Assembly (NCBI GenBank): GCA_040753875.1
Contig: JBFMDV010000003.1
Span: 1 to 48,398 of the forward strand
Direction: 5' to 3'
Source of the DNA: Candidatus Zixiibacteriota bacterium
GTDB lineage: Bacteria; Zixibacteria; MSB-5A5; GN15; FEB-12
Length of the DNA: 48,398 bases
Shown: positions 1 through 48,398 of the stretch, piece after piece
Numbering within the stretch: the stretch's first letter is position 1
Layout of the letters: every line of letters begins with the position of its first letter
Position numbers and translations under genes: made by a program
Notes under the pieces: generated by a model
The model's database searches: none
What the model saw: the letters and a program-made list of their open reading frames with translations, nothing else
What the model was told of the DNA's origin: nothing

Positions 1-2
1 TC

Positions 3-116
3 TTTTCGTGGCTCCAGTGGCAGCGACGTATCCTCGTGCGTTGGGAATACTACACCGCTAATTTCCTGGGCTTTGTACAACTCGCCTGTACCCTCATCCT
101 GCTAAAGCAATTTTGA
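3..116 (+). pseudogene. IS transposase C-terminal end (IS5/IS4 superfamily)
   Basis: The frame beginning at base 3 is open to a TGA at 114-116 and encodes the C-terminal 37 residues of a DDE transposase, ending LACTLILLKQF. The pattern RWEYY followed by a hydrophobic helix and a basic or aromatic end is typical of IS5/IS4-type transposases. The rest of the element lies outside the window, so the gene may be intact to the left. The bases just after the stop (about 115-126, GAGATAGGTTC) look like an IS terminal inverted repeat, but the other end cannot be seen. The next gene is open in frame back to exactly this point, so the element appears to have landed inside it. Confidence 0.75.
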
Positions 117-123
117 GATAGGT

Positions 124-2478
124 TCTAATGAAAACCTAGTCGATTTGATCATCGCGTTTTGCGTAAATACTAAGAATGATGCAGTTCTAGATCCGACTTG
201 TGGGACGGGGACTTTCTTAATCCGCTCTTATGACCGCCTGAAGACCCTCGGAACGACAAGGCACCAGCAGTTGCTTGCTCAGATCTGGGGAGTGGACATT
301 GCCCATTTTCCTGCCGAACTAGCTACAATCAATTTGTACCGAAAGAACATAGAAGATTACGCCAATTTCCCGCACATAATTGCCAGAGACTTTTTCGAAG
401 TATTACCAGGACACATTCATGAATTCCCTGCACCCAAACCAGGCAAAGGAGACAAGGCTATCAAGGTCCCAATGCCACAGTTTCAAGCAGCTGTCGGCAA
501 TTTCCCATTCATTAGACAGCTGCTCATCGAGCGACAGGTACCTGGGTACAAGCAGCAAATCGCCCAAGTCTTATCAAATGAATGGCGGAAGGACTACCCT
601 GATCTGTTTAGCAATGGCGATCTAAAGCTGTCAGGACAAGCAGACATCTACGCCTATATGTTCTTTCATACAGCTGCACATGTACAAGACGGAGGAAGGC
701 TTGGATTCATCACTTCTAATTCGTGGCTGAATACATCGTACGGCTATGAGTTGCAGAAGTTTTTTCTGAAGAACTTCAGGCTGATTGCTATCATTGAATC
801 TCGTTCTGAGGCGTGGTTCTCTGATGCTGCGGTGAATACTATTGTAACCGTTTTGGAGAAATGCAAGAGTAAGGAAGCGAGGGACGCGACTCCAACAAGG
901 TTTATCCAGATCAAAACGCCTTTGGCAGAGGCGATTCCTTGGGAAATTCAACAAGCGGACAAACGATGGGGGGGGTTGGATAAGCTTGTCTCTCAGATCG
1001 ACTCGCTGCCTGCACCTGCAGCTGGTGAAATTCTGACATATGAAGACTCAACACAGCGAGTCAGGTCAAGACGCCAAGGTGATTTACTTTCTGAACTTGA
1101 AGGAACAGGGCGGACCGCCAAGTGGGGAGTGTTCCTAAGAGCGCCACGTGTTTTCTTCGAAATGACGAAGCGACTGCTTGCATCCTTCACGCAACTGCAA
1201 GAGGTTGCGGCAATCCGACGGGGGTACACGGCCGGGATTAACGAATTCTTCTACGTGTCTAGAGAGACCATTGAGCATTGGCAAATAGAGCCGCAATTCC
1301 TAAAACCGGTCATTCGCTCGCCAAAGGAAGTTAGCTCAATCAAACTGGCAACCGGGGACGTGTCGCATAAGATTTTGCTCTGCCAGACCGACAAGGCCAC
1401 TCTGCGTAAGATGAAGTGTCTAGGTATTCTGCGTTATATTCGATGGGGAGAGAGTCGCAGCACGAAGGAGGGTAAAAAATGGCCTGAAGTCCCTTCAGTC
1501 TCCGGACGACCACTCTGGTATAACTTGGGCGTGCGCGAACCAGGCACGATATTGCTTCAGATGATTACAAATGACCGTTTTTTTGCAGTGTATAACCCTA
1601 AACACATTCATGTGGATCACAACCTGTTCGAGGTATTCCCAAATGACTCGGCTGACGAACGAGGGCTTCTCGTCTATCTCAATTCGACAGTGTTCGCTCT
1701 CATTCGTGAAGTGGGAAGCCGGGTAAACCTCGGTGATGGAGCTGCCAAGACTGAGGGCATCGACTGGGAGCAAATGCCCGTTCCAGATTCACCGACCTTG
1801 AAGAAGCTGGGCGCGCATTGGCACCTACTTGAACGGATCATGAATCGTGCTATGCAGCCAATCGCTATTGAAGTGCGAAGGCCGGACCGCCAAACACTCG
1901 ACGCAGCCGTCATGAAGACGCTCGGAATTGATGATCAGTCATTGCAGGAGATGCTTTATGAGGGGATTACGGGTCTGGTGGAGGAACGCATTCAGCTTGC
2001 CCAATCGCGCAAACGAGTGCGTATCCAAAAGGTCGCCCGCGACATTGAAAAACTCAAAGACCAAATCGTTGAAGATCTTTTTCCCGACGGCACCAAGAGA
2101 TTCCCGGATGCCTTTGTGGACGCGAAAGCCATGACCAATGCCGAGGAAGTAAGCGTTCCTGATGGTACACTTCGACTTGGTCCTTCCTTCTTCGGGCGGT
2201 GTGAGGTCGTCAGTGATAATGGTCAACGCATCGAATTGGAGGATGAAGACACTGCTGCGTTCATAGTCTACTCTCAACGGCCCAATTTACACATCATCAG
2301 GATTCCTGCGAGTAGAGCGGCAGTTAGGCGCGCAAATACGCTGTATGAATCTTATCTGCAGAGAACCTGCAAGCTTGTGGAAGCGCATATCTTCGAAAGA
2401 ACCCTGGATCACAAACTCTCAGAGCTTCTTACCCGACAAATTCTCGAGGAACTGGGTATAACTCTCGCTCGAAAATAG
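124..2478 (+). pseudogene. DNA adenine-N6 methyltransferase, N-terminus removed by IS
   Basis: This large methylase resembles the Eco57I/type IIG-like class. Counting from a TTG at 145, the SAM-binding motif I (DPTCGTGTFL) is at residues 16-25. Motif IV is at 119-122, where the expected NPPY/F reads NFPF, followed by IRQ as in relatives. The second half (about 300-600) resembles a target-recognition domain. The frame is open upstream of the TTG as NENLVDLII, which fits the usual segment before motif I, back to about 124, where IS sequence starts. Intact relatives carry several hundred more residues, often including a nuclease. No PD-ExK nuclease is visible here. A truncated protein of about 777 residues might still be made from the TTG, so inactivation is an inference. 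It converges on the isocitrate dehydrogenase gene. Confidence 0.8.
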
Positions 2479-2519
2479 ATTCCACCAGTATCGTCAGTCG
2501 GACTTTCGTGAACTACCCC

Positions 2520-3533
2520 CTACGCGCGGGATTTGATCTCTTTGATCAGCTCGTCGGTGAATTCGGTGGTGGAGCAACTGCCGCCGAGGTCGTTCGTCAA
2601 ATGGTGCCCCATCGCCAACGACAACACCATCGCCTTCCAGATTCGGTCCGCCGCCTCCGGCTCGCCAATATGACGAAGCATCAACAACGACGAGAAAATA
2701 AGCGCGGTCGGATTGGCGATGTTCTTGCCTGCAATGTCCGGCGCGGTCCCGTGCACCGCCTCGAACACCGAGTACTCCTCGCCGATATTCGCGCCCGGCA
2801 CCACGCCCAGCCCACCCACCAGACCGGCGGCGAGGTCCGAGACAATATCACCAAACAGATTGCCGAGCAGGAGAACATCGAAGCGCGAGGGGTCCATCAC
2901 CAGATGCATGCAGAGGGCATCAACGATTTTGTCCTCCGCCTTGATATCAGGGTACTCCTTGGCGACCTCCTCGAACACCTGCAAGAAGAGGCCATCGGAG
3001 ATCTTCATGATGTTCGCCTTGTGCACGAGCGTGACTTTTTTGCGGCCGTTCTTGCGGGCGTATTCGAAAGCGAACCGGGCGATCCGCTGGGAGGCTTTTT
3101 CGGTCACCACTTTGATAGCGTTCACCACGCCTGGGGAGACCATGCTTTCGATGCCGGTGTAGAGGTCCTCGGTGTTTTCGCGGACGATGACCAGGTCGAC
3201 TTTGTCGAAACGGCTCGGGACGCCGCCGATCGATTTGACGGGGCGGAGGTTGGCGTAGAGGTCGAGTTTCTGGCGGAGGGTGACGTTGGCGGAGCGGAAC
3301 CCTTTGCCGACGAACGTGGTGAGCGGGCCTTTGAGAGCGACTTTGTTTTTCTTGATGGAATCGAGGAGGCCATCAGGGACCGACTCGCCGTATTTCTGGA
3401 TGGCGGCGGCGCCGGCATCGAAGCGCTCCCAGGCGATATCGACTCCGGCGGCCTCGATGACGCGGACGGTGGCGTCGGAGACCTCGGGGCCGATGCCGTC
3501 GCCGGGGATGAGGGTAAGGGTATGTTTAGCCAT
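2520..3533 (-). CDS. icd: NAD-type isocitrate dehydrogenase
   Basis: This 337-residue decarboxylating dehydrogenase of the isocitrate/isopropylmalate family converts isocitrate to 2-oxoglutarate in the cytoplasm. It has the N-terminal IPGDGIGPEV nucleotide-site start. RENTEDLYTGIE (about residues 114-125) is the phrase typical of isocitrate-specific members. VHKANIMK follows with the catalytic Lys, and GTAPDIAGKNIANP lies in the cofactor loop. The length matches the short mitochondrial-like NAD-IDH class rather than the 400-residue NADP enzyme. 3-isopropylmalate or homoisocitrate dehydrogenase is a less likely alternative because the RENTEDLY phrase favours isocitrate. No operon partner is visible: it is followed by a convergent methylase and preceded by a repeat-filled gap. 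Confidence 0.92.
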   Translation of the reverse strand: MAKHTLTLIPGDGIGPEVSDATVRVIEAAGVDIAWERFDAGAAAIQKYGESVPDGLLDSIKKNKVALKGPLTTFVGKGFRSANVTLRQKLDLYANLRPVKSIGGVPSRFDKVDLVIVRENTEDLYTGIESMVSPGVVNAIKVVTEKASQRIARFAFEYARKNGRKKVTLVHKANIMKISDGLFLQVFEEVAKEYPDIKAEDKIVDALCMHLVMDPSRFDVLLLGNLFGDIVSDLAAGLVGGLGVVPGANIGEEYSVFEAVHGTAPDIAGKNIANPTALIFSSLLMLRHIGEPEAADRIWKAMVLSLAMGHHLTNDLGGSCSTTEFTDELIKEIKSRA

Positions 3534-3540
3534 GCTCGTT

Positions 3541-3922
3541 TCTTTCCTTTGCTCGGTGCCCGCCCGATCGGTCAGGCTTACCGTCGCGCTTCGACTCCGC
3601 TCAGCGCGACACGCTGGGGAGACGCAGCCTCTCCTTAGTGTGCACCCACCGCAATCCTTCGACTACGCTCAGGACAACGGCGGTGGGGTGCCGGTTGGTG
3701 GCGCACAGCCGCCGGCCTGAGCGAAGCCGAAGGCTTGCCGTGCGAAAGCCCCATTCAACCTGACCGTGTCGATTCATATCGAGTCAGCCCCACAGCAAGC
3801 TGTGGGGCACCAACGCCGCTTCTATCGCACATCGACTCCGCTCCGTGCAGCACGTCTGAAGCAAGGGCGTTATGTCATCGCGCCGGGAATATGGACAATT
3901 CGGGGCGATTGTCAATGGGGGG
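3541..3922. repeat. Gene-free gap filled with short dispersed repeats
   Basis: No convincing gene is present. The stretch holds several copies of an imperfect repeat with core TTCGACTCCGCTCAG (about 3589-3610 and 3656-3675, a degenerate copy near 3831, and an inverted trace near 3717). It also holds a perfect hairpin at 3788-3807 (CCCCACAGC, AA, GCTGTGGGG) followed by CACCAAC. The same two repeat types recur near 29260-29320, so they are dispersed families rather than local duplications. Confidence 0.7.
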
Positions 3923-4540
3923 TTAAGAGAGCGGCAGCACGCTCTTGATCGCCTCAAGCAACTCAGTCTTGTTGGCCATCGAAATCTGGCGGCCGGCGAT
4001 CGGGAGGCCGGGGACAGTGCGGGCGTACTGGCGGAGTTTGACCACCGGCATGGCTTCGAGATCGTCGAGGGTGACAGTTCCGGCCTGGACCGGTTTGGGT
4101 GTGGGCGCAGAGATGGTTGCGGGGGTGGGAGTAGGCGCGGGTTTCGGTTTGGGGGATGGCTTGGGAGGGGCTGATATCGGCTTGGGTTTAGGTGCCGGTT
4201 TCGGTGGTGCAGGTCTGTTCGGTGGTGTGTGAGCGATGTCGCCGTTGGTGTACTTTTTCAGGAAGCGGACATAGGGTCGGAGCGGCTCAATTCCCTCGTC
4301 GGGGCGGGCGATGATGTGCATGGAGATGAGCTGGCCGGTTCGTTCGGCGGCAAGTGCTCCGGCCTCGACGGCGGTTGAGACTGATGCGCGGTCCCCCTCG
4401 ATGCGGACAGTGACACGTCCACTCGTGCTCTGCTCGGCTGAGGCGATGGCGACCTCGGCCGCCTGGGTGGCAGCGCGGGTGGCTTCAATCGCACCCAGCA
4501 TTCCCTTGGTTTCGATCAGTCCGAGCGCTTCGCGTGGCAT
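3923..4540 (-). CDS. BMC-domain microcompartment shell protein with Pro-rich linker and Rho-N/SAP-like tail
   Basis: Residues 2-92 (205 in all from the ATG at 4540) form one BMC domain. EALGLIETKGMLGAIEA opens it, and GRVTVRIEGDRASV and AGALAAERTGQLISMHII follow, as in hexameric shell proteins of the PduA/CcmK class. Residues 103-153 are a Pro/Lys/Ala-rich linker (repeated PKPAPKPKP type). Residues 155-205 form a separate small helical domain (LDDLEAMP, LRQYAR, KTELLEAIKSVL) resembling Rho N-terminal/SAP/HeH folds that bind nucleic acid or protein. The frame is open upstream to 4645, but homology starts at MPREALGL. A GGGAG lies only one base before that ATG, so the start is not certain. No other shell protein or cargo enzyme is in the window. 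Confidence 0.85.
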   Translation of the reverse strand: MPREALGLIETKGMLGAIEATRAATQAAEVAIASAEQSTSGRVTVRIEGDRASVSTAVEAGALAAERTGQLISMHIIARPDEGIEPLRPYVRFLKKYTNGDIAHTPPNRPAPPKPAPKPKPISAPPKPSPKPKPAPTPTPATISAPTPKPVQAGTVTLDDLEAMPVVKLRQYARTVPGLPIAGRQISMANKTELLEAIKSVLPLS

Positions 4541-4642
4541 GCTCCCAAAGAAACGGGAGCAGCGTACGGATGCAACCATAAAACAGGCAGACATCGTCTG
4601 TTCTACCGCTTCGCGTCGTGTGTTGCCAACCACACACATAAA

Positions 4643-4683
4643 CAAAAAAAATCACCGTCCGCACTCCCCTCGAATGCGGACGG
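4643..4683 (-). terminator. Intrinsic terminator, minus strand
   Basis: A perfect 9-bp stem (CCGTCCGCA pairing with TGCGGACGG, arms at 4655-4663 and 4675-4683) is followed on the minus strand by TGA and eight Ts. It lies between the sigma-54 regulator (ends 5039) and the BMC gene (starts about 4540). It therefore either ends read-through from the regulator or acts in the BMC leader. Confidence 0.8.
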
Positions 4684-5038
4684 CGGGATACACCCTTAAA
4701 GATTCAGAAGCGTCTCCAATGCGTGAGCGTGTGACTGGCGCAAAGGAGTAACAATGACCAGCTTACCTATTGCAACGTTCGTGCCGGTCAGGGCATGTTG
4801 AACTGCCGGCAGGCCGTAAGTGATTGCTGGGGAGAAAGTTGTGATGTGGTGTGCGACGGAATGTGGGATTCGACTGTTGAATCAATTCGTATCAATCGAC
4901 GAACCGTGTCTGAATAAAATGCGGCAAGTGCCTGATAAGCAGACACTTACCGCAACCAAGGAGATAATACGAAAGGTCGTATTTTTGTACGAGGGCCAAC
5001 CCGAGGTCGGCCCTCGTAGGCGGTTCAACTGACGGTCG
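4684..5038. other. Gene-free stretch with a hairpin cluster (4921-5017)
   Basis: I see no credible gene. Three inverted repeats follow one another just past the 3' end of the regulator: 4921-4953 (10-bp arms, one mismatch), 4967-4983 (AATACGA, AAGG, TCGTATT, then Ts on the plus strand) and 4989-5017 (ACGAGGGCC with GGCCCTCGT). The last lies 22 bases past the regulator stop and could protect or end the mRNA, although it has only an A-rich tail on that strand. A 70-codon open frame at 4820-5032 has no homology or ribosome site. Confidence 0.45.
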
Positions 5039-7300
5039 TCAGTTCACCGACCCGGAGGCGGCGGCTGACAGATACCGTTTCAATTTCAGGCGCACAGTTG
5101 CCTCGTGGACACCCAGCAACCGTGCGGCTTCGCACTTGTTGCCGTTGGTGGCCATGAGCGCCTCCATGATAAGCTGCCGTTCGAACTGGTGGACACGGTC
5201 GAACAGTGTCGCCCGCGCCGGAGCGGAGTCGCCGCCGAACAGCGAACGGGCCAGCTCCACCACGTCTCCCTCGGCAACCAGTTGCGCCATCACTTCGAGC
5301 CGGCGGACTTTGTTTTCCAGCTCGCGGATGTTGCCGGGCCAGTCGTAATCGACAAACTGCTTGACCAGTTCAGCCGGTACTTTCTGACCAGCCGCCAGAA
5401 GATGATGCCGTACCAGGAACTGCTCCAGCAGAAGCGGGATATCCTCTTTGCGCTCTCTCAGCGGCGGAATGTGGAAATGAATGCCACTCAGGCGGAAGAA
5501 CAGGTCCTGACGGAACGTGCCCTGATCGACCATATCCTGCAGGTTTTTGTTCGTCGCCGCGACGAGCTTGATATCGAGCGCCACCTCCTGGGTACTGCCA
5601 AGCGGCAGGACCCTGCGCTTCTCGATCACGCCGAGCAGCTTAGCCTGGAGGCTGAGCGGGAGGTCACCGATCTCATCGAGCATAAGCACGCCGCCGTTGG
5701 CCGTCACAAACAGGCCCTGCTTGTGTGTAACCGCGCCGGTGAATGCTCCGCGATGGTAACCGAACAGCTCGGATTCCAGCAGAGTCTCCGGAAGCGAAGC
5801 GCAGTTGATGGCGACATACGGTTTGTCGGGGCGCACCGTGGCATGGAAATAGCGCGCCATATGGTCCTTGCCGACCCCGGTTTCACCGGTGATCAGGACC
5901 GGCAGATCGGTGCGCGTCAGCATGGCGATCTGCGCCTTGATCCTGAGAACTGCCGGTGCGACAGTCAGGTAATCGACCGGATCGTGCTCGATCTTCCCCT
6001 TCCTGTGGGAGGTTGTGTCCCCGGTGCGGGGTTTGTCCAGGTCGCCGATGAACTGATTGATCTCTTCCTGGCGGGCAGTGAGACCGCTTCGCATGTAGAA
6101 CTCCTCGGCGCGGAAAAGATAGGTCATCCGTTCGCGTATGCTAAAAAGCTCCGAACGGCCGAGTGCGATCAGCGCCTCTGCCTTTTCGAATCTGACGCCG
6201 GATTCGGCCAGGAGATCGAGCCCCCTGAGGAAGCTCTGCCGCGCTTTGTCCTTATGGCCGAGCGCCTGGTTGATGAGACCGGCGAGCTTGTGCAGCGCAC
6301 CCATCTCTACCAGTTGGTCAGACTTCTCCATGAGCGGCATTGCCTCGCTGACATACTGTTGCGCCCGGCGGTAGTCGCCGGTGCGGACCGACAGTTCCGC
6401 AAGGTGACGCATCACGCGAGCATCGAGCACGGACCGGGGGGCAATCGCCTCGGCCATCGTCAGCGCCCGCTGGAGCGATTCGCGCGCTTCGGCATGTTGA
6501 TCCATCCGGTACTGCAACTCGCCCAGATAGGTCAGATAGACGACCTCATCCCGCTTGCGGTTCAAATGGACAATGAGCCGATACGCTTCGGCAAGCGATT
6601 CCGAGGCCTTGGCGTACTGCTGTTTCTGTATCTGCAGGTATCCCAGCGAGAGGAACGCCCGCTCGGTTTCGAGTTCGTCGGACAACCGCCTGGACAGGTC
6701 GACATTGATGAGCAGATGTCGCTCGGCCTCGTCGAAATCACCCGTGAAGGTGTAAATGCGGCCGATATTGCCCATCATGTAGGCGAGTTTCTGTTTGTCG
6801 TCAAGTTTCCTGGCGATGGCAACAGCATCCATGAGCAGGGCCACGGCGTTGCGATAGTCGCACTTCTGGAAGAGAAGTCCGGCCAGGAGGTTGAGGGCAT
6901 CACTCTGTCCCGGGAGATTGTCGTTGCGCCTGAAGATCGATTCCGCATCGCGCCACGCTTTTTCCGCCTCCTTGAGTTCACCCAGATCGCGGAGGATCCG
7001 GCCGATGGTCACGCAGATGTCGGCCATCAGCGAGGTATCGCCGTCCTGGGCCGCCATGGCCTGTGCGCGACGGGCCAGGCGGAGAGCAATCGGGAGATGA
7101 GTCAGTGAGGCGTGTGCCTTGGCGGCGGCATGCAGGATCGCTCCAGCCTCGGTGCCACGGCATGATTCGAGAGCACTCTGGTGCATCTCGAAGCATGCAA
7201 CGGCGCCGTGAAAGTCCCGCCGCTGGAGCAAGGCCATCAGTTCATGATGAATGCGCTCGCCTTGGCCGGATTTCTGGCTATGTGTATCCTGTATTTTCAT
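5039..7300 (-). CDS. Sigma-54-dependent transcriptional activator with N-terminal TPR array
   Basis: This 753-residue cytoplasmic regulator has three parts. Residues about 20-420 are helical TPR-like repeats (many YxxAxxxL-type pairs, for example GDFDEAERHLL and QYAKASESLAEAY). Residues about 445-680 are an AAA+ sigma-54 interaction module with Walker A GETGVGKD (472-479), the GAFTGA loop (518-523) and Walker B MLDEIG (540-545). Residues about 710-745 are a Fis-type helix-turn-helix (NKCEAARLLGVHEATVRLKL). There is no receiver or GAF domain, so the TPR array probably senses a protein or peptide partner. The gene starts three bases after the stop of a small secreted-protein gene and shares its promoter. 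An AGGAG lies upstream of the ATG. Its targets are unknown, and I found no convincing -24/-12 site nearby. Confidence 0.93.
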   Translation of the reverse strand: MKIQDTHSQKSGQGERIHHELMALLQRRDFHGAVACFEMHQSALESCRGTEAGAILHAAAKAHASLTHLPIALRLARRAQAMAAQDGDTSLMADICVTIGRILRDLGELKEAEKAWRDAESIFRRNDNLPGQSDALNLLAGLLFQKCDYRNAVALLMDAVAIARKLDDKQKLAYMMGNIGRIYTFTGDFDEAERHLLINVDLSRRLSDELETERAFLSLGYLQIQKQQYAKASESLAEAYRLIVHLNRKRDEVVYLTYLGELQYRMDQHAEARESLQRALTMAEAIAPRSVLDARVMRHLAELSVRTGDYRRAQQYVSEAMPLMEKSDQLVEMGALHKLAGLINQALGHKDKARQSFLRGLDLLAESGVRFEKAEALIALGRSELFSIRERMTYLFRAEEFYMRSGLTARQEEINQFIGDLDKPRTGDTTSHRKGKIEHDPVDYLTVAPAVLRIKAQIAMLTRTDLPVLITGETGVGKDHMARYFHATVRPDKPYVAINCASLPETLLESELFGYHRGAFTGAVTHKQGLFVTANGGVLMLDEIGDLPLSLQAKLLGVIEKRRVLPLGSTQEVALDIKLVAATNKNLQDMVDQGTFRQDLFFRLSGIHFHIPPLRERKEDIPLLLEQFLVRHHLLAAGQKVPAELVKQFVDYDWPGNIRELENKVRRLEVMAQLVAEGDVVELARSLFGGDSAPARATLFDRVHQFERQLIMEALMATNGNKCEAARLLGVHEATVRLKLKRYLSAAASGSVN

Positions 7301-7303
7301 CGT

Positions 7304-7684
7304 TCAGTTACCTGCTCCTGTTGAGTGCCCCGAACCATTCGATGCTGCGCCCGTGGTGCCGAGGTTTGACGGCAGCGACGAGGGCTGCTCCGTCGCCGGC
7401 ACTGTTTTCGATTCGGGCAGAAGTCCCGGCAGAATGAAGCGATAGAAGAACAGGTCGATCAGCAGGTGGCCGGTGATGCGGGGTTGGGAAACGCTCGTGG
7501 AACCACTGCTGCTGATGTCGCCAATCGGCTCGGTGTAACCGTTGCCGCCCCAGGGGTGGTCATCACCCGGTTCAGTGCGGGCCAGGCCGTGCCGGCCGTA
7601 CGGGCTGCTCACCGACCAGGTGGTGGTCGCGATGCCCAGCACTACCAGCAGAACCAGTGCTGCGAGGGTACGAATCCTTGTCAT
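7304..7684 (-). CDS. Small secreted or membrane-tethered protein of unknown function
   Basis: I do not recognise this 126-residue protein. The start at 7684 is set by AAGGAG seven bases upstream. The frame runs further upstream, but without hydrophobic character and across the promoter. Residues 1-25 (MTRIRTLAALVLLVVLGIA) form a signal peptide or membrane anchor. The middle is low in charge with Gly, Ser and Pro (HPWGGNGYTEPIGD). A short hydrophobic segment near residues 75-90 contains LLIDLFFYRFILPGLLP, and the tail is Ser/Thr/Gly-rich. It is the first gene of an operon with the TPR-type sigma-54 activator, so it may be a signal or partner read by the TPR domain. That is inference from position only. 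Confidence 0.6.
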   Translation of the reverse strand: MTRIRTLAALVLLVVLGIATTTWSVSSPYGRHGLARTEPGDDHPWGGNGYTEPIGDISSSGSTSVSQPRITGHLLIDLFFYRFILPGLLPESKTVPATEQPSSLPSNLGTTGAASNGSGHSTGAGN

Positions 7685-7772
7685 CGAAATACTCCTTGGT
7701 AAAAGGTTGTGCATATGTATAGCTCTCTTGTCGTGCAGATGGCGATGCGTGAGGAGGTGAGGGGGAAATTGC

Positions 7773-7800
7773 TTGTCACAGTTCCCTCTATAGTTAATAT
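7773..7800 (+). promoter_or_regulatory. Possible divergent promoter for the O-antigen ligase gene
   Basis: TTGTCA (7773-7778), a 16-bp spacer and TAATAT (7795-7800) point toward the gene at 7932. The -10 overlaps the -10 of the stronger minus-strand promoter, so the two should compete for polymerase. Confidence 0.4.
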
Positions 7801-7824
7801 AGACTTGCTGACTCTCTCTGTCAA
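7796..7824 (-). promoter_or_regulatory. Near-consensus sigma-70 promoter for the secreted protein/sigma-54 regulator operon
   Basis: On the minus strand TTGACA (7819-7824) is followed by a 17-bp spacer and TATATT (7796-7801). The start of transcription would be near 7788, giving a leader of about 105 bases before the ATG at 7684. No other sequence in this gap fits as well. Confidence 0.75.
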
Positions 7825-7931
7825 GTGGATTTCGCAAATGCTGCGCCGGACTCGGCACACTGACCGTCGCAGTTCCGCGTTGACCCCAGTCGAGGAGCGC
7901 AATATCTTCGTCAGTACAGGACGCAGACCGA

Positions 7932-9344
7932 ATGACACAATTAGCTGCAATGGACCGCGACATTGACCTCAAACGGGCAGTGGCCCTGATTTTGATAGCG
8001 AGCTTCCTGTTCGCAACCGTATTAGTGGCGATCGGACGTCCTCTGCCCGCACTCGCCCTTCTGACGGCACCGGCTGTCGCATATTTGTACGCATCGCCGC
8101 GCGCCTGTTTTTACATTTTTCTTGTCAGTATTGGCTTCCATCTGCCCTATTTCATAGGGACTTTTGCCCTTTGGCCGTTCGATATCGCCTTAGTGGTGCT
8201 GTTTTCCGCGATCCTACTGGACTTTCTGTTACACCGGCAGACCGATATCCGTCGCACCGAGTACGATCTGGCGTTCTTTTTCCTCATTGGCGCCACCTGG
8301 CTGTCGGCCCTGTTCGCTTTCGACCGATCCCAGGCGATCGTGCCCTCGTTTCGTATCATGGCAATCTACATTGCGTTCCGGGCGGTTTTCAAGATGTCTT
8401 CCGAGATCGGTGTGAGAAAAATAGTTCTATTCTATATCTGGCAGGTGTTCGCGCTGTCAGTGGTAAATATTTTCCTATTCCTGATGGCTGGCGGCAAAGA
8501 GCGCGTCTTTGGTCCATCGTGGCTGGCGTTTGAAAACTACAGCATGACGGCGGTGCCGATGGCACTCGCCTTTTTTATCTGGGCGGACTCCACGCGGGAA
8601 AGACTCATGTATGCCCTCGTTGCGATCGTCATTCTGTTTGCGGTGGCAGCATCCGGTTCCCGCGGCTCAATGCTGGCCATAGCGCTGGCGCTGCCGGTTC
8701 TGGTGATCGCAGCCCGGTGGAAGGCGTGTCGCGAAGGGAACCGGGGAGCAGTTCAGGCCGCCAATAGGATCATCGTCGTAGCTGGAGTCGGCGTTGCTCT
8801 GGTACTGTTTCTTGGAACAGTGCTCTTCGGCGGGTTTCTCGAACGAGTTGGTGAGTTAGTTGACTCGTTCACGCGGCCACAGGGAACAATAGCACTTCGG
8901 CTTGTCCTGTGGAAAGCGGCCATCGAGGGGTTTCTCACGAGCCCGCTCGTGGGGATCGGCATCGGCAACTACACCAGTGTCGACCAGATCATCCCCGCGA
9001 TCAAAGCTGAGCCGGTCTGGTATTACATCCGGGGAATGACTGCCCACAACGTGGTGCTTCATTATCTTGCGGAGACGGGAATCATCGGCGCTGCCGCATT
9101 GCTCACCCTGGCCGGGACCGGGCTGGCGACGGCACATCGGCGGTTCCGTCCGGCTATGGGCAACCGTGATACACAGGTAACGGCGGCGCTGTTCATCATG
9201 ATGGTTGTGTTTGTCATGAGCTTGTTCTTCATGCGGGCCTGGACCTGGTCTCAGGAGGGGTACGTGCTCGCGATCATATTTGGACTTAATGCCGCGTCGG
9301 GATGGGGCTGCCCCGGCGATTCATCGCAGACATGCCCAGACTGA
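7932..9344 (+). CDS. O-antigen ligase/polymerase family membrane protein
   Basis: This 470-residue inner-membrane protein has about ten to twelve hydrophobic segments and the O-antigen ligase (Wzy_C/WaaL) signature. ASGSRGSMLAIALALPVL comes first, then a periplasmic loop with LRLVLWKAAIEGFLTSPLVG, GIGNYTS and TAHNVVLHYLAETGIIG. Such proteins join or polymerise lipid-linked sugar repeats on the periplasmic side. It lies about 5 kb from the exopolysaccharide block at 14.4-21.4 kb and may act as its polymerase, since that block has none of its own. The 3' end overlaps the next gene. Family assignment is firm, but ligase versus polymerase cannot be decided from sequence. Confidence 0.85.
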   Translation: MTQLAAMDRDIDLKRAVALILIASFLFATVLVAIGRPLPALALLTAPAVAYLYASPRACFYIFLVSIGFHLPYFIGTFALWPFDIALVVLFSAILLDFLLHRQTDIRRTEYDLAFFFLIGATWLSALFAFDRSQAIVPSFRIMAIYIAFRAVFKMSSEIGVRKIVLFYIWQVFALSVVNIFLFLMAGGKERVFGPSWLAFENYSMTAVPMALAFFIWADSTRERLMYALVAIVILFAVAASGSRGSMLAIALALPVLVIAARWKACREGNRGAVQAANRIIVVAGVGVALVLFLGTVLFGGFLERVGELVDSFTRPQGTIALRLVLWKAAIEGFLTSPLVGIGIGNYTSVDQIIPAIKAEPVWYYIRGMTAHNVVLHYLAETGIIGAAALLTLAGTGLATAHRRFRPAMGNRDTQVTAALFIMMVVFVMSLFFMRAWTWSQEGYVLAIIFGLNAASGWGCPGDSSQTCPD

Positions 9345-10144
9345 ACCCGAAGAGGATTGCCGCCTTCCGGCGGAAGATACTTAGATTTTACAAACGGCAC
9401 GGCCGCGACCTGCCGTTTCGCCGCACGTGCGACCCCTATAGGATTGCCGTCGCCGAGATCATGCTCCAGCAGACGCAGGTGGAGCGGGTTGTCCCCAAAT
9501 ACGAGTCATGGGTCGCGCGCTGGCCGGACTGGCAGACGCTGGCCGAAGCAACAACTCGGCAACTACTCGCCATGTGGTCAGGGCTGGGGTACAACCGAAG
9601 GGCGTTGTATCTGGGGAAGCTGGCCCGTGACGTTGTGGAAAATCACGGCGGTGTTCTTCCATCTGACCCCTCAGTATTGGTGTCCCTGCCCGGTATTGGG
9701 CCGTATACGGCTCACGCGATTCTGATATTCGCCTTCAATCGACCGCTGGTCACGATCGACACCAATGTCCGGCGCGTATTACTTCATGAATTCGGGCTCC
9801 CAGCCACCTGTGCACGGAGCAAGATAGAGGCGCTGGCTGGTCAACTGTTGCCGAAACACCGCTCGCGGGACTGGCACAACGCCCTCATGGACTACAGCAA
9901 TCTGGCGCTTCCGAAGAAGATCTTCGGGATTCCCCCATTGACCCGGCAGACCCGGTTCGTGGGGTCGACTCGACAGATTCGCGGCGCGATCATCCGGCAG
10001 TTGACCCACCGAAAGAAAGTGCCGCTGGCTGAGATAGCGGGGGAGCTTGGTCGCTCGGTGGAAGATGTTCGGTCCGCCGCCGAATCGATGGCACGCGAGG
10101 GGATCGTGGTGGTTCGAAAAGGCAAGATTGGTCTGACCAATTAG
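9302..10144 (+). CDS. MutY-like adenine DNA glycosylase without Fe-S cluster, with C-terminal winged helix
   Basis: This HhH-GPD glycosylase should excise adenine opposite oxidised guanine. Numbered from 9302, the catalytic Glu is in EIMLQQTQV (Glu52), the helix-hairpin-helix is LPGIGPYTA (129-137), and the catalytic Asp is in TIDTNVRR (Asp153). The four cysteines that hold the [4Fe-4S] cluster in MutY/Nth are absent, since only two Cys occur and neither is in the right place. Instead of the NUDIX-like C-terminal domain that reads 8-oxoG, residues about 222-280 look like a small winged-helix domain (VPLAEIAGELGRSVEDVRSA). The start is uncertain: ATG at 9332 (MPRLNPK) would reduce the overlap with the upstream gene and fits family starts better. 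Confidence 0.85.
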   Translation: MGLPRRFIADMPRLNPKRIAAFRRKILRFYKRHGRDLPFRRTCDPYRIAVAEIMLQQTQVERVVPKYESWVARWPDWQTLAEATTRQLLAMWSGLGYNRRALYLGKLARDVVENHGGVLPSDPSVLVSLPGIGPYTAHAILIFAFNRPLVTIDTNVRRVLLHEFGLPATCARSKIEALAGQLLPKHRSRDWHNALMDYSNLALPKKIFGIPPLTRQTRFVGSTRQIRGAIIRQLTHRKKVPLAEIAGELGRSVEDVRSAAESMAREGIVVVRKGKIGLTN

Positions 10145-10252
10145 AGGCCGACCGCCGGCCCTTTTCTTCATCTTTGCTTTGCCAGAGTCGATACAATGAC
10201 AGTACATTGAGCCGGGGTTTAGAGAGAATGAAGCGCCAAACAAGGAGCAGCC

Positions 10253-11167
10253 GTGCAACGGCAGTATCGGATCGAGAATCGTAAGCTGATGGAGGTCGAA
10301 GACCCGCAGGCGCAGGTGGTTGTTCTTATTAACCCCGACGAGGCGGTGCGCAAGCAGCTGGTCGAAGAACTGAAGTTCGATGAGCACACGCTGAATTCCG
10401 CGCTTGACCCGGATGAGCTGTCGCGCCTTGAATTTGAGCCGGAGCATGCAGCGCTCATTTTCAAACGCCCGAGCAAGTACTCCGCTCACGAGCAGTTCGT
10501 GTTCCGGGTCGGCTCCGTGGGAGCGTTCCTGTTCAAGGAGCGACTCTATATCGTCGTTTCCGAGGACGTGCCGCTGTTCGACGGCAGCCAGGTGACACGG
10601 GCAACCTCGCTGGCCGGACTCATCTTAGGGCTGCTGCACCGGTCCATCATCCATTTCCGCGAGCACCTGAAGATCATCAACAAGATCTCCGACGACCTGC
10701 AGGAAAAGATCAACCGGTCGATGGAGAACCGTCACCTGATCAACCAGTTCGGTTTGCAGAAGAGCCTGGTGTATTATCTCAACTCGCTCAACTCTAACGG
10801 CGTGGTGCTGGAGAAACTCCGCAACAACGCCGCCAAGATCGGGTTCACGCCGGAAGAGCTGGAGCTTTTGGATGATACCGTCATCGAAAACAATCAGTGC
10901 CTGAAGCAGGCGGACATGTACTCCAACATTCTGGTGAGCTTGATGGACGCGCGGGCCTCGATTGTCAGCAACAACCTGAACGTGCTAATGAAGACGCTGA
11001 ATATCATCACGATCGCGATCATGGTGCCGACGTTTGTGGTGAGCGCATTTTCAATGAATGTCAGCATTCCCTTGCAGAACCACCAACTGGCATTCTGGAT
11101 GATCATGGGGCTGGCGCTGGCTTCGGTGGGGGGGTTTCTGACGTTCTGGCGCATCAAGAAGTGGTGA
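10253..11167 (+). CDS. CorA-family divalent metal transporter
   Basis: The GTG start at 10253 is supported by AAGGAG nine bases upstream. The 304-residue protein has the CorA plan. A mixed alpha/beta cytoplasmic domain (1-150) is followed by a long stalk helix (about 190-250, with charged heptads) and two C-terminal membrane helices (about 250-268 and 278-298). It ends in a basic RIKKW. The family signature GMN, at the mouth of the pore, reads SMN here (Ser267-Met268-Asn269). Variants of this triplet occur in divergent CorA proteins and can change ion choice, so magnesium should not be assumed. It stands alone, although the same orientation and short gap would allow read-through to the HDAC-like gene. 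Confidence 0.88.
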   Translation: MQRQYRIENRKLMEVEDPQAQVVVLINPDEAVRKQLVEELKFDEHTLNSALDPDELSRLEFEPEHAALIFKRPSKYSAHEQFVFRVGSVGAFLFKERLYIVVSEDVPLFDGSQVTRATSLAGLILGLLHRSIIHFREHLKIINKISDDLQEKINRSMENRHLINQFGLQKSLVYYLNSLNSNGVVLEKLRNNAAKIGFTPEELELLDDTVIENNQCLKQADMYSNILVSLMDARASIVSNNLNVLMKTLNIITIAIMVPTFVVSAFSMNVSIPLQNHQLAFWMIMGLALASVGGFLTFWRIKKW

Positions 11168-11192
11168 GGCGGATCGCACCCTTTACCGCTTC

Positions 11193-12179
11193 GTGTTTCA
11201 TGATAGTCACTGTGTGAATCTCCCTCCTGTAGAGACGAAAACCGTGATCGGCTACTACTCACATAAGCTTTTTCAGAGACATCTTGAGGGGTTCGGGCAT
11301 GTGGAGAGCCCGGAGCGGCTTCGGGCAATTAACACCATGCTCGACAATAGTCCGGTCAGGCAGAAGTTGACCGTGGTCGAGTCATCGCCGGCCGAACTGG
11401 AATGGCTGACGCGGGTGCATGATGCGGCGTATGTCGATAGCATTCTATCGCTGAATATCACCGATCCAGTATTGCTGGATTGGGGGGACACGGTGGCGAC
11501 AAGTGATTCGCCGCACGCGGCGCTCTATGCAGCGGGAGCCGGAGTACAGGCATGCCGGGCGGTGCTAAAGGGGGAGTATGATTTGGCGTTCTGTGCCGTG
11601 CGACCGCCGGGGCACCACGCCGAGAGGGACCGGGCGATGGGGTTCTGCATTTTCAACAACGTTGCGGTTGCAGCGGCTGACCTTCTGGAGTCGGGAGCAT
11701 TGAGCCGAGTGGCGATTGTCGATTGGGATGTGCATCATGGGAATGGGACGGAGCGGATGTTTGTCGAGGATGACCGGGTGCTGTATATCAGCTTGCACCA
11801 GTACCCGCACTATCCGGGGAGCGGGCACGCCTCAATGACCGGCAAAGGGAAGGGGGTTGGGTATACGATGAATCTCCCGATAAGCGCGGGGGCAGGCGAT
11901 GACGAATACCGTGCAGCATTTGAGACTCGGGTCATTCCGGCGCTCGATGCATTCAAGCCTGAGTTCGTTCTGATATCGGCCGGATTCGATGCACACCGCG
12001 ATGACCCATTGGCGGAGATCAATCTGAGCAGTGCGATATTCGGCGAGCTTACGCGGATGCTTAAAGCGTGCGCACGAAAGCACTGTGGTGGGATGATCGT
12101 GTCGATGCTCGAGGGGGGATATAACCTGAGGGCACTCGCGGAATCAGTTGAGTGTCATTTGCAGGCGCTGGCGGAGTGA
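11193..12179 (+). CDS. Histone deacetylase/acetoin-utilisation (AcuC-like) family deacetylase
   Basis: This zinc deacetylase of the arginase/HDAC fold has all main motifs: RPPGHHAE with the two catalytic His, DWDVHHGNGT with zinc ligands, SAGFDAHRDDPL with the third ligand, and EGGYN near the C-terminus with the catalytic Tyr. Bacterial members remove acyl groups from protein lysines or from polyamine-like molecules, and sequence alone does not tell which. The protein is about 310-328 residues. The first 17 residues of the longest frame look non-homologous. GTG at 11244 (then IGYYSHKLF) is a good alternative start. No acetyl-CoA synthetase or acetyltransferase partner is nearby. Confidence 0.9.
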   Translation: MFHDSHCVNLPPVETKTVIGYYSHKLFQRHLEGFGHVESPERLRAINTMLDNSPVRQKLTVVESSPAELEWLTRVHDAAYVDSILSLNITDPVLLDWGDTVATSDSPHAALYAAGAGVQACRAVLKGEYDLAFCAVRPPGHHAERDRAMGFCIFNNVAVAAADLLESGALSRVAIVDWDVHHGNGTERMFVEDDRVLYISLHQYPHYPGSGHASMTGKGKGVGYTMNLPISAGAGDDEYRAAFETRVIPALDAFKPEFVLISAGFDAHRDDPLAEINLSSAIFGELTRMLKACARKHCGGMIVSMLEGGYNLRALAESVECHLQALAE

Positions 12180-12180
12180 G

Positions 12181-14241
12181 TCAGCGAATCTCGGCCAGCC
12201 GTTCTCTCAACTCATCGACAGACACGGCGGGGAGGCGGCAGACCGAATTGACGCAGACAAACGCTTTCACTTGTCCGTTCGCCGCGCGTCCTTCGAACAA
12301 AGGGGAATTCGCAGTGCCGCTGGGGCTTATCGCCAACAGCCTGTTGGGGCTGTAGCGGCGATAGATTTCGGCCAGTATGGCGTCGCGCATCGGACCATTG
12401 CCGACAACCACAATCTCAACCTTATCATTGAGCATGTAGTCAAGCGCCAGAAGCGCTGAGGCCATCCCGCCCGGGTAGCGACTCATCTGGCCGGAAACTG
12501 TTTTGAGGGCGCGTTCGGCGGCATCGAGAAACGCGGCGTCTTCGGTCAATCGGTGCAACTTGAACAGGTTGTGAATCATGATCGAGCCGGCCGATGGGAT
12601 AGCGTTGTCGATCTCGTCTTTTGGCCGAACTATCAAATCCGGTTGATTGTCCGGCCTAAGATAGAAGCGGTTATCCGCGCCAAGGAATAGAGCGACGGCA
12701 TGTCGTGCCATGGTGACTGCCAGTTCGAGCCAATGCTGATTGGCGGCACCCGGGTCAGTTTCGTAGAGGTCGAGCAGTCCGCGAACGTAGAAGGCATAAT
12801 CCTCGAGGAATTCACCGCCTGAATGTACGCTTTGTCGATACGCGTGGGTGAGGGTGTTGTCACGGTACATCGTGTGCTCTACAAAGTGCGCGTTGGCGAT
12901 CGCCGCAGCCAAGTACTTCTGGTCGAGTGTTATCTGGTACCCCCGCGCACACGCCGAGAGCGCCAGGCCGTTCCAGGAACTTAGAATCTTATCGTCGGTG
13001 AGCGGGCGGACTCGTTCCCCTCTCGCCTGAAGCAGCCGTGCTTTGCACTTTTCGAGATAGGTATTGAACCGTTCGGGCGCTTGCTCGTTTGAAATGCGCT
13101 CGGAGGCGGCATCGACATGGAGGATATTCCTGCCTTCGAAATTACCGGTCGCGGTGACATTGAAGTACGCCAGGAACGGATCGGCCTCCCCGCTGAGTAA
13201 CCCTCTGATCTCGGATTCGGTCCACAGATAGAAACGCCCCTCTTCACCTTCGCTGTCGGCATCGAGCGCCGAATAGAACCCACCGCTTGAATCGGTCATT
13301 TCACGAAGCAGAAAATCGAGTGTCTCTCTGACTACCCCACGGTACTCATCTTTGCCGGTAATTTGGTACGCCTCAGTGTAGGTCGATACGAGTAGGGCAT
13401 TGTCGTACAGCATTTTTTCGAAATGCGGGACCAGCCAGCGCTCATCGGTGGAGTACCGGGCAAATCCGCCGCCGATCTGATCGTAGACGCCGCCGTGAGC
13501 CATCGAAGTCAACGCTTTCTCGACAGCCAGCAGGTAAGCGAGGTCGCCGGTGCGACGGTAGTGCCGGAGGAATAGGGACAGTTCGACGGCGTGCGGGAAC
13601 TTCGGGACCTGACCAAAACCGCCGTGAACGTGATCAAAACTCTTCATCAGGCTTTCGGCGCCGGCAGCGACCATGCTTTGGGACAGAAGGGCGGAATCGG
13701 TTTCGCGGGCAAGGTGCTTATTGATCTCTTCGAAGATGCCCTGTGCCGACTCGACGATATGGCTCGGACTTTCGTCATACGCTCGGGCTATCTCGGTAAT
13801 CACTTTCATGAATCCCGGTCGCCCGTACCGGTCATCGGGCGGGAAGTAGGTACCGGCGAAGAACGGCTTGAGGTCAGGAGTCAGGAAGATCGACATCGGC
13901 CAGCCGCCTGAGCCGGTCATAGCCTGCGTGAAGGTCATGTATATTTGGTCCAGATCCGGGCGCTGCTCGCGGTCGATTTTGATGCTGATGAAGTGCTCGT
14001 TCAGTATTCGGGCGATCTGTTCGTTTTCGAACGACTCCCGTTCCATGACATGGCACCAGTGGCAGGCAGCATAGCCAATTGACAGGAATATCGGACGGTT
14101 GAGTTTTTTCGCTTTGGCCAGCGCTTCGTCATTCCACGGATACCAATCCACAGGGTTGTGGGCGTGTGACAGGAGATAAGGGGAGCTTTCTCCGGCCAGA
14201 TGGTTGGTGTGTCGTGAAGTTGCCGCCGCTGTATCCGCCAT
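12181..14241 (-). CDS. DUF255 thioredoxin-domain protein (YyaL/SPATA20 family)
   Basis: The family phrase [21 protein letters not shown] opens the homology. A thioredoxin-like domain with the ACHWCHVME active-site region follows, then a long alpha/alpha-barrel resembling six-hairpin glycosidases. That barrel includes [28 protein letters not shown] and [10 protein letters not shown], as in YyaL and human SPATA20. The biochemical role of the family is unsettled. I start it at ATG 14241, where GGAAGGCGG lies just upstream. The longest frame goes on to 14298 but adds nothing conserved. This gives 686 residues, the normal family length. It ends two bases after the stop of the convergent HDAC-like gene. 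Confidence 0.92.
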
Positions 14242-14437
14242 GTTGTTTCCGCCTTCCATGTTCGCCTGCAGGTTCACGGGCCGAGCGATGACCAGCAAGG
14301 CAACTATCTGCCCGACCAGTCAGATACGTATGCCTGCAGCCCGTGTTTCGCTGCGGCGCTCGCACCGATATGAACTCATACGGACTACAACAGTCTATGT
14401 TAATGATTGGTTCTACTTTGAAGATATCAAGTTGACG

Positions 14438-15901
14438 TCAGTCGGACAGGTCGAGCAAGGCAGAGGCGAAGGCGGACAGCGTTAGATTGAAAAACGGTAG
14501 CGTGCGGATTTCGCCGGAGTGATGACTTCGATTCGTGATGCGGTCAAGCCCGGCCGTGGCGTCGATATAGAAATGGCCCAGCGCAAACCCTTTGAATCCA
14601 ACTGAAGCAGTCAGTGTCTTCTGGACGACACCGGTCGGGAACGGTTCATCGTAATCGCCGATAACGTCCAGCCACGGCGCGCTCCAGATGGCATCGACTC
14701 GTCCCTCTCCCTGGCGCCAATAAGAGAGATTAATGGACGCGCGTTTCGATTCTCCAAACCATCGATACAAACTCACGGAACCCAGGTCATAATCATTACC
14801 GAGCGCATTGCCGACAGGCTTGTTCTCGAAAAGAACTCGGTTTCTGGGAAGTACCTGATTAAACGTCCAGTTGGTCACCCGGCTGTATTCGGCATTAACA
14901 TCCCACGATGGCGCCAGGTCGGTTAGATACGCCCCCAGCAGAACGCCATACTCGTTCGGCTCTTGATCCGCCTGAACTTTTTTTTCAATCTGGAGATCAT
15001 CGATTACGACCTGGCCGTACAGTTTGAATCCAACTCTTGGTTTGACCGTTATGTCGAATCCGACCAGGGTGTTATCCTCGGTCCCTTCGTTTAGTTGTGC
15101 TCCATGATAGAAGATGAGTGGATTTAAGTAAAAGAGGTCGATCTGTCGGCCCGCGCCGCCAAAAACAACGGTTTCAAACAGCCCGACATTCAGTCGGTTC
15201 GCCAGAAGATGCAGATCAACACGGTGCCCCGCAAAGTATCGGTATTCGTACTGCGGAACTGAATCGTATTTGGGTGTGAGACCATCGAGTCGCGCCAGTC
15301 GATATGATATGGTCAACCTTCCCAGCCGCACCTGATACGCCAGCCCGTCCATAATGGCATTCGAAGCCAGAGCCAGTGACCGGCGCGGTCCCCAAAACGA
15401 GGCGAATCGTCCAAGCGTAATATCGAATCGCTGCGACGAGTACTGTGCAAACCCCTGCTCGACATCGCCGGCCAAGCCGCGCCATTTCTTGCCGTGGTAC
15501 GACGGGTCCTTGGCGCGCGCTTCATCGAGGACGAAATTTGCGTACACGAAGAGATGGCCGAGCGGTCGTGCGGCGACGCCGCCCCTGAGTGATTCCCGCC
15601 CAAGCGCGCGGCTTCCCTGGCGTGAGTGAAACTGCTCACCGGCGAAACCGAAGAGGCAGATCGTCGAACTATCAATCTCGGACAGTTGCTGGAATGGATG
15701 GGCAGGGTACCGAATCCAGTCAAAGCAATATGGCCCGAGCTGGTAATCGAATCGGTCGACCGAGAGTGCATCGAGGCGCTCAAGTCGGTCATAGACAAAC
15801 TCATACTCAGCCTGACCGACAGGAAGAAGGCCTCCGGCGCGAGATAAGGACCAGGGGAGTGCGAGGAATGTCAGGAGAATGAGCGATGTTTTCGTGCGCA
15901 T
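14438..15901 (-). CDS. Wzi-like capsule-assembly outer-membrane protein
   Basis: From ATG 15901 the protein has 487 residues and begins with a signal peptide (MRTKTSLILLTFLALPWSLS). The rest alternates polar and aromatic residues like a beta-barrel. Phrases such as RFASFWGPRRSLALASNA and DLFYLNPLIFYHGAQL match the capsule-assembly Wzi family, which anchors surface polysaccharide to the outer membrane. It lies last in the minus-strand exopolysaccharide block, 72 bases after the sugar transferase, so co-transcription is likely. The longest frame starts at 15973, but the extra 24 residues are hydrophilic and precede a clear signal peptide. A generic porin is the alternative, but the context favours Wzi. 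Confidence 0.72.
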   Translation of the reverse strand: MRTKTSLILLTFLALPWSLSRAGGLLPVGQAEYEFVYDRLERLDALSVDRFDYQLGPYCFDWIRYPAHPFQQLSEIDSSTICLFGFAGEQFHSRQGSRALGRESLRGGVAARPLGHLFVYANFVLDEARAKDPSYHGKKWRGLAGDVEQGFAQYSSQRFDITLGRFASFWGPRRSLALASNAIMDGLAYQVRLGRLTISYRLARLDGLTPKYDSVPQYEYRYFAGHRVDLHLLANRLNVGLFETVVFGGAGRQIDLFYLNPLIFYHGAQLNEGTEDNTLVGFDITVKPRVGFKLYGQVVIDDLQIEKKVQADQEPNEYGVLLGAYLTDLAPSWDVNAEYSRVTNWTFNQVLPRNRVLFENKPVGNALGNDYDLGSVSLYRWFGESKRASINLSYWRQGEGRVDAIWSAPWLDVIGDYDEPFPTGVVQKTLTASVGFKGFALGHFYIDATAGLDRITNRSHHSGEIRTLPFFNLTLSAFASALLDLSD

Positions 15902-15973
15902 AGAGCCATCCGTGGCGCGCCCGGCGTGGTGACCTGCGTCATGGAACGCCTTCACTGCAACGAGACGCACCAT

Positions 15974-17371
15974 TCACTGGCCGGTCCCTTTCAGCACGGC
16001 CGGGACGGTCTTGACCAAGATCTTGGCATCAAGTCCCAGCGACCAATTATCGATGTATTCCAGGTCGAGTCGCATCCAATGATCGAAATCGATCGCGTTC
16101 CGCCCGTTCACCTGCCAAAAGCAGGTGAGTCCCGGTTTCACCGACAGTTTGCGCCGTTGCCAGGGTTCGAACGCGCTGACCTCGGAAGGAAGCGGAGGTC
16201 GCGGCCCCACCAGCGACATGTCCCCTTTCAGCACGTTCATCAATTGCGGAAATTCGTCTATGGAATACTTGCGAAGCAGACGTCCCGTCCGCGTGATGCG
16301 CGGGTCATCCTTGATCTTAAAGACCGGGCCGGACATTTCATTGCGGTGCAAGAGTTCCCGTTTGCGGGATTCGGCATTGCATGCCATCGTGCGGAACTTG
16401 TACAGCGTGAACCTTCGGCCATTATGCCCCATACGTTCCTGTTTGAAGAAGACCGGCCCGCGGCTGTCGATCTTGATGGCAAGGGCAGTCAGCAAAAACA
16501 TCGGAAATCCGACCACCATAATACCAAACGCGACCATTCGGTCAACGCCGGACTTGATTGTCTGTGTGAATCGCCTGGTTGGCGCCGGATGGTAGACCAT
16601 GGCAGCCGAGCCGTTGAATCGAGCCAACTGGGGTTGGGAGAGCTTGGATGGATAGAGGTCCGGCAGCAACCAGACCGTAATGCCCATCCGCTCGGCGGCG
16701 GCAAAAAGTTGCCCCGAGGCGCCAATCTCATCGACTCCAAGCGCGACTACCAGAGCGTCTATTTGTTGCGTAAGTGCAATTCTTTCTATGTCGCGGGGGT
16801 GTCCGATAAGTGGAATGTCCCGGTAACTCCAGAGGCCGGTTCGCTGAAAATCAAGGAAGCCGACAACACAAGCCTTCATTTCCGGGTGAGCCAGCAGATT
16901 GTCCGCGACTCGCCGCGCTTTGGCGTTGGTGCCCAGGATTACGACGCCGTGGGATGCCGGGGTGTGACGCGGGCTGTTTTGTCGATTGATCGCAAACCGC
17001 GCCAACAGGCTTGCCGATCCGGCCAGCAGCAACTGTCCTGCGAAGTTGGCCGTCACTAGCAAGGAGGCCGCGCCGACTGTTATGGGCCAGCGGAGTATAA
17101 AACAGGCTGCAAACAAGCCGAGTCCGAAGAGCAATTCTTCGATTATGAGATCCTTGTAGTTCCGCCGGTGCCGTCCGGCGATGACGTGTCTTTCTCGCCT
17201 CAGCCAGGTTGTTGCGATCCTGATTGCCACAGCCGCGACCGGTACTTCAAACATCCATACTTGCGACCCTCGGCTGAAGAAAAGAACGCTCGAAAATGCG
17301 CCAAGCGTGACAAATGCTTCACACACCCGACCGACCAGAAATGAGATGAGACTAATTCGCGCGTGCTGCAT
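15974..17371 (-). CDS. Polyprenyl-phosphate sugar-phosphotransferase (exopolysaccharide initiating enzyme)
   Basis: From ATG 17371, with GGGAGA just upstream, this 465-residue protein has N-terminal membrane helices (residues 1-130), a CoA-binding-like Rossmann domain (about 140-240, VVILGTNAKARRVADNL) and a membrane helix near 275-300. The catalytic bacterial sugar transferase domain closes it. That domain carries KIDSRGPVFFKQERMG, LYKFRTM, SIDEFPQLMNVLKGDMSLVG (the Asp/Glu catalytic segment) and PGLTCFWQVNGR. It should transfer a sugar-1-phosphate from a nucleotide sugar to undecaprenyl phosphate, the first step of polymer assembly. The open frame continues to 17914 without homology and overlaps the next gene, so I reject that longer start. 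Confidence 0.93.
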   Translation of the reverse strand: MQHARISLISFLVGRVCEAFVTLGAFSSVLFFSRGSQVWMFEVPVAAVAIRIATTWLRRERHVIAGRHRRNYKDLIIEELLFGLGLFAACFILRWPITVGAASLLVTANFAGQLLLAGSASLLARFAINRQNSPRHTPASHGVVILGTNAKARRVADNLLAHPEMKACVVGFLDFQRTGLWSYRDIPLIGHPRDIERIALTQQIDALVVALGVDEIGASGQLFAAAERMGITVWLLPDLYPSKLSQPQLARFNGSAAMVYHPAPTRRFTQTIKSGVDRMVAFGIMVVGFPMFLLTALAIKIDSRGPVFFKQERMGHNGRRFTLYKFRTMACNAESRKRELLHRNEMSGPVFKIKDDPRITRTGRLLRKYSIDEFPQLMNVLKGDMSLVGPRPPLPSEVSAFEPWQRRKLSVKPGLTCFWQVNGRNAIDFDHWMRLDLEYIDNWSLGLDAKILVKTVPAVLKGTGQ

Positions 17372-17666
17372 GGTTCTCCCTGCTTTCCCCGGGTTCGTGT
17401 TGGCCACCTGAGTCGTGTGTCTGGTGGCAGCGCGCCGCGGTCTGGGCCGCTCGGCGCGCTTGCGGGGCGATAGCTCCCGCGACGATCTCCCGGTGCCGTT
17501 CCCCGTATGTTGTCTATCGGAAGAAATCTCGCGACCTACACCTGTCCGTTGCGGCGATATCTGGTCTGCAGTCCGTCGCCTGTGAGGATTGGCCGGCCGA
17601 CGGTACGTGGTGTGCCGCGGTCTGGAACCGTTTTGGACCAGTGTCGGAGAATCGGCGGGCTGCACG
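17372..17666. other. 295-bp gap with a strong hairpin inside the exopolysaccharide block
   Basis: No gene is seen. At about 17429-17460 a perfect 9-bp inverted repeat (AGCGCGCCG with CGGCGCGCT, 14-base loop) would form a stable hairpin in the minus-strand transcript, roughly 60-90 bases before the sugar-transferase start. There is no T run after it, so it is more likely an mRNA processing or stability element than a terminator. Confidence 0.4.
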
Positions 17667-18725
17667 TTACTTGACCACATCGGCGGATTGGCGCGTGGCG
17701 ATCGAAACCTGGTTCCGTTCGAATACCGGCTCCACGGCTGATACGACAACCGGCGCGGTCTCACCAGATCGACGGAGAGTGACCGCTCGTCGGTCAGCTC
17801 CCCGCAATCGATAGAATTCTTCCGGCATGCGGCGAAAGGCGCCGAGTAACTGGTTGTTGGACAGTTCGGACTGAAGGTGATACCGGAGGCAGTGCTCCAG
17901 CTGCGGATACCCATCGAGATTGTGAATCGGCACTTTGGCTTTGGCTAGGAAGTTGCCGGTGCTCTTTACGTCGCCTACACGAAGGAGCAGAAAATCGGTC
18001 GGACTGAGTCGGTTCTGAATTCCCAGTCGGGTCAATTCGCCGGCCAGTCGAAGCGCTTCGTTGTGCAGACCGGTCAACCGATGCGACAATGCGGACTCGT
18101 TCTCCATGGCCGCGGTCAGCATCCGGTACACGGTTTGGCTGAGGGTGGGGTTTGCCGTGACATCCCGCAACCGCCGGACCAGCGCTGCCGGCGCGATCAC
18201 ATAACCGGCGTTCGACGAACTGATGCCGAACGAAGCGGTGAATGACCGCAGAATGACAACGTTACTGTGCGTGTGCAGAAGAGGCACGGCGCTGATGCCG
18301 TAATAGTCGAAGTAGTATTCATCGACGATCAGCGTTCCCTCGTAGACCATATCAGCCAGCATTTCGAGGTCTTTGAGTGAGAATCCGGCTCCGGTCACGC
18401 GGTTGGGATTCGCAACGTACACGAGTGCGCTTGGGGAATCGAGACGCGAGCGTATGTCGTCGACGTTCCCCGTGAATGGGGAGATTCCCAGTATTTCTTC
18501 GACCCTCAGCGAGGCCCGGTCAGCCGCAATGGCGACATCGGGTGAGAGATGTCCTCCCGAGATCAGGCGATCGCTTGAGAATCGGCACTGCCTGAGAAGG
18601 TCCGGCAGGAATTCATCATAATCCACGAACGGCAATACCATGCCCGGGACTACCATGGCCTTCTGTGCGATCTGAGCTATCAGCCGACTGAGTTGGTCTT
18701 CGCTCACCAATCCGATGGTACTCAT
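17667..18725 (-). CDS. HisC-like aminotransferase-fold protein lacking the PLP lysine
   Basis: This is a class I/II aminotransferase relative, closest in pattern to histidinol-phosphate aminotransferase. VANPNRVTG stands for NPNNPTG, VDEYYFDYY for VDEAYxDF, and CLRYHLQSELSNNQLL for the C-terminal substrate-binding segment. The stretch that should carry the Schiff-base lysine (R-T-F-S-K-A-F-G in HisC) reads R-S-F-T-A-S-F-G, putting Ala164 in place of Lys. Without that Lys normal transamination is not expected. The protein has an extra C-terminal tail of about 45 residues. ATG 18725 with GGAAGG five bases upstream is the likely start. It sits between the sugar transferase and the Wza-like exporter, which suggests a regulatory or structural role in polymer production. 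Confidence 0.8.
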   Translation of the reverse strand: MSTIGLVSEDQLSRLIAQIAQKAMVVPGMVLPFVDYDEFLPDLLRQCRFSSDRLISGGHLSPDVAIAADRASLRVEEILGISPFTGNVDDIRSRLDSPSALVYVANPNRVTGAGFSLKDLEMLADMVYEGTLIVDEYYFDYYGISAVPLLHTHSNVVILRSFTASFGISSSNAGYVIAPAALVRRLRDVTANPTLSQTVYRMLTAAMENESALSHRLTGLHNEALRLAGELTRLGIQNRLSPTDFLLLRVGDVKSTGNFLAKAKVPIHNLDGYPQLEHCLRYHLQSELSNNQLLGAFRRMPEEFYRLRGADRRAVTLRRSGETAPVVVSAVEPVFERNQVSIATRQSADVVK

Positions 18726-18764
18726 CACAACCTTCCTTCCGTGTGCCGTGGGGCACTAAGTATT

Positions 18765-18817
18765 CCCGAATGCGACCGCGAGTTACCGCTGTGCCATCCT
18801 GGCAAGTCGCATTCGGG
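18765..18817 (-). promoter_or_regulatory. Long inverted repeat/structured leader before the aminotransferase-like gene
   Basis: Perfect 12-bp arms (18765-18776 and 18806-18817, CCCGAATGCGAC and GTCGCATTCGGG) enclose 29 bases. Those 29 bases can themselves pair (TGCCA, GGA, TGGCA). In the minus-strand mRNA this would be a branched stem ending about 40 bases before the start codon. There is no T run, so it is not a terminator. I do not recognise it as a known riboswitch class. Confidence 0.5.
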
Positions 18818-18994
18818 GTTTAATCACACAGGAAGTCGTATTCAAGGCGTGTGCCGGCCTGTGCGACATCTGCACAGCATGATCTAACATGTTGCAGCAA
18901 AGAAGATTGCGTGTTGTCCACAAGAGCCGATCCAAATGCGATGCGGGTTCGGGAAGGCACTCTTTTCCGAGTGGGTCGAACAAACTGTTCCAGG

Positions 18995-19038
18995 TTGAAA
19001 CAAAACCGCCGAAGGTCGCTTGCGCGTCCTCCGGCGGT
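18995..19038 (-). terminator. Intrinsic terminator of the Wza-like gene
   Basis: On the minus strand ACCGCCGGAGG (19028-19038) pairs with CCTTCGGCGGT (19005-19015, one G-U pair). A TTTGTTT tract follows. It lies about 65 bases past the stop of the export gene, and implies that the downstream aminotransferase-like gene has its own promoter or depends on read-through. The rest of 18729-19100 contains no gene. Confidence 0.8.
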
Positions 19039-19100
19039 CCTCTTAGGAAGGTGGTGAGTTGGGAAGAGTTCGAATCCCACTCACGAGCGAAAGGAGTTTG

Positions 19101-21419
19101 TCAGAGTTTGTCTATCAGCAGGATCGAGGTCAGCACGCTCGTTGTGGCGGCGAACGCCGTGGACACGATCTTCAAGACGTCACGGTCCTTCTTGATTTTG
19201 GCGGGGACAACAATCAGATCCCCTACTTCGACCCGTCGCCCCAGTGTGCCGCCCCCTGCGAATACCCGACCGTCCGCCTTGATCAATCGAACCAGTTTCT
19301 TGTCCGACCGGGGCGTAAAGTTCCCGGCGCGTTCGATATAGTAGCGTACATTCTGCTTGTGGAGATACTTAATGGTACCGGTGGCGCCGACTTCGCCCAT
19401 CACCGAGATGCCCGATGGCACTGGAGGGATGAACACACGGTCACCCGGCTCGAGCGTCATGTCGCCGTCGCGTCCGGTGCTGGCCAGGATCCTGTCCATG
19501 TTAATGATCACCCGGTTGACGGCGGCGGAATCGTAGTCGACAACCATCTGCTGTTCGAGGTTTCCTGCGGAATCCTCGACAATGGGCACGCTTCGCTGCA
19601 CCAGCTTGGGGATCTGCAGTCGTTCGAGGTTGCGGCTGATGGAGCGCCGTTCAAAGACGATACCGGTGGGGAACGCGTTCCTCGTGAACCCGCCCGCGCG
19701 CAGCAGCAACTGATAGAGTGTTTCGTCGCGGCTTGCCATCACGTATTCCCCCGGAAACTGCACTTCACCTTCAAGCAATACCGTCCGGTGCAATTGCCAT
19801 TCGGGAATCGGCCGGACATACAGGCGGTCATCCTCGGCCAGCGTTCGGAGCGAATCGGAGCCGTCGAACATCACCGGCAGGAGAGCCACCTCTCCCAATG
19901 AGTCGGTGCGGGCGATCTCACCCTGCAGGCGGGATGCGCCGCGGGTGAATGAACCGGCCAGGAAGATCAGGTCCGCCACCGTCATGCTGTCATACAGCGG
20001 GTACTGACCAGGACGTCTCACTTCCCCTTCGACGAACACATATTTTGTGCGCTGCACGTGGTCGATGGCGTATATCTGGAGCGAATCGAGGTCGTTCAGG
20101 ACCAGATTCTGTTCGGGATCACCGCTCAACACCTGTCTCAGGTTGACCGGGATCACCGACACGCGGTGGTCCTTGTATTTTCGGAACAGGTCGGCCCGTT
20201 CGAAATAGACGTCGTAATCCTGAAGCTGTCCCTGGGCGAGCAGGTCGGCAATGCGGGTGGAATCGGTCCGCTCATAATAGCCCGGGTGCTTCACCTTGCC
20301 GGCGACGGCCACCATATTTTTCTTGGCGTCGAAGATGCTGTAGACGGTCACACGGTCACCATCGGTGAGCGGCAGATCGGTTACCATCTGGGGCTGGGCC
20401 GGATTCAGGTTGAGATCAAGCACCTGCCATTCCTTGCGGCCGGAGATCCGTTCAAGCATAACACGGTCGAGGTGCGCCTCGGGTGTGGCATTGCCGGCCA
20501 GCAACAGGAGTTCAGTTGGTGTTTCTGCACCCTTCAATTCATAGATCGCAGGCCGGCGGATCGCTCCGCGGATCGCCACGCGCGCTCCTGCCACCGGCAC
20601 GAATATGGCGTCGCCCGATTCAAGTCTGATATCCGACGCATTGTCCCCTTCGAGAAGGAATTTGTACAGGTCCAGTACGGCAACAGCTTTGCCCTGACGC
20701 ATGAGGCGGATCTCCCGCATACTACCGTTGGCGTTTGGCCCCCCGGCCAGATAAAGCGCGTTGAAAAGTGAGGTCAGGGACGAGACCGTATATGCGCCCG
20801 GGCGATTGACTTCGCCGGTCAGATAGATACGAATCGAGCGGATTTTGCCGAGCGAGGCTGTCAGATCGAATTCCGAATAGACGGCTGACAGCCGCTGTTT
20901 GGCCACCCGCTGAAACTGGTCAAGCGTTTTTCCCCAAGCCACGAGCTCGCCGACCTTGGGAATGAATACTTTCCCCTCGCGGTCGATAGTCAGATTGTAC
21001 CCCTGCTCAACTCGTCCCCACAGGTTCACCAGGACATTGTCGCCGGGACCGAGCAGGTAGTCGGCCGACACTGCCACCTCTTCGGGCGGCGCCGCTTCGG
21101 CCGGTCCCCCAAACAACTCCAGCCCGAACGGTTTCAATTCATCGAACTCAAGCATTTTGCCGTTCTGGACCGAAACCGGGACCGCTGGGCTGGGCTCGGT
21201 CGGACCTGCGGCCGGAGGTGTGGAATCGTAAATGACAGGACTCTGATAATTGCCGGACTGCGGGTTCGCTTTTCCCGACAATTGCATGTGCCGGGCAAGC
21301 GCTGTCTTGTCGATACCTTGCAGCTCGCTGAGCTCCTGGGCATGCGCCTCCAGAAACCAGTTGAGCGACACCAGTACGATGACGAGAACGATAATGAACA
21401 ACAGTGTGCGCATCTTCAC
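19101..21419 (-). CDS. Polysaccharide export protein with six SLBB domains (Wza/KpsD-like)
   Basis: This 772-residue protein begins with a signal or anchor segment (residues 3-25) ending in AHA|QE. There is no lipobox Cys, so it is not a Wza-type lipoprotein. A Poly_export domain starts near residue 118 (DYLLGPGDNVLVNLWG). Six SLBB repeats follow, visible as LTGEVNRPGAY, IRGAIRRPAIY, VAGKVKHPGYY, VEGEVRRPGQY, LEGEVQFPGEY and VMGEVGATGTI. The protein ends with a hydrophobic helix (VLTSILLIDKL) that could cross a membrane. It should form the outer-membrane or periplasm-spanning export channel for the polymer. No Wzc-type kinase or co-polymerase is in the window. Confidence 0.92.
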   Translation of the reverse strand: MKMRTLLFIIVLVIVLVSLNWFLEAHAQELSELQGIDKTALARHMQLSGKANPQSGNYQSPVIYDSTPPAAGPTEPSPAVPVSVQNGKMLEFDELKPFGLELFGGPAEAAPPEEVAVSADYLLGPGDNVLVNLWGRVEQGYNLTIDREGKVFIPKVGELVAWGKTLDQFQRVAKQRLSAVYSEFDLTASLGKIRSIRIYLTGEVNRPGAYTVSSLTSLFNALYLAGGPNANGSMREIRLMRQGKAVAVLDLYKFLLEGDNASDIRLESGDAIFVPVAGARVAIRGAIRRPAIYELKGAETPTELLLLAGNATPEAHLDRVMLERISGRKEWQVLDLNLNPAQPQMVTDLPLTDGDRVTVYSIFDAKKNMVAVAGKVKHPGYYERTDSTRIADLLAQGQLQDYDVYFERADLFRKYKDHRVSVIPVNLRQVLSGDPEQNLVLNDLDSLQIYAIDHVQRTKYVFVEGEVRRPGQYPLYDSMTVADLIFLAGSFTRGASRLQGEIARTDSLGEVALLPVMFDGSDSLRTLAEDDRLYVRPIPEWQLHRTVLLEGEVQFPGEYVMASRDETLYQLLLRAGGFTRNAFPTGIVFERRSISRNLERLQIPKLVQRSVPIVEDSAGNLEQQMVVDYDSAAVNRVIINMDRILASTGRDGDMTLEPGDRVFIPPVPSGISVMGEVGATGTIKYLHKQNVRYYIERAGNFTPRSDKKLVRLIKADGRVFAGGGTLGRRVEVGDLIVVPAKIKKDRDVLKIVSTAFAATTSVLTSILLIDKL

Positions 21420-22038
21420 CTTCCTATAGCAAAGTTACCGCGTATGTGAGCGACACCCCGCAGGGGTCACTCCTCTCCACGCTTTGCAACGGCGGTGCCA
21501 AGTGAATTCCAATGCTCGATTCGATTGTCGGAGAATGAGTTGGGTGCGAGGCCGCACACTCCACCGTCACTCGGAGGGCCAAATCGTGGGAAATTGAAGC
21601 ACTATGAGAAGGGAGTTTCTTTCCAGACCAAGGCACGCGATTAGTGAGTGATCACGTACCGGCCAGCAGGAACCGGACAGTTAGTCCTGCGGCAACCTTT
21701 TTCGTATCAATGGAATTGAGATTTCTTAATTTTCTCCGCGATGAGACCCGCATTTCATGTTCCACATTCGGCCGCCTTGTTCGTCTCTACGAGTAGCGCA
21801 CAACTTGTGGTTCGGCATTGGCTTATTGCCGGACCGGCGGGCGAAAAAGAACCCAATGCCGCTTGACAACCATATGGCGTGATGCTACTATTGCGGTCTG
21901 TTTTTTTGAAGGAGAAGAAAGGCCAACTCTGCTTCGCCACTGTCGTGGTGGCTCCTGTCTTGAGATGAGTCTGACGTCTGCAAGACCGGCTGGCTTGACG
22001 GGAATATTATTTTTGTGATAGGTCATAGGGAGAATAGG
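21420..22038. other. Divergent intergenic region between export protein and FadL-like gene
   Basis: About 600 bases without a credible gene. It contains the plus-strand promoter at 21863-21891. I did not find an equally clear promoter for the minus-strand export gene. Confidence 0.5.
21863..21891 (+). promoter_or_regulatory. Promoter for the FadL-like gene
   Basis: TTGACA (21863-21868), a 17-bp spacer and TACTAT (21886-21891). The predicted transcription start near 21898 gives a leader of about 140 bases before ATG 22039. Confidence 0.6.
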
Positions 22039-23505
22039 ATGGGGTTTGTTCGAGTGACGGCGGCTGTGCTATTGGCAGTCGTTCTTCTGTGCGGAGCGCT
22101 GACGGCCGGCGGCTTCGAGAACAGCGGCGTGGGGACAAAGGCCAGAGGGATGGGGGGGGCGTTTAGAGCTGTCGCGGATGACTGGACCGCGGCCTTCTAT
22201 AATCCGGCCGGTTATGCCCAGATACCGGATAATCAATTCGGCGCCAATGCCGGATTCCTGCACTTGCGGGATCAACTCACCCCTGATTACCAGGGAATCA
22301 ACATGCCTGCCGAGAATGGCATGTACAACGGCCTTACTGTGTACAACACGCATGCCGTTCTCTCTATGCCGTCGGCAGGGTTTGTCGTGCGGCTCCCGTT
22401 CTGGGGTGAGACGGTGATGGGGTTGTCGGCGTATCAGCCGTTCGACCAGAATATCCGCTGGGATCTCTTTCGACCCGAACGGGCGTACAACGACTCGGCG
22501 CATTATCGGACCTACGACGAGCAGTTTCTGAATAACCTCGATGTTGTCGCATTCCAGGTGACGGCGGCACGCGAATTCACGCCTGATAAGCTGTCGGCCG
22601 GTGTCGGCCTGCAAGTGCTGCGGGGTGATCTCGTGTTCAAGAATGTGTACCTAAGGGACAATCCCTTCCAGCCACTGTCCTATCGGCCGTACGATCACAT
22701 TCCGGAGTATGCCAACAACAACGGCAACGGCTGGGGATTCGGACTGAAGGCGGGGCTGCTCTGGAAGCAAAGCGAGAAACTCAATGTTGGCTTTACGGCC
22801 AGCCTTCCGTTTACGCTCACGCTGAAAGGCACGAGCCACCTGACTTTCGTCATGCCGCATAACCCATCAGTGGTGACGTTCAGCCAGGATTATCCGGTCG
22901 GGTCGGTCGGTTATCTGTTCGCGGCCGGCCAGGACATCAACTTGAATGCCGATTTCGAAGCTAAACTGAAACTGCCGCCATCGGTCGGCATGGGTCTGTC
23001 TTACGCCGTACACGACAAGGTGACGGTGGCGCTTGATGCGGAATACACCCTGTGGTCGCGCTTCGAAGGTCTCTCGTTCACCTATAGCAACTGGCAGGGC
23101 CTTACCGGCGCGGCAGACAGCGCCGCGGTGCGCGATTTCTTCGCCTCGAATCTCAACAATCCGGCCGACTGGAAGAACACCATCAAGCTGGCTATGGGCA
23201 GCGCATACGAATTCAATCAGTACGTGACCTTCCTTGGGGGCGTGAGTCTGGATCAGGCTGCGGTCAAGGATGAGACCGTCATTCCGCAGTTTGTGGATGC
23301 CGGCTCCAGATTTGGTTTGAGCGGCGGCGTGCTGGTTCATATCCAGCGCTGGGACCTCGGGCTTACGACCAGCTACAGCCGCCTGTCGTCGGTGGAAGTC
23401 ACCGGCTTGACGGATACCGACGGTGACGGTGTCAATGACAATTTCCCCGGCGATTACAAAGGGGGCACGTACGAAACCATCTTGTCATTCAACTATCGGT
23501 ATTAG
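22039..23505 (+). CDS. OMPP1/FadL-family outer-membrane transport protein
   Basis: ATG 22039 is preceded by GGGAGA, and a signal peptide follows (MGFVRVTAAVLLAVVLLCG). The N-terminal mature part, NSGVGTKARGMGGAFRAVADDWTAAFYNPAG, is the hallmark of the OMPP1/FadL group. There it forms the hatch of a 14-strand barrel carrying hydrophobic compounds across the outer membrane. The protein has 488 residues and ends in a beta-signal with terminal aromatic residues (SFNYRY). The stop is 12 bases before the lipoprotein gene, so the two form an operon ended by the terminator at 24819. The substrate cannot be told. A second, PorV-like member of the superfamily is at 45.8 kb. Confidence 0.9.
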   Translation: MGFVRVTAAVLLAVVLLCGALTAGGFENSGVGTKARGMGGAFRAVADDWTAAFYNPAGYAQIPDNQFGANAGFLHLRDQLTPDYQGINMPAENGMYNGLTVYNTHAVLSMPSAGFVVRLPFWGETVMGLSAYQPFDQNIRWDLFRPERAYNDSAHYRTYDEQFLNNLDVVAFQVTAAREFTPDKLSAGVGLQVLRGDLVFKNVYLRDNPFQPLSYRPYDHIPEYANNNGNGWGFGLKAGLLWKQSEKLNVGFTASLPFTLTLKGTSHLTFVMPHNPSVVTFSQDYPVGSVGYLFAAGQDINLNADFEAKLKLPPSVGMGLSYAVHDKVTVALDAEYTLWSRFEGLSFTYSNWQGLTGAADSAAVRDFFASNLNNPADWKNTIKLAMGSAYEFNQYVTFLGGVSLDQAAVKDETVIPQFVDAGSRFGLSGGVLVHIQRWDLGLTTSYSRLSSVEVTGLTDTDGDGVNDNFPGDYKGGTYETILSFNYRY

Positions 23506-23517
23506 GAGAGAACAGCC

Positions 23518-24798
23518 ATGCGTAGCGTGATATTCATAGCGATACTTGCCGGGCTATTCACTCTTGCGATGGTGACTGGTTGCAGCGACCGCGGCACCAA
23601 TGCCCCGCTCGTGTCGGACCCGGATGTCTGGAATTACAATGACAATGCAAAGCAAGTATTTTCGCCCCAGTTGCGGTTCCAGATTCGAAACCCGGAAGAG
23701 CTTTTGCTCATGGCAGTGTACACGCCGAAGATCTCCTGGCCACCGTCGTATGGTGGTGAGAACAAGAAGGTGCCGCTGTTGATCCTGTTGCCGCCGCAGG
23801 ACGGAGACCAGTTTTACTACTTCAATCACGGGTTGTACAACCTGGTGGAAGAGATGATCGCCAAAAAAGAGATACGGCCCATGGCGATAGCGACCATCTC
23901 CAATGATCGTGTCTTCGGTGGCTACTTTTACGGTAACAGTTACCCCGCGGGGTTTTATGATTCTATTTTTGGAGACACATATAATTCGCTCATAGACTGG
24001 TTGCTAAGCGATTATCCGATGATACTTCCACAAGCCAGTCAGCATGCAATCGGCGGTATCGGCATGGGTGCATATGGCGCATTCCGAGCCGCCATCAAGC
24101 ACCCGGGAGTGTATTCGGCCATATCGGTACTCGACGGTCCCATGGATTTCGACGGACCTACCGGTACGGGCGGCCTGATGAATCTGTTCGACTCGGTCAT
24201 CGCCGAGCAGGGGCTCATACCGGATTCATTTAAGGTCGGACTGGACACATCCAGGGTACAGCCGGTCTCACGGATGTTCATCGGCGGTTCTTTGGCCTTC
24301 TCACCGACTGATACGCTGGTTGATTATGATATTACCGCTGATACGAACGCCGATGGGGACACCTTGGAGGTGCATATCAATTTCGTTAACCGGTATCAGT
24401 GGACCACCGATTCGACGACCATGATTACGGAACTGATCGATGCCAGCGGCCTTAGTCCCAATGACAACACGGGCTTTGATTTCATGTTGCCGTTCGACAG
24501 TATCGGAAACCCACATGCGCCGGTCTGGAACCTCTGGCTTGACAACAATCTGGAGAAACTCAACAACGGCAATCCGGGACTGACTGGGGTTGCCATGTGG
24601 TTCGGCACAACTCCTGAGGCGGACCACGGCTTCTATGACCAGACCCAATCGTGGATCAGCTACCTACGGGGTCTCGGCTACACGCCCGAAGTAAAGGAGT
24701 ACCGTGGTACCCCGGACAAACCGGCCCGCGAAGGGGAGTATGTCTACGATCTGATGCGAGAGATGTTGATCTTCCATTCCAAGAATTTCGGCAACTGA
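23518..24798 (+). CDS. Lipoprotein with esterase-D-like fold and missing nucleophile
   Basis: Residues 1-22 form a lipoprotein signal (LAMVTGC, lipid-bound Cys22). The body resembles the putative-esterase (esterase D) alpha/beta-hydrolase family. VPLLILLPPQDGD is the first strand with oxyanion region, IRPMAIATISND follows, and then comes the nucleophile elbow. In active members the elbow reads G-x-S-M-G-G, but here it is GIGMGAYGAF, with Gly182 in the Ser position. A late EADHGFYDQ corresponds to the catalytic His region and is kept. Residues about 255-330 are an Asp-rich insert with calcium-loop character (DTNADGDTLEVH). The protein is probably a non-catalytic envelope binding protein working with the FadL-like protein encoded just upstream. 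Confidence 0.75.
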   Translation: MRSVIFIAILAGLFTLAMVTGCSDRGTNAPLVSDPDVWNYNDNAKQVFSPQLRFQIRNPEELLLMAVYTPKISWPPSYGGENKKVPLLILLPPQDGDQFYYFNHGLYNLVEEMIAKKEIRPMAIATISNDRVFGGYFYGNSYPAGFYDSIFGDTYNSLIDWLLSDYPMILPQASQHAIGGIGMGAYGAFRAAIKHPGVYSAISVLDGPMDFDGPTGTGGLMNLFDSVIAEQGLIPDSFKVGLDTSRVQPVSRMFIGGSLAFSPTDTLVDYDITADTNADGDTLEVHINFVNRYQWTTDSTTMITELIDASGLSPNDNTGFDFMLPFDSIGNPHAPVWNLWLDNNLEKLNNGNPGLTGVAMWFGTTPEADHGFYDQTQSWISYLRGLGYTPEVKEYRGTPDKPAREGEYVYDLMREMLIFHSKNFGN

Positions 24799-24818
24799 TC
24801 GTGTAAGATTTTGTTATG

Positions 24819-24851
24819 ACCCGGAGGAGTCTGACCCTCCGGGTTTTTTTT
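24819..24851 (+). terminator. Intrinsic terminator of the FadL-like/lipoprotein operon
   Basis: CCCGGAGG (24820-24827) pairs with CCTCCGGG (24836-24843) and is followed by eight Ts. It stands only about ten bases before the next start codon, so bshB1 must be transcribed by read-through or from a promoter inside the upstream gene. Confidence 0.9.
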
Positions 24852-24859
24852 GAATAGGG

Positions 24860-25582
24860 ATGAACATGAACGGAACATACGACCTCTTATCGATCGGCGC
24901 CCATCCCGATGATGTCGAAGTGGGGACCGGCGGCGTCCTGATCGACCTTCACAAGCGAGGTTATCGGTGCGGAATCGTTATCCTGACGCAGGGAGAAATG
25001 GGGACCGGCGGCACGGCCGAGATCAGAGCGCAGGAAGTGAAAGATGCTGCGGCGATCCTCGGCGCCGACATTATTGGGACATTCGACTGGGGGGACACGC
25101 GACTTGAAGACAGCTACGAGCACCGTCTCGAACTGGCGGCGATTATTCGGCAGACCAGACCGAAGATAATACTCGCGCCATATCCGCACGTGGGACACGG
25201 GCGGCGACAGTCACACCCGGACCACGTGGCGGCGGGAGTGATCGCCATCAACGCCACCAACCTGGCGGCCTTGAAGAAAGTGGCGCTCACCGGCGAGCCG
25301 CACCTGGTGACGCGCATATTCAATTATTTTCTACCGCCGGGCGTCTATCCCAACTTTGTCGTGGATATCACGCCGCATTTCGACCAGTGGATCGCGGCGC
25401 TGTCGGCGCACCGGTCGCAGTTTCTGAATCCGGAGAAATCTCGCGATTATATCGAGCAACTCACCGCGATGGCCCGCTCGTTCGGCCTTCAGGCGCGCTG
25501 CAAGTACGGCCAGGGTTTTTGCTCGGTAGAGCCGATCGTGGTAGGGGATGTCATGACACTGGCAGTTCCGGACGTGCATTAG
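24860..25582 (+). CDS. bshB1: PIG-L family deacetylase, bacillithiol-type (BshB1-like)
   Basis: This 240-residue zinc deacetylase has AHPDD at residues 14-18 (zinc ligands and catalytic Asp) and HPDH at 119-122 (third ligand). The phrases TQGEMGTGGTAEIRAQEVKDA and FDWGDTRLED match the BshB1 subgroup, which removes acetyl from GlcNAc-malate during bacillithiol synthesis. BshA and BshC are not in the window, so the pathway is inferred. Other N-acetylglucosamine deacetylases of the LmbE family are possible. The start could be ATG 24860 or 24866. The preceding terminator suggests separate control. Confidence 0.82.
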   Translation: MNMNGTYDLLSIGAHPDDVEVGTGGVLIDLHKRGYRCGIVILTQGEMGTGGTAEIRAQEVKDAAAILGADIIGTFDWGDTRLEDSYEHRLELAAIIRQTRPKIILAPYPHVGHGRRQSHPDHVAAGVIAINATNLAALKKVALTGEPHLVTRIFNYFLPPGVYPNFVVDITPHFDQWIAALSAHRSQFLNPEKSRDYIEQLTAMARSFGLQARCKYGQGFCSVEPIVVGDVMTLAVPDVH

Positions 25583-25589
25583 CTCCCCT

Positions 25590-25626
25590 GTCGGGTTTCT
25601 CGGTCGAAGCGACCTCGGAACCCGAC
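25590..25626. repeat. Palindromic repeat, copy 1 (related copy at 47946-47979)
   Basis: Outer arms GTCGGGTT and AACCCGAC enclose a second complementary pair (GGTCG with CGACC), giving a long imperfect hairpin. A related, decayed copy lies near 47946-47979. Both follow the stop codon of a gene within about 30 bases, as bacterial REP elements often do. A run of 12 G (25727-25738) and another small hairpin (ACCGTC with GACGGT, about 25707-25725) fill the rest of this gap. Confidence 0.65.
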
Positions 25627-25788
25627 CTACTGCGACTGAGCGCATTGAGCGGTGATGTAGTCGCCGCCGGAACTAGTCACTCGAGTATCTTGCGAGTCAA
25701 GACCCCACCGTCGGAATCAGACGGTTGGGGGGGGGGGGTTAACAATTCCTGGCACTTCGAGATAGTTCCAAGCGATACAGTTACAACG

Positions 25789-27957
25789 CTAGCAATTCGT
25801 GAGCGATCCACCGGAAAACAGGAAGTCGATCAGCGATTGCAGATCAGAAATGTCCGTCGTGCCATCCTTGTCGATATCGTTCTCCACATCACAAATCGAT
25901 ATTGTCCCGTTAAGAAACAGGTAGTCGACTAAAGCGGACAGATCAGAGATATCGACAATGTCATCGGGATCGTCATCGATATTGCCTGTGGTCCCCACGC
26001 AGCAGGGGCCAACGCCCAGCACGAGCAGGCTATAGAAATCCGACACTATCACATTCTCGCCAACAAAAGCAACGTGATTAGCAAAGCCGTGGGTGTCGTA
26101 TTGCCCGACCAGTTTAGGTGACGTCGGATTCGTTATGTCAAAGATGAGCAATCCGGACGGTGCCAGATCCTGCGGGGGGTATTCGTCGCCGACAAAGGCG
26201 TACTGACCCTGGACGCTCACTGAGGCAGCAGCGTTTGGTGTGTCATACCTCCCTACTATGACCGGGTTTGCAGGATTTGATATATCTGCTACCACCAAGC
26301 CCGCCGTAAAGGCCGCGACATATGCGTAGTTGCCCGCGATTTTCACGTCGAATCCGCCGGCATCACAGCTCCCGACCAGAGTCGGAGCACTTGGGGTGGA
26401 GATATCGACGACATACATTAGATATGGCTGATAAGTCACGACATAGGCAAGAGTCCCCAATACGGCCACCCCGAAAGCTTCACCGTCCGTATCGAATGAC
26501 CCCACAAGTTGCAGCGCGAGTGGATTGGTGATATCTACTATCTGCAATCCCGCAGTTCCACATGTGACAAATGCCAGATTGCCGGATACGGCGACATCGC
26601 GCATGTAACCGGGCAGGATTATGTTGTCAAGTGCCACGGGAGAACCGGGATTGGTAATATCGATCACTCCCAAACCGTGGGTGCCGGCCAGATACGCATA
26701 GTTGCCGGCAACAGCGAGTCCATCTATCACCCATGACCATTTGCCGAAACCCACCGTCTGTGGCGCTGCAGGATTACTGTAATCCACCACTCCGTACTCG
26801 CCGGAGCGCCCGGCTACGTACGCATAGTTCCCCTGAGTTGCCAGATCCCAAGCGTGGGATACGATCGGCCATGTTCCCAGGGCAATGGGTGACGAAGGAT
26901 CGATAACTTGGAGGATTTTCAATGCATCGTCATGTGCAACGTAGACGTATTCACCTGAGACTGCCACGGCATGCGTCCACGTACCTGAACCCATGGTGTA
27001 TCCGCCCACCTTGACAAGCGCGGACGGATTACTGATATCGACAATGCTTAGCCCCTCATACCCATCAGCAATATACAAGTAGTTCCCTGTGACAGCCATT
27101 TCATGGCTGTTGCTGCCTGTGGAGAGCGTGTCGACCAAGACTGGCGCCGACGGGACGGCTACGTCGATTGCCCTTTTCGGTACTCCACCGGTAAAGACAT
27201 AGTTGCCGGCTACCGCCACGGAACTGGACCATTGCATCCACATGGCGCCAACCTGGGCAGGTGATGCCGGGTTGGAGACATCAATTCCTATCAATCTGTT
27301 TTCCATTAGGGCCCAAACGAAATTTCCGGATACCTGCAGACCCATCACATAACTTGACTCCGCGACGGGAAAGTTCCCGACCAGCGAAGGGCTGAGCGGA
27401 TTGCTGATGTCGACAATATCCATTCCGGCCGCCATCTCCGCAATAAAGGCGTACGGACCATTCACGACCACGTCGACTGAAGAACCTGCAGCATAGAAAC
27501 TCCCCACCCGAACTGGAGCCGCAGGATTGGTGACATCGATAATCTGCAGTCCGCTGTCCGCGCTCGTAGCATATACATACATTCCGGATTTAGCGATCGA
27601 CCTCCATGCTCCTTGCGGCAGCGGTAGTTGGGCGACAAGAACCGGCGCGGAAGGTGTGCTGACGTCAAATACGATCAAGCCGTTCCATACCGCACAATAC
27701 AGGTAGTTGCCATCAGCAATCAAGTCATCCAATCCACTCCACAGGGTGCTCCCCAGGTAACTTACCTTAAGTTCAGTCTGCGTCGATGCGGCCGCCTGTA
27801 CTGCCGGACCGGGCCTTGAGTTTAGATTCCGGGGGGCGATCTGTTTGGCACACTGGTAAGTCTGCGTCGCCTGAAGTATTGGGCCGTATTCCGCTCGGAC
27901 CGTGCATACGGCGCCAATGGACAACACGGCGATAAAAAGCCGCGAACCATGCATCAT
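25789..27957 (-). CDS. Secreted LVIVD-repeat beta-propeller protein with C-terminal dockerin-like module
   Basis: AAAGGAG lies seven bases before ATG 27957. A signal peptide (residues 1-22, ending VRA|E) is followed by about 12-14 LVIVD-type repeats. Each has the pattern VAGNYAYVA, GLxVIDISNP and SPVLVG, and together they span roughly residues 60-640. They should fold as one or two beta-propellers. Residues 652-722 form a tail with two calcium-loop motifs (GNIDDDPDDIVDISDL and ENDIDKDGTTDISDL), each followed by a helix ending in DYLF or DFLF, with flanking Cys. This resembles type I dockerin and is shared with the protein remnant at 47.6 kb. It is probably a surface or extracellular protein. 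The tail may be a sorting or binding module, since no cohesin is visible here. Confidence 0.88.
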   Translation of the reverse strand: MMHGSRLFIAVLSIGAVCTVRAEYGPILQATQTYQCAKQIAPRNLNSRPGPAVQAAASTQTELKVSYLGSTLWSGLDDLIADGNYLYCAVWNGLIVFDVSTPSAPVLVAQLPLPQGAWRSIAKSGMYVYATSADSGLQIIDVTNPAAPVRVGSFYAAGSSVDVVVNGPYAFIAEMAAGMDIVDISNPLSPSLVGNFPVAESSYVMGLQVSGNFVWALMENRLIGIDVSNPASPAQVGAMWMQWSSSVAVAGNYVFTGGVPKRAIDVAVPSAPVLVDTLSTGSNSHEMAVTGNYLYIADGYEGLSIVDISNPSALVKVGGYTMGSGTWTHAVAVSGEYVYVAHDDALKILQVIDPSSPIALGTWPIVSHAWDLATQGNYAYVAGRSGEYGVVDYSNPAAPQTVGFGKWSWVIDGLAVAGNYAYLAGTHGLGVIDITNPGSPVALDNIILPGYMRDVAVSGNLAFVTCGTAGLQIVDITNPLALQLVGSFDTDGEAFGVAVLGTLAYVVTYQPYLMYVVDISTPSAPTLVGSCDAGGFDVKIAGNYAYVAAFTAGLVVADISNPANPVIVGRYDTPNAAASVSVQGQYAFVGDEYPPQDLAPSGLLIFDITNPTSPKLVGQYDTHGFANHVAFVGENVIVSDFYSLLVLGVGPCCVGTTGNIDDDPDDIVDISDLSALVDYLFLNGTISICDVENDIDKDGTTDISDLQSLIDFLFSGGSLTNC

Positions 27958-28273
27958 AGCAAACTCCTTTCCGCCCTAATCTATGTTGTGCCAGGTCTGC
28001 TGACCGTGACGCGTCAGCGGTATTCTCAAGAGTCGCAATGCATCATGGATGTCCGGAAACAAGAACCCATTACGCACCGCGATTGTGAACGACGGATTGT
28101 CAGTATTAAGATAGGAATTGTACTCAATTATGCAAGGCGTTTTTTGGATAAATGTGTCCAGTAACGGCCGATCGAACGTCTTGCCCGCCAGTGTCAAGAC
28201 TACTGCCTGATTCGGGAGAAGTTCGAATACGAGCAAAGTTCGTATAGCCGGACCGAACGATCGAAGACGCGAC
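27958..28273. other. Gene-free gap between LVIVD protein and ferritin-like gene
   Basis: An 86-codon open frame (27976-28236, minus) has no ribosome site or recognisable homology, and I do not call it. No clear promoter or terminator was found. Confidence 0.4.
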
Positions 28274-28762
28274 TTACGCCGGGTACTCCTTCATCATTCC
28301 CTTGATCAGCGCCATGTGCCCCTGTTCGAACTTCGACAGTTCTTCGTACATCTTTTTGCCTTCAGACGAGACCGAGCGTTTGGCTTCAAGCTTAAACAGC
28401 GCAAACGCCGCCTCCTCGAGCTGAAGCGCCAGCTCAAGGATGGCGCGGGCGGTTGTCGCCTGCTGCACCCGTGATACCAGATCGCGATGCTGCGCGCTCA
28501 TCTCTTCGCCGATCTCCGGCAGCCCTGGGGATTTCAGGATGTCGGCGGTCGATATCCATTTCTCGCTGCGGATGAGAGAGTCGTGCTGGCGTTCCAGAAC
28601 GTGGAAATGTTGTTTTTCTTCCATCGCCAGTTTCTGAAGCAGCTCTTTGAATGTGGCGGCCTGGCTCTTTTTGGCCGCTTCGATATAGAATACGTACGAG
28701 GCCACCTCAGACTGAATGCCGGCGTTGAGAGCCTCGAGGATCTGCGGATTGACGGGGGTCAT
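28274..28762 (-). CDS. Ferritin-like/rubrerythrin-family diiron protein
   Basis: This 162-residue four-helix bundle has carboxylate and histidine residues spaced as in diiron ferritin-like proteins: Glu19 and Glu28 in helix 1, EEKQH (Glu49, His52) in helix 2, QLEEAAF (Glu116/Glu117) in helix 3, and EQGH (Glu146, His149) in helix 4. It lacks the rubredoxin-like C-terminal iron site of classical rubrerythrin. Related proteins handle peroxide or store iron, mainly in anaerobes. It is transcribed away from the TPP-riboswitch gene. A 16-bp palindrome at 28888-28903 lies in the shared upstream region and could be an operator. Confidence 0.85.
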   Translation of the reverse strand: MTPVNPQILEALNAGIQSEVASYVFYIEAAKKSQAATFKELLQKLAMEEKQHFHVLERQHDSLIRSEKWISTADILKSPGLPEIGEEMSAQHRDLVSRVQQATTARAILELALQLEEAAFALFKLEAKRSVSSEGKKMYEELSKFEQGHMALIKGMMKEYPA

Positions 28763-28887
28763 ATCATGTCACCTTCATCTGTTGTTGCGTTCGTGTCGCC
28801 TATCGATAAACTGCTCCAAGTTATGGTGCCTGAGGGATTTGTCAAGAAGACCTGGGCGGTTGACGATCGCCCAAAATCCTCTTGCGC

Positions 28888-28903
28888 TAACGGCATGCCG
28901 TTA
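28888..28903. promoter_or_regulatory. Perfect 16-bp palindrome, possible operator
   Basis: TAACGGCATGCCGTTA reads the same on both strands. It lies between the divergent ferritin-like gene and the TPP riboswitch, 25 bases before the riboswitch's first stem. The spacing suits a dimeric repressor, but no regulator is encoded next to it. Confidence 0.4.
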
Positions 28904-28928
28904 CGTACTTATTTGTCGAAAACATAGT

Positions 28929-29011
28929 TCCGTTGGGGGTGGCGTATAAAGAGCCGCCTGAGATCATACCCCCTTGACCTGATCCGGATAATACCGGCGT
29001 AGGGAAACGGA
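28929..29011 (+). ncRNA. TPP riboswitch (THI element)
   Basis: The conserved core is clear: GGGGGTGGC, then GCCGCCTGAGATCATACCC with the CUGAGA pyrimidine-binding loop, then CCTTGACCTGATCCGGATAA and CCGGCGTAGGGAA. The closing stem is TCCGTT (28929-28934) with AACGGA (29006-29011). All five helices of the consensus can be drawn. It lies about 130 bases before the TonB-dependent receptor gene and in the same direction. The receptor is thus predicted to be switched off when thiamine diphosphate is plentiful. Confidence 0.95.
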
Positions 29012-29144
29012 GATGTTCGAGCAACATCCCCCGAGTCCGCCAGAGCGTGGACAGACCTATCGACACAGGACGGAACCTTGCAACAACAGTACCCCTTCGT
29101 TATGCGCGAAGCGGTAGAACTGACAAGTCAGCGAGGTTACTGTC

Positions 29145-31982
29145 ATGAAAGAACGCAACACCAATCAACAGTCCCACCATGAATGGTGGGACGAAGAGCG
29201 TCGGGTCACAACATCCGCCTGGCGGCGGAAGTCAGGACCCGACGCAACGGGGCAGGCGTCCCACCGCAAGCGGTGGGGTACCACATCGGAAGCCGCACTT
29301 CGACTCCGCTCAGCTCGACGCCATGCCGTTGAGCGGCAACAGGCCCACCATGAATGGCCTGTTGAAAAAGCCTCGAAGACCCCCCACCCCTGCCCCTCTC
29401 TCTCTGGGAGAGGGTGTCGCGAAGCGACGGGTGAGGGGACTTTCTCAACACGCCATGAATGGTGGGGCACCACCCCAGCGCGCCTCACACGCCTTGGCCT
29501 GTGGGGTAGTTGCGCACTTGTCCTTCTGGCGCTCTGTACGCCTTTGCCGCTGCTCGCTGCTGAGATCGCTGGGCGCGTGGTGGACAACGAGGGGCAGCCG
29601 CTGGTGGGGGTATCGGTGGTCTCCGACATCGGCGGACTGGGTACCCAGAGCGACAGTGCCGGGCGGTTCCATCTGGCAACATCGCAGGAGATCAAGCGCG
29701 TCACATTCTCCTGCGTCGGATACCAATCGCGCACGTTCAGCGCCGAAAGCGTTCCACCGACGGTAATGCTGTCAGCAGTGTTTATCCTCGGACAGGACAT
29801 AATCGTCTCGGCCAACCGGGCGCAGAGTGGCGTGACACCGATTGCATTTGCCAATTTCTCGCAGCAGGAAATCAAGCGGGATTACACAGTGGGGGAATTT
29901 CCGCTTCTGCTGCAGAGCACGCCGAATCTGTATTCGTATTCCGACGGCGCCGGGGCGCTCGGGTACAGCTATATGTCGATCCGCGGGTTCGATGACAAGC
30001 GGATTCAGACTTATATCAACGGGGTGCCGCTGAATGACCCGGAGGACCAGGCGACGTACTTTGTCGACCTGCCAGATTTTGCATCGACCGTCACCGATAT
30101 TCAGATCCAGCGCGGTGTCGGCAATGCATTGTACGGCGACGCGTCTTTCGGCGGTTCGGTCAATATCGCCACGAATGATTTGTCACGCGAGAGACAGGTA
30201 ACTTTCTCATCGGGTTTCGGCCAATACACGGCGAACGACAAGGCTATCGGCAATCTGTCCAAACAGACGATTGAATATTCATCCGGCCTGATAGATGGCC
30301 GATGGCATTTTTCCGGGCGGTTCTCGCGGCAGAAGAGCGATGGCTACCGGTACAACAGCTGGTACAATGGCTGGGCCTACTACTATGCGGTTGCACGGCT
30401 CGATCCCAATATGACCACCGAGCTGTATGTCTACGGCGGGCCCATGAAAATGCACCTGTCGTATTGGGGCTCATCGCGCGAGGCAATCGAACAGGACCGT
30501 CGCTCCAATCCCCTCGGTTATGACAACGAAACGGACAACTTCAATCAGCCGCACTATCAACTGCACAATGCCTATCGGCTGAGCGACAAGGCCACGTTGT
30601 CCAACACACTCTACTATATTCGTGGTAGGGGATATTACGAACAATTAAAAGATGCCCAGGAGTACTGGCAGTACGATATCGACACCAGTTTAACCGACCG
30701 AGACAGTGCCGGCGCTCCGTTCGCCAGCGGCAATCTCGTGCGCCAGCAATGGGTGGCGAAGAATCAACTTGGATGGAACCCGCGACTGGATATCGACCAC
30801 GCCAAAGGAAGTCACTCGCTGGGCGGTTCGTTCTATTATTTCGACTCCGAGCATTGGGGCCAGGTGGTTTGGGCACAACACGTGGGAGGTGCGCTCAATC
30901 CGGACCATCGCTATTACGAATATCACGGCAAAAAGTGGGTCGGCTCGCTGTTCGCACAGGAATACTACAAACTGACAGACCGGCTGAGCAGCCAGTTGAC
31001 CGCGCAGCTTCGCTATCAGCGGTACAAGTTCAGCCAGGAGCGGATGGGGGCATTCAGAGGGTACCAGTACGACATCAACTGGTTCTTCTTCTCGCCGCGA
31101 TTCGGGCTGAATTACCGGCTCACCAATGAAGCCAGCCTGTTCGCCAACGCGGCGGTTTCATCACGAACTCCCACCGATGCCGATATCTACGATGCCAACG
31201 ACCCGACCATACTCCCCTCGCTCGAAATCAAGTCGGTCAGTCTGGCCGCGGGCGGCGATACCGCCTATGTGTTCGGTGATCCTACGGCAAAAAATGAGCG
31301 GCTGGTTAATTTCGAATTAGGCAGCGAGTTTACCAAATCGACGTATTCGTTCGGGTTGAATCTGTTCTGGATGGATTTCCGAAATGAGATTCTCCCGTAC
31401 GGCGGCATCAATCCTAACACCGGTCTGCCGATTACCATCAACGCCGACCGCTCGGTGCATTCCGGTATCGAAATGACCGCCTCGGCCGCACTCACCAAAG
31501 GGTTCAGGGTGAGCGGCAATTTCGCGTACAACTACAACCGGGTCAGGAAATACAGCAAGGCATTCTATTATGACAGTGACTCGGTCGTGGTAAACTTCAA
31601 AGACCACAAGTTGTCCGGCTTCCCGGAGTACCTGGGGAATCTGCTGTTGGATTACGAGCGAAAGTGGTATCGAGTGACCTTCCGACACCGGTTTGTCGGA
31701 CGGCAGTGGATGGAGCTCGCGAACATCAAGTCCCTGTCGATCGCGCCGTATAACACGGCATCGCTATCTGCGACCATCAACTGGCCGAACTTCGTGGATG
31801 CCGGCACACTCAGTTTCTCCGCCAGAGTCGACAACCTGTTTAATACCGATTATCTCGCGGCAGGTTATGGCGGCAACTACGCCTACGATGGCGGCACCGG
31901 ACCCGTGGTCGATGGCTGGGCAGAGTATTTTGTTGGTCCGGAGCGGAGCTTCTATTTGCAGATACAGTTGGAGGCGTTCTGA
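29145..31982 (+). CDS. TonB-dependent outer-membrane receptor, probably for thiamine or a precursor
   Basis: After a signal peptide the protein has a carboxypeptidase-regulatory-like domain (residues about 140-215, AGRVVDNEGQPLVGVSVVS). A plug follows (about 225-345, YSYMSIRGFDDKRIQTYING and QRGVGNALYGDASFGGSVNI), then a 22-strand barrel to the terminal QIQLEAF. Control by the TPP riboswitch points to uptake of thiamine or its precursors. The frame opens at ATG 29145, but the signal peptide only begins near residue 113. Residues 1-112 are translated from palindromic repeat DNA (29171-29473) and contain the repeated HHEW phrase three times. I see no ATG, GTG or TTG in frame just before the signal peptide, so either export tolerates this extension or the gene is impaired. 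Confidence 0.88.
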   Translation: MKERNTNQQSHHEWWDEERRVTTSAWRRKSGPDATGQASHRKRWGTTSEAALRLRSARRHAVERQQAHHEWPVEKASKTPHPCPSLSGRGCREATGEGTFSTRHEWWGTTPARLTRLGLWGSCALVLLALCTPLPLLAAEIAGRVVDNEGQPLVGVSVVSDIGGLGTQSDSAGRFHLATSQEIKRVTFSCVGYQSRTFSAESVPPTVMLSAVFILGQDIIVSANRAQSGVTPIAFANFSQQEIKRDYTVGEFPLLLQSTPNLYSYSDGAGALGYSYMSIRGFDDKRIQTYINGVPLNDPEDQATYFVDLPDFASTVTDIQIQRGVGNALYGDASFGGSVNIATNDLSRERQVTFSSGFGQYTANDKAIGNLSKQTIEYSSGLIDGRWHFSGRFSRQKSDGYRYNSWYNGWAYYYAVARLDPNMTTELYVYGGPMKMHLSYWGSSREAIEQDRRSNPLGYDNETDNFNQPHYQLHNAYRLSDKATLSNTLYYIRGRGYYEQLKDAQEYWQYDIDTSLTDRDSAGAPFASGNLVRQQWVAKNQLGWNPRLDIDHAKGSHSLGGSFYYFDSEHWGQVVWAQHVGGALNPDHRYYEYHGKKWVGSLFAQEYYKLTDRLSSQLTAQLRYQRYKFSQERMGAFRGYQYDINWFFFSPRFGLNYRLTNEASLFANAAVSSRTPTDADIYDANDPTILPSLEIKSVSLAAGGDTAYVFGDPTAKNERLVNFELGSEFTKSTYSFGLNLFWMDFRNEILPYGGINPNTGLPITINADRSVHSGIEMTASAALTKGFRVSGNFAYNYNRVRKYSKAFYYDSDSVVVNFKDHKLSGFPEYLGNLLLDYERKWYRVTFRHRFVGRQWMELANIKSLSIAPYNTASLSATINWPNFVDAGTLSFSARVDNLFNTDYLAAGYGGNYAYDGGTGPVVDGWAEYFVGPERSFYLQIQLEAF
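29171..29473. repeat. Cluster of palindromic repeats within the 5' part of the TonB receptor gene
   Basis: Elements recognised: a perfect palindrome around CCACCATGAATGG at 29171-29192, CCCACCGC/GCGGTGGG at 29260-29277, a TTCGACTCCGCTCAG copy at 29298-29319, CAACAGGCC/GGCCTGTTG at 29337-29364, and a further CCATGAATGG copy at 29453-29462. Between about 29353 and 29456 the ends GGCCTGTTGAAAAAG and CTTTCTCAACACGCC are near-inverted repeats. They enclose a C-rich/G-rich core, like a small non-autonomous palindromic element. Confidence 0.75.
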
Positions 31983-32072
31983 CCGATTGCGAGTCAGCCC
32001 GTTGCATCGAAGGTAAAATGCATGTAATTTGTCTTTGATCGCGTCTCAGTCGCGAGTCACCGGCGTATAAGA

Positions 32073-32900
32073 ATGACTATGAGCGAGAATAACGGTTACG
32101 AGTATCTGCTTGGGGACGGCGCCGCGGAGTTAGAACGTCTCCAATTCCAGCACAGTGTCTGGGGACCGGTCACCGACCAGTTTTTCGACCGTATCGGTGT
32201 CGGGCACGGCTGGCGATGTCTCGATGTCGGAGCCGGGCCCGGGCTGGTCACGATGGACCTTCGCAGGCGCGTGGGGGGAAACGGCGAAGTGATCGCACTG
32301 GAACCATCATCATATTTTCGCGACTGGTTGAACGGCCAGATCGCCCAAGAGGGCTGGAAGAACGTCTCGCTCCAGTCGGGCACGTCGTACGAAGCCGCGC
32401 TGCCACATCACCATTTCGACTTAGTGTTCATTCGCTGGGTGATCGGTTTTGTGCCGTCGCCGGAGTCGTTTCTCAGCCCCCTCATAAGCGCGCTCAAGCC
32501 GGGTGGCATTATCGCCGTGCAGGATTATGTCCACGAGGGGTGCGCACTGTTTCCCGAGGGGTCGGCGTGGGACCGCTTCCCGGAATTGATGCGTCAGTGG
32601 TGGCGTTCCGGCGGCGGGGACCCGTATGTCGGCGCACGACTGCCGGCGGTGTTTCGAAGTATGGGTTTGCAAGTGATCGACTATACGCCCACTTCCCTTT
32701 CCGGCGGGCCGGACAGCCGTGTCATGGAGTGGATGGGTCGTTTCATGCACAGCCAGTTGCCCGTGATGGTGGAGCGCAAGCTGGCCACGCAGGAGGAATC
32801 CGATGCCATCCGTGCCGATTGGCAGGCACACCGCCGGAACCCGGACACGATCTTCTTCTCACCGTTTGTGATCGACGTGGCGGCGCAAACGAAACCATAA
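32073..32900 (+). CDS. Class I SAM-dependent methyltransferase
   Basis: This 275-residue protein has motif I LDVGAGPGLV (about residues 50-59), an acidic residue at the end of strand 2 (VIALEPSS), motif IV HFDLVFIRWV and post-motif LKPGGIIAVQDY, as in UbiE/Methyltransf_11-type enzymes. The last 100 residues (AWDRFPELMRQWWRSGGGDPYVG and onward) match SAM methyltransferases acting on small molecules, but the substrate is not predictable. The gene lies 90 bases after the TonB receptor and may be read through from it. The start is taken at ATG 32073; the second Met, two codons later, is equally possible. Confidence 0.85.
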   Translation: MTMSENNGYEYLLGDGAAELERLQFQHSVWGPVTDQFFDRIGVGHGWRCLDVGAGPGLVTMDLRRRVGGNGEVIALEPSSYFRDWLNGQIAQEGWKNVSLQSGTSYEAALPHHHFDLVFIRWVIGFVPSPESFLSPLISALKPGGIIAVQDYVHEGCALFPEGSAWDRFPELMRQWWRSGGGDPYVGARLPAVFRSMGLQVIDYTPTSLSGGPDSRVMEWMGRFMHSQLPVMVERKLATQEESDAIRADWQAHRRNPDTIFFSPFVIDVAAQTKP

Positions 32901-32930
32901 AAACGAAGAGGCACTCCGCAGGGAGTGCCT
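32897..32930 (-). terminator. Terminator of the ffh-rplS operon
   Basis: On the minus strand GGCACTCCC (32921-32929) pairs with GGAGTGCC (32910-32917). TCTTCGTTTTTA follows. It lies about 25 bases past the rplS stop and overlaps the 3' end of the convergent methyltransferase gene, so it may serve both directions. Confidence 0.75.
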
Positions 32931-32955
32931 TGAAACTCGACAATAGCTGCGGTTG

Positions 32956-33324
32956 CTATTCTGTCGCCTCTTTGCCGGTATCAGCCAGTTCCTCGCGAAT
33001 ACGGGCCGACTTGCCGGTCAACTCACGCAGGTAATACAGTTTGGCACGGCGAACCTGGCCTGAGCGGACATGCTCGATCTTGGCCACGTTCGGCGAATGA
33101 AGCGGAAACACACGCTCCACGCCGATCCCCGAAGAGATTTTCCGCACTGTGAAAGTCGCGCCCGCGCCTGAGCCGCGGCGGCCGATCACCGTCCCCTGGA
33201 ACACCTGGATTCGCTCCTTGTCCCCTTCTTTAATACGGACATGGACCTTAACCGTGTCCCCCGGGGTGAACGCCGGGATATGCTCTTTGAGAAAGCTCTT
33301 CTCTATCTGGTCTATCTGTTTCAT
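32956..33324 (-). CDS. rplS: 50S ribosomal protein L19
   Basis: This 122-residue protein has the whole L19 core: [58 protein letters not shown]-like text ([13 protein letters not shown]) and [10 protein letters not shown]. It binds 23S rRNA at the interface with the small subunit. It is the last gene of the six-gene operon, 15 bases after trmD. The C-terminal tail ([18 protein letters not shown]) is slightly longer and more acidic than usual. Confidence 0.97.
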
Positions 33325-33339
33325 CGATGTAACCTTTCT

Positions 33340-34104
33340 CTATATGTCGTTCTTCTTATCTTCAAGTTCATCTACCAACCGCAATTCCTCATCGCTCAAT
33401 TCCGCCCTCGTGAGCAGCTCGGGGCGGTGGCGCAGGCATTTCTTGATCGCCTCCGTGCGACGGAATCTTTCTATCTGTGCATGGTGCCCGGACTGCAAAA
33501 TCTCCGGCACATTCAGTCCCTCGTATTCGGCCGGTTTGGTGTAGCAGGGGGAGCCGAGCATCTGATTCATGTAAGAATCATTCAGCGCCGACTCAAAATT
33601 GCCGAGCACTTTCGGTATCAACCGCGCGATAGCGTCCACCATCACGGCCGCCGCCGGCTCGCCGCCGGTCAGCACGTAGTCGCCAATCGAGACCTCATCC
33701 ATTTCATACAGCGCCGTCAGCCGCTCATCGACACCAAGATAGTGCCCGCAGATGATCGTCACTCGCTCGCACAGCGAGTATTTCACCGCCAAATCCTGGT
33801 TGAATTGCCGTCCCGCCGCCGAGGTGAGGATAAGCCGCTCTTTAGGCGATGGCGGCTCTCCGGCTCTCTGGTGGTGGTACCCGAGGCTCTGCAGACATCG
33901 GTCGAGTGGTTCGACTTTCATCACCATGCCGCCGCCGCCGCCGAACGGGGTGTCATCGACCGTGTGATGCTTATCCGTAGCAAACTCGCGCGGATTGACT
34001 ATTGCGATGTCAAAGAGCCGTTTGTCGACTGCTTTCCCGATCAACGACTGCCGCAAAGACAGCGCGAAATAATCCGGAAACAGCGTGACAATTTCAAATT
34101 TCAC
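33340..34104 (-). CDS. trmD: tRNA (guanine-N1)-methyltransferase
   Basis: This 254-residue SPOUT methyltransferase methylates G37 of tRNAs reading CNN codons, preventing frameshifting. It has the N-terminal IVTLFPDYF, the DDTPFGGGGGMVMK loop, the trefoil-knot SAM site (ICGHYLGVDERL and EVSIGDYVLTGGEPAA) and the C-terminal helical domain (PPEYEGLNVPEIL-like, RRTEAIKKCLRHRPELL). The length is normal for the family. It lies between rimM and rplS, as in many bacteria. Confidence 0.97.
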   Translation of the reverse strand: MKFEIVTLFPDYFALSLRQSLIGKAVDKRLFDIAIVNPREFATDKHHTVDDTPFGGGGGMVMKVEPLDRCLQSLGYHHQRAGEPPSPKERLILTSAAGRQFNQDLAVKYSLCERVTIICGHYLGVDERLTALYEMDEVSIGDYVLTGGEPAAAVMVDAIARLIPKVLGNFESALNDSYMNQMLGSPCYTKPAEYEGLNVPEILQSGHHAQIERFRRTEAIKKCLRHRPELLTRAELSDEELRLVDELEDKKNDI

Positions 34105-34118
34105 CCGTCACCTCCGGT

Positions 34119-34643
34119 TTATGCCTGCTCGGCCAGACCGGTTGTGACCACCACAACTTTCCTGTTCTCTATATCCACACTACGGACAAACTGCTTGACC
34201 GCCGGGCAGAGCCACTCACGACCATCTTCAGCAGCGATGACGTACACATCGCTTGAGGGACACTCCTCGATCTGGGTTATCTCGCCCACGTAGTCACCGC
34301 TTTCATCCGCGTACACTTTGCATCCCACCAGTTCGAACACGAAAAACGTGTCCTCGGCCAGCTCCATCAACTGGCCGCGCGGCAACGCCAACTGTCGGTT
34401 GGTCAGCCGCGCCGCTTCTTCCGGTGTGTCGATTCCCGCCAGCTTCAGTACCGGCCGTCCCGAGACGATCCGCGCTGAAGCAATCGTCATTCTCTTCCAT
34501 TCCCCTCGGAACTCAACGAACAGTTCCTTCAGTTCCAGAAACCGCTCCGGCGTGTCGCTGGTCGGCGTCACGTACAGTTCGCCGTGGACGCCGCGCGTTT
34601 TGCCCAGCGTGCCGATCGTGATCAGCGCGTCCGGGTCGGTCAC
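34119..34643 (-). CDS. rimM: Ribosome maturation factor RimM
   Basis: This 174-residue protein assists maturation of the 30S head through S19. The N-terminal domain starts TIGTLGKTRGVHGELYV, and the segment LKLAGIDTPEEAARLTNRQL is typical. The C-terminal PRC-barrel domain contains EDTFFVFELVGCKVYADE and VYVIAAEDGREWLCPAV. Its start codon follows directly on the khpA stop, so translation is coupled. Confidence 0.94.
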   Translation of the reverse strand: MTDPDALITIGTLGKTRGVHGELYVTPTSDTPERFLELKELFVEFRGEWKRMTIASARIVSGRPVLKLAGIDTPEEAARLTNRQLALPRGQLMELAEDTFFVFELVGCKVYADESGDYVGEITQIEECPSSDVYVIAAEDGREWLCPAVKQFVRSVDIENRKVVVVTTGLAEQA

Positions 34644-34874
34644 TTATTCCAGAATCTCCAGCACGGCACGATGTCCCTTGCGCGCTGCTGCCGCCGCCAG
34701 GATCGTCCGGATCGCCTTGGCGGTCTGCCCACTTTTGCCGATCACTTTCCCCAGGTCCCCTTGCCCCACGCGCAGTTCGTACACGGTGGTCCTACTCCCC
34801 TGGACTTCTTCCACCAGAACCTCGTCAGGGTGCTCCACCAGTGCTCTCACGATGAACTCAATGAACTCCTTCAT
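34644..34874 (-). CDS. khpA: KH-domain RNA-binding protein KhpA (YlqC)
   Basis: This 76-residue single KH domain has the GxxG loop as GKSG within [19 protein letters not shown]. In other bacteria KhpA pairs with KhpB and acts on small RNAs or cell-division mRNAs. It is found at this operon position (rpsP-khpA-rimM) in many phyla. The stop abuts the rimM start. A gap of about 108 bases separates it from rpsP, with no terminator visible. Confidence 0.94.
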
Positions 34875-34982
34875 GGTGCCATTCCTTTCGAACAGTCAGA
34901 TGCGGGTATCGAATCCATTCCCGGCGTAAACTCTGCTATCGAACCGGACCTCAGTGTAAGTCGGGTATTTGGCGGCGCCGCG

Positions 34983-35363
34983 TTATTTCGCTTCGGCGGC
35001 CGGCGCCTCGGCGGCGACACTCGCCTTCTTCATCTTCCGCGTCTTCTTCGGCCGTTCCTTGATCGTTCCCTTCACCGCGACCGTCGAGACATCCTCGCCT
35101 TTCTGCGCCTTCAGGTACTTGGTGGTGAACCCGATCTGCTTGAGCAGCGAGGCCACCGTGTCGCTCGGCTCCGCGCCCTGCGCCAGCCACTTGGTCATCT
35201 TGTCCTCGAACAAGTTGATCTCGGCCGGTTTCGGCAGCGGGTTGTAGGTGCCAAGAATCTCCAGAAAACGACCGTCACGTGCCCGACGTGAGTCGGCCGC
35301 AACTATCCGGTAATACGGACGTTTGGTCGTCCCTATCCGGCGCAGTCTAATGTGTACCGCCAA
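34983..35363 (-). CDS. rpsP: 30S ribosomal protein S16
   Basis: This 126-residue protein starts MAVHIRLRRIGTTKRPYYRI and continues with VAADSRRARDGRFLEILGTYNP, the unmistakable S16 N-terminus. The second half includes DKMTKWLAQGAEPSDTVASL. A lysine/alanine-rich tail (residues about 95-126) extends past the usual 80-90-residue core, as in several FCB-group bacteria. It lies 19 bases after ffh. Confidence 0.97.
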   Translation of the reverse strand: MAVHIRLRRIGTTKRPYYRIVAADSRRARDGRFLEILGTYNPLPKPAEINLFEDKMTKWLAQGAEPSDTVASLLKQIGFTTKYLKAQKGEDVSTVAVKGTIKERPKKTRKMKKASVAAEAPAAEAK

Positions 35364-35382
35364 TGGTGCACTCCTCCGTTTC

Positions 35383-36717
35383 TCACCCGATCCCCAACTG
35401 GGACCAGTTTTTTGCCATATTCTTCATCTTCTTATTGCTGCCCATTTGATGGAACATCTTCTGCATGGCGAAGAACTGATTGAGCAGTTGATTCACCGCC
35501 TGCACGCTGTTGCCGGAGCCGTTCGCGATCCGCTTCTTGCGGGAGCCGTCGATAAGCCGCGGGTTGCGTCGCTCCGCCACCGTCATCGATTTGATGATCG
35601 CGGTGGTCCGCTCAACTTCTTTCTCGTCGAACTTCATTCCCTTGAGCTGTTTGCCGACTCCCGGTATCATCCCAATGACCGACTCCAGCGGTCCCATCTT
35701 TTTCAATTGATTCATCTGCTCCAGGAAATCCTCGAAATCAAACTGCGCCTTGAGCAGCTTTTCCTGCATCTTCTGGGCCTTGTCCAGGTCCACTGTCTCT
35801 TGCGCCTTCTCGACCAGCGTGACAATGTCCCCCATGCCAAGTATGCGCGAAGCCAACCGGTCAGGGTGGAACGGCTCCAGGTCCGAGAGCTTCTCACCAA
35901 TCGAGGCCAGCTTGATAGGACATCCGGTCACCTGACGGATGGAAAGCGCAGCGCCGCCGCGAGCGTCACCATCGAGCTTGGTCAACACGACGCCGGTGAG
36001 AGCGAGCCGCTTGTGGAACTGCTCCGCGACATTGACCGCATCCTGGCCGGTCATGGCGTCGCTGACAAGCAGAAGTTCGTCCGGCTTGACCAGCGACTTT
36101 ATCTGCTCGAGTTCAACCATCAGGTCGTCGTCGATATGAAGGCGTCCGGCGGTATCCAGAATGACCAAGTCGACAAAGTTCTTCGAGGCATGCCGCACTG
36201 CTTCCTTGCAGATCTCCGGCGGCTTGGCGCCGTCGATATGGAAATGCTCGACCCCGATTGAATCCGCCAGCACCTTGAGCTGTTTGACTGCGGCCGGGCG
36301 GTAGATATCGGCGGCCACCAGAAGCGGCTTCTTGTTTTTCCGCTTGGTCATGAGCGCGATCTTACCCGCGAGCGTGGTCTTGCCGGACCCCTGCAGACCG
36401 CACAGCATATAGACAGTCGGCGCTTTGTCGATTGGCGCAAGCGGCGCGGTCTTGCCGCCAAGAAGCGAGACCAACTCGTCGTGCACTACCTTGATCACCA
36501 TCTGGCCCGGCTCGATAGAGGTAAGCACCTCGGTGCCGACCGATTTCTCCTCGACCGCCTTCACGAAGTCGCGAGCGACCTTGTAATGGACATCCGCTTC
36601 CAGAAGAGCCTGGCGCACCTCGCGCATGGCGTCGCGGATGTTTTTCTCCGAGAGCTTGCCGGCTCCGCGGAGTTTCTTGAACACCGACTCTAATTTGTCA
36701 GACAGCGCTGTAAACAT
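35383..36717 (-). CDS. ffh: Signal recognition particle GTPase Ffh
   Basis: From ATG 36717 (MFTALSDKLESVFKKL) the protein has 444 residues. The N domain spans about 1-85. The G domain has GLQGSGKTTLAGK, DTAGRLHIDD and TKLDGDARGGAALS. The methionine-rich M domain (about 300-444) includes ERRNPRLIDGSRKKRIANGS, which binds 4.5S RNA, and QFFAMQKMFHQMG. With 4.5S RNA and FtsY it delivers nascent membrane proteins to the translocon. The frame extends upstream to 36792, but those 25 residues are not conserved. It is the first gene of the operon. Confidence 0.97.
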   Translation of the reverse strand: MFTALSDKLESVFKKLRGAGKLSEKNIRDAMREVRQALLEADVHYKVARDFVKAVEEKSVGTEVLTSIEPGQMVIKVVHDELVSLLGGKTAPLAPIDKAPTVYMLCGLQGSGKTTLAGKIALMTKRKNKKPLLVAADIYRPAAVKQLKVLADSIGVEHFHIDGAKPPEICKEAVRHASKNFVDLVILDTAGRLHIDDDLMVELEQIKSLVKPDELLLVSDAMTGQDAVNVAEQFHKRLALTGVVLTKLDGDARGGAALSIRQVTGCPIKLASIGEKLSDLEPFHPDRLASRILGMGDIVTLVEKAQETVDLDKAQKMQEKLLKAQFDFEDFLEQMNQLKKMGPLESVIGMIPGVGKQLKGMKFDEKEVERTTAIIKSMTVAERRNPRLIDGSRKKRIANGSGNSVQAVNQLLNQFFAMQKMFHQMGSNKKMKNMAKNWSQLGIG

Positions 36718-36986
36718 CGTTTCTTTATACCAACTCCGGTTATTGCGAAGGAGAGTCGCGTTCGAACGCGCGGCGCGCACGGGCGAATGCATCTGTCGAC
36801 GGGATTGCAGGACAGACTACGGCCTTCGTACCGAAGCTTGTAAATATATCATTTCCATAGGAATAGGCAAGGGGAGAATGGTGATCGGGAGGGGTTCGGG
36901 ACGCCGGCACGAGCGGTCATATTATGTTGTAAAGCAGGGGGTTAGAGAATGCGTAAGTTGGGGGGTCGGGCGCTCTTACGGTGTTC

Positions 36987-37014
36987 TGTAGCGCACCCAA
37001 CGGGTGATGAATTT
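36987..37014 (+). repeat. Left REP of the RAYT element
   Basis: This 28-bp sequence contains CACCC-AAC-GGGTG and starts GTAGCGCACCCAACGGGTG. Its near-complement is at 37586-37612, in inverted orientation, so the two bracket the transposase gene. Confidence 0.75.
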
Positions 37015-37056
37015 CGACTGACAGGAACTGTCACCCATCATCACTACTTTTCTTGC

Positions 37057-37587
37057 GTGAAACTGATCCACTACGACCACGATGGCCGGGCGCGCTTCGT
37101 TACGTTCGCCACGCGAGACTTCCTTCCAGTTCTCAGCAACCCCATCTTTCGTGACTTGGTAACGGAGTCCATGGTCGAAGTGTGCGCACAGTTCCGTGTG
37201 ACGATACTGGCATATGTCATCATGCCGGAACACGTACATTTGGTGCTTGTGCCGCCAGTAGATGTCAGGTTGGGTAATGTAGTAGGAGAGATCAAACGGA
37301 TTTCGGCCAAACGAATCCACAGCGCTCTTCCCAACAACTGCGACCTTCTCAGACGACTAGTTGCGGTTCGAGATGGGCAATGCAGATTTGCGTTGTGGCA
37401 GAAGCGATGCTATGATCATAACTGCAGGACCGAAGCAGAGGTGTGGCAGAAAGTGGAGTACTGCCATTTCAATCCTGTTCGACGGGGACTAGTGCGAGCT
37501 CCGCAGGATTGGAGGTGGTCGAGCTGCACGTGGTATGCGACTGACGAACGGGTAGGTGAAACTCGGAAATATAAGCCCGACAAATGA
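37057..37587 (+). CDS. REP-associated tyrosine transposase (RAYT, Y1/HUH family)
   Basis: This 176-residue single-strand nuclease is related to IS200/IS605 TnpA. FVTFATRDFLPVL opens the fold. The HUH metal site reads MPEHVHLVL, and CHFNPVRRGLV and DWRWSSCTWY are the RAYT-specific C-terminal phrases. The catalytic Tyr is probably the one in KRCYDHN. I start at GTG 37057, where homology begins. The frame is open to 36949 but runs across the left REP. The gene is closely flanked by inverted REPs, the arrangement expected of a RAYT with its own substrate. No further copy of this REP is visible in the window. Confidence 0.88.
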   Translation: MKLIHYDHDGRARFVTFATRDFLPVLSNPIFRDLVTESMVEVCAQFRVTILAYVIMPEHVHLVLVPPVDVRLGNVVGEIKRISAKRIHSALPNNCDLLRRLVAVRDGQCRFALWQKRCYDHNCRTEAEVWQKVEYCHFNPVRRGLVRAPQDWRWSSCTWYATDERVGETRKYKPDK

Positions 37588-37612
37588 ATTCCACACCCGT
37601 TGGGTGGGCTAC
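37586..37612 (-). repeat. Right REP of the RAYT element
   Basis: GAATTCCACACCCGTTGGG and the following GTGGGCTAC form the inverted partner of 36987-37014, sharing GAATT, CACCCGTTGGGTG and GCTAC. It overlaps the RAYT stop codon and directly abuts the transposase remnant. Confidence 0.75.
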
Positions 37613-37613
37613 G

Positions 37614-37946
37614 AGGCTGGATCAGCACCCGTACGAGCTCTATTTACAGCTCAACGAGATCAGCCACACCAAGACCAAAGCGCGACGGCCCCAGACCAAC
37701 GGCATCTGTGAACGCTTCCACAAGACGATTCTCGATGAGTTCTACCGGGTGATCTTCAGAAAGAAACTGATTCGCACGGTTGAGGAGTTACAGCTTGATT
37801 TGGACGGCTGGATTGCGTATTACAACACTGAACGCACCCATCAGGGGAAACGGTGTCAAGGCCGCACGCCGATGGTGACCTTCATGGACGGTCTGGTACT
37901 GGCTCAGGATGCAGACTTGACGAAAGAAGAGAAACTGACAGCGTAA
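37614..37946 (+). pseudogene. IS481/IS3-type transposase, 3' remnant
   Basis: Only the last third of an rve-type integrase-core transposase remains: DQHPYELYLQLNEISHTKTK, RRPQTNGICERFHKTILDEF (with the final catalytic Glu), and YYNTERTHQGKRCQGRTPM. The first two catalytic Asp residues are missing. The coding similarity starts right after the right REP, so the RAYT element landed in the transposase gene or a deletion joined the two. No intact copy is in the window. Confidence 0.85.
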
Positions 37947-38074
37947 CAGAAACTGCTCAGAGGTAAATGACTGTCAACTGAAGTATCGTTCAGTGCAAAT
38001 TAGCTGATCAGGAAGTAGACTCACTGATTATAACTTCAAAACGAGCACAATCGCCTGATTTGTAGAAAGCCTCA

Positions 38075-39018
38075 TTACACCCGAATCGAATTCGCCGGAC
38101 TGAGCCGCTGATATGTATCTACGATATCTTGGCTGTTCAGGTGTGTGTACCCAGCAGTTACTACTGGAGATGCGTGACCCATAATTCTTTGCAGGAGTGC
38201 CGGTGAACCGCCGTGGCGGATAAACCAAGTAGCGGCCGAATGCCTCAGCAAATGCGGGTGCAGATGAATTCCAGCTCTCTTACCCATGCGGAATATTATG
38301 TGGCGTACGTTATCCTTGTCGAGCGCCTTGCCGTCGTGTGTGCAAAAGACGAGATCGCCGGGAAGTTCTTGCCGCCAGCGGTTCAGATAGAAATGCATGG
38401 TCTTGACCATCTTCGCGCCCATGGCGACTTGACGCCATTTCCTACCCTTGCCGTACACCTTGATGATACCACTCTTCAGGTCGACGTTGTCCATTGTCAG
38501 CGTGATAAGCTCATTCCGTCTGATCATCGTATCGAAGAAGAGCAGGAGCATGGTCACGTTCCGGAAGCCGATAAAGGAGTTCTTATTCACGGTCGAGATC
38601 ACCTTTGAGATATCATCCTCGGAGACGACTTCCTTGAGCTTCTTTTCGATTTTGATGCGCTTAATCCGGTGCATCGGGTTCGGCTTCTTCCAGATACCTT
38701 CCTGCTCAAGGTAGTTCCAGAATCGCTGCATGGCCTGGATACGGCCGTTGACCGTGACGTCAGACAGCTTGCCGACGAGAGAGAAGATGTACTCCTGCAA
38801 GTGCTGTCGGGTGACATCTTCAATGTTAATCTCACGTTCCGTGAGGTAACCGACCAGGTAGCCGAGGCGCTCGGCGTAGCTGTTGACGGAGTTTTCCGTC
38901 AGGTTGTTGACCTTGCACCCGAAGATGAAGCTGTCGATGAGACTTTCCAGTCGTTCTTCCCCATGACCTTAGTATCGACTAAGGCGTAGAGTCCCTGAAC
39001 ATGCTTGAGATGGAACAT
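38075..39018 (-). pseudogene. Tyrosine recombinase (XerC/D-like integrase), apparent 5' frameshift
   Basis: Residues of the catalytic domain are all present: Arg in MIRRNELITL, the HLLRHSAATW box, GHASPVVTAGYTHL with His/Trp-position His and the nucleophile Tyr. The SAM-like N-terminal domain continues upstream of the TTG at 38800 in the same frame (LIDSFIFGCKVNNLTENSVN) but has no start codon before a TAA near 38972. The likely original start, ATG 39018 (MFHLKHVQGLYALVDTK) with GGGAG upstream, is in another frame. The two join near 38945-38960, so a small indel has broken the gene, unless translation starts at TTG 38800 without the N-terminal DNA-binding domain. It lies next to tRNA-fMet, a common integration target. 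Confidence 0.75.
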
Positions 39019-39102
39019 TTCCCATACTCCCGAAATCCGAAGGTTTTTTCGTTTGCCCGGGAGAGGTTGGAAATGTCTAAGTGATTGATCGACAGGTTAG
39101 TA

Positions 39103-39176
<74 letters not shown>

Positions 39177-39305
39177 ATCATTATTTTCGGACCGGTGGAA
39201 TGCTGTCGCCTTGGCGAGACAACTTTCCAGAGTCGCTGTATTCACTACAACTGGCGGACTGTTCCAATCAGCGCTGGAGACTGCCCACCCGCGATTTGGG
39301 GCCTC

Positions 39306-39334
39306 TATATACTGCACCACTCTTGGGCTGTCAA
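39306..39334 (-). promoter_or_regulatory. Promoter of tRNA-fMet
   Basis: On the minus strand TTGACA (39329-39334), a 17-bp spacer and TATATA (39306-39311). The predicted start near 39299 would give a precursor with about 120 bases of 5' leader. The rest of 39177-39414 holds no gene. Confidence 0.7.
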
Positions 39335-39414
39335 GTACCGTCGAGTTATATTTCACCAACTGTAATTCTTCACCCGGCGTGATTTGGACCCAGTCCGAGC
39401 CGTTCGGCCACGTC

Positions 39415-40770
39415 TTAGGCAGGCTTCTTTAAACTCCGCTTGGCCGGTCGCAAGAGCGACCACTTCAACAGCGGCGGGGTCACGAGTGTGGTGACAATCA
39501 CCATGATTATTACCGCGGAATAGGTACCCGATGACACCATCGGCTCACCATCGAGTATCAATTTCGCGCCGATCCCGGCAAAGATCAGCCCAACCTCGCC
39601 TCGTGGGATCATGCCGAGTCCGATCGCCCAGCGATTGGTTATCCTGTCGAATATCGCCAGACCGCACACTTGCTTGCCGATCACCGCCGCGATCGTAAGC
39701 ACGGCCGCGAATCCAAGTATGGTAACATCGGCAAACGTGGTCAGGTCAACCAATGCCCCCATGCGCACGAAAAAGACCGGAATCAGGAAAGTTCCTATAG
39801 GGGCGATCAACTCTTCCAGTTTGTGTTCGCCCCTGTCGGTGAACTCCTGATAATAGACCTTGTCCAGAATCAGACCGGCGGAGAAGGCTCCGACGATCGG
39901 CGCCAGTCCCACCTTGCCGGCGATGTAGGCCAGGCCGAAACAGACCAGCAGGCTGAACGACAGAAACACCCCTTTCCCTTTCAATCGCACGCCCAGCTTG
40001 AAATAGTGCGGCAGGACGAACGACCCGACCATAACCGCTCCGACAATAAACAGAGTCGCTTTGCCGATGATCCAGGCTATCATCAGCAGGCTCACGCCGT
40101 CGCCGGTCTGGTGCGCCGCCGCAGCGATTATTCCCGCCACCACCGCCAGGATCACAAGTCCCATGACATCATCGATCACCGCCGCACCAAGTATGATCTG
40201 CGCTTCGCGGGTTTTCGTCTTCCCCAAATCCTGCAATACGCGAGCCGTAATGCCGACCGAGGTAGCGGTCAGAGTCGCACCCAGGAAGATGTGAACGTAT
40301 ATCGATTCATGAGGCAGGAAGATCGCGCCGACTCCCCAACCCAGGAAAAACGGCGCGGTCACGCCAAAAAGCGCAACCAGAAACGATGACAGTCCGACTT
40401 TCATCATTTCTCCGACCGAAGACTCGAGACCGACCTCAAAGAGAAGTATCACGACGCCAAGCTCGGCCAGTATTTCCAGCGGCAAGCTTTCACGAAACCC
40501 GGCAAAAACATCGATTCCGACCAGATGAAGGTTACCAAGCAGCATCCCGAACACCAGTTCACCCAGGACTGGCGGCTGGCCGAACCGTTCGAACAGGTCT
40601 CCCCCCAGCTTGGCGGCCAGCAGGATGACAATCAATTCGAGCAGCACGCTGAGTACTTCGCTCTGGCCGCTGTCTGTGGCGCCGGAAGCGCCGAACGCCA
40701 ACCCATGGATAGCGTATACTGCCAGTGCCGCGAAAATGAACGCGAACTGTCGAGGATGAAGAATCTTCAT
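39415..40770 (-). CDS. Cation:proton antiporter, CPA2 family
   Basis: This 451-residue inner-membrane protein has about 13 hydrophobic segments and CPA2 landmarks. It begins with LAAKLGGDLFERFGQPPVLG (first conserved helix pair), then LGVVILLFEVGLES, GATLTATSVGITARVLQDLG, and AAVIDDVMGLVILAVVAG with the ion-binding Asp-Asp pair. GMIPRGEVGLIFAGIGAKL closes the core. It has no C-terminal TrkA-N/RCK domain, so it is like NapA/GerN rather than full KefB. It probably exchanges Na+ or K+ for protons. It stands alone, convergent with nothing and upstream of tRNA-fMet. Confidence 0.92.
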   Translation of the reverse strand: MKILHPRQFAFIFAALAVYAIHGLAFGASGATDSGQSEVLSVLLELIVILLAAKLGGDLFERFGQPPVLGELVFGMLLGNLHLVGIDVFAGFRESLPLEILAELGVVILLFEVGLESSVGEMMKVGLSSFLVALFGVTAPFFLGWGVGAIFLPHESIYVHIFLGATLTATSVGITARVLQDLGKTKTREAQIILGAAVIDDVMGLVILAVVAGIIAAAAHQTGDGVSLLMIAWIIGKATLFIVGAVMVGSFVLPHYFKLGVRLKGKGVFLSFSLLVCFGLAYIAGKVGLAPIVGAFSAGLILDKVYYQEFTDRGEHKLEELIAPIGTFLIPVFFVRMGALVDLTTFADVTILGFAAVLTIAAVIGKQVCGLAIFDRITNRWAIGLGMIPRGEVGLIFAGIGAKLILDGEPMVSSGTYSAVIIMVIVTTLVTPPLLKWSLLRPAKRSLKKPA

Positions 40771-40954
40771 ACCGTTCTCAAAACGCCTGTGAGTTCAAGA
40801 ATTGCGCCAAAAGTAGCCTTAGCGCGCGCGGACATCAAGCGTTTTCGGCGGTATGCACCATAGCTACAGAAATCTTCCGATCTGACGACATAGTGAATAT
40901 GAACTGACAGGGATGTCCTGTCGTCTCTCTGTTGCAGGAGAATGACTTAAGACT

Positions 40955-41812
40955 ATGTTCATTATCATTGGGGCCATTGTCGTTCTGGGGGGTATTATCG
41001 GCGGCTTCACATGGGAGGGGGGACAGATACTGGCCCTCAATCAACCCGCCGAGCTCGTCATCATTGCCGGCGCTGCGCTTGGTTCACTCCTCATCGCCAC
41101 GCCACTGTCGGTCATCAAGAACATTCTGAAACAGATCTCCGGCGTGTTCAGTGGGGGCCTGACCAAAAAGGATTACCTCGACCTGCTGGTCATGATGTAC
41201 GAGATCTTCAACGTGGCGCGCCGCGATGGTCTGGTAGGCCTCGAAAATCACGTCGAGCACCCGCACGAGAGCGAGATATTCAAGCGGTACCCACACTTTC
41301 TGAAAAACCACCACGCCGTCGCCTTCTTTGCCGACACCATGCGTGTCATTATCTCTGGTTCAGTGCAGCCGCATGATCTGGAAGATCTGATGGAGGCCGA
41401 CATCGAGACGCTTCACGAAGACGAATCGCGGGCACCTAAAGCGTTGTCCACGGTCGCCGATTCACTTCCGGGTCTGGGAATCGTGGCGGCGGTGCTGGGT
41501 GTGGTGATCACGATGGCGGCTCTCGATGGTCCGCCGTCGGAAATCGGCCACAAAGTCGCCGCGGCACTGGTGGGGACATTCCTCGGCATTCTGGGTTGCT
41601 ACGGTTTTGTCGGACCGCTGGCCACGAGCATGAACCACCGAACGAGTGAGGACAAGCAGTATCTCACCTGCATGAAACACGCACTGCTGTCGTTTCATAA
41701 GGGAGTCGCGGGCGTGATTGCAGTCGAGTTCGCCCGCCGCTCGTTGTTTGCCGAGGTTCGCCCGGAATTTCTCGAGCTTGAAAAGGCCTGCAACGAGGCC
41801 AAGCGCCGGTAA
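40955..41812 (+). CDS. motA: Flagellar motor stator protein MotA
   Basis: This 285-residue inner-membrane protein has four hydrophobic segments. ALNQPAELVIIAGAALGSLL is helix 2, PGLGIVAAVLGVVITM is helix 3 with the conserved Pro, and GTFLGILGCYGFVGPLA is helix 4. Between helices 2 and 3 is the cytoplasmic loop with RRDGLVGLENHVEHP. With MotB it forms the ion channel that drives flagellar rotation. The MotA/TolQ/ExbB superfamily includes similar proteins, but the length and loop fit MotA. No other flagellar gene is in the window. It stops six bases before motB. Confidence 0.93.
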   Translation: MFIIIGAIVVLGGIIGGFTWEGGQILALNQPAELVIIAGAALGSLLIATPLSVIKNILKQISGVFSGGLTKKDYLDLLVMMYEIFNVARRDGLVGLENHVEHPHESEIFKRYPHFLKNHHAVAFFADTMRVIISGSVQPHDLEDLMEADIETLHEDESRAPKALSTVADSLPGLGIVAAVLGVVITMAALDGPPSEIGHKVAAALVGTFLGILGCYGFVGPLATSMNHRTSEDKQYLTCMKHALLSFHKGVAGVIAVEFARRSLFAEVRPEFLELEKACNEAKRR

Positions 41813-41818
41813 TCCCCG

Positions 41819-42679
41819 ATGGCCGAAGAAACCACCCAGCCGATCATCATCCGTCGCAAAAAGGGAGGGCACGGCGATCACCACGGCGGTGCATGGAAAG
41901 TTGCGTTCGCCGATTTTATGACGGCGATGATGGCGTTCTTTCTGGTCATGTGGCTGGTGGGACAAAAGCAGGAAGTGAAAGAAGCGGTCGCCGGCTATTT
42001 TCGTGACCCCGGCAAATACCTTAAAGAGGGAAGCGCCGGGATGCTTCAGGGGACCTCCAGCGCCATTAGCGCCAGCGATCCGACGATCGGTCTTATCAAT
42101 AACCCAATGAAAAAAGACAACTCGACTCCGCCGCCAAGTGAGACCGAGAAAGCGGCCCTGGCCGCGGTCGGTCAGAATATCATGCGGGAGCTTGAGAAAG
42201 AAGAGGCGTTCAGCCGCCTGAAGAAAAACGTCAAGATACAGATGACAGCCGAAGGACTGCGGATAATCTTGAACGAATCCGAGGATTCCCCGGCTTTCTT
42301 CGAGCCCGGCTCTGCCAAGCTTCTGCAGCAGAGCGCTATCATTCTGATCACCATAGCCAGGGAACTGGGCAGGCTTAGGAACCACCTGGTGATGGAAGGG
42401 CACACCGATGCCTCAGTCGGCGGCGAGCAGACTGTCTCCAACTGGGAGCTGTCGTCCGACCGGGCCAACTCCGCGCGCGAATTGATGGAGGTCTCCGGCT
42501 TGTACGATGGCCAAGTGCGGGAAATACGCGGCTATGCGGACAAGTTCCCGATGTTCGAATCAAACCCGGCCGACCCACGCAACCGCCGGGTGACAATCCT
42601 TGTCCTGTATGAATCGCGCGAACGCCAGTTCGACCAGCTTGAGCTCGGCGCCGAGTTTGTCCCGGAAAATAACGGGTAA
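41819..42679 (+). CDS. motB: Flagellar motor stator protein MotB
   Basis: In this 286-residue protein one N-terminal membrane helix contains the ion-binding Asp (WKVAFADFMTAMMAFFLVMW, Asp about residue 36). A plug/linker region (about 55-150) follows, then a C-terminal OmpA-like peptidoglycan-binding domain (about 155-265: GHTDAS, NWELSSDRANSARELM, DPRNRRVTILV). The N-terminal tail is basic (IIIRRKKGGHGDHHGG). It anchors MotA to the wall. The gene forms an operon with motA. Confidence 0.93.
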   Translation: MAEETTQPIIIRRKKGGHGDHHGGAWKVAFADFMTAMMAFFLVMWLVGQKQEVKEAVAGYFRDPGKYLKEGSAGMLQGTSSAISASDPTIGLINNPMKKDNSTPPPSETEKAALAAVGQNIMRELEKEEAFSRLKKNVKIQMTAEGLRIILNESEDSPAFFEPGSAKLLQQSAIILITIARELGRLRNHLVMEGHTDASVGGEQTVSNWELSSDRANSARELMEVSGLYDGQVREIRGYADKFPMFESNPADPRNRRVTILVLYESRERQFDQLELGAEFVPENNG

Positions 42680-42788
42680 CCCGAGCCTGTTTTTCACTTT
42701 TCTCCTGCCTGCTCATTCCAGTATCCTACAGTCAGAATCAGCCACCAACGGAGAGCATCCGACTCCGTTCTCAAGAAGGGAAAGTGTT

Positions 42789-43133
42789 ATGGTCAAGTAT
42801 CGAAACATGTGGGCGCAGGTCGGACTGGTGATCATCACTCTGGGCATCTACACCATCTATTGGTACTATCAGACGGCCGTTGAACTCAAAGGTCTCGCCA
42901 AAGACGAACAAGCCAATCCGGCACTCTGGACGATCCTCTTGTTCATCCCATTCGGCGCCATCTACTCCCACTACAAGTATGGCGGGCTATACGAAATAGT
43001 AAGCCCAGACCATTTCAATCGATGGCTTCTGTTCGTGCTCTGGATTGTCTTTTCGCCGGCAGTCTGGTTTATCGTCCAGACAGAATTGAATCGTCGAGCC
43101 ACCTACGGCCAGCCAGTCGCGGCGTCGGCCTGA
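42789..43133 (+). CDS. DUF4234 small membrane protein
   Basis: This 114-residue protein starts at ATG 42789, with AAGGGA eight bases upstream. An earlier open frame overlaps motB and has no homology. WAQVGLVIITLGIYTIYWYY is the typical DUF4234 opening, and two further hydrophobic segments follow (PALWTILLFIPFGAIYSHY and RWLLFVLWIVFSPAVWFIV). The function of the family is unknown. It ends TELNRRA near a short polar tail. Confidence 0.85.
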   Translation: MVKYRNMWAQVGLVIITLGIYTIYWYYQTAVELKGLAKDEQANPALWTILLFIPFGAIYSHYKYGGLYEIVSPDHFNRWLLFVLWIVFSPAVWFIVQTELNRRATYGQPVAASA

Positions 43134-43160
43134 CGACAATCGTCGGACTCCCCAGCTCGC

Positions 43161-43568
43161 CTACTGCTTCTGAACGCGGAAATTGAGCGTCCCGGAGACG
43201 CGGCTGAGTACAACTCGGATGGTCCAGTTGCCAGACACTCCAAGCTGACTGAACTCATCGCCGCTGGCCTTCAACGGCGATGTGTACTTCTCGACCCCGT
43301 TCGCGTCGAGTAGCGTCACGGTGGCTGACCCTCCGGTGATAACCGAGGCATGATTCACCTTAGCGCTGTCCCCGCTGTTGGACCACGAATAGGTGAGCGT
43401 CGTGCTCACGTACTTAACCCCCGTCGCCTGAAACTGAAAGTTGTCCGCGATATTGGCGATCTCCGGCTGGAACGGAGCGAGTGAATTTTTGCTGCACGCC
43501 AGCCCCGCGATCAGCATAGCTGCTGCCAGCAGAGCCAAGAATGGATTTCGATACTTCGATCTGGTCAT
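43161..43568 (-). CDS. Small lipoprotein of unknown function
   Basis: This 135-residue protein has a lipoprotein signal (ALLAAAMLIAGLAC, lipid-bound Cys about residue 25). It has about 110 mature residues with beta-sandwich character: NFQFQATGVKYVSTTLTYSW, SATVTLLDANG, GNWTIRVVLSRVSGTLNFRV. This resembles small C-terminal CARDB/PKD-like modules, but I do not recognise a family. It faces the DUF4234 gene convergently, and no terminator is seen between them. Confidence 0.65.
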   Translation of the reverse strand: MTRSKYRNPFLALLAAAMLIAGLACSKNSLAPFQPEIANIADNFQFQATGVKYVSTTLTYSWSNSGDSAKVNHASVITGGSATVTLLDANGVEKYTSPLKASGDEFSQLGVSGNWTIRVVLSRVSGTLNFRVQKQ

Positions 43569-43979
43569 AAGTCTCCTTTGTCAGGACAGATGCTCCGAGC
43601 GGCAGACATTGTACAGCGGGCTGACAGCGCCTGCCTCGTAGTATTGTATGTCCGATGATGGAATTCCAGGGTCGTGACGAGACCCGCAAGTCACCAACCC
43701 AGGCAATATATCAGCTTCCAGGCCGTGTAACCGCCTTTATATCATCAAATTAGTGGCCAAGAAAAGGTATTGACAGCCATTCTCTGAGAAGTATATTGTT
43801 ATCGTTAGCGGACTTCCGTCTTAAGGTTTCAATAGTTTTGGTTTTCTGAAATTCAGAGCAGTATCCCCAATCACCAGCATATCCACGAGTCTAATCATTT
43901 TGTTTTTGTGTATCTATAAGTCCGGCGAACTCTTGGTGAAAAGGTTTGCCTTAACCGTCAACGTATTCAGGAGGAGAGC
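43569..43979. other. Upstream region and long leader of the RRM gene
   Basis: No gene is seen. A promoter is at 43770-43797 and implies a 5' leader of about 176 bases rich in T and A (43850-43920), ending in AGGAGGAG six bases before the ATG. Long A/T-rich leaders are usual for cold-induced RNA-binding proteins. Confidence 0.5.
43770..43797 (+). promoter_or_regulatory. Promoter of the RRM-protein gene
   Basis: TTGACA (43770-43775), a 16-bp spacer and TATATT (43792-43797). Transcription should start near 43804. Confidence 0.65.
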
Positions 43980-44330
43980 ATGAACATCTTCGTAGGGAAC
44001 CTGTCCCGCGACGTCGAAGAGGACGAGCTGCGGCAGGCCTTCCAGGAGTTCGGCACCGTAACATCAGTCGCGATCATCAAAGATCGTCTCACCGGGAACC
44101 CCCGCGGCTTTGGCTTCGTCGAGATGTCCTCGAACGAAGAGGCCGAAGCGGCCATTGCCGGTCTCAACGGCCGGGAGCTTAAAGGGCGCAGTCTGAACGT
44201 CAATCAGGCCCGTCCGAAGAGCGACCGCCCGGGTGGCGGCGGTGGTGGCGGAGGTCGCTCCGGTGGCTTCCGCGGTGGTAGCCGTACCGGCGGGGGGGGC
44301 GGCGGCGGCCGTCGCGGCGGCGGCTGGTAA
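43980..44330 (+). CDS. RRM-domain RNA-binding protein with glycine-rich tail
   Basis: This 116-residue protein has one RNA-recognition motif (residues 1-80) with RNP2 IFVGNL and RNP1 RGFGFVEM. A Gly/Arg/Ser-rich tail (about 85-116, runs of Gly) follows and is likely disordered. Bacterial proteins of this type bind single-stranded RNA and are often cold-induced, as in cyanobacterial Rbp. A very strong ribosome site (AGGAGG) and its own promoter and terminator suggest high expression as a single gene. Confidence 0.93.
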   Translation: MNIFVGNLSRDVEEDELRQAFQEFGTVTSVAIIKDRLTGNPRGFGFVEMSSNEEAEAAIAGLNGRELKGRSLNVNQARPKSDRPGGGGGGGGRSGGFRGGSRTGGGGGGGRRGGGW

Positions 44331-44351
44331 ACAGCTAATTTAGCTTAGAGA

Positions 44352-44395
44352 TTCACGGCAGGGACAGACCGGTCTCTGCCGTTGCTCTTGTTATG
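44352..44395 (+). terminator. Probable terminator of the RRM gene
   Basis: ACGGCAGGGAC and GTCTCTGCCGT form an 11-bp stem (one G-U pair) with a short loop. TGCTCTTGTT follows. The T tract is imperfect, so termination may be partial. Confidence 0.65.
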
Positions 44396-44550
44396 ACGTT
44401 GTCATGCTTGACGTTACGCCAGGTACGAGTGTGGAAAGATACGGAACGGCAATCGAAGAGCAGTTTGGTGCATGTTGGAACCAAGTTGGCCGTGGGTTGT
44501 TTAATTGTCATTGGGGAGTAAACGAACAGATCCGGGCATTGGGTGAATAG

Positions 44551-44578
44551 TTGACGAAACAGAAAAAGCGGATATATT
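44551..44578 (+). promoter_or_regulatory. Promoter of the HMA-domain gene
   Basis: TTGACG (44551-44556), a 16-bp A-rich spacer and TATATT (44573-44578), about 48 bases before the GTG start. Confidence 0.6.
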
Positions 44579-44625
44579 AAGTAATCTTATCCAGAGTTAT
44601 TCTGCACCTAAGGAAGGAGCAACGC

Positions 44626-45255
44626 GTGAGAAAAGTTTTCGGAATTGGTGTGGCGTGTATGGCCGTTTTGGCTTTGGCAGCGATGCCAGCGTTTGCGGGC
44701 GGCGCAGAGTGCGCCAGCAAGGCCTCGGCTGATAAGGCGGCTTGCACTGCAGCTCACGGTACTGACGGCAAGATGATTTCGTCGGACGGCAAAGCCTGTC
44801 CGTCGATGGGCGCAACGAAGACAAGCGCCGATGCCAAGGCCTGCTGTGCCGCTCACGGCGGCAAGATGGCTTCCATGACCCCCGAAGAGTGCGCCAAGAT
44901 GTGCGGCTACACCGGCGGTAAGTGCGAGATGGTCAGCATGTCCGTCAAAGGGATGACCTGCGGCGGCTGCGAGAGTTCGGTTACCGCGGCTCTGGAGAAA
45001 GTCCCGGGTGTGGTGAAGGTCGTCAGCATCAGCTACAAAGATGGCACCGCGATGGTGTGCGTTGACCCGGCCAAGTGCCAGAAAGACGGCTTGACCTCGG
45101 CTGTTTCCAACAAGGGCTATGAGGCTGCGATTATTCCAGCGGTTGCAACCACTGGCGCTGAAGGACATGGCAAAGTCTGCAGTCCGGAAGAGAAGGCTGC
45201 CTGCGCGGCTAAGGGCGCTAAGGCTGAGAAGACTACTCTCGAAGACTCCAAGTAA
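44626..45255 (+). CDS. Secreted cysteine-rich protein with HMA metal-binding domain
   Basis: The start is GTG 44626 with AAGGAG upstream. Residues 1-24 are a signal peptide ending AFA|GG. Residues 25-100 form a Cys-rich segment with Cys at irregular spacing (AACTAAHG, KACCAAHGG, CAKMCGY), some next to His. Residues about 104-172 are a heavy-metal-associated domain with the GMTCGGC site (Cys112 and Cys115) and a normal ferredoxin-like pattern. A second Cys/Lys-rich tail ends the protein. It should bind copper, mercury or a similar soft metal in the periplasm. Such domains more often sit in the cytoplasm or on P-type ATPases, so an exported copy with extra Cys regions is uncommon. No ATPase or regulator is adjacent. 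Confidence 0.87.
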   Translation: MRKVFGIGVACMAVLALAAMPAFAGGAECASKASADKAACTAAHGTDGKMISSDGKACPSMGATKTSADAKACCAAHGGKMASMTPEECAKMCGYTGGKCEMVSMSVKGMTCGGCESSVTAALEKVPGVVKVVSISYKDGTAMVCVDPAKCQKDGLTSAVSNKGYEAAIIPAVATTGAEGHGKVCSPEEKAACAAKGAKAEKTTLEDSK

Positions 45256-45274
45256 TTCCTCTATCTGTGAGTCA

Positions 45275-45303
45275 AGGCGGGACCCGGTGCCCGCCTTTTT
45301 TTT
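45275..45303 (+). terminator. Intrinsic terminator of the HMA-domain gene
   Basis: GGCGGG pairs with CCCGCC around ACCCGGTG and is followed by eight Ts, about 20 bases after the stop. Confidence 0.9.
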
Positions 45304-45428
45304 GCCTGGCTGTTTGGTGTTGAGCGGCAAAACCTCATATATTCGCCTGATATTCATCGTTGAGGAGTGCACTGGTTGTCCGATTCAGATACTGTGATAC
45401 ATGCTCTTTCCTTAAAAGGCCGGCGGTC

Positions 45429-45639
45429 GAGATTGTTGAGCTTCGCTCGCAATGACTCTGGTGCCGTTGCAGAGCGGGGATCGAGATTGCTTCGTCACGC
45501 TCGGCGCGTGACTCGCAATGACTCCCACGGAAAATCATCACCGAATCCCGGAGCCAGTCATTGCGAGGCGCTTCGCCGAAGCAATCTCGTGCGGTTGGTC
45601 CCCCTGAATCCGAGATTGCTGCGCTTCGCTCGCAATGAC
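45429..45639. repeat. Four copies of a GAGATTGC...CGCAATGAC palindromic repeat
   Basis: Copies are at about 45429-45455, 45483-45520, 45557-45588 (inverted) and 45612-45639. Each begins GAGATTG and ends CGCAATGAC (or the reverse complement), with a CTTCG/CGAAG centre. Repeats of this kind are scattered in many environmental bacteria. They fill the region before the PorV-like gene and keep its frame open (translations such as RLLRFARND). Confidence 0.8.
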
Positions 45640-45743
45640 GTGCCAGGTGTCGTGGGCCGGGTTCCGGAGTCCACCATAACGCGGACAGAGAAACCCGACA
45701 AGCATCGGCTCACGACCTTCCTCCTGAATATAGTTAGGAGTGC

Positions 45744-45806
45744 TGTCAGGCGTCCTCGCCTGACAGTTGTCCGAGTGCTCGGAGTGTCGGGCGAGGACGC
45801 CCGACA
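45744..45806. repeat. Triple-hairpin BIME-like repeat
   Basis: Two 22-bp near-perfect palindromes (45744-45765 around GTCAGGCGTCCTCGCCTGAC, and 45785-45806 around GTCGGGCGAGGACGCCCGAC) are close to inverted copies of each other. A small palindrome CCGAGTGCTCGG lies between them at 45771-45782. The whole looks like a bacterial interspersed mosaic element, placed just before the signal peptide of the PorV-like protein. Confidence 0.75.
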
Positions 45807-46800
45807 CCACTACAACGGCCTGTGGTGCGCTACAATTGTTCTTCGCGCTCTCCTCGCTATCTGCTTGTTCATTATGGCTGCAGGCCTTCCGGCCAATGCC
45901 GCCAAATACGCGGGCGACCCTTTCTCTTTGGGCGTGGGTGCTCGTCCTCTGGCGCTCGGCGGAGCGGTTATTGCCGGGCCGTTCGATGCCACTGCCGCCT
46001 ATTGGAATCCGGCAGGCATGAACCGCCTCGACGGCCGCTATCTGGTAGCAATGCATGCCGAGACATTCGGCTCGCTCCTGAATCACGACTACGTATCATA
46101 CATCGACTCTCGGGAACGACCGAACTCGCTGATTCGCGCATTCGGTTTTTATGCCTACTATCTTGGCGGCGGGGGGATCAAGATCACCGAACTGAACCAA
46201 TTCGACCGACCAGTGGTGCTTCGCGAGGAATCGCACGCCGATGTTCTGGTTGGCGCATCGGTCTCGGGACAGATTCGTTCCAAAGTCGATTTCGGTTTGA
46301 CCGGTAAGATCATCTACCGGGATATTGGCACCGAGACGGGTATGGGACTGACACTCGATGCCGGCGTGCTCTACCCGGTGAAACCGTTCGCTCAAATCGG
46401 GCTGATGGTCACGGACATTACGAGCGGGTTCATTCGCTACTCCGGAAAGACGTTCGATGAGGGGAGCAATGCGGAATCGATCTATCCCACCGTGAAGCCG
46501 GGTCTCATGTTGTCTCGCCAGTACCGCGAGTTCACCGGTCGCTTCATGGTGAGCGGTGATATCAAGTTCGAAGGGCTCAAGTATGCGGCACAGTACTGGT
46601 CCGGTCCGGTGTCGCTCGACACGCATTACGGCTGGGAACTCGGATATCGCGAGATGCTGTTCGGTCGGGCGGGGTTCGATATTGGGCGGTTCACCGCCGG
46701 GGCTGGACTGGATATCCGGAATATAACGGTTGATTTCGCGTATCTGCATCAGGCGAATCTCGACGAAACGTTTCGGGTCAGCGCCGGGTACCGTTTCTGA
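45776..46800 (+). CDS. PorV/PorQ-like outer-membrane protein
   Basis: The mature part begins near AKYAGDPFSLGVGARPLALGG and continues GPFDATAAYWNPAGMNRL, the pattern of PorV/UPF0164 proteins of the FadL superfamily. These help secretion or anchor surface proteins in the FCB group. The protein ends in an aromatic beta-signal (RVSAGYRF). A signal peptide (VLRALLAICLFIMAAGLPANA) precedes it. The start is unclear: the frame is open back to 45367 through repeat DNA. GTG codons at 45776 and 45785, inside the BIME-like repeat, are the nearest candidates, and ATG at about 45874 would truncate the signal. Three bases after the stop a SemiSWEET gene follows. Confidence 0.78.
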
Positions 46801-46802
46801 AT

Positions 46803-47057
46803 ATGGACGGGACGACGTTCCTTGGTCTGGTGGCCGGTACGCTCACAACCGTTGCATTTTTCCCGCAGTTTCTCAAAGCCTGGCGCAGCAAGTCGACCAA
46901 AGACATTTCGCTTATCATGTACGTTGTGATCAGCACGGGCATATTGCTTTGGCTGGTGTACGGCGTTTTGATTCATTCTCTGCCTGTCATTGTCGCTAAT
47001 GCGGTGACGATCGTTATCGCGCTGGCGATTCTGGTTCTGAAGATTCGATATAAGTAG
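46803..47057 (+). CDS. SemiSWEET-type PQ-loop transporter
   Basis: This 84-residue protein with three membrane helices contains the PQ-loop motif AFFPQFLKAWRSKSTKDIS in and after helix 1. ISTGILLWLVYGVLI is helix 2, and ANAVTIVIALAILVL is helix 3 with the pore Asn. SemiSWEETs work as dimers and pass mono- or disaccharides down their gradient. It begins three bases after the PorV-like stop, so the two are co-transcribed and translation is probably coupled. Confidence 0.92.
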   Translation: MDGTTFLGLVAGTLTTVAFFPQFLKAWRSKSTKDISLIMYVVISTGILLWLVYGVLIHSLPVIVANAVTIVIALAILVLKIRYK

Positions 47058-47084
47058 GAGTGCCAGAGGGTCTTTCGCGCGAAA

Positions 47085-47130
47085 TGGGTTCGTTTCGTCA
47101 TTTTTTATTTCGCCAAATGTCGTTGTCGCG
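47085..47130 (+). repeat. Left arm of a long inverted repeat
   Basis: 29 bases (47085-47113, TGGGTTCGTTTCGTCA and onward to CGC) are perfectly inverted at 48317-48345. Similarity continues about 16 bases further with four mismatches. Confidence 0.85.
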
Positions 47131-47553
47131 CCTGCAAGGTGAAGTACGCCAACGCGTAACGAGAACGGAGCGGTACGCTCGCGGCGTGACACCATGCGTG
47201 AATGTTGATGGCCGATATAGGGTTGCGGCGCAAGTGCTGGTGTGAAACTGGGGACGAGGGCGGTGATGCAAGTCATGGCTTGAACTCCTATATGTAGCGG
47301 GAGGAGATCGTGAACAGCGGGGAATTGGTTGGAAAATTGGAGGGTGAGTGGGGAGCGTATGTTCAAGTGCCGTTTCTGTTGTCGTGACGGCGCCACGTGA
47401 TCGAAGGTGGAAACGGAGTAGCTGGGGACTCAGACGTTGTCTGGGCTACGGTTGCTTGCGAATCGGTTTGTGTCACGCCACAAATAAACGCGGAACCAGG
47501 ACAGGTTTGGCGCTTCGGCAACGGGCAAGTAGTTAGAAACCTGCCGCGGAGCG
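47131..47553. other. No intact gene; possible decayed coding sequence
   Basis: Several short frames (for example 47397-47639) overlap and none has a ribosome site or clear homology. The frame containing ACESVCVTPQINAEPGQVWR could be an eroded upstream part of the dockerin-type protein that follows. Confidence 0.35.
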
Positions 47554-47925
47554 GTGGGGCACCCCGCGATTGCATCCGATCCATACCCGCTCATGGCGTA
47601 TTCCGACGTCGACGGCGATCTTGTCCCGGACAATGTTGACAATTGTCCGAGTGTGTCCAATCCCGGGCAACTGGATGCCGATTTCGACGGTCGCGGCGAC
47701 GCCTGCTGCTGCCTCGGAACGACCGGTAATGTCGACGGCGACCCCGGTGACGTCATTGACATTTCTGATCTCTCGGCAATGGTGGACTATCTGTTTTTTG
47801 GTGGGGGCATTTCGAATTGCTTTGAGGAAAATGACGCGGACCGTTCCCTCGCGGTGGACATATCGGACCTTCAGTTGTTGATCGACTTTTTGTTTTTCGG
47901 GGCGGCGCTGCCGAGCTGTCCGTGA
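47554..47925 (+). pseudogene. C-terminal remnant of a secreted protein with TSP3-like repeat and dockerin-like module
   Basis: The 123-codon frame has no signal peptide and begins inside a repeat (GCGGTGGGGCACC). It encodes a thrombospondin-type-3 calcium repeat (DVDGDLVPDNVDNCPSVSNP and DADFDGRGDACC). The same tail as the LVIVD protein follows: GNVDGDPGDVIDISDLSA, VDYLFFGG, AVDISDLQLLIDFLF and a closing Cys. It therefore looks like the end of a larger exported protein whose 5' part has been lost or frameshifted. A stop at 47530-47532 closes the frame upstream. Confidence 0.75.
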
Positions 47926-48316
47926 GTTAGAACAGGCATGACGATGTCGGGTTTCTTGGTCGAACCTCGGAACCACGACCTTGTATGCTTCATCCGGTCT
48001 TGATTAAACTGAGAGCGGACCGGAATGACAAAGGCGATGTCGGGTCACACCGAATGTCTGGCGACAATCGGCATGCCCTGACACAACAGTGCCCCCCCCT
48101 TGCATTTCCCCCACCACTTCCATGCTGATTGTAGCTCCGACCCGTATGTAGGAGCATGAGATTTGTCAATGCTCAGGAGATGTCGCGCCATGGTGTTTTC
48201 GCCGCAACTGTATATCAGCAATCGACATTCACGAACGGTGTCGCACGGTGACCGCACCGCTTCGTCCTCGCTACTACTTGGCGGACTTCACGTTGCGGCT
48301 GCGAAAACGACATGTC
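47926..48316. other. Gene-free stretch with a decayed palindromic repeat
   Basis: It contains the second copy of the GTCGGGTTTCT...GGAACC repeat (47946-47979) about 20 bases after the dockerin-type stop. No gene is recognised in the remainder. Confidence 0.5.
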
Positions 48317-48345
48317 GCGAAATAAAAAATGACGAAACGAACCCA
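48300..48345 (-). repeat. Right arm of the long inverted repeat
   Basis: The perfect part is 48317-48345, ending GACGAAACGAACCCA. It is the reverse complement of 47085-47113. The two arms bracket about 1.2 kb containing the dockerin-type remnant. Confidence 0.85.
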
Positions 48346-48398
48346 ACCTGTTCGTTGCCCTGCAATACGTTAGTATTTTTGACTGGTGTTCACGTGAT

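What the first reader, a model, noticed from the sequence alone, without database searches (positions are those of the whole stretch)
3923..4540. Orphan BMC shell protein fused to a Rho-N/SAP-like domain
A single BMC-H domain is joined by a Pro/Lys-rich linker of about 50 residues to a small helical domain resembling those that bind nucleic acids. No other shell gene, vertex protein or signature enzyme lies within the window. A lone hexamer with a flexible arm ending in a possible nucleic-acid or protein binder could be a scaffold for something other than a metabolic compartment. It could also belong to a satellite locus whose main operon is elsewhere.
Basis: partly seen in the sequence, partly recalled or inferred. 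Interest (0 to 1): 0.75.

Follow-up and report, generated by a model that had tools for sequence, protein, structure and literature searches.

The report
Lone shell protein outliving its microcompartment
This bacterium keeps one hexagon-forming shell protein, carrying a long flexible arm that ends in a Rho-like nucleic-acid-binding-type domain, although every other part of the protein organelle to which its close relatives' copy belongs has been deleted; selection still preserves it, so it probably does a job outside any compartment.

Summary
Window 3923-4540 (-) encodes a 205-aa protein: one BMC-H domain (Pfam E 8e-18), a Pro/Lys-rich linker and a 52-residue C-terminal domain that is Rho_N-like by weak profile match and by predicted fold. 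It is the only BMC-domain gene in a genome rated 100% complete, which also has no EutN/CcmL vertex gene and no DUF711 gene. In the same family of Candidatus Zixiibacteriota (phylum inferred from named relatives) the ortholog is the first gene of complete loci: tailed BMC-H, BMC-P, SLBB/RnfC-like, BMC-T, ACT, DUF711. The window shows the same flanks with that block missing. Ten genomes of at least seven genera keep the tailed gene without BMC-P and BMC-T. Its BMC and tail domains are under purifying selection (dN/dS 0.05-0.28), and in two other genomes it is intact while BMC-P or the SLBB/BMC-T/ACT segment decays. The tailed architecture recurs in Ignavibacteria, Bacteroidota and Clostridia, nearly always with BMC-P. 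So this is a derived orphan, not a satellite. The most likely job is an EutK-like hexavalent nucleic-acid or partner-binding scaffold that works without a compartment (inferred, not shown). A neighbouring sigma-54-type small-RNA module is conserved and independent of the BMC genes.

The parts
3923..4540 (-). Tailed BMC-H protein (TBH), 205 aa, ATG at 4540
4301..4528 (-). BMC domain (PF00936), the only one in the genome
   Evidence: fold
4082..4237 (-). Pro/Lys/Ala-rich flexible linker (about 50 residues, low pLDDT)
3926..4081 (-). C-terminal Rho_N/SAP-like domain, 52 aa; across 29 homologs invariant V, L, R, A, R, G, R, Q, I, S, A, N, K and L
2520..3533 (-). Isocitrate/isopropylmalate-type dehydrogenase (IDH) directly downstream; marks the far side of the missing BMC block
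4640..4785 (-). Conserved intergenic ncRNA with a sigma-54-type -24/-12 element at its start and a terminator hairpin with GAGGGGA loop; separate module upstream of TBH
5039..7300 (-). Sigma-54 activator with TPR N-terminus and Fis-type HTH (REG); conserved across the order, also without BMC genes
7304..7684 (-). Small, probably secreted protein (about 126 aa) with DDHPWGG motif (SEC), upstream partner of REG
7932..10144 (+). O-antigen-ligase-like and MutY-like genes: upstream flank shared with full-BMC relative G015, with G017 and with orphan G009

Best explanation
The gene is the surviving piece of a bacterial microcompartment operon. Its ancestor encoded a BMC-H with an arm and a Rho_N-like head, used as an accessory shell subunit of the EutK/PduK kind that links the shell to something else in the cell. 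In the window's lineage the rest of the locus (BMC-P, SLBB/RnfC-like protein, BMC-T, ACT protein, DUF711 protein) was lost, but this subunit was kept under purifying selection. It probably still forms a hexamer that displays six flexible arms with basic, helical heads, and so works as a hexavalent tether or scaffold. Its most likely ligand is nucleic acid, because the tail is Rho_N/SAP-like and net basic, in line with the proposed nucleic-acid role of EutK. Shown by computation: architecture, loss of the other BMC genes, synteny, purifying selection, Rho_N-like fold. Inferred: hexamer formation, nucleic-acid binding, work outside a compartment.
For: Only one BMC gene, no EutN, no DUF711 in a genome rated 100% complete. 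Same orphan state in G009, G018, G020, G026, G038, G040, G045, and with one extra BMC-H in G027 and G028. Shared flanks with the block missing: G015 reads MutY-Wzy-SEC-REG-TBH-P-SLBB-BMC-T-ACT-DUF711-SDR-IDH, the window MutY-Wzy-SEC-REG-TBH-IDH, with IDH 61% identical. Operon state is ancestral: BMC-P lies beside TBH in other families of the class and is present in 19 of 20 non-Zixi TBH genomes searched. Purifying selection in orphans: dN/dS 0.05-0.28 for BMC, 0.07-0.17 for tail, about 0.41-0.45 for linker where computable. Decay elsewhere with TBH intact: G052 has SLBB residues 1-56 joined in frame to ACT residues 49-195 with BMC-T gone; G036 has a stop inside BMC-P. Tail; net charge +3 in the window and positive in nearly all relatives. 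Literature: EutK sets Eut BMC positioning and its basic tail may bind nucleotides (PMC12487888).
Against: No binding or oligomer data. Rho_N similarity is below Pfam's gathering score in the window copy and Foldseek E-values are above 1, as expected for 52 residues. The domain could bind protein instead. Orphans sit in one weakly supported clade (69/62), with the window's six in one well supported clade (99/97), so the main loss may be a single event. dS is near saturation in some pairs. All are draft assemblies or MAGs.
Confidence: 0.6

Rival explanations
1. Scaffold for threonine catabolism: in orphan lineages the hexamer organises L-threonine 3-dehydrogenase (Tdh) and 2-amino-3-ketobutyrate CoA ligase (Kbl), whose intermediate is unstable, so a shell part has become a local metabolic scaffold.
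For: Tdh is the next same-strand gene, or within a few genes, after TBH in G009, G018, G020, G026, G028, G032, G038 and G040. Kbl or a BioF/Kbl-type enzyme lies close in most of them. Tdh is absent from all 9 full-BMC genomes searched and present in 20 of the other 25 searched members of the family. Enzyme identities.
Against: In the window genome Tdh lies on another contig (C22) and IDH follows TBH; orphan G027 lacks Tdh. The adjacency may be inherited synteny within one clade, and the anticorrelation is not corrected for relatedness. A Rho_N-like tail is not a known enzyme docking domain.
Confidence: 0.15
2. Satellite shell gene of an ordinary microcompartment whose main operon was missed (assembly gap, other replicon or partner cell).
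For: The assembly has 39 contigs; satellite loci are common for BMCs (PMC8217296); relatives keep a separate BMC-H gene away from the main locus.
Against: No BMC-P, second BMC domain or DUF711 in a genome rated 100% complete, nor in G009 (100%, about 20 contigs), nor BMC-P/BMC-T in the single-contig G027. The locus lies at the position of the main operon, and the expected genes are replaced by the downstream flank.
Confidence: 0.06
3. Neutral remnant: the last gene of a dying operon, still intact by chance.
For: Operon decay is visible in G036 and G052; several relatives have no BMC gene at all; the linker drifts fast; the edge lysine of the BMC domain is changed in the window (Gln) and G009 (Asp).
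Against: dN/dS well below 1 for both folded domains between diverged orphans; intact ORFs in all 10 orphans of at least seven genera; the tail is as conserved as in operon copies.
Confidence: 0.08
4. Homotypic shell-like object: the orphan self-assembles into sheets, tubes or a pentamer-free body and still serves as a minimal compartment.
For: Intact BMC fold closest to EutM/PduA/CutN; from general knowledge, BMC-H proteins can form sheets and tubes alone; G027 and G028 keep a second BMC-H.
Against: No recognised cargo gene or other shell part in the window genome; no BMC-P to close a shell; the edge lysine is replaced in the window and G009.
Confidence: 0.11

Closest known systems
EutK (ethanolamine BMC shell protein with basic C-terminal domain) and PduK
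   Same: Single BMC-H domain plus C-terminal extension; basic extension of EutK proposed to act on nucleic acid or positioning (PMC12487888)
   Different: The NCBIfam EutK model matches only the BMC part, positions 3-83 of 166, and the tail here is Rho_N-like. EutK works inside a complete Eut BMC; here there is none
Tailed BMC-H of Ignavibacteria/Bacteroidota and Clostridia (BMC-H + linker + GRQISxANK tail)
   Same: Homologous over the whole length, tail invariant residues shared
   Different: Their genomes carry BMC-P (19 of 20 non-Zixi genomes searched); shorter linkers in most
Rho transcription termination factor N-terminal domain (PF07498) / SAP domain (PF02037)
   Same: Helical fold and profile similarity
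   Different: Attached to a BMC-H rather than an RNA-binding helicase; extra conserved GRQISxANK segment; below the Pfam gathering score in the window copy
Satellite BMC loci and FRAG BMCs (Sutter et al. 2021, PMC8217296)
   Same: Shell gene far from recognisable enzymes
   Different: Those belong to a main locus with BMC-H and BMC-P in the same genome; none exists here

Membership tests
BMC-H shell protein (PF00936) | One BMC domain over the full profile with the BMC fold | tested here: met
   64.6 bits, positions 1-75 of 75; AF2 and Foldseek to EutM/PduA/CutN
BMC-H shell protein (PF00936) | Inter-hexamer edge lysine and arginine motifs used in facet tiling | tested here: inconclusive
   Window: Lys replaced by Gln, Arg kept (ARPD); G009: Lys replaced by Asp; most other orphans keep both
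BMC-H shell protein (PF00936) | Forms hexamers | not testable with these tools
   Only monomer prediction available
[quoted passage not shown]
   0 EutN/CcmL matches in the genome
Bacterial microcompartment locus | BMC-T and the enzymes found with this BMC type in relatives | tested here: not met
   No second BMC-domain gene, no DUF711
Satellite BMC locus | Main locus elsewhere in the same genome | tested here: not met
EutK/PduK-type tailed BMC-H | BMC-H with C-terminal extension, globular and basic in EutK | tested here: met
EutK/PduK-type tailed BMC-H | C-terminal domain homologous to that of EutK | tested here: not met
   EutK model matched only through position 83 of 166
EutK/PduK-type tailed BMC-H | Positions or tethers a compartment | not testable with these tools
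   Needs imaging; no compartment genes here
Rho_N domain (PF07498) | Reaches the curated family score | tested here: not met
   Window tail 16.3 bits against 24.9; best of 29 homologs E 1.5e-5
Rho_N domain (PF07498) | Rho N-terminal helical fold | tested here: inconclusive
   Top PDB match is Rho, TM 0.61, probability 0.66, three further Rho entries in the top eight, but E above 1
Rho_N domain (PF07498) | Binds nucleic acid | not testable with these tools
   No assay

The most novel reading that the evidence does not exclude
A BMC-domain protein has been freed from compartments and made into a stand-alone hexavalent nucleic-acid-binding hub: the organelle was lost and its EutK-like tethering subunit was kept and remodelled (longer, Pro-rich arms) for a chromosome- or RNA-directed role.
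Probability: 0.35. Interest if true: 0.82.

Novelty: new variant of a known kind. Interest (0 to 1): 0.62.

Why it matters
BMC-domain proteins are known as building blocks of closed shells. A lineage that deletes the organelle but keeps one tailed hexamer-type subunit under purifying selection is a natural experiment on what tailed BMC-H proteins such as EutK and PduK do apart from the shell, a question the EutK literature leaves open. It gives a compact, testable case: one gene, one ligand-binding head, no other shell parts. The graded series in one bacterial family (complete, decaying, orphan, absent) shows how an organelle is dismantled. The tail with its GRQISxANK signature is a recognisable domain shared by BMC-H proteins of several phyla and can be used for annotation.

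Tried and rejected
Satellite-of-a-hidden-operon: rejected by whole-genome searches and synteny. Pseudogene reading of the truncated BMC matches in G013 and G023: they are cut by contig ends. Link between the sigma-54 regulator/ncRNA module and the BMC genes: not specific, since the module occurs across the order without BMC genes, so no BMC role is claimed for it. Rfam: no family for the ncRNA. PDB sequence search with the tail profile: one chance-level hit. Loss of the tiling lysine as a general orphan trait: only 2 of 10, not general. Linker length and Pro content are higher in orphans (medians 84.5 against 62 residues, 26% against 12% Pro; Mann-Whitney p about 0.004 and 0.002), but these tests ignore relatedness, so I treat them as suggestive. 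The 18-row tail alignment was too divergent for the collection scan; a 9-row version worked. Whole-genome download was not available. Literature: no paper in the held library pairs bacterial microcompartments with DUF711 or shell proteins with Rho_N/SAP terms; this library is partial. Papers were read by keyword passages, not in full.

Full report
Observation. Window 3923-4540 on the minus strand is an intact gene of 205 codons plus stop, with ATG at 4540. It holds one BMC domain (PF00936, E 8.3e-18, full profile), a Pro/Lys/Ala-rich linker and a conserved 52-residue tail. AlphaFold2 gives a confident BMC fold, a low-confidence linker and a confident four-helix tail. Foldseek matches the BMC part to EutM, CutN and PduA. 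Its top match for the tail is the N-terminal region of Rho, with weak E-values for so short a query. Pfam Rho_N hits 21 of 29 homologous tails (best 1.5e-5) and SAP hits 7 (best 5e-4), although the window copy alone is below the gathering score.

Genome context. The window is the whole of contig C3 (48,398 bases) of a 3.29 Mb assembly rated 100% complete. The genome has no other BMC-domain gene, no EutN/CcmL gene and no DUF711 gene. The named relatives closest to the window in the tail search are Candidatus Zixiibacteriota; I infer that phylum for the window.

Relatives. Of 54 genomes in the same family, about a dozen have a locus ordered: small secreted protein (SEC), sigma-54 activator with TPRs (REG), a conserved ncRNA, tailed BMC-H (TBH), BMC-P, SLBB/RnfC-like protein, BMC-T, ACT protein, DUF711 protein, usually with a separate BMC-H elsewhere. 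Eight genomes, the window's included, have TBH as their only BMC-domain gene and no BMC-P (G000, G009, G018, G020, G026, G038, G040, G045); G027 and G028 have TBH plus one BMC-H and neither BMC-P nor BMC-T. Of these, G000, G009, G026, G028 and G045 are at least 92% complete. Others have no BMC gene.

Deletion footprint. G015 reads MutY-Wzy-SEC-REG-TBH-P-SLBB-BMC-T-ACT-DUF711-SDR-IDH, with some unrelated ORFs between P and SLBB. The window reads MutY-Wzy-SEC-REG-TBH-IDH with about 390 bases between TBH and IDH, and G009 MutY-Wzy-SEC-REG-TBH-Tdh...SDR-IDH. The IDH of the window is 61% identical to that of G015 and 81-84% to those of four other orphans. The block between TBH and the downstream flank is what is missing. 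Genus g20 shows decay in progress: G019 and G044 are complete; in G052 SLBB residues 1-56 run in frame into ACT residues 49-195 and BMC-T is gone; in G036 BMC-P contains a stop. Both keep TBH intact. A misassembly in one of these MAGs cannot be excluded.

Direction of change. In families f5 and f10 of the class, BMC-P lies directly beside TBH. Of 20 genomes outside Zixibacteria with the tailed gene (Ignavibacteria, Bacteroidota/Chlorobi, Clostridia), 19 have BMC-P. So the operon state is most simply ancestral and the orphan state derived. On the TBH tree the window's six orphans form one clade (99/97); all ten can form one clade, with weak support (69/62). The number of independent losses is therefore open, between one and several.

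Selection. Between orphans of one genus, dN/dS is 0.05-0.28 in the BMC domain and 0.07-0.17 in the tail, with about 0.41-0.45 in the linker where it could be computed. Operon pairs give 0.02-0.11 and 0.09-0.23. dS is high in several pairs, so the exact values are rough, but all are far below 1. Orphan linkers are longer and richer in proline, which may partly reflect shared ancestry.

Mechanism. The nearest functional precedent is EutK: in Salmonella its deletion leaves Eut BMCs static at the poles, and its basic C-terminal domain is proposed to bind nucleotides (PMC12487888). The tail here is a different domain, Rho_N-like rather than EutK-like, but it is also basic, with invariant Arg and Lys residues. 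I therefore propose a hexamer with six flexible arms whose heads bind nucleic acid or a fixed partner. In operon-bearing species this would link the shell to the nucleoid or RNA; in orphan species the tethering hexamer persists alone. Hexamer formation and binding are inferred.

Rivals. A scaffold for threonine catabolism is possible because Tdh lies at or close to the next position in eight genomes with TBH and Tdh is absent from all nine full-BMC genomes searched; the window itself has Tdh on another contig, so this cannot be the general rule. A hidden main operon, a neutral remnant and a self-assembling shell-like body are considered in the rivals list.

Not part of the finding. SEC, REG and the ncRNA form a separate module; the RNA model matches 52 of 96 genomes searched, including many without BMC genes. 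The ncRNA region starts at a GGCAY-N6-TTGC element and ends in a hairpin with an invariant GAGGGGA loop; of its 15 predicted pairs, 7 show changes on both sides that keep the pair. It resembles LuxO-Qrr only in layout (sigma-54 activator beside a sigma-54-type sRNA gene); homology is not claimed, and transcription is not shown.

Verdict. A real, conserved and derived orphan of a tailed BMC-H; function outside a compartment likely but unproven. New variant of a known kind.

Noticed in passing
window 4640-4785 (-), with 5039-7300 (-) and 7304-7684 (-): Order-wide module: small, probably secreted DDHPWGG protein, sigma-54/TPR activator, and a single-copy ncRNA candidate with a sigma-54-type promoter and terminator with invariant GAGGGGA loop; 52 of 96 relatives, no Rfam family, independent of BMC genes. 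Layout recalls LuxO-Qrr; possibly a peptide-sensing circuit.
   Followed up: partly
L031 8360-15140, L035 7456-17406, L039 5027-10276: BMC locus with SLBB/RnfC-like protein, BMC-T, ACT (PRK00194) and DUF711 (PRK05313) proteins in Zixibacteria, no aldehyde dehydrogenase seen among the annotated locus genes; no paper in the held library pairs BMC with DUF711, so it may be an undescribed BMC type.
   Followed up: partly
L065-L088: The GRQISxANK Rho_N-like tail is found on BMC-H proteins of Ignavibacteria, Bacteroidota/Chlorobi, Clostridium, Desulfoscipio and Thermincola; every confirmed locus read was fused to BMC-H except L064, which is cut near a contig end.
   Followed up: yes
G009, G018, G020, G026, G028, G032, G038, G040 versus full-BMC genomes: L-threonine 3-dehydrogenase lies next to or near TBH in these genomes and is absent from all nine full-BMC genomes searched: an unexplained mutual exclusion.
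   Followed up: partly
L050 687-1229 (-): In G052 SLBB residues 1-56 are joined in frame to ACT residues 49-195, removing BMC-T: an apparent operon deletion in progress (or a MAG assembly artefact).
   Followed up: partly
window 28925-29022 (+): TPP riboswitch (RF00059, 73.4 bits) upstream of the ORF at 29145.
   Followed up: no
window 11193-12179 (+): Histone-deacetylase-family protein (PF00850, E 1e-98).
   Followed up: no
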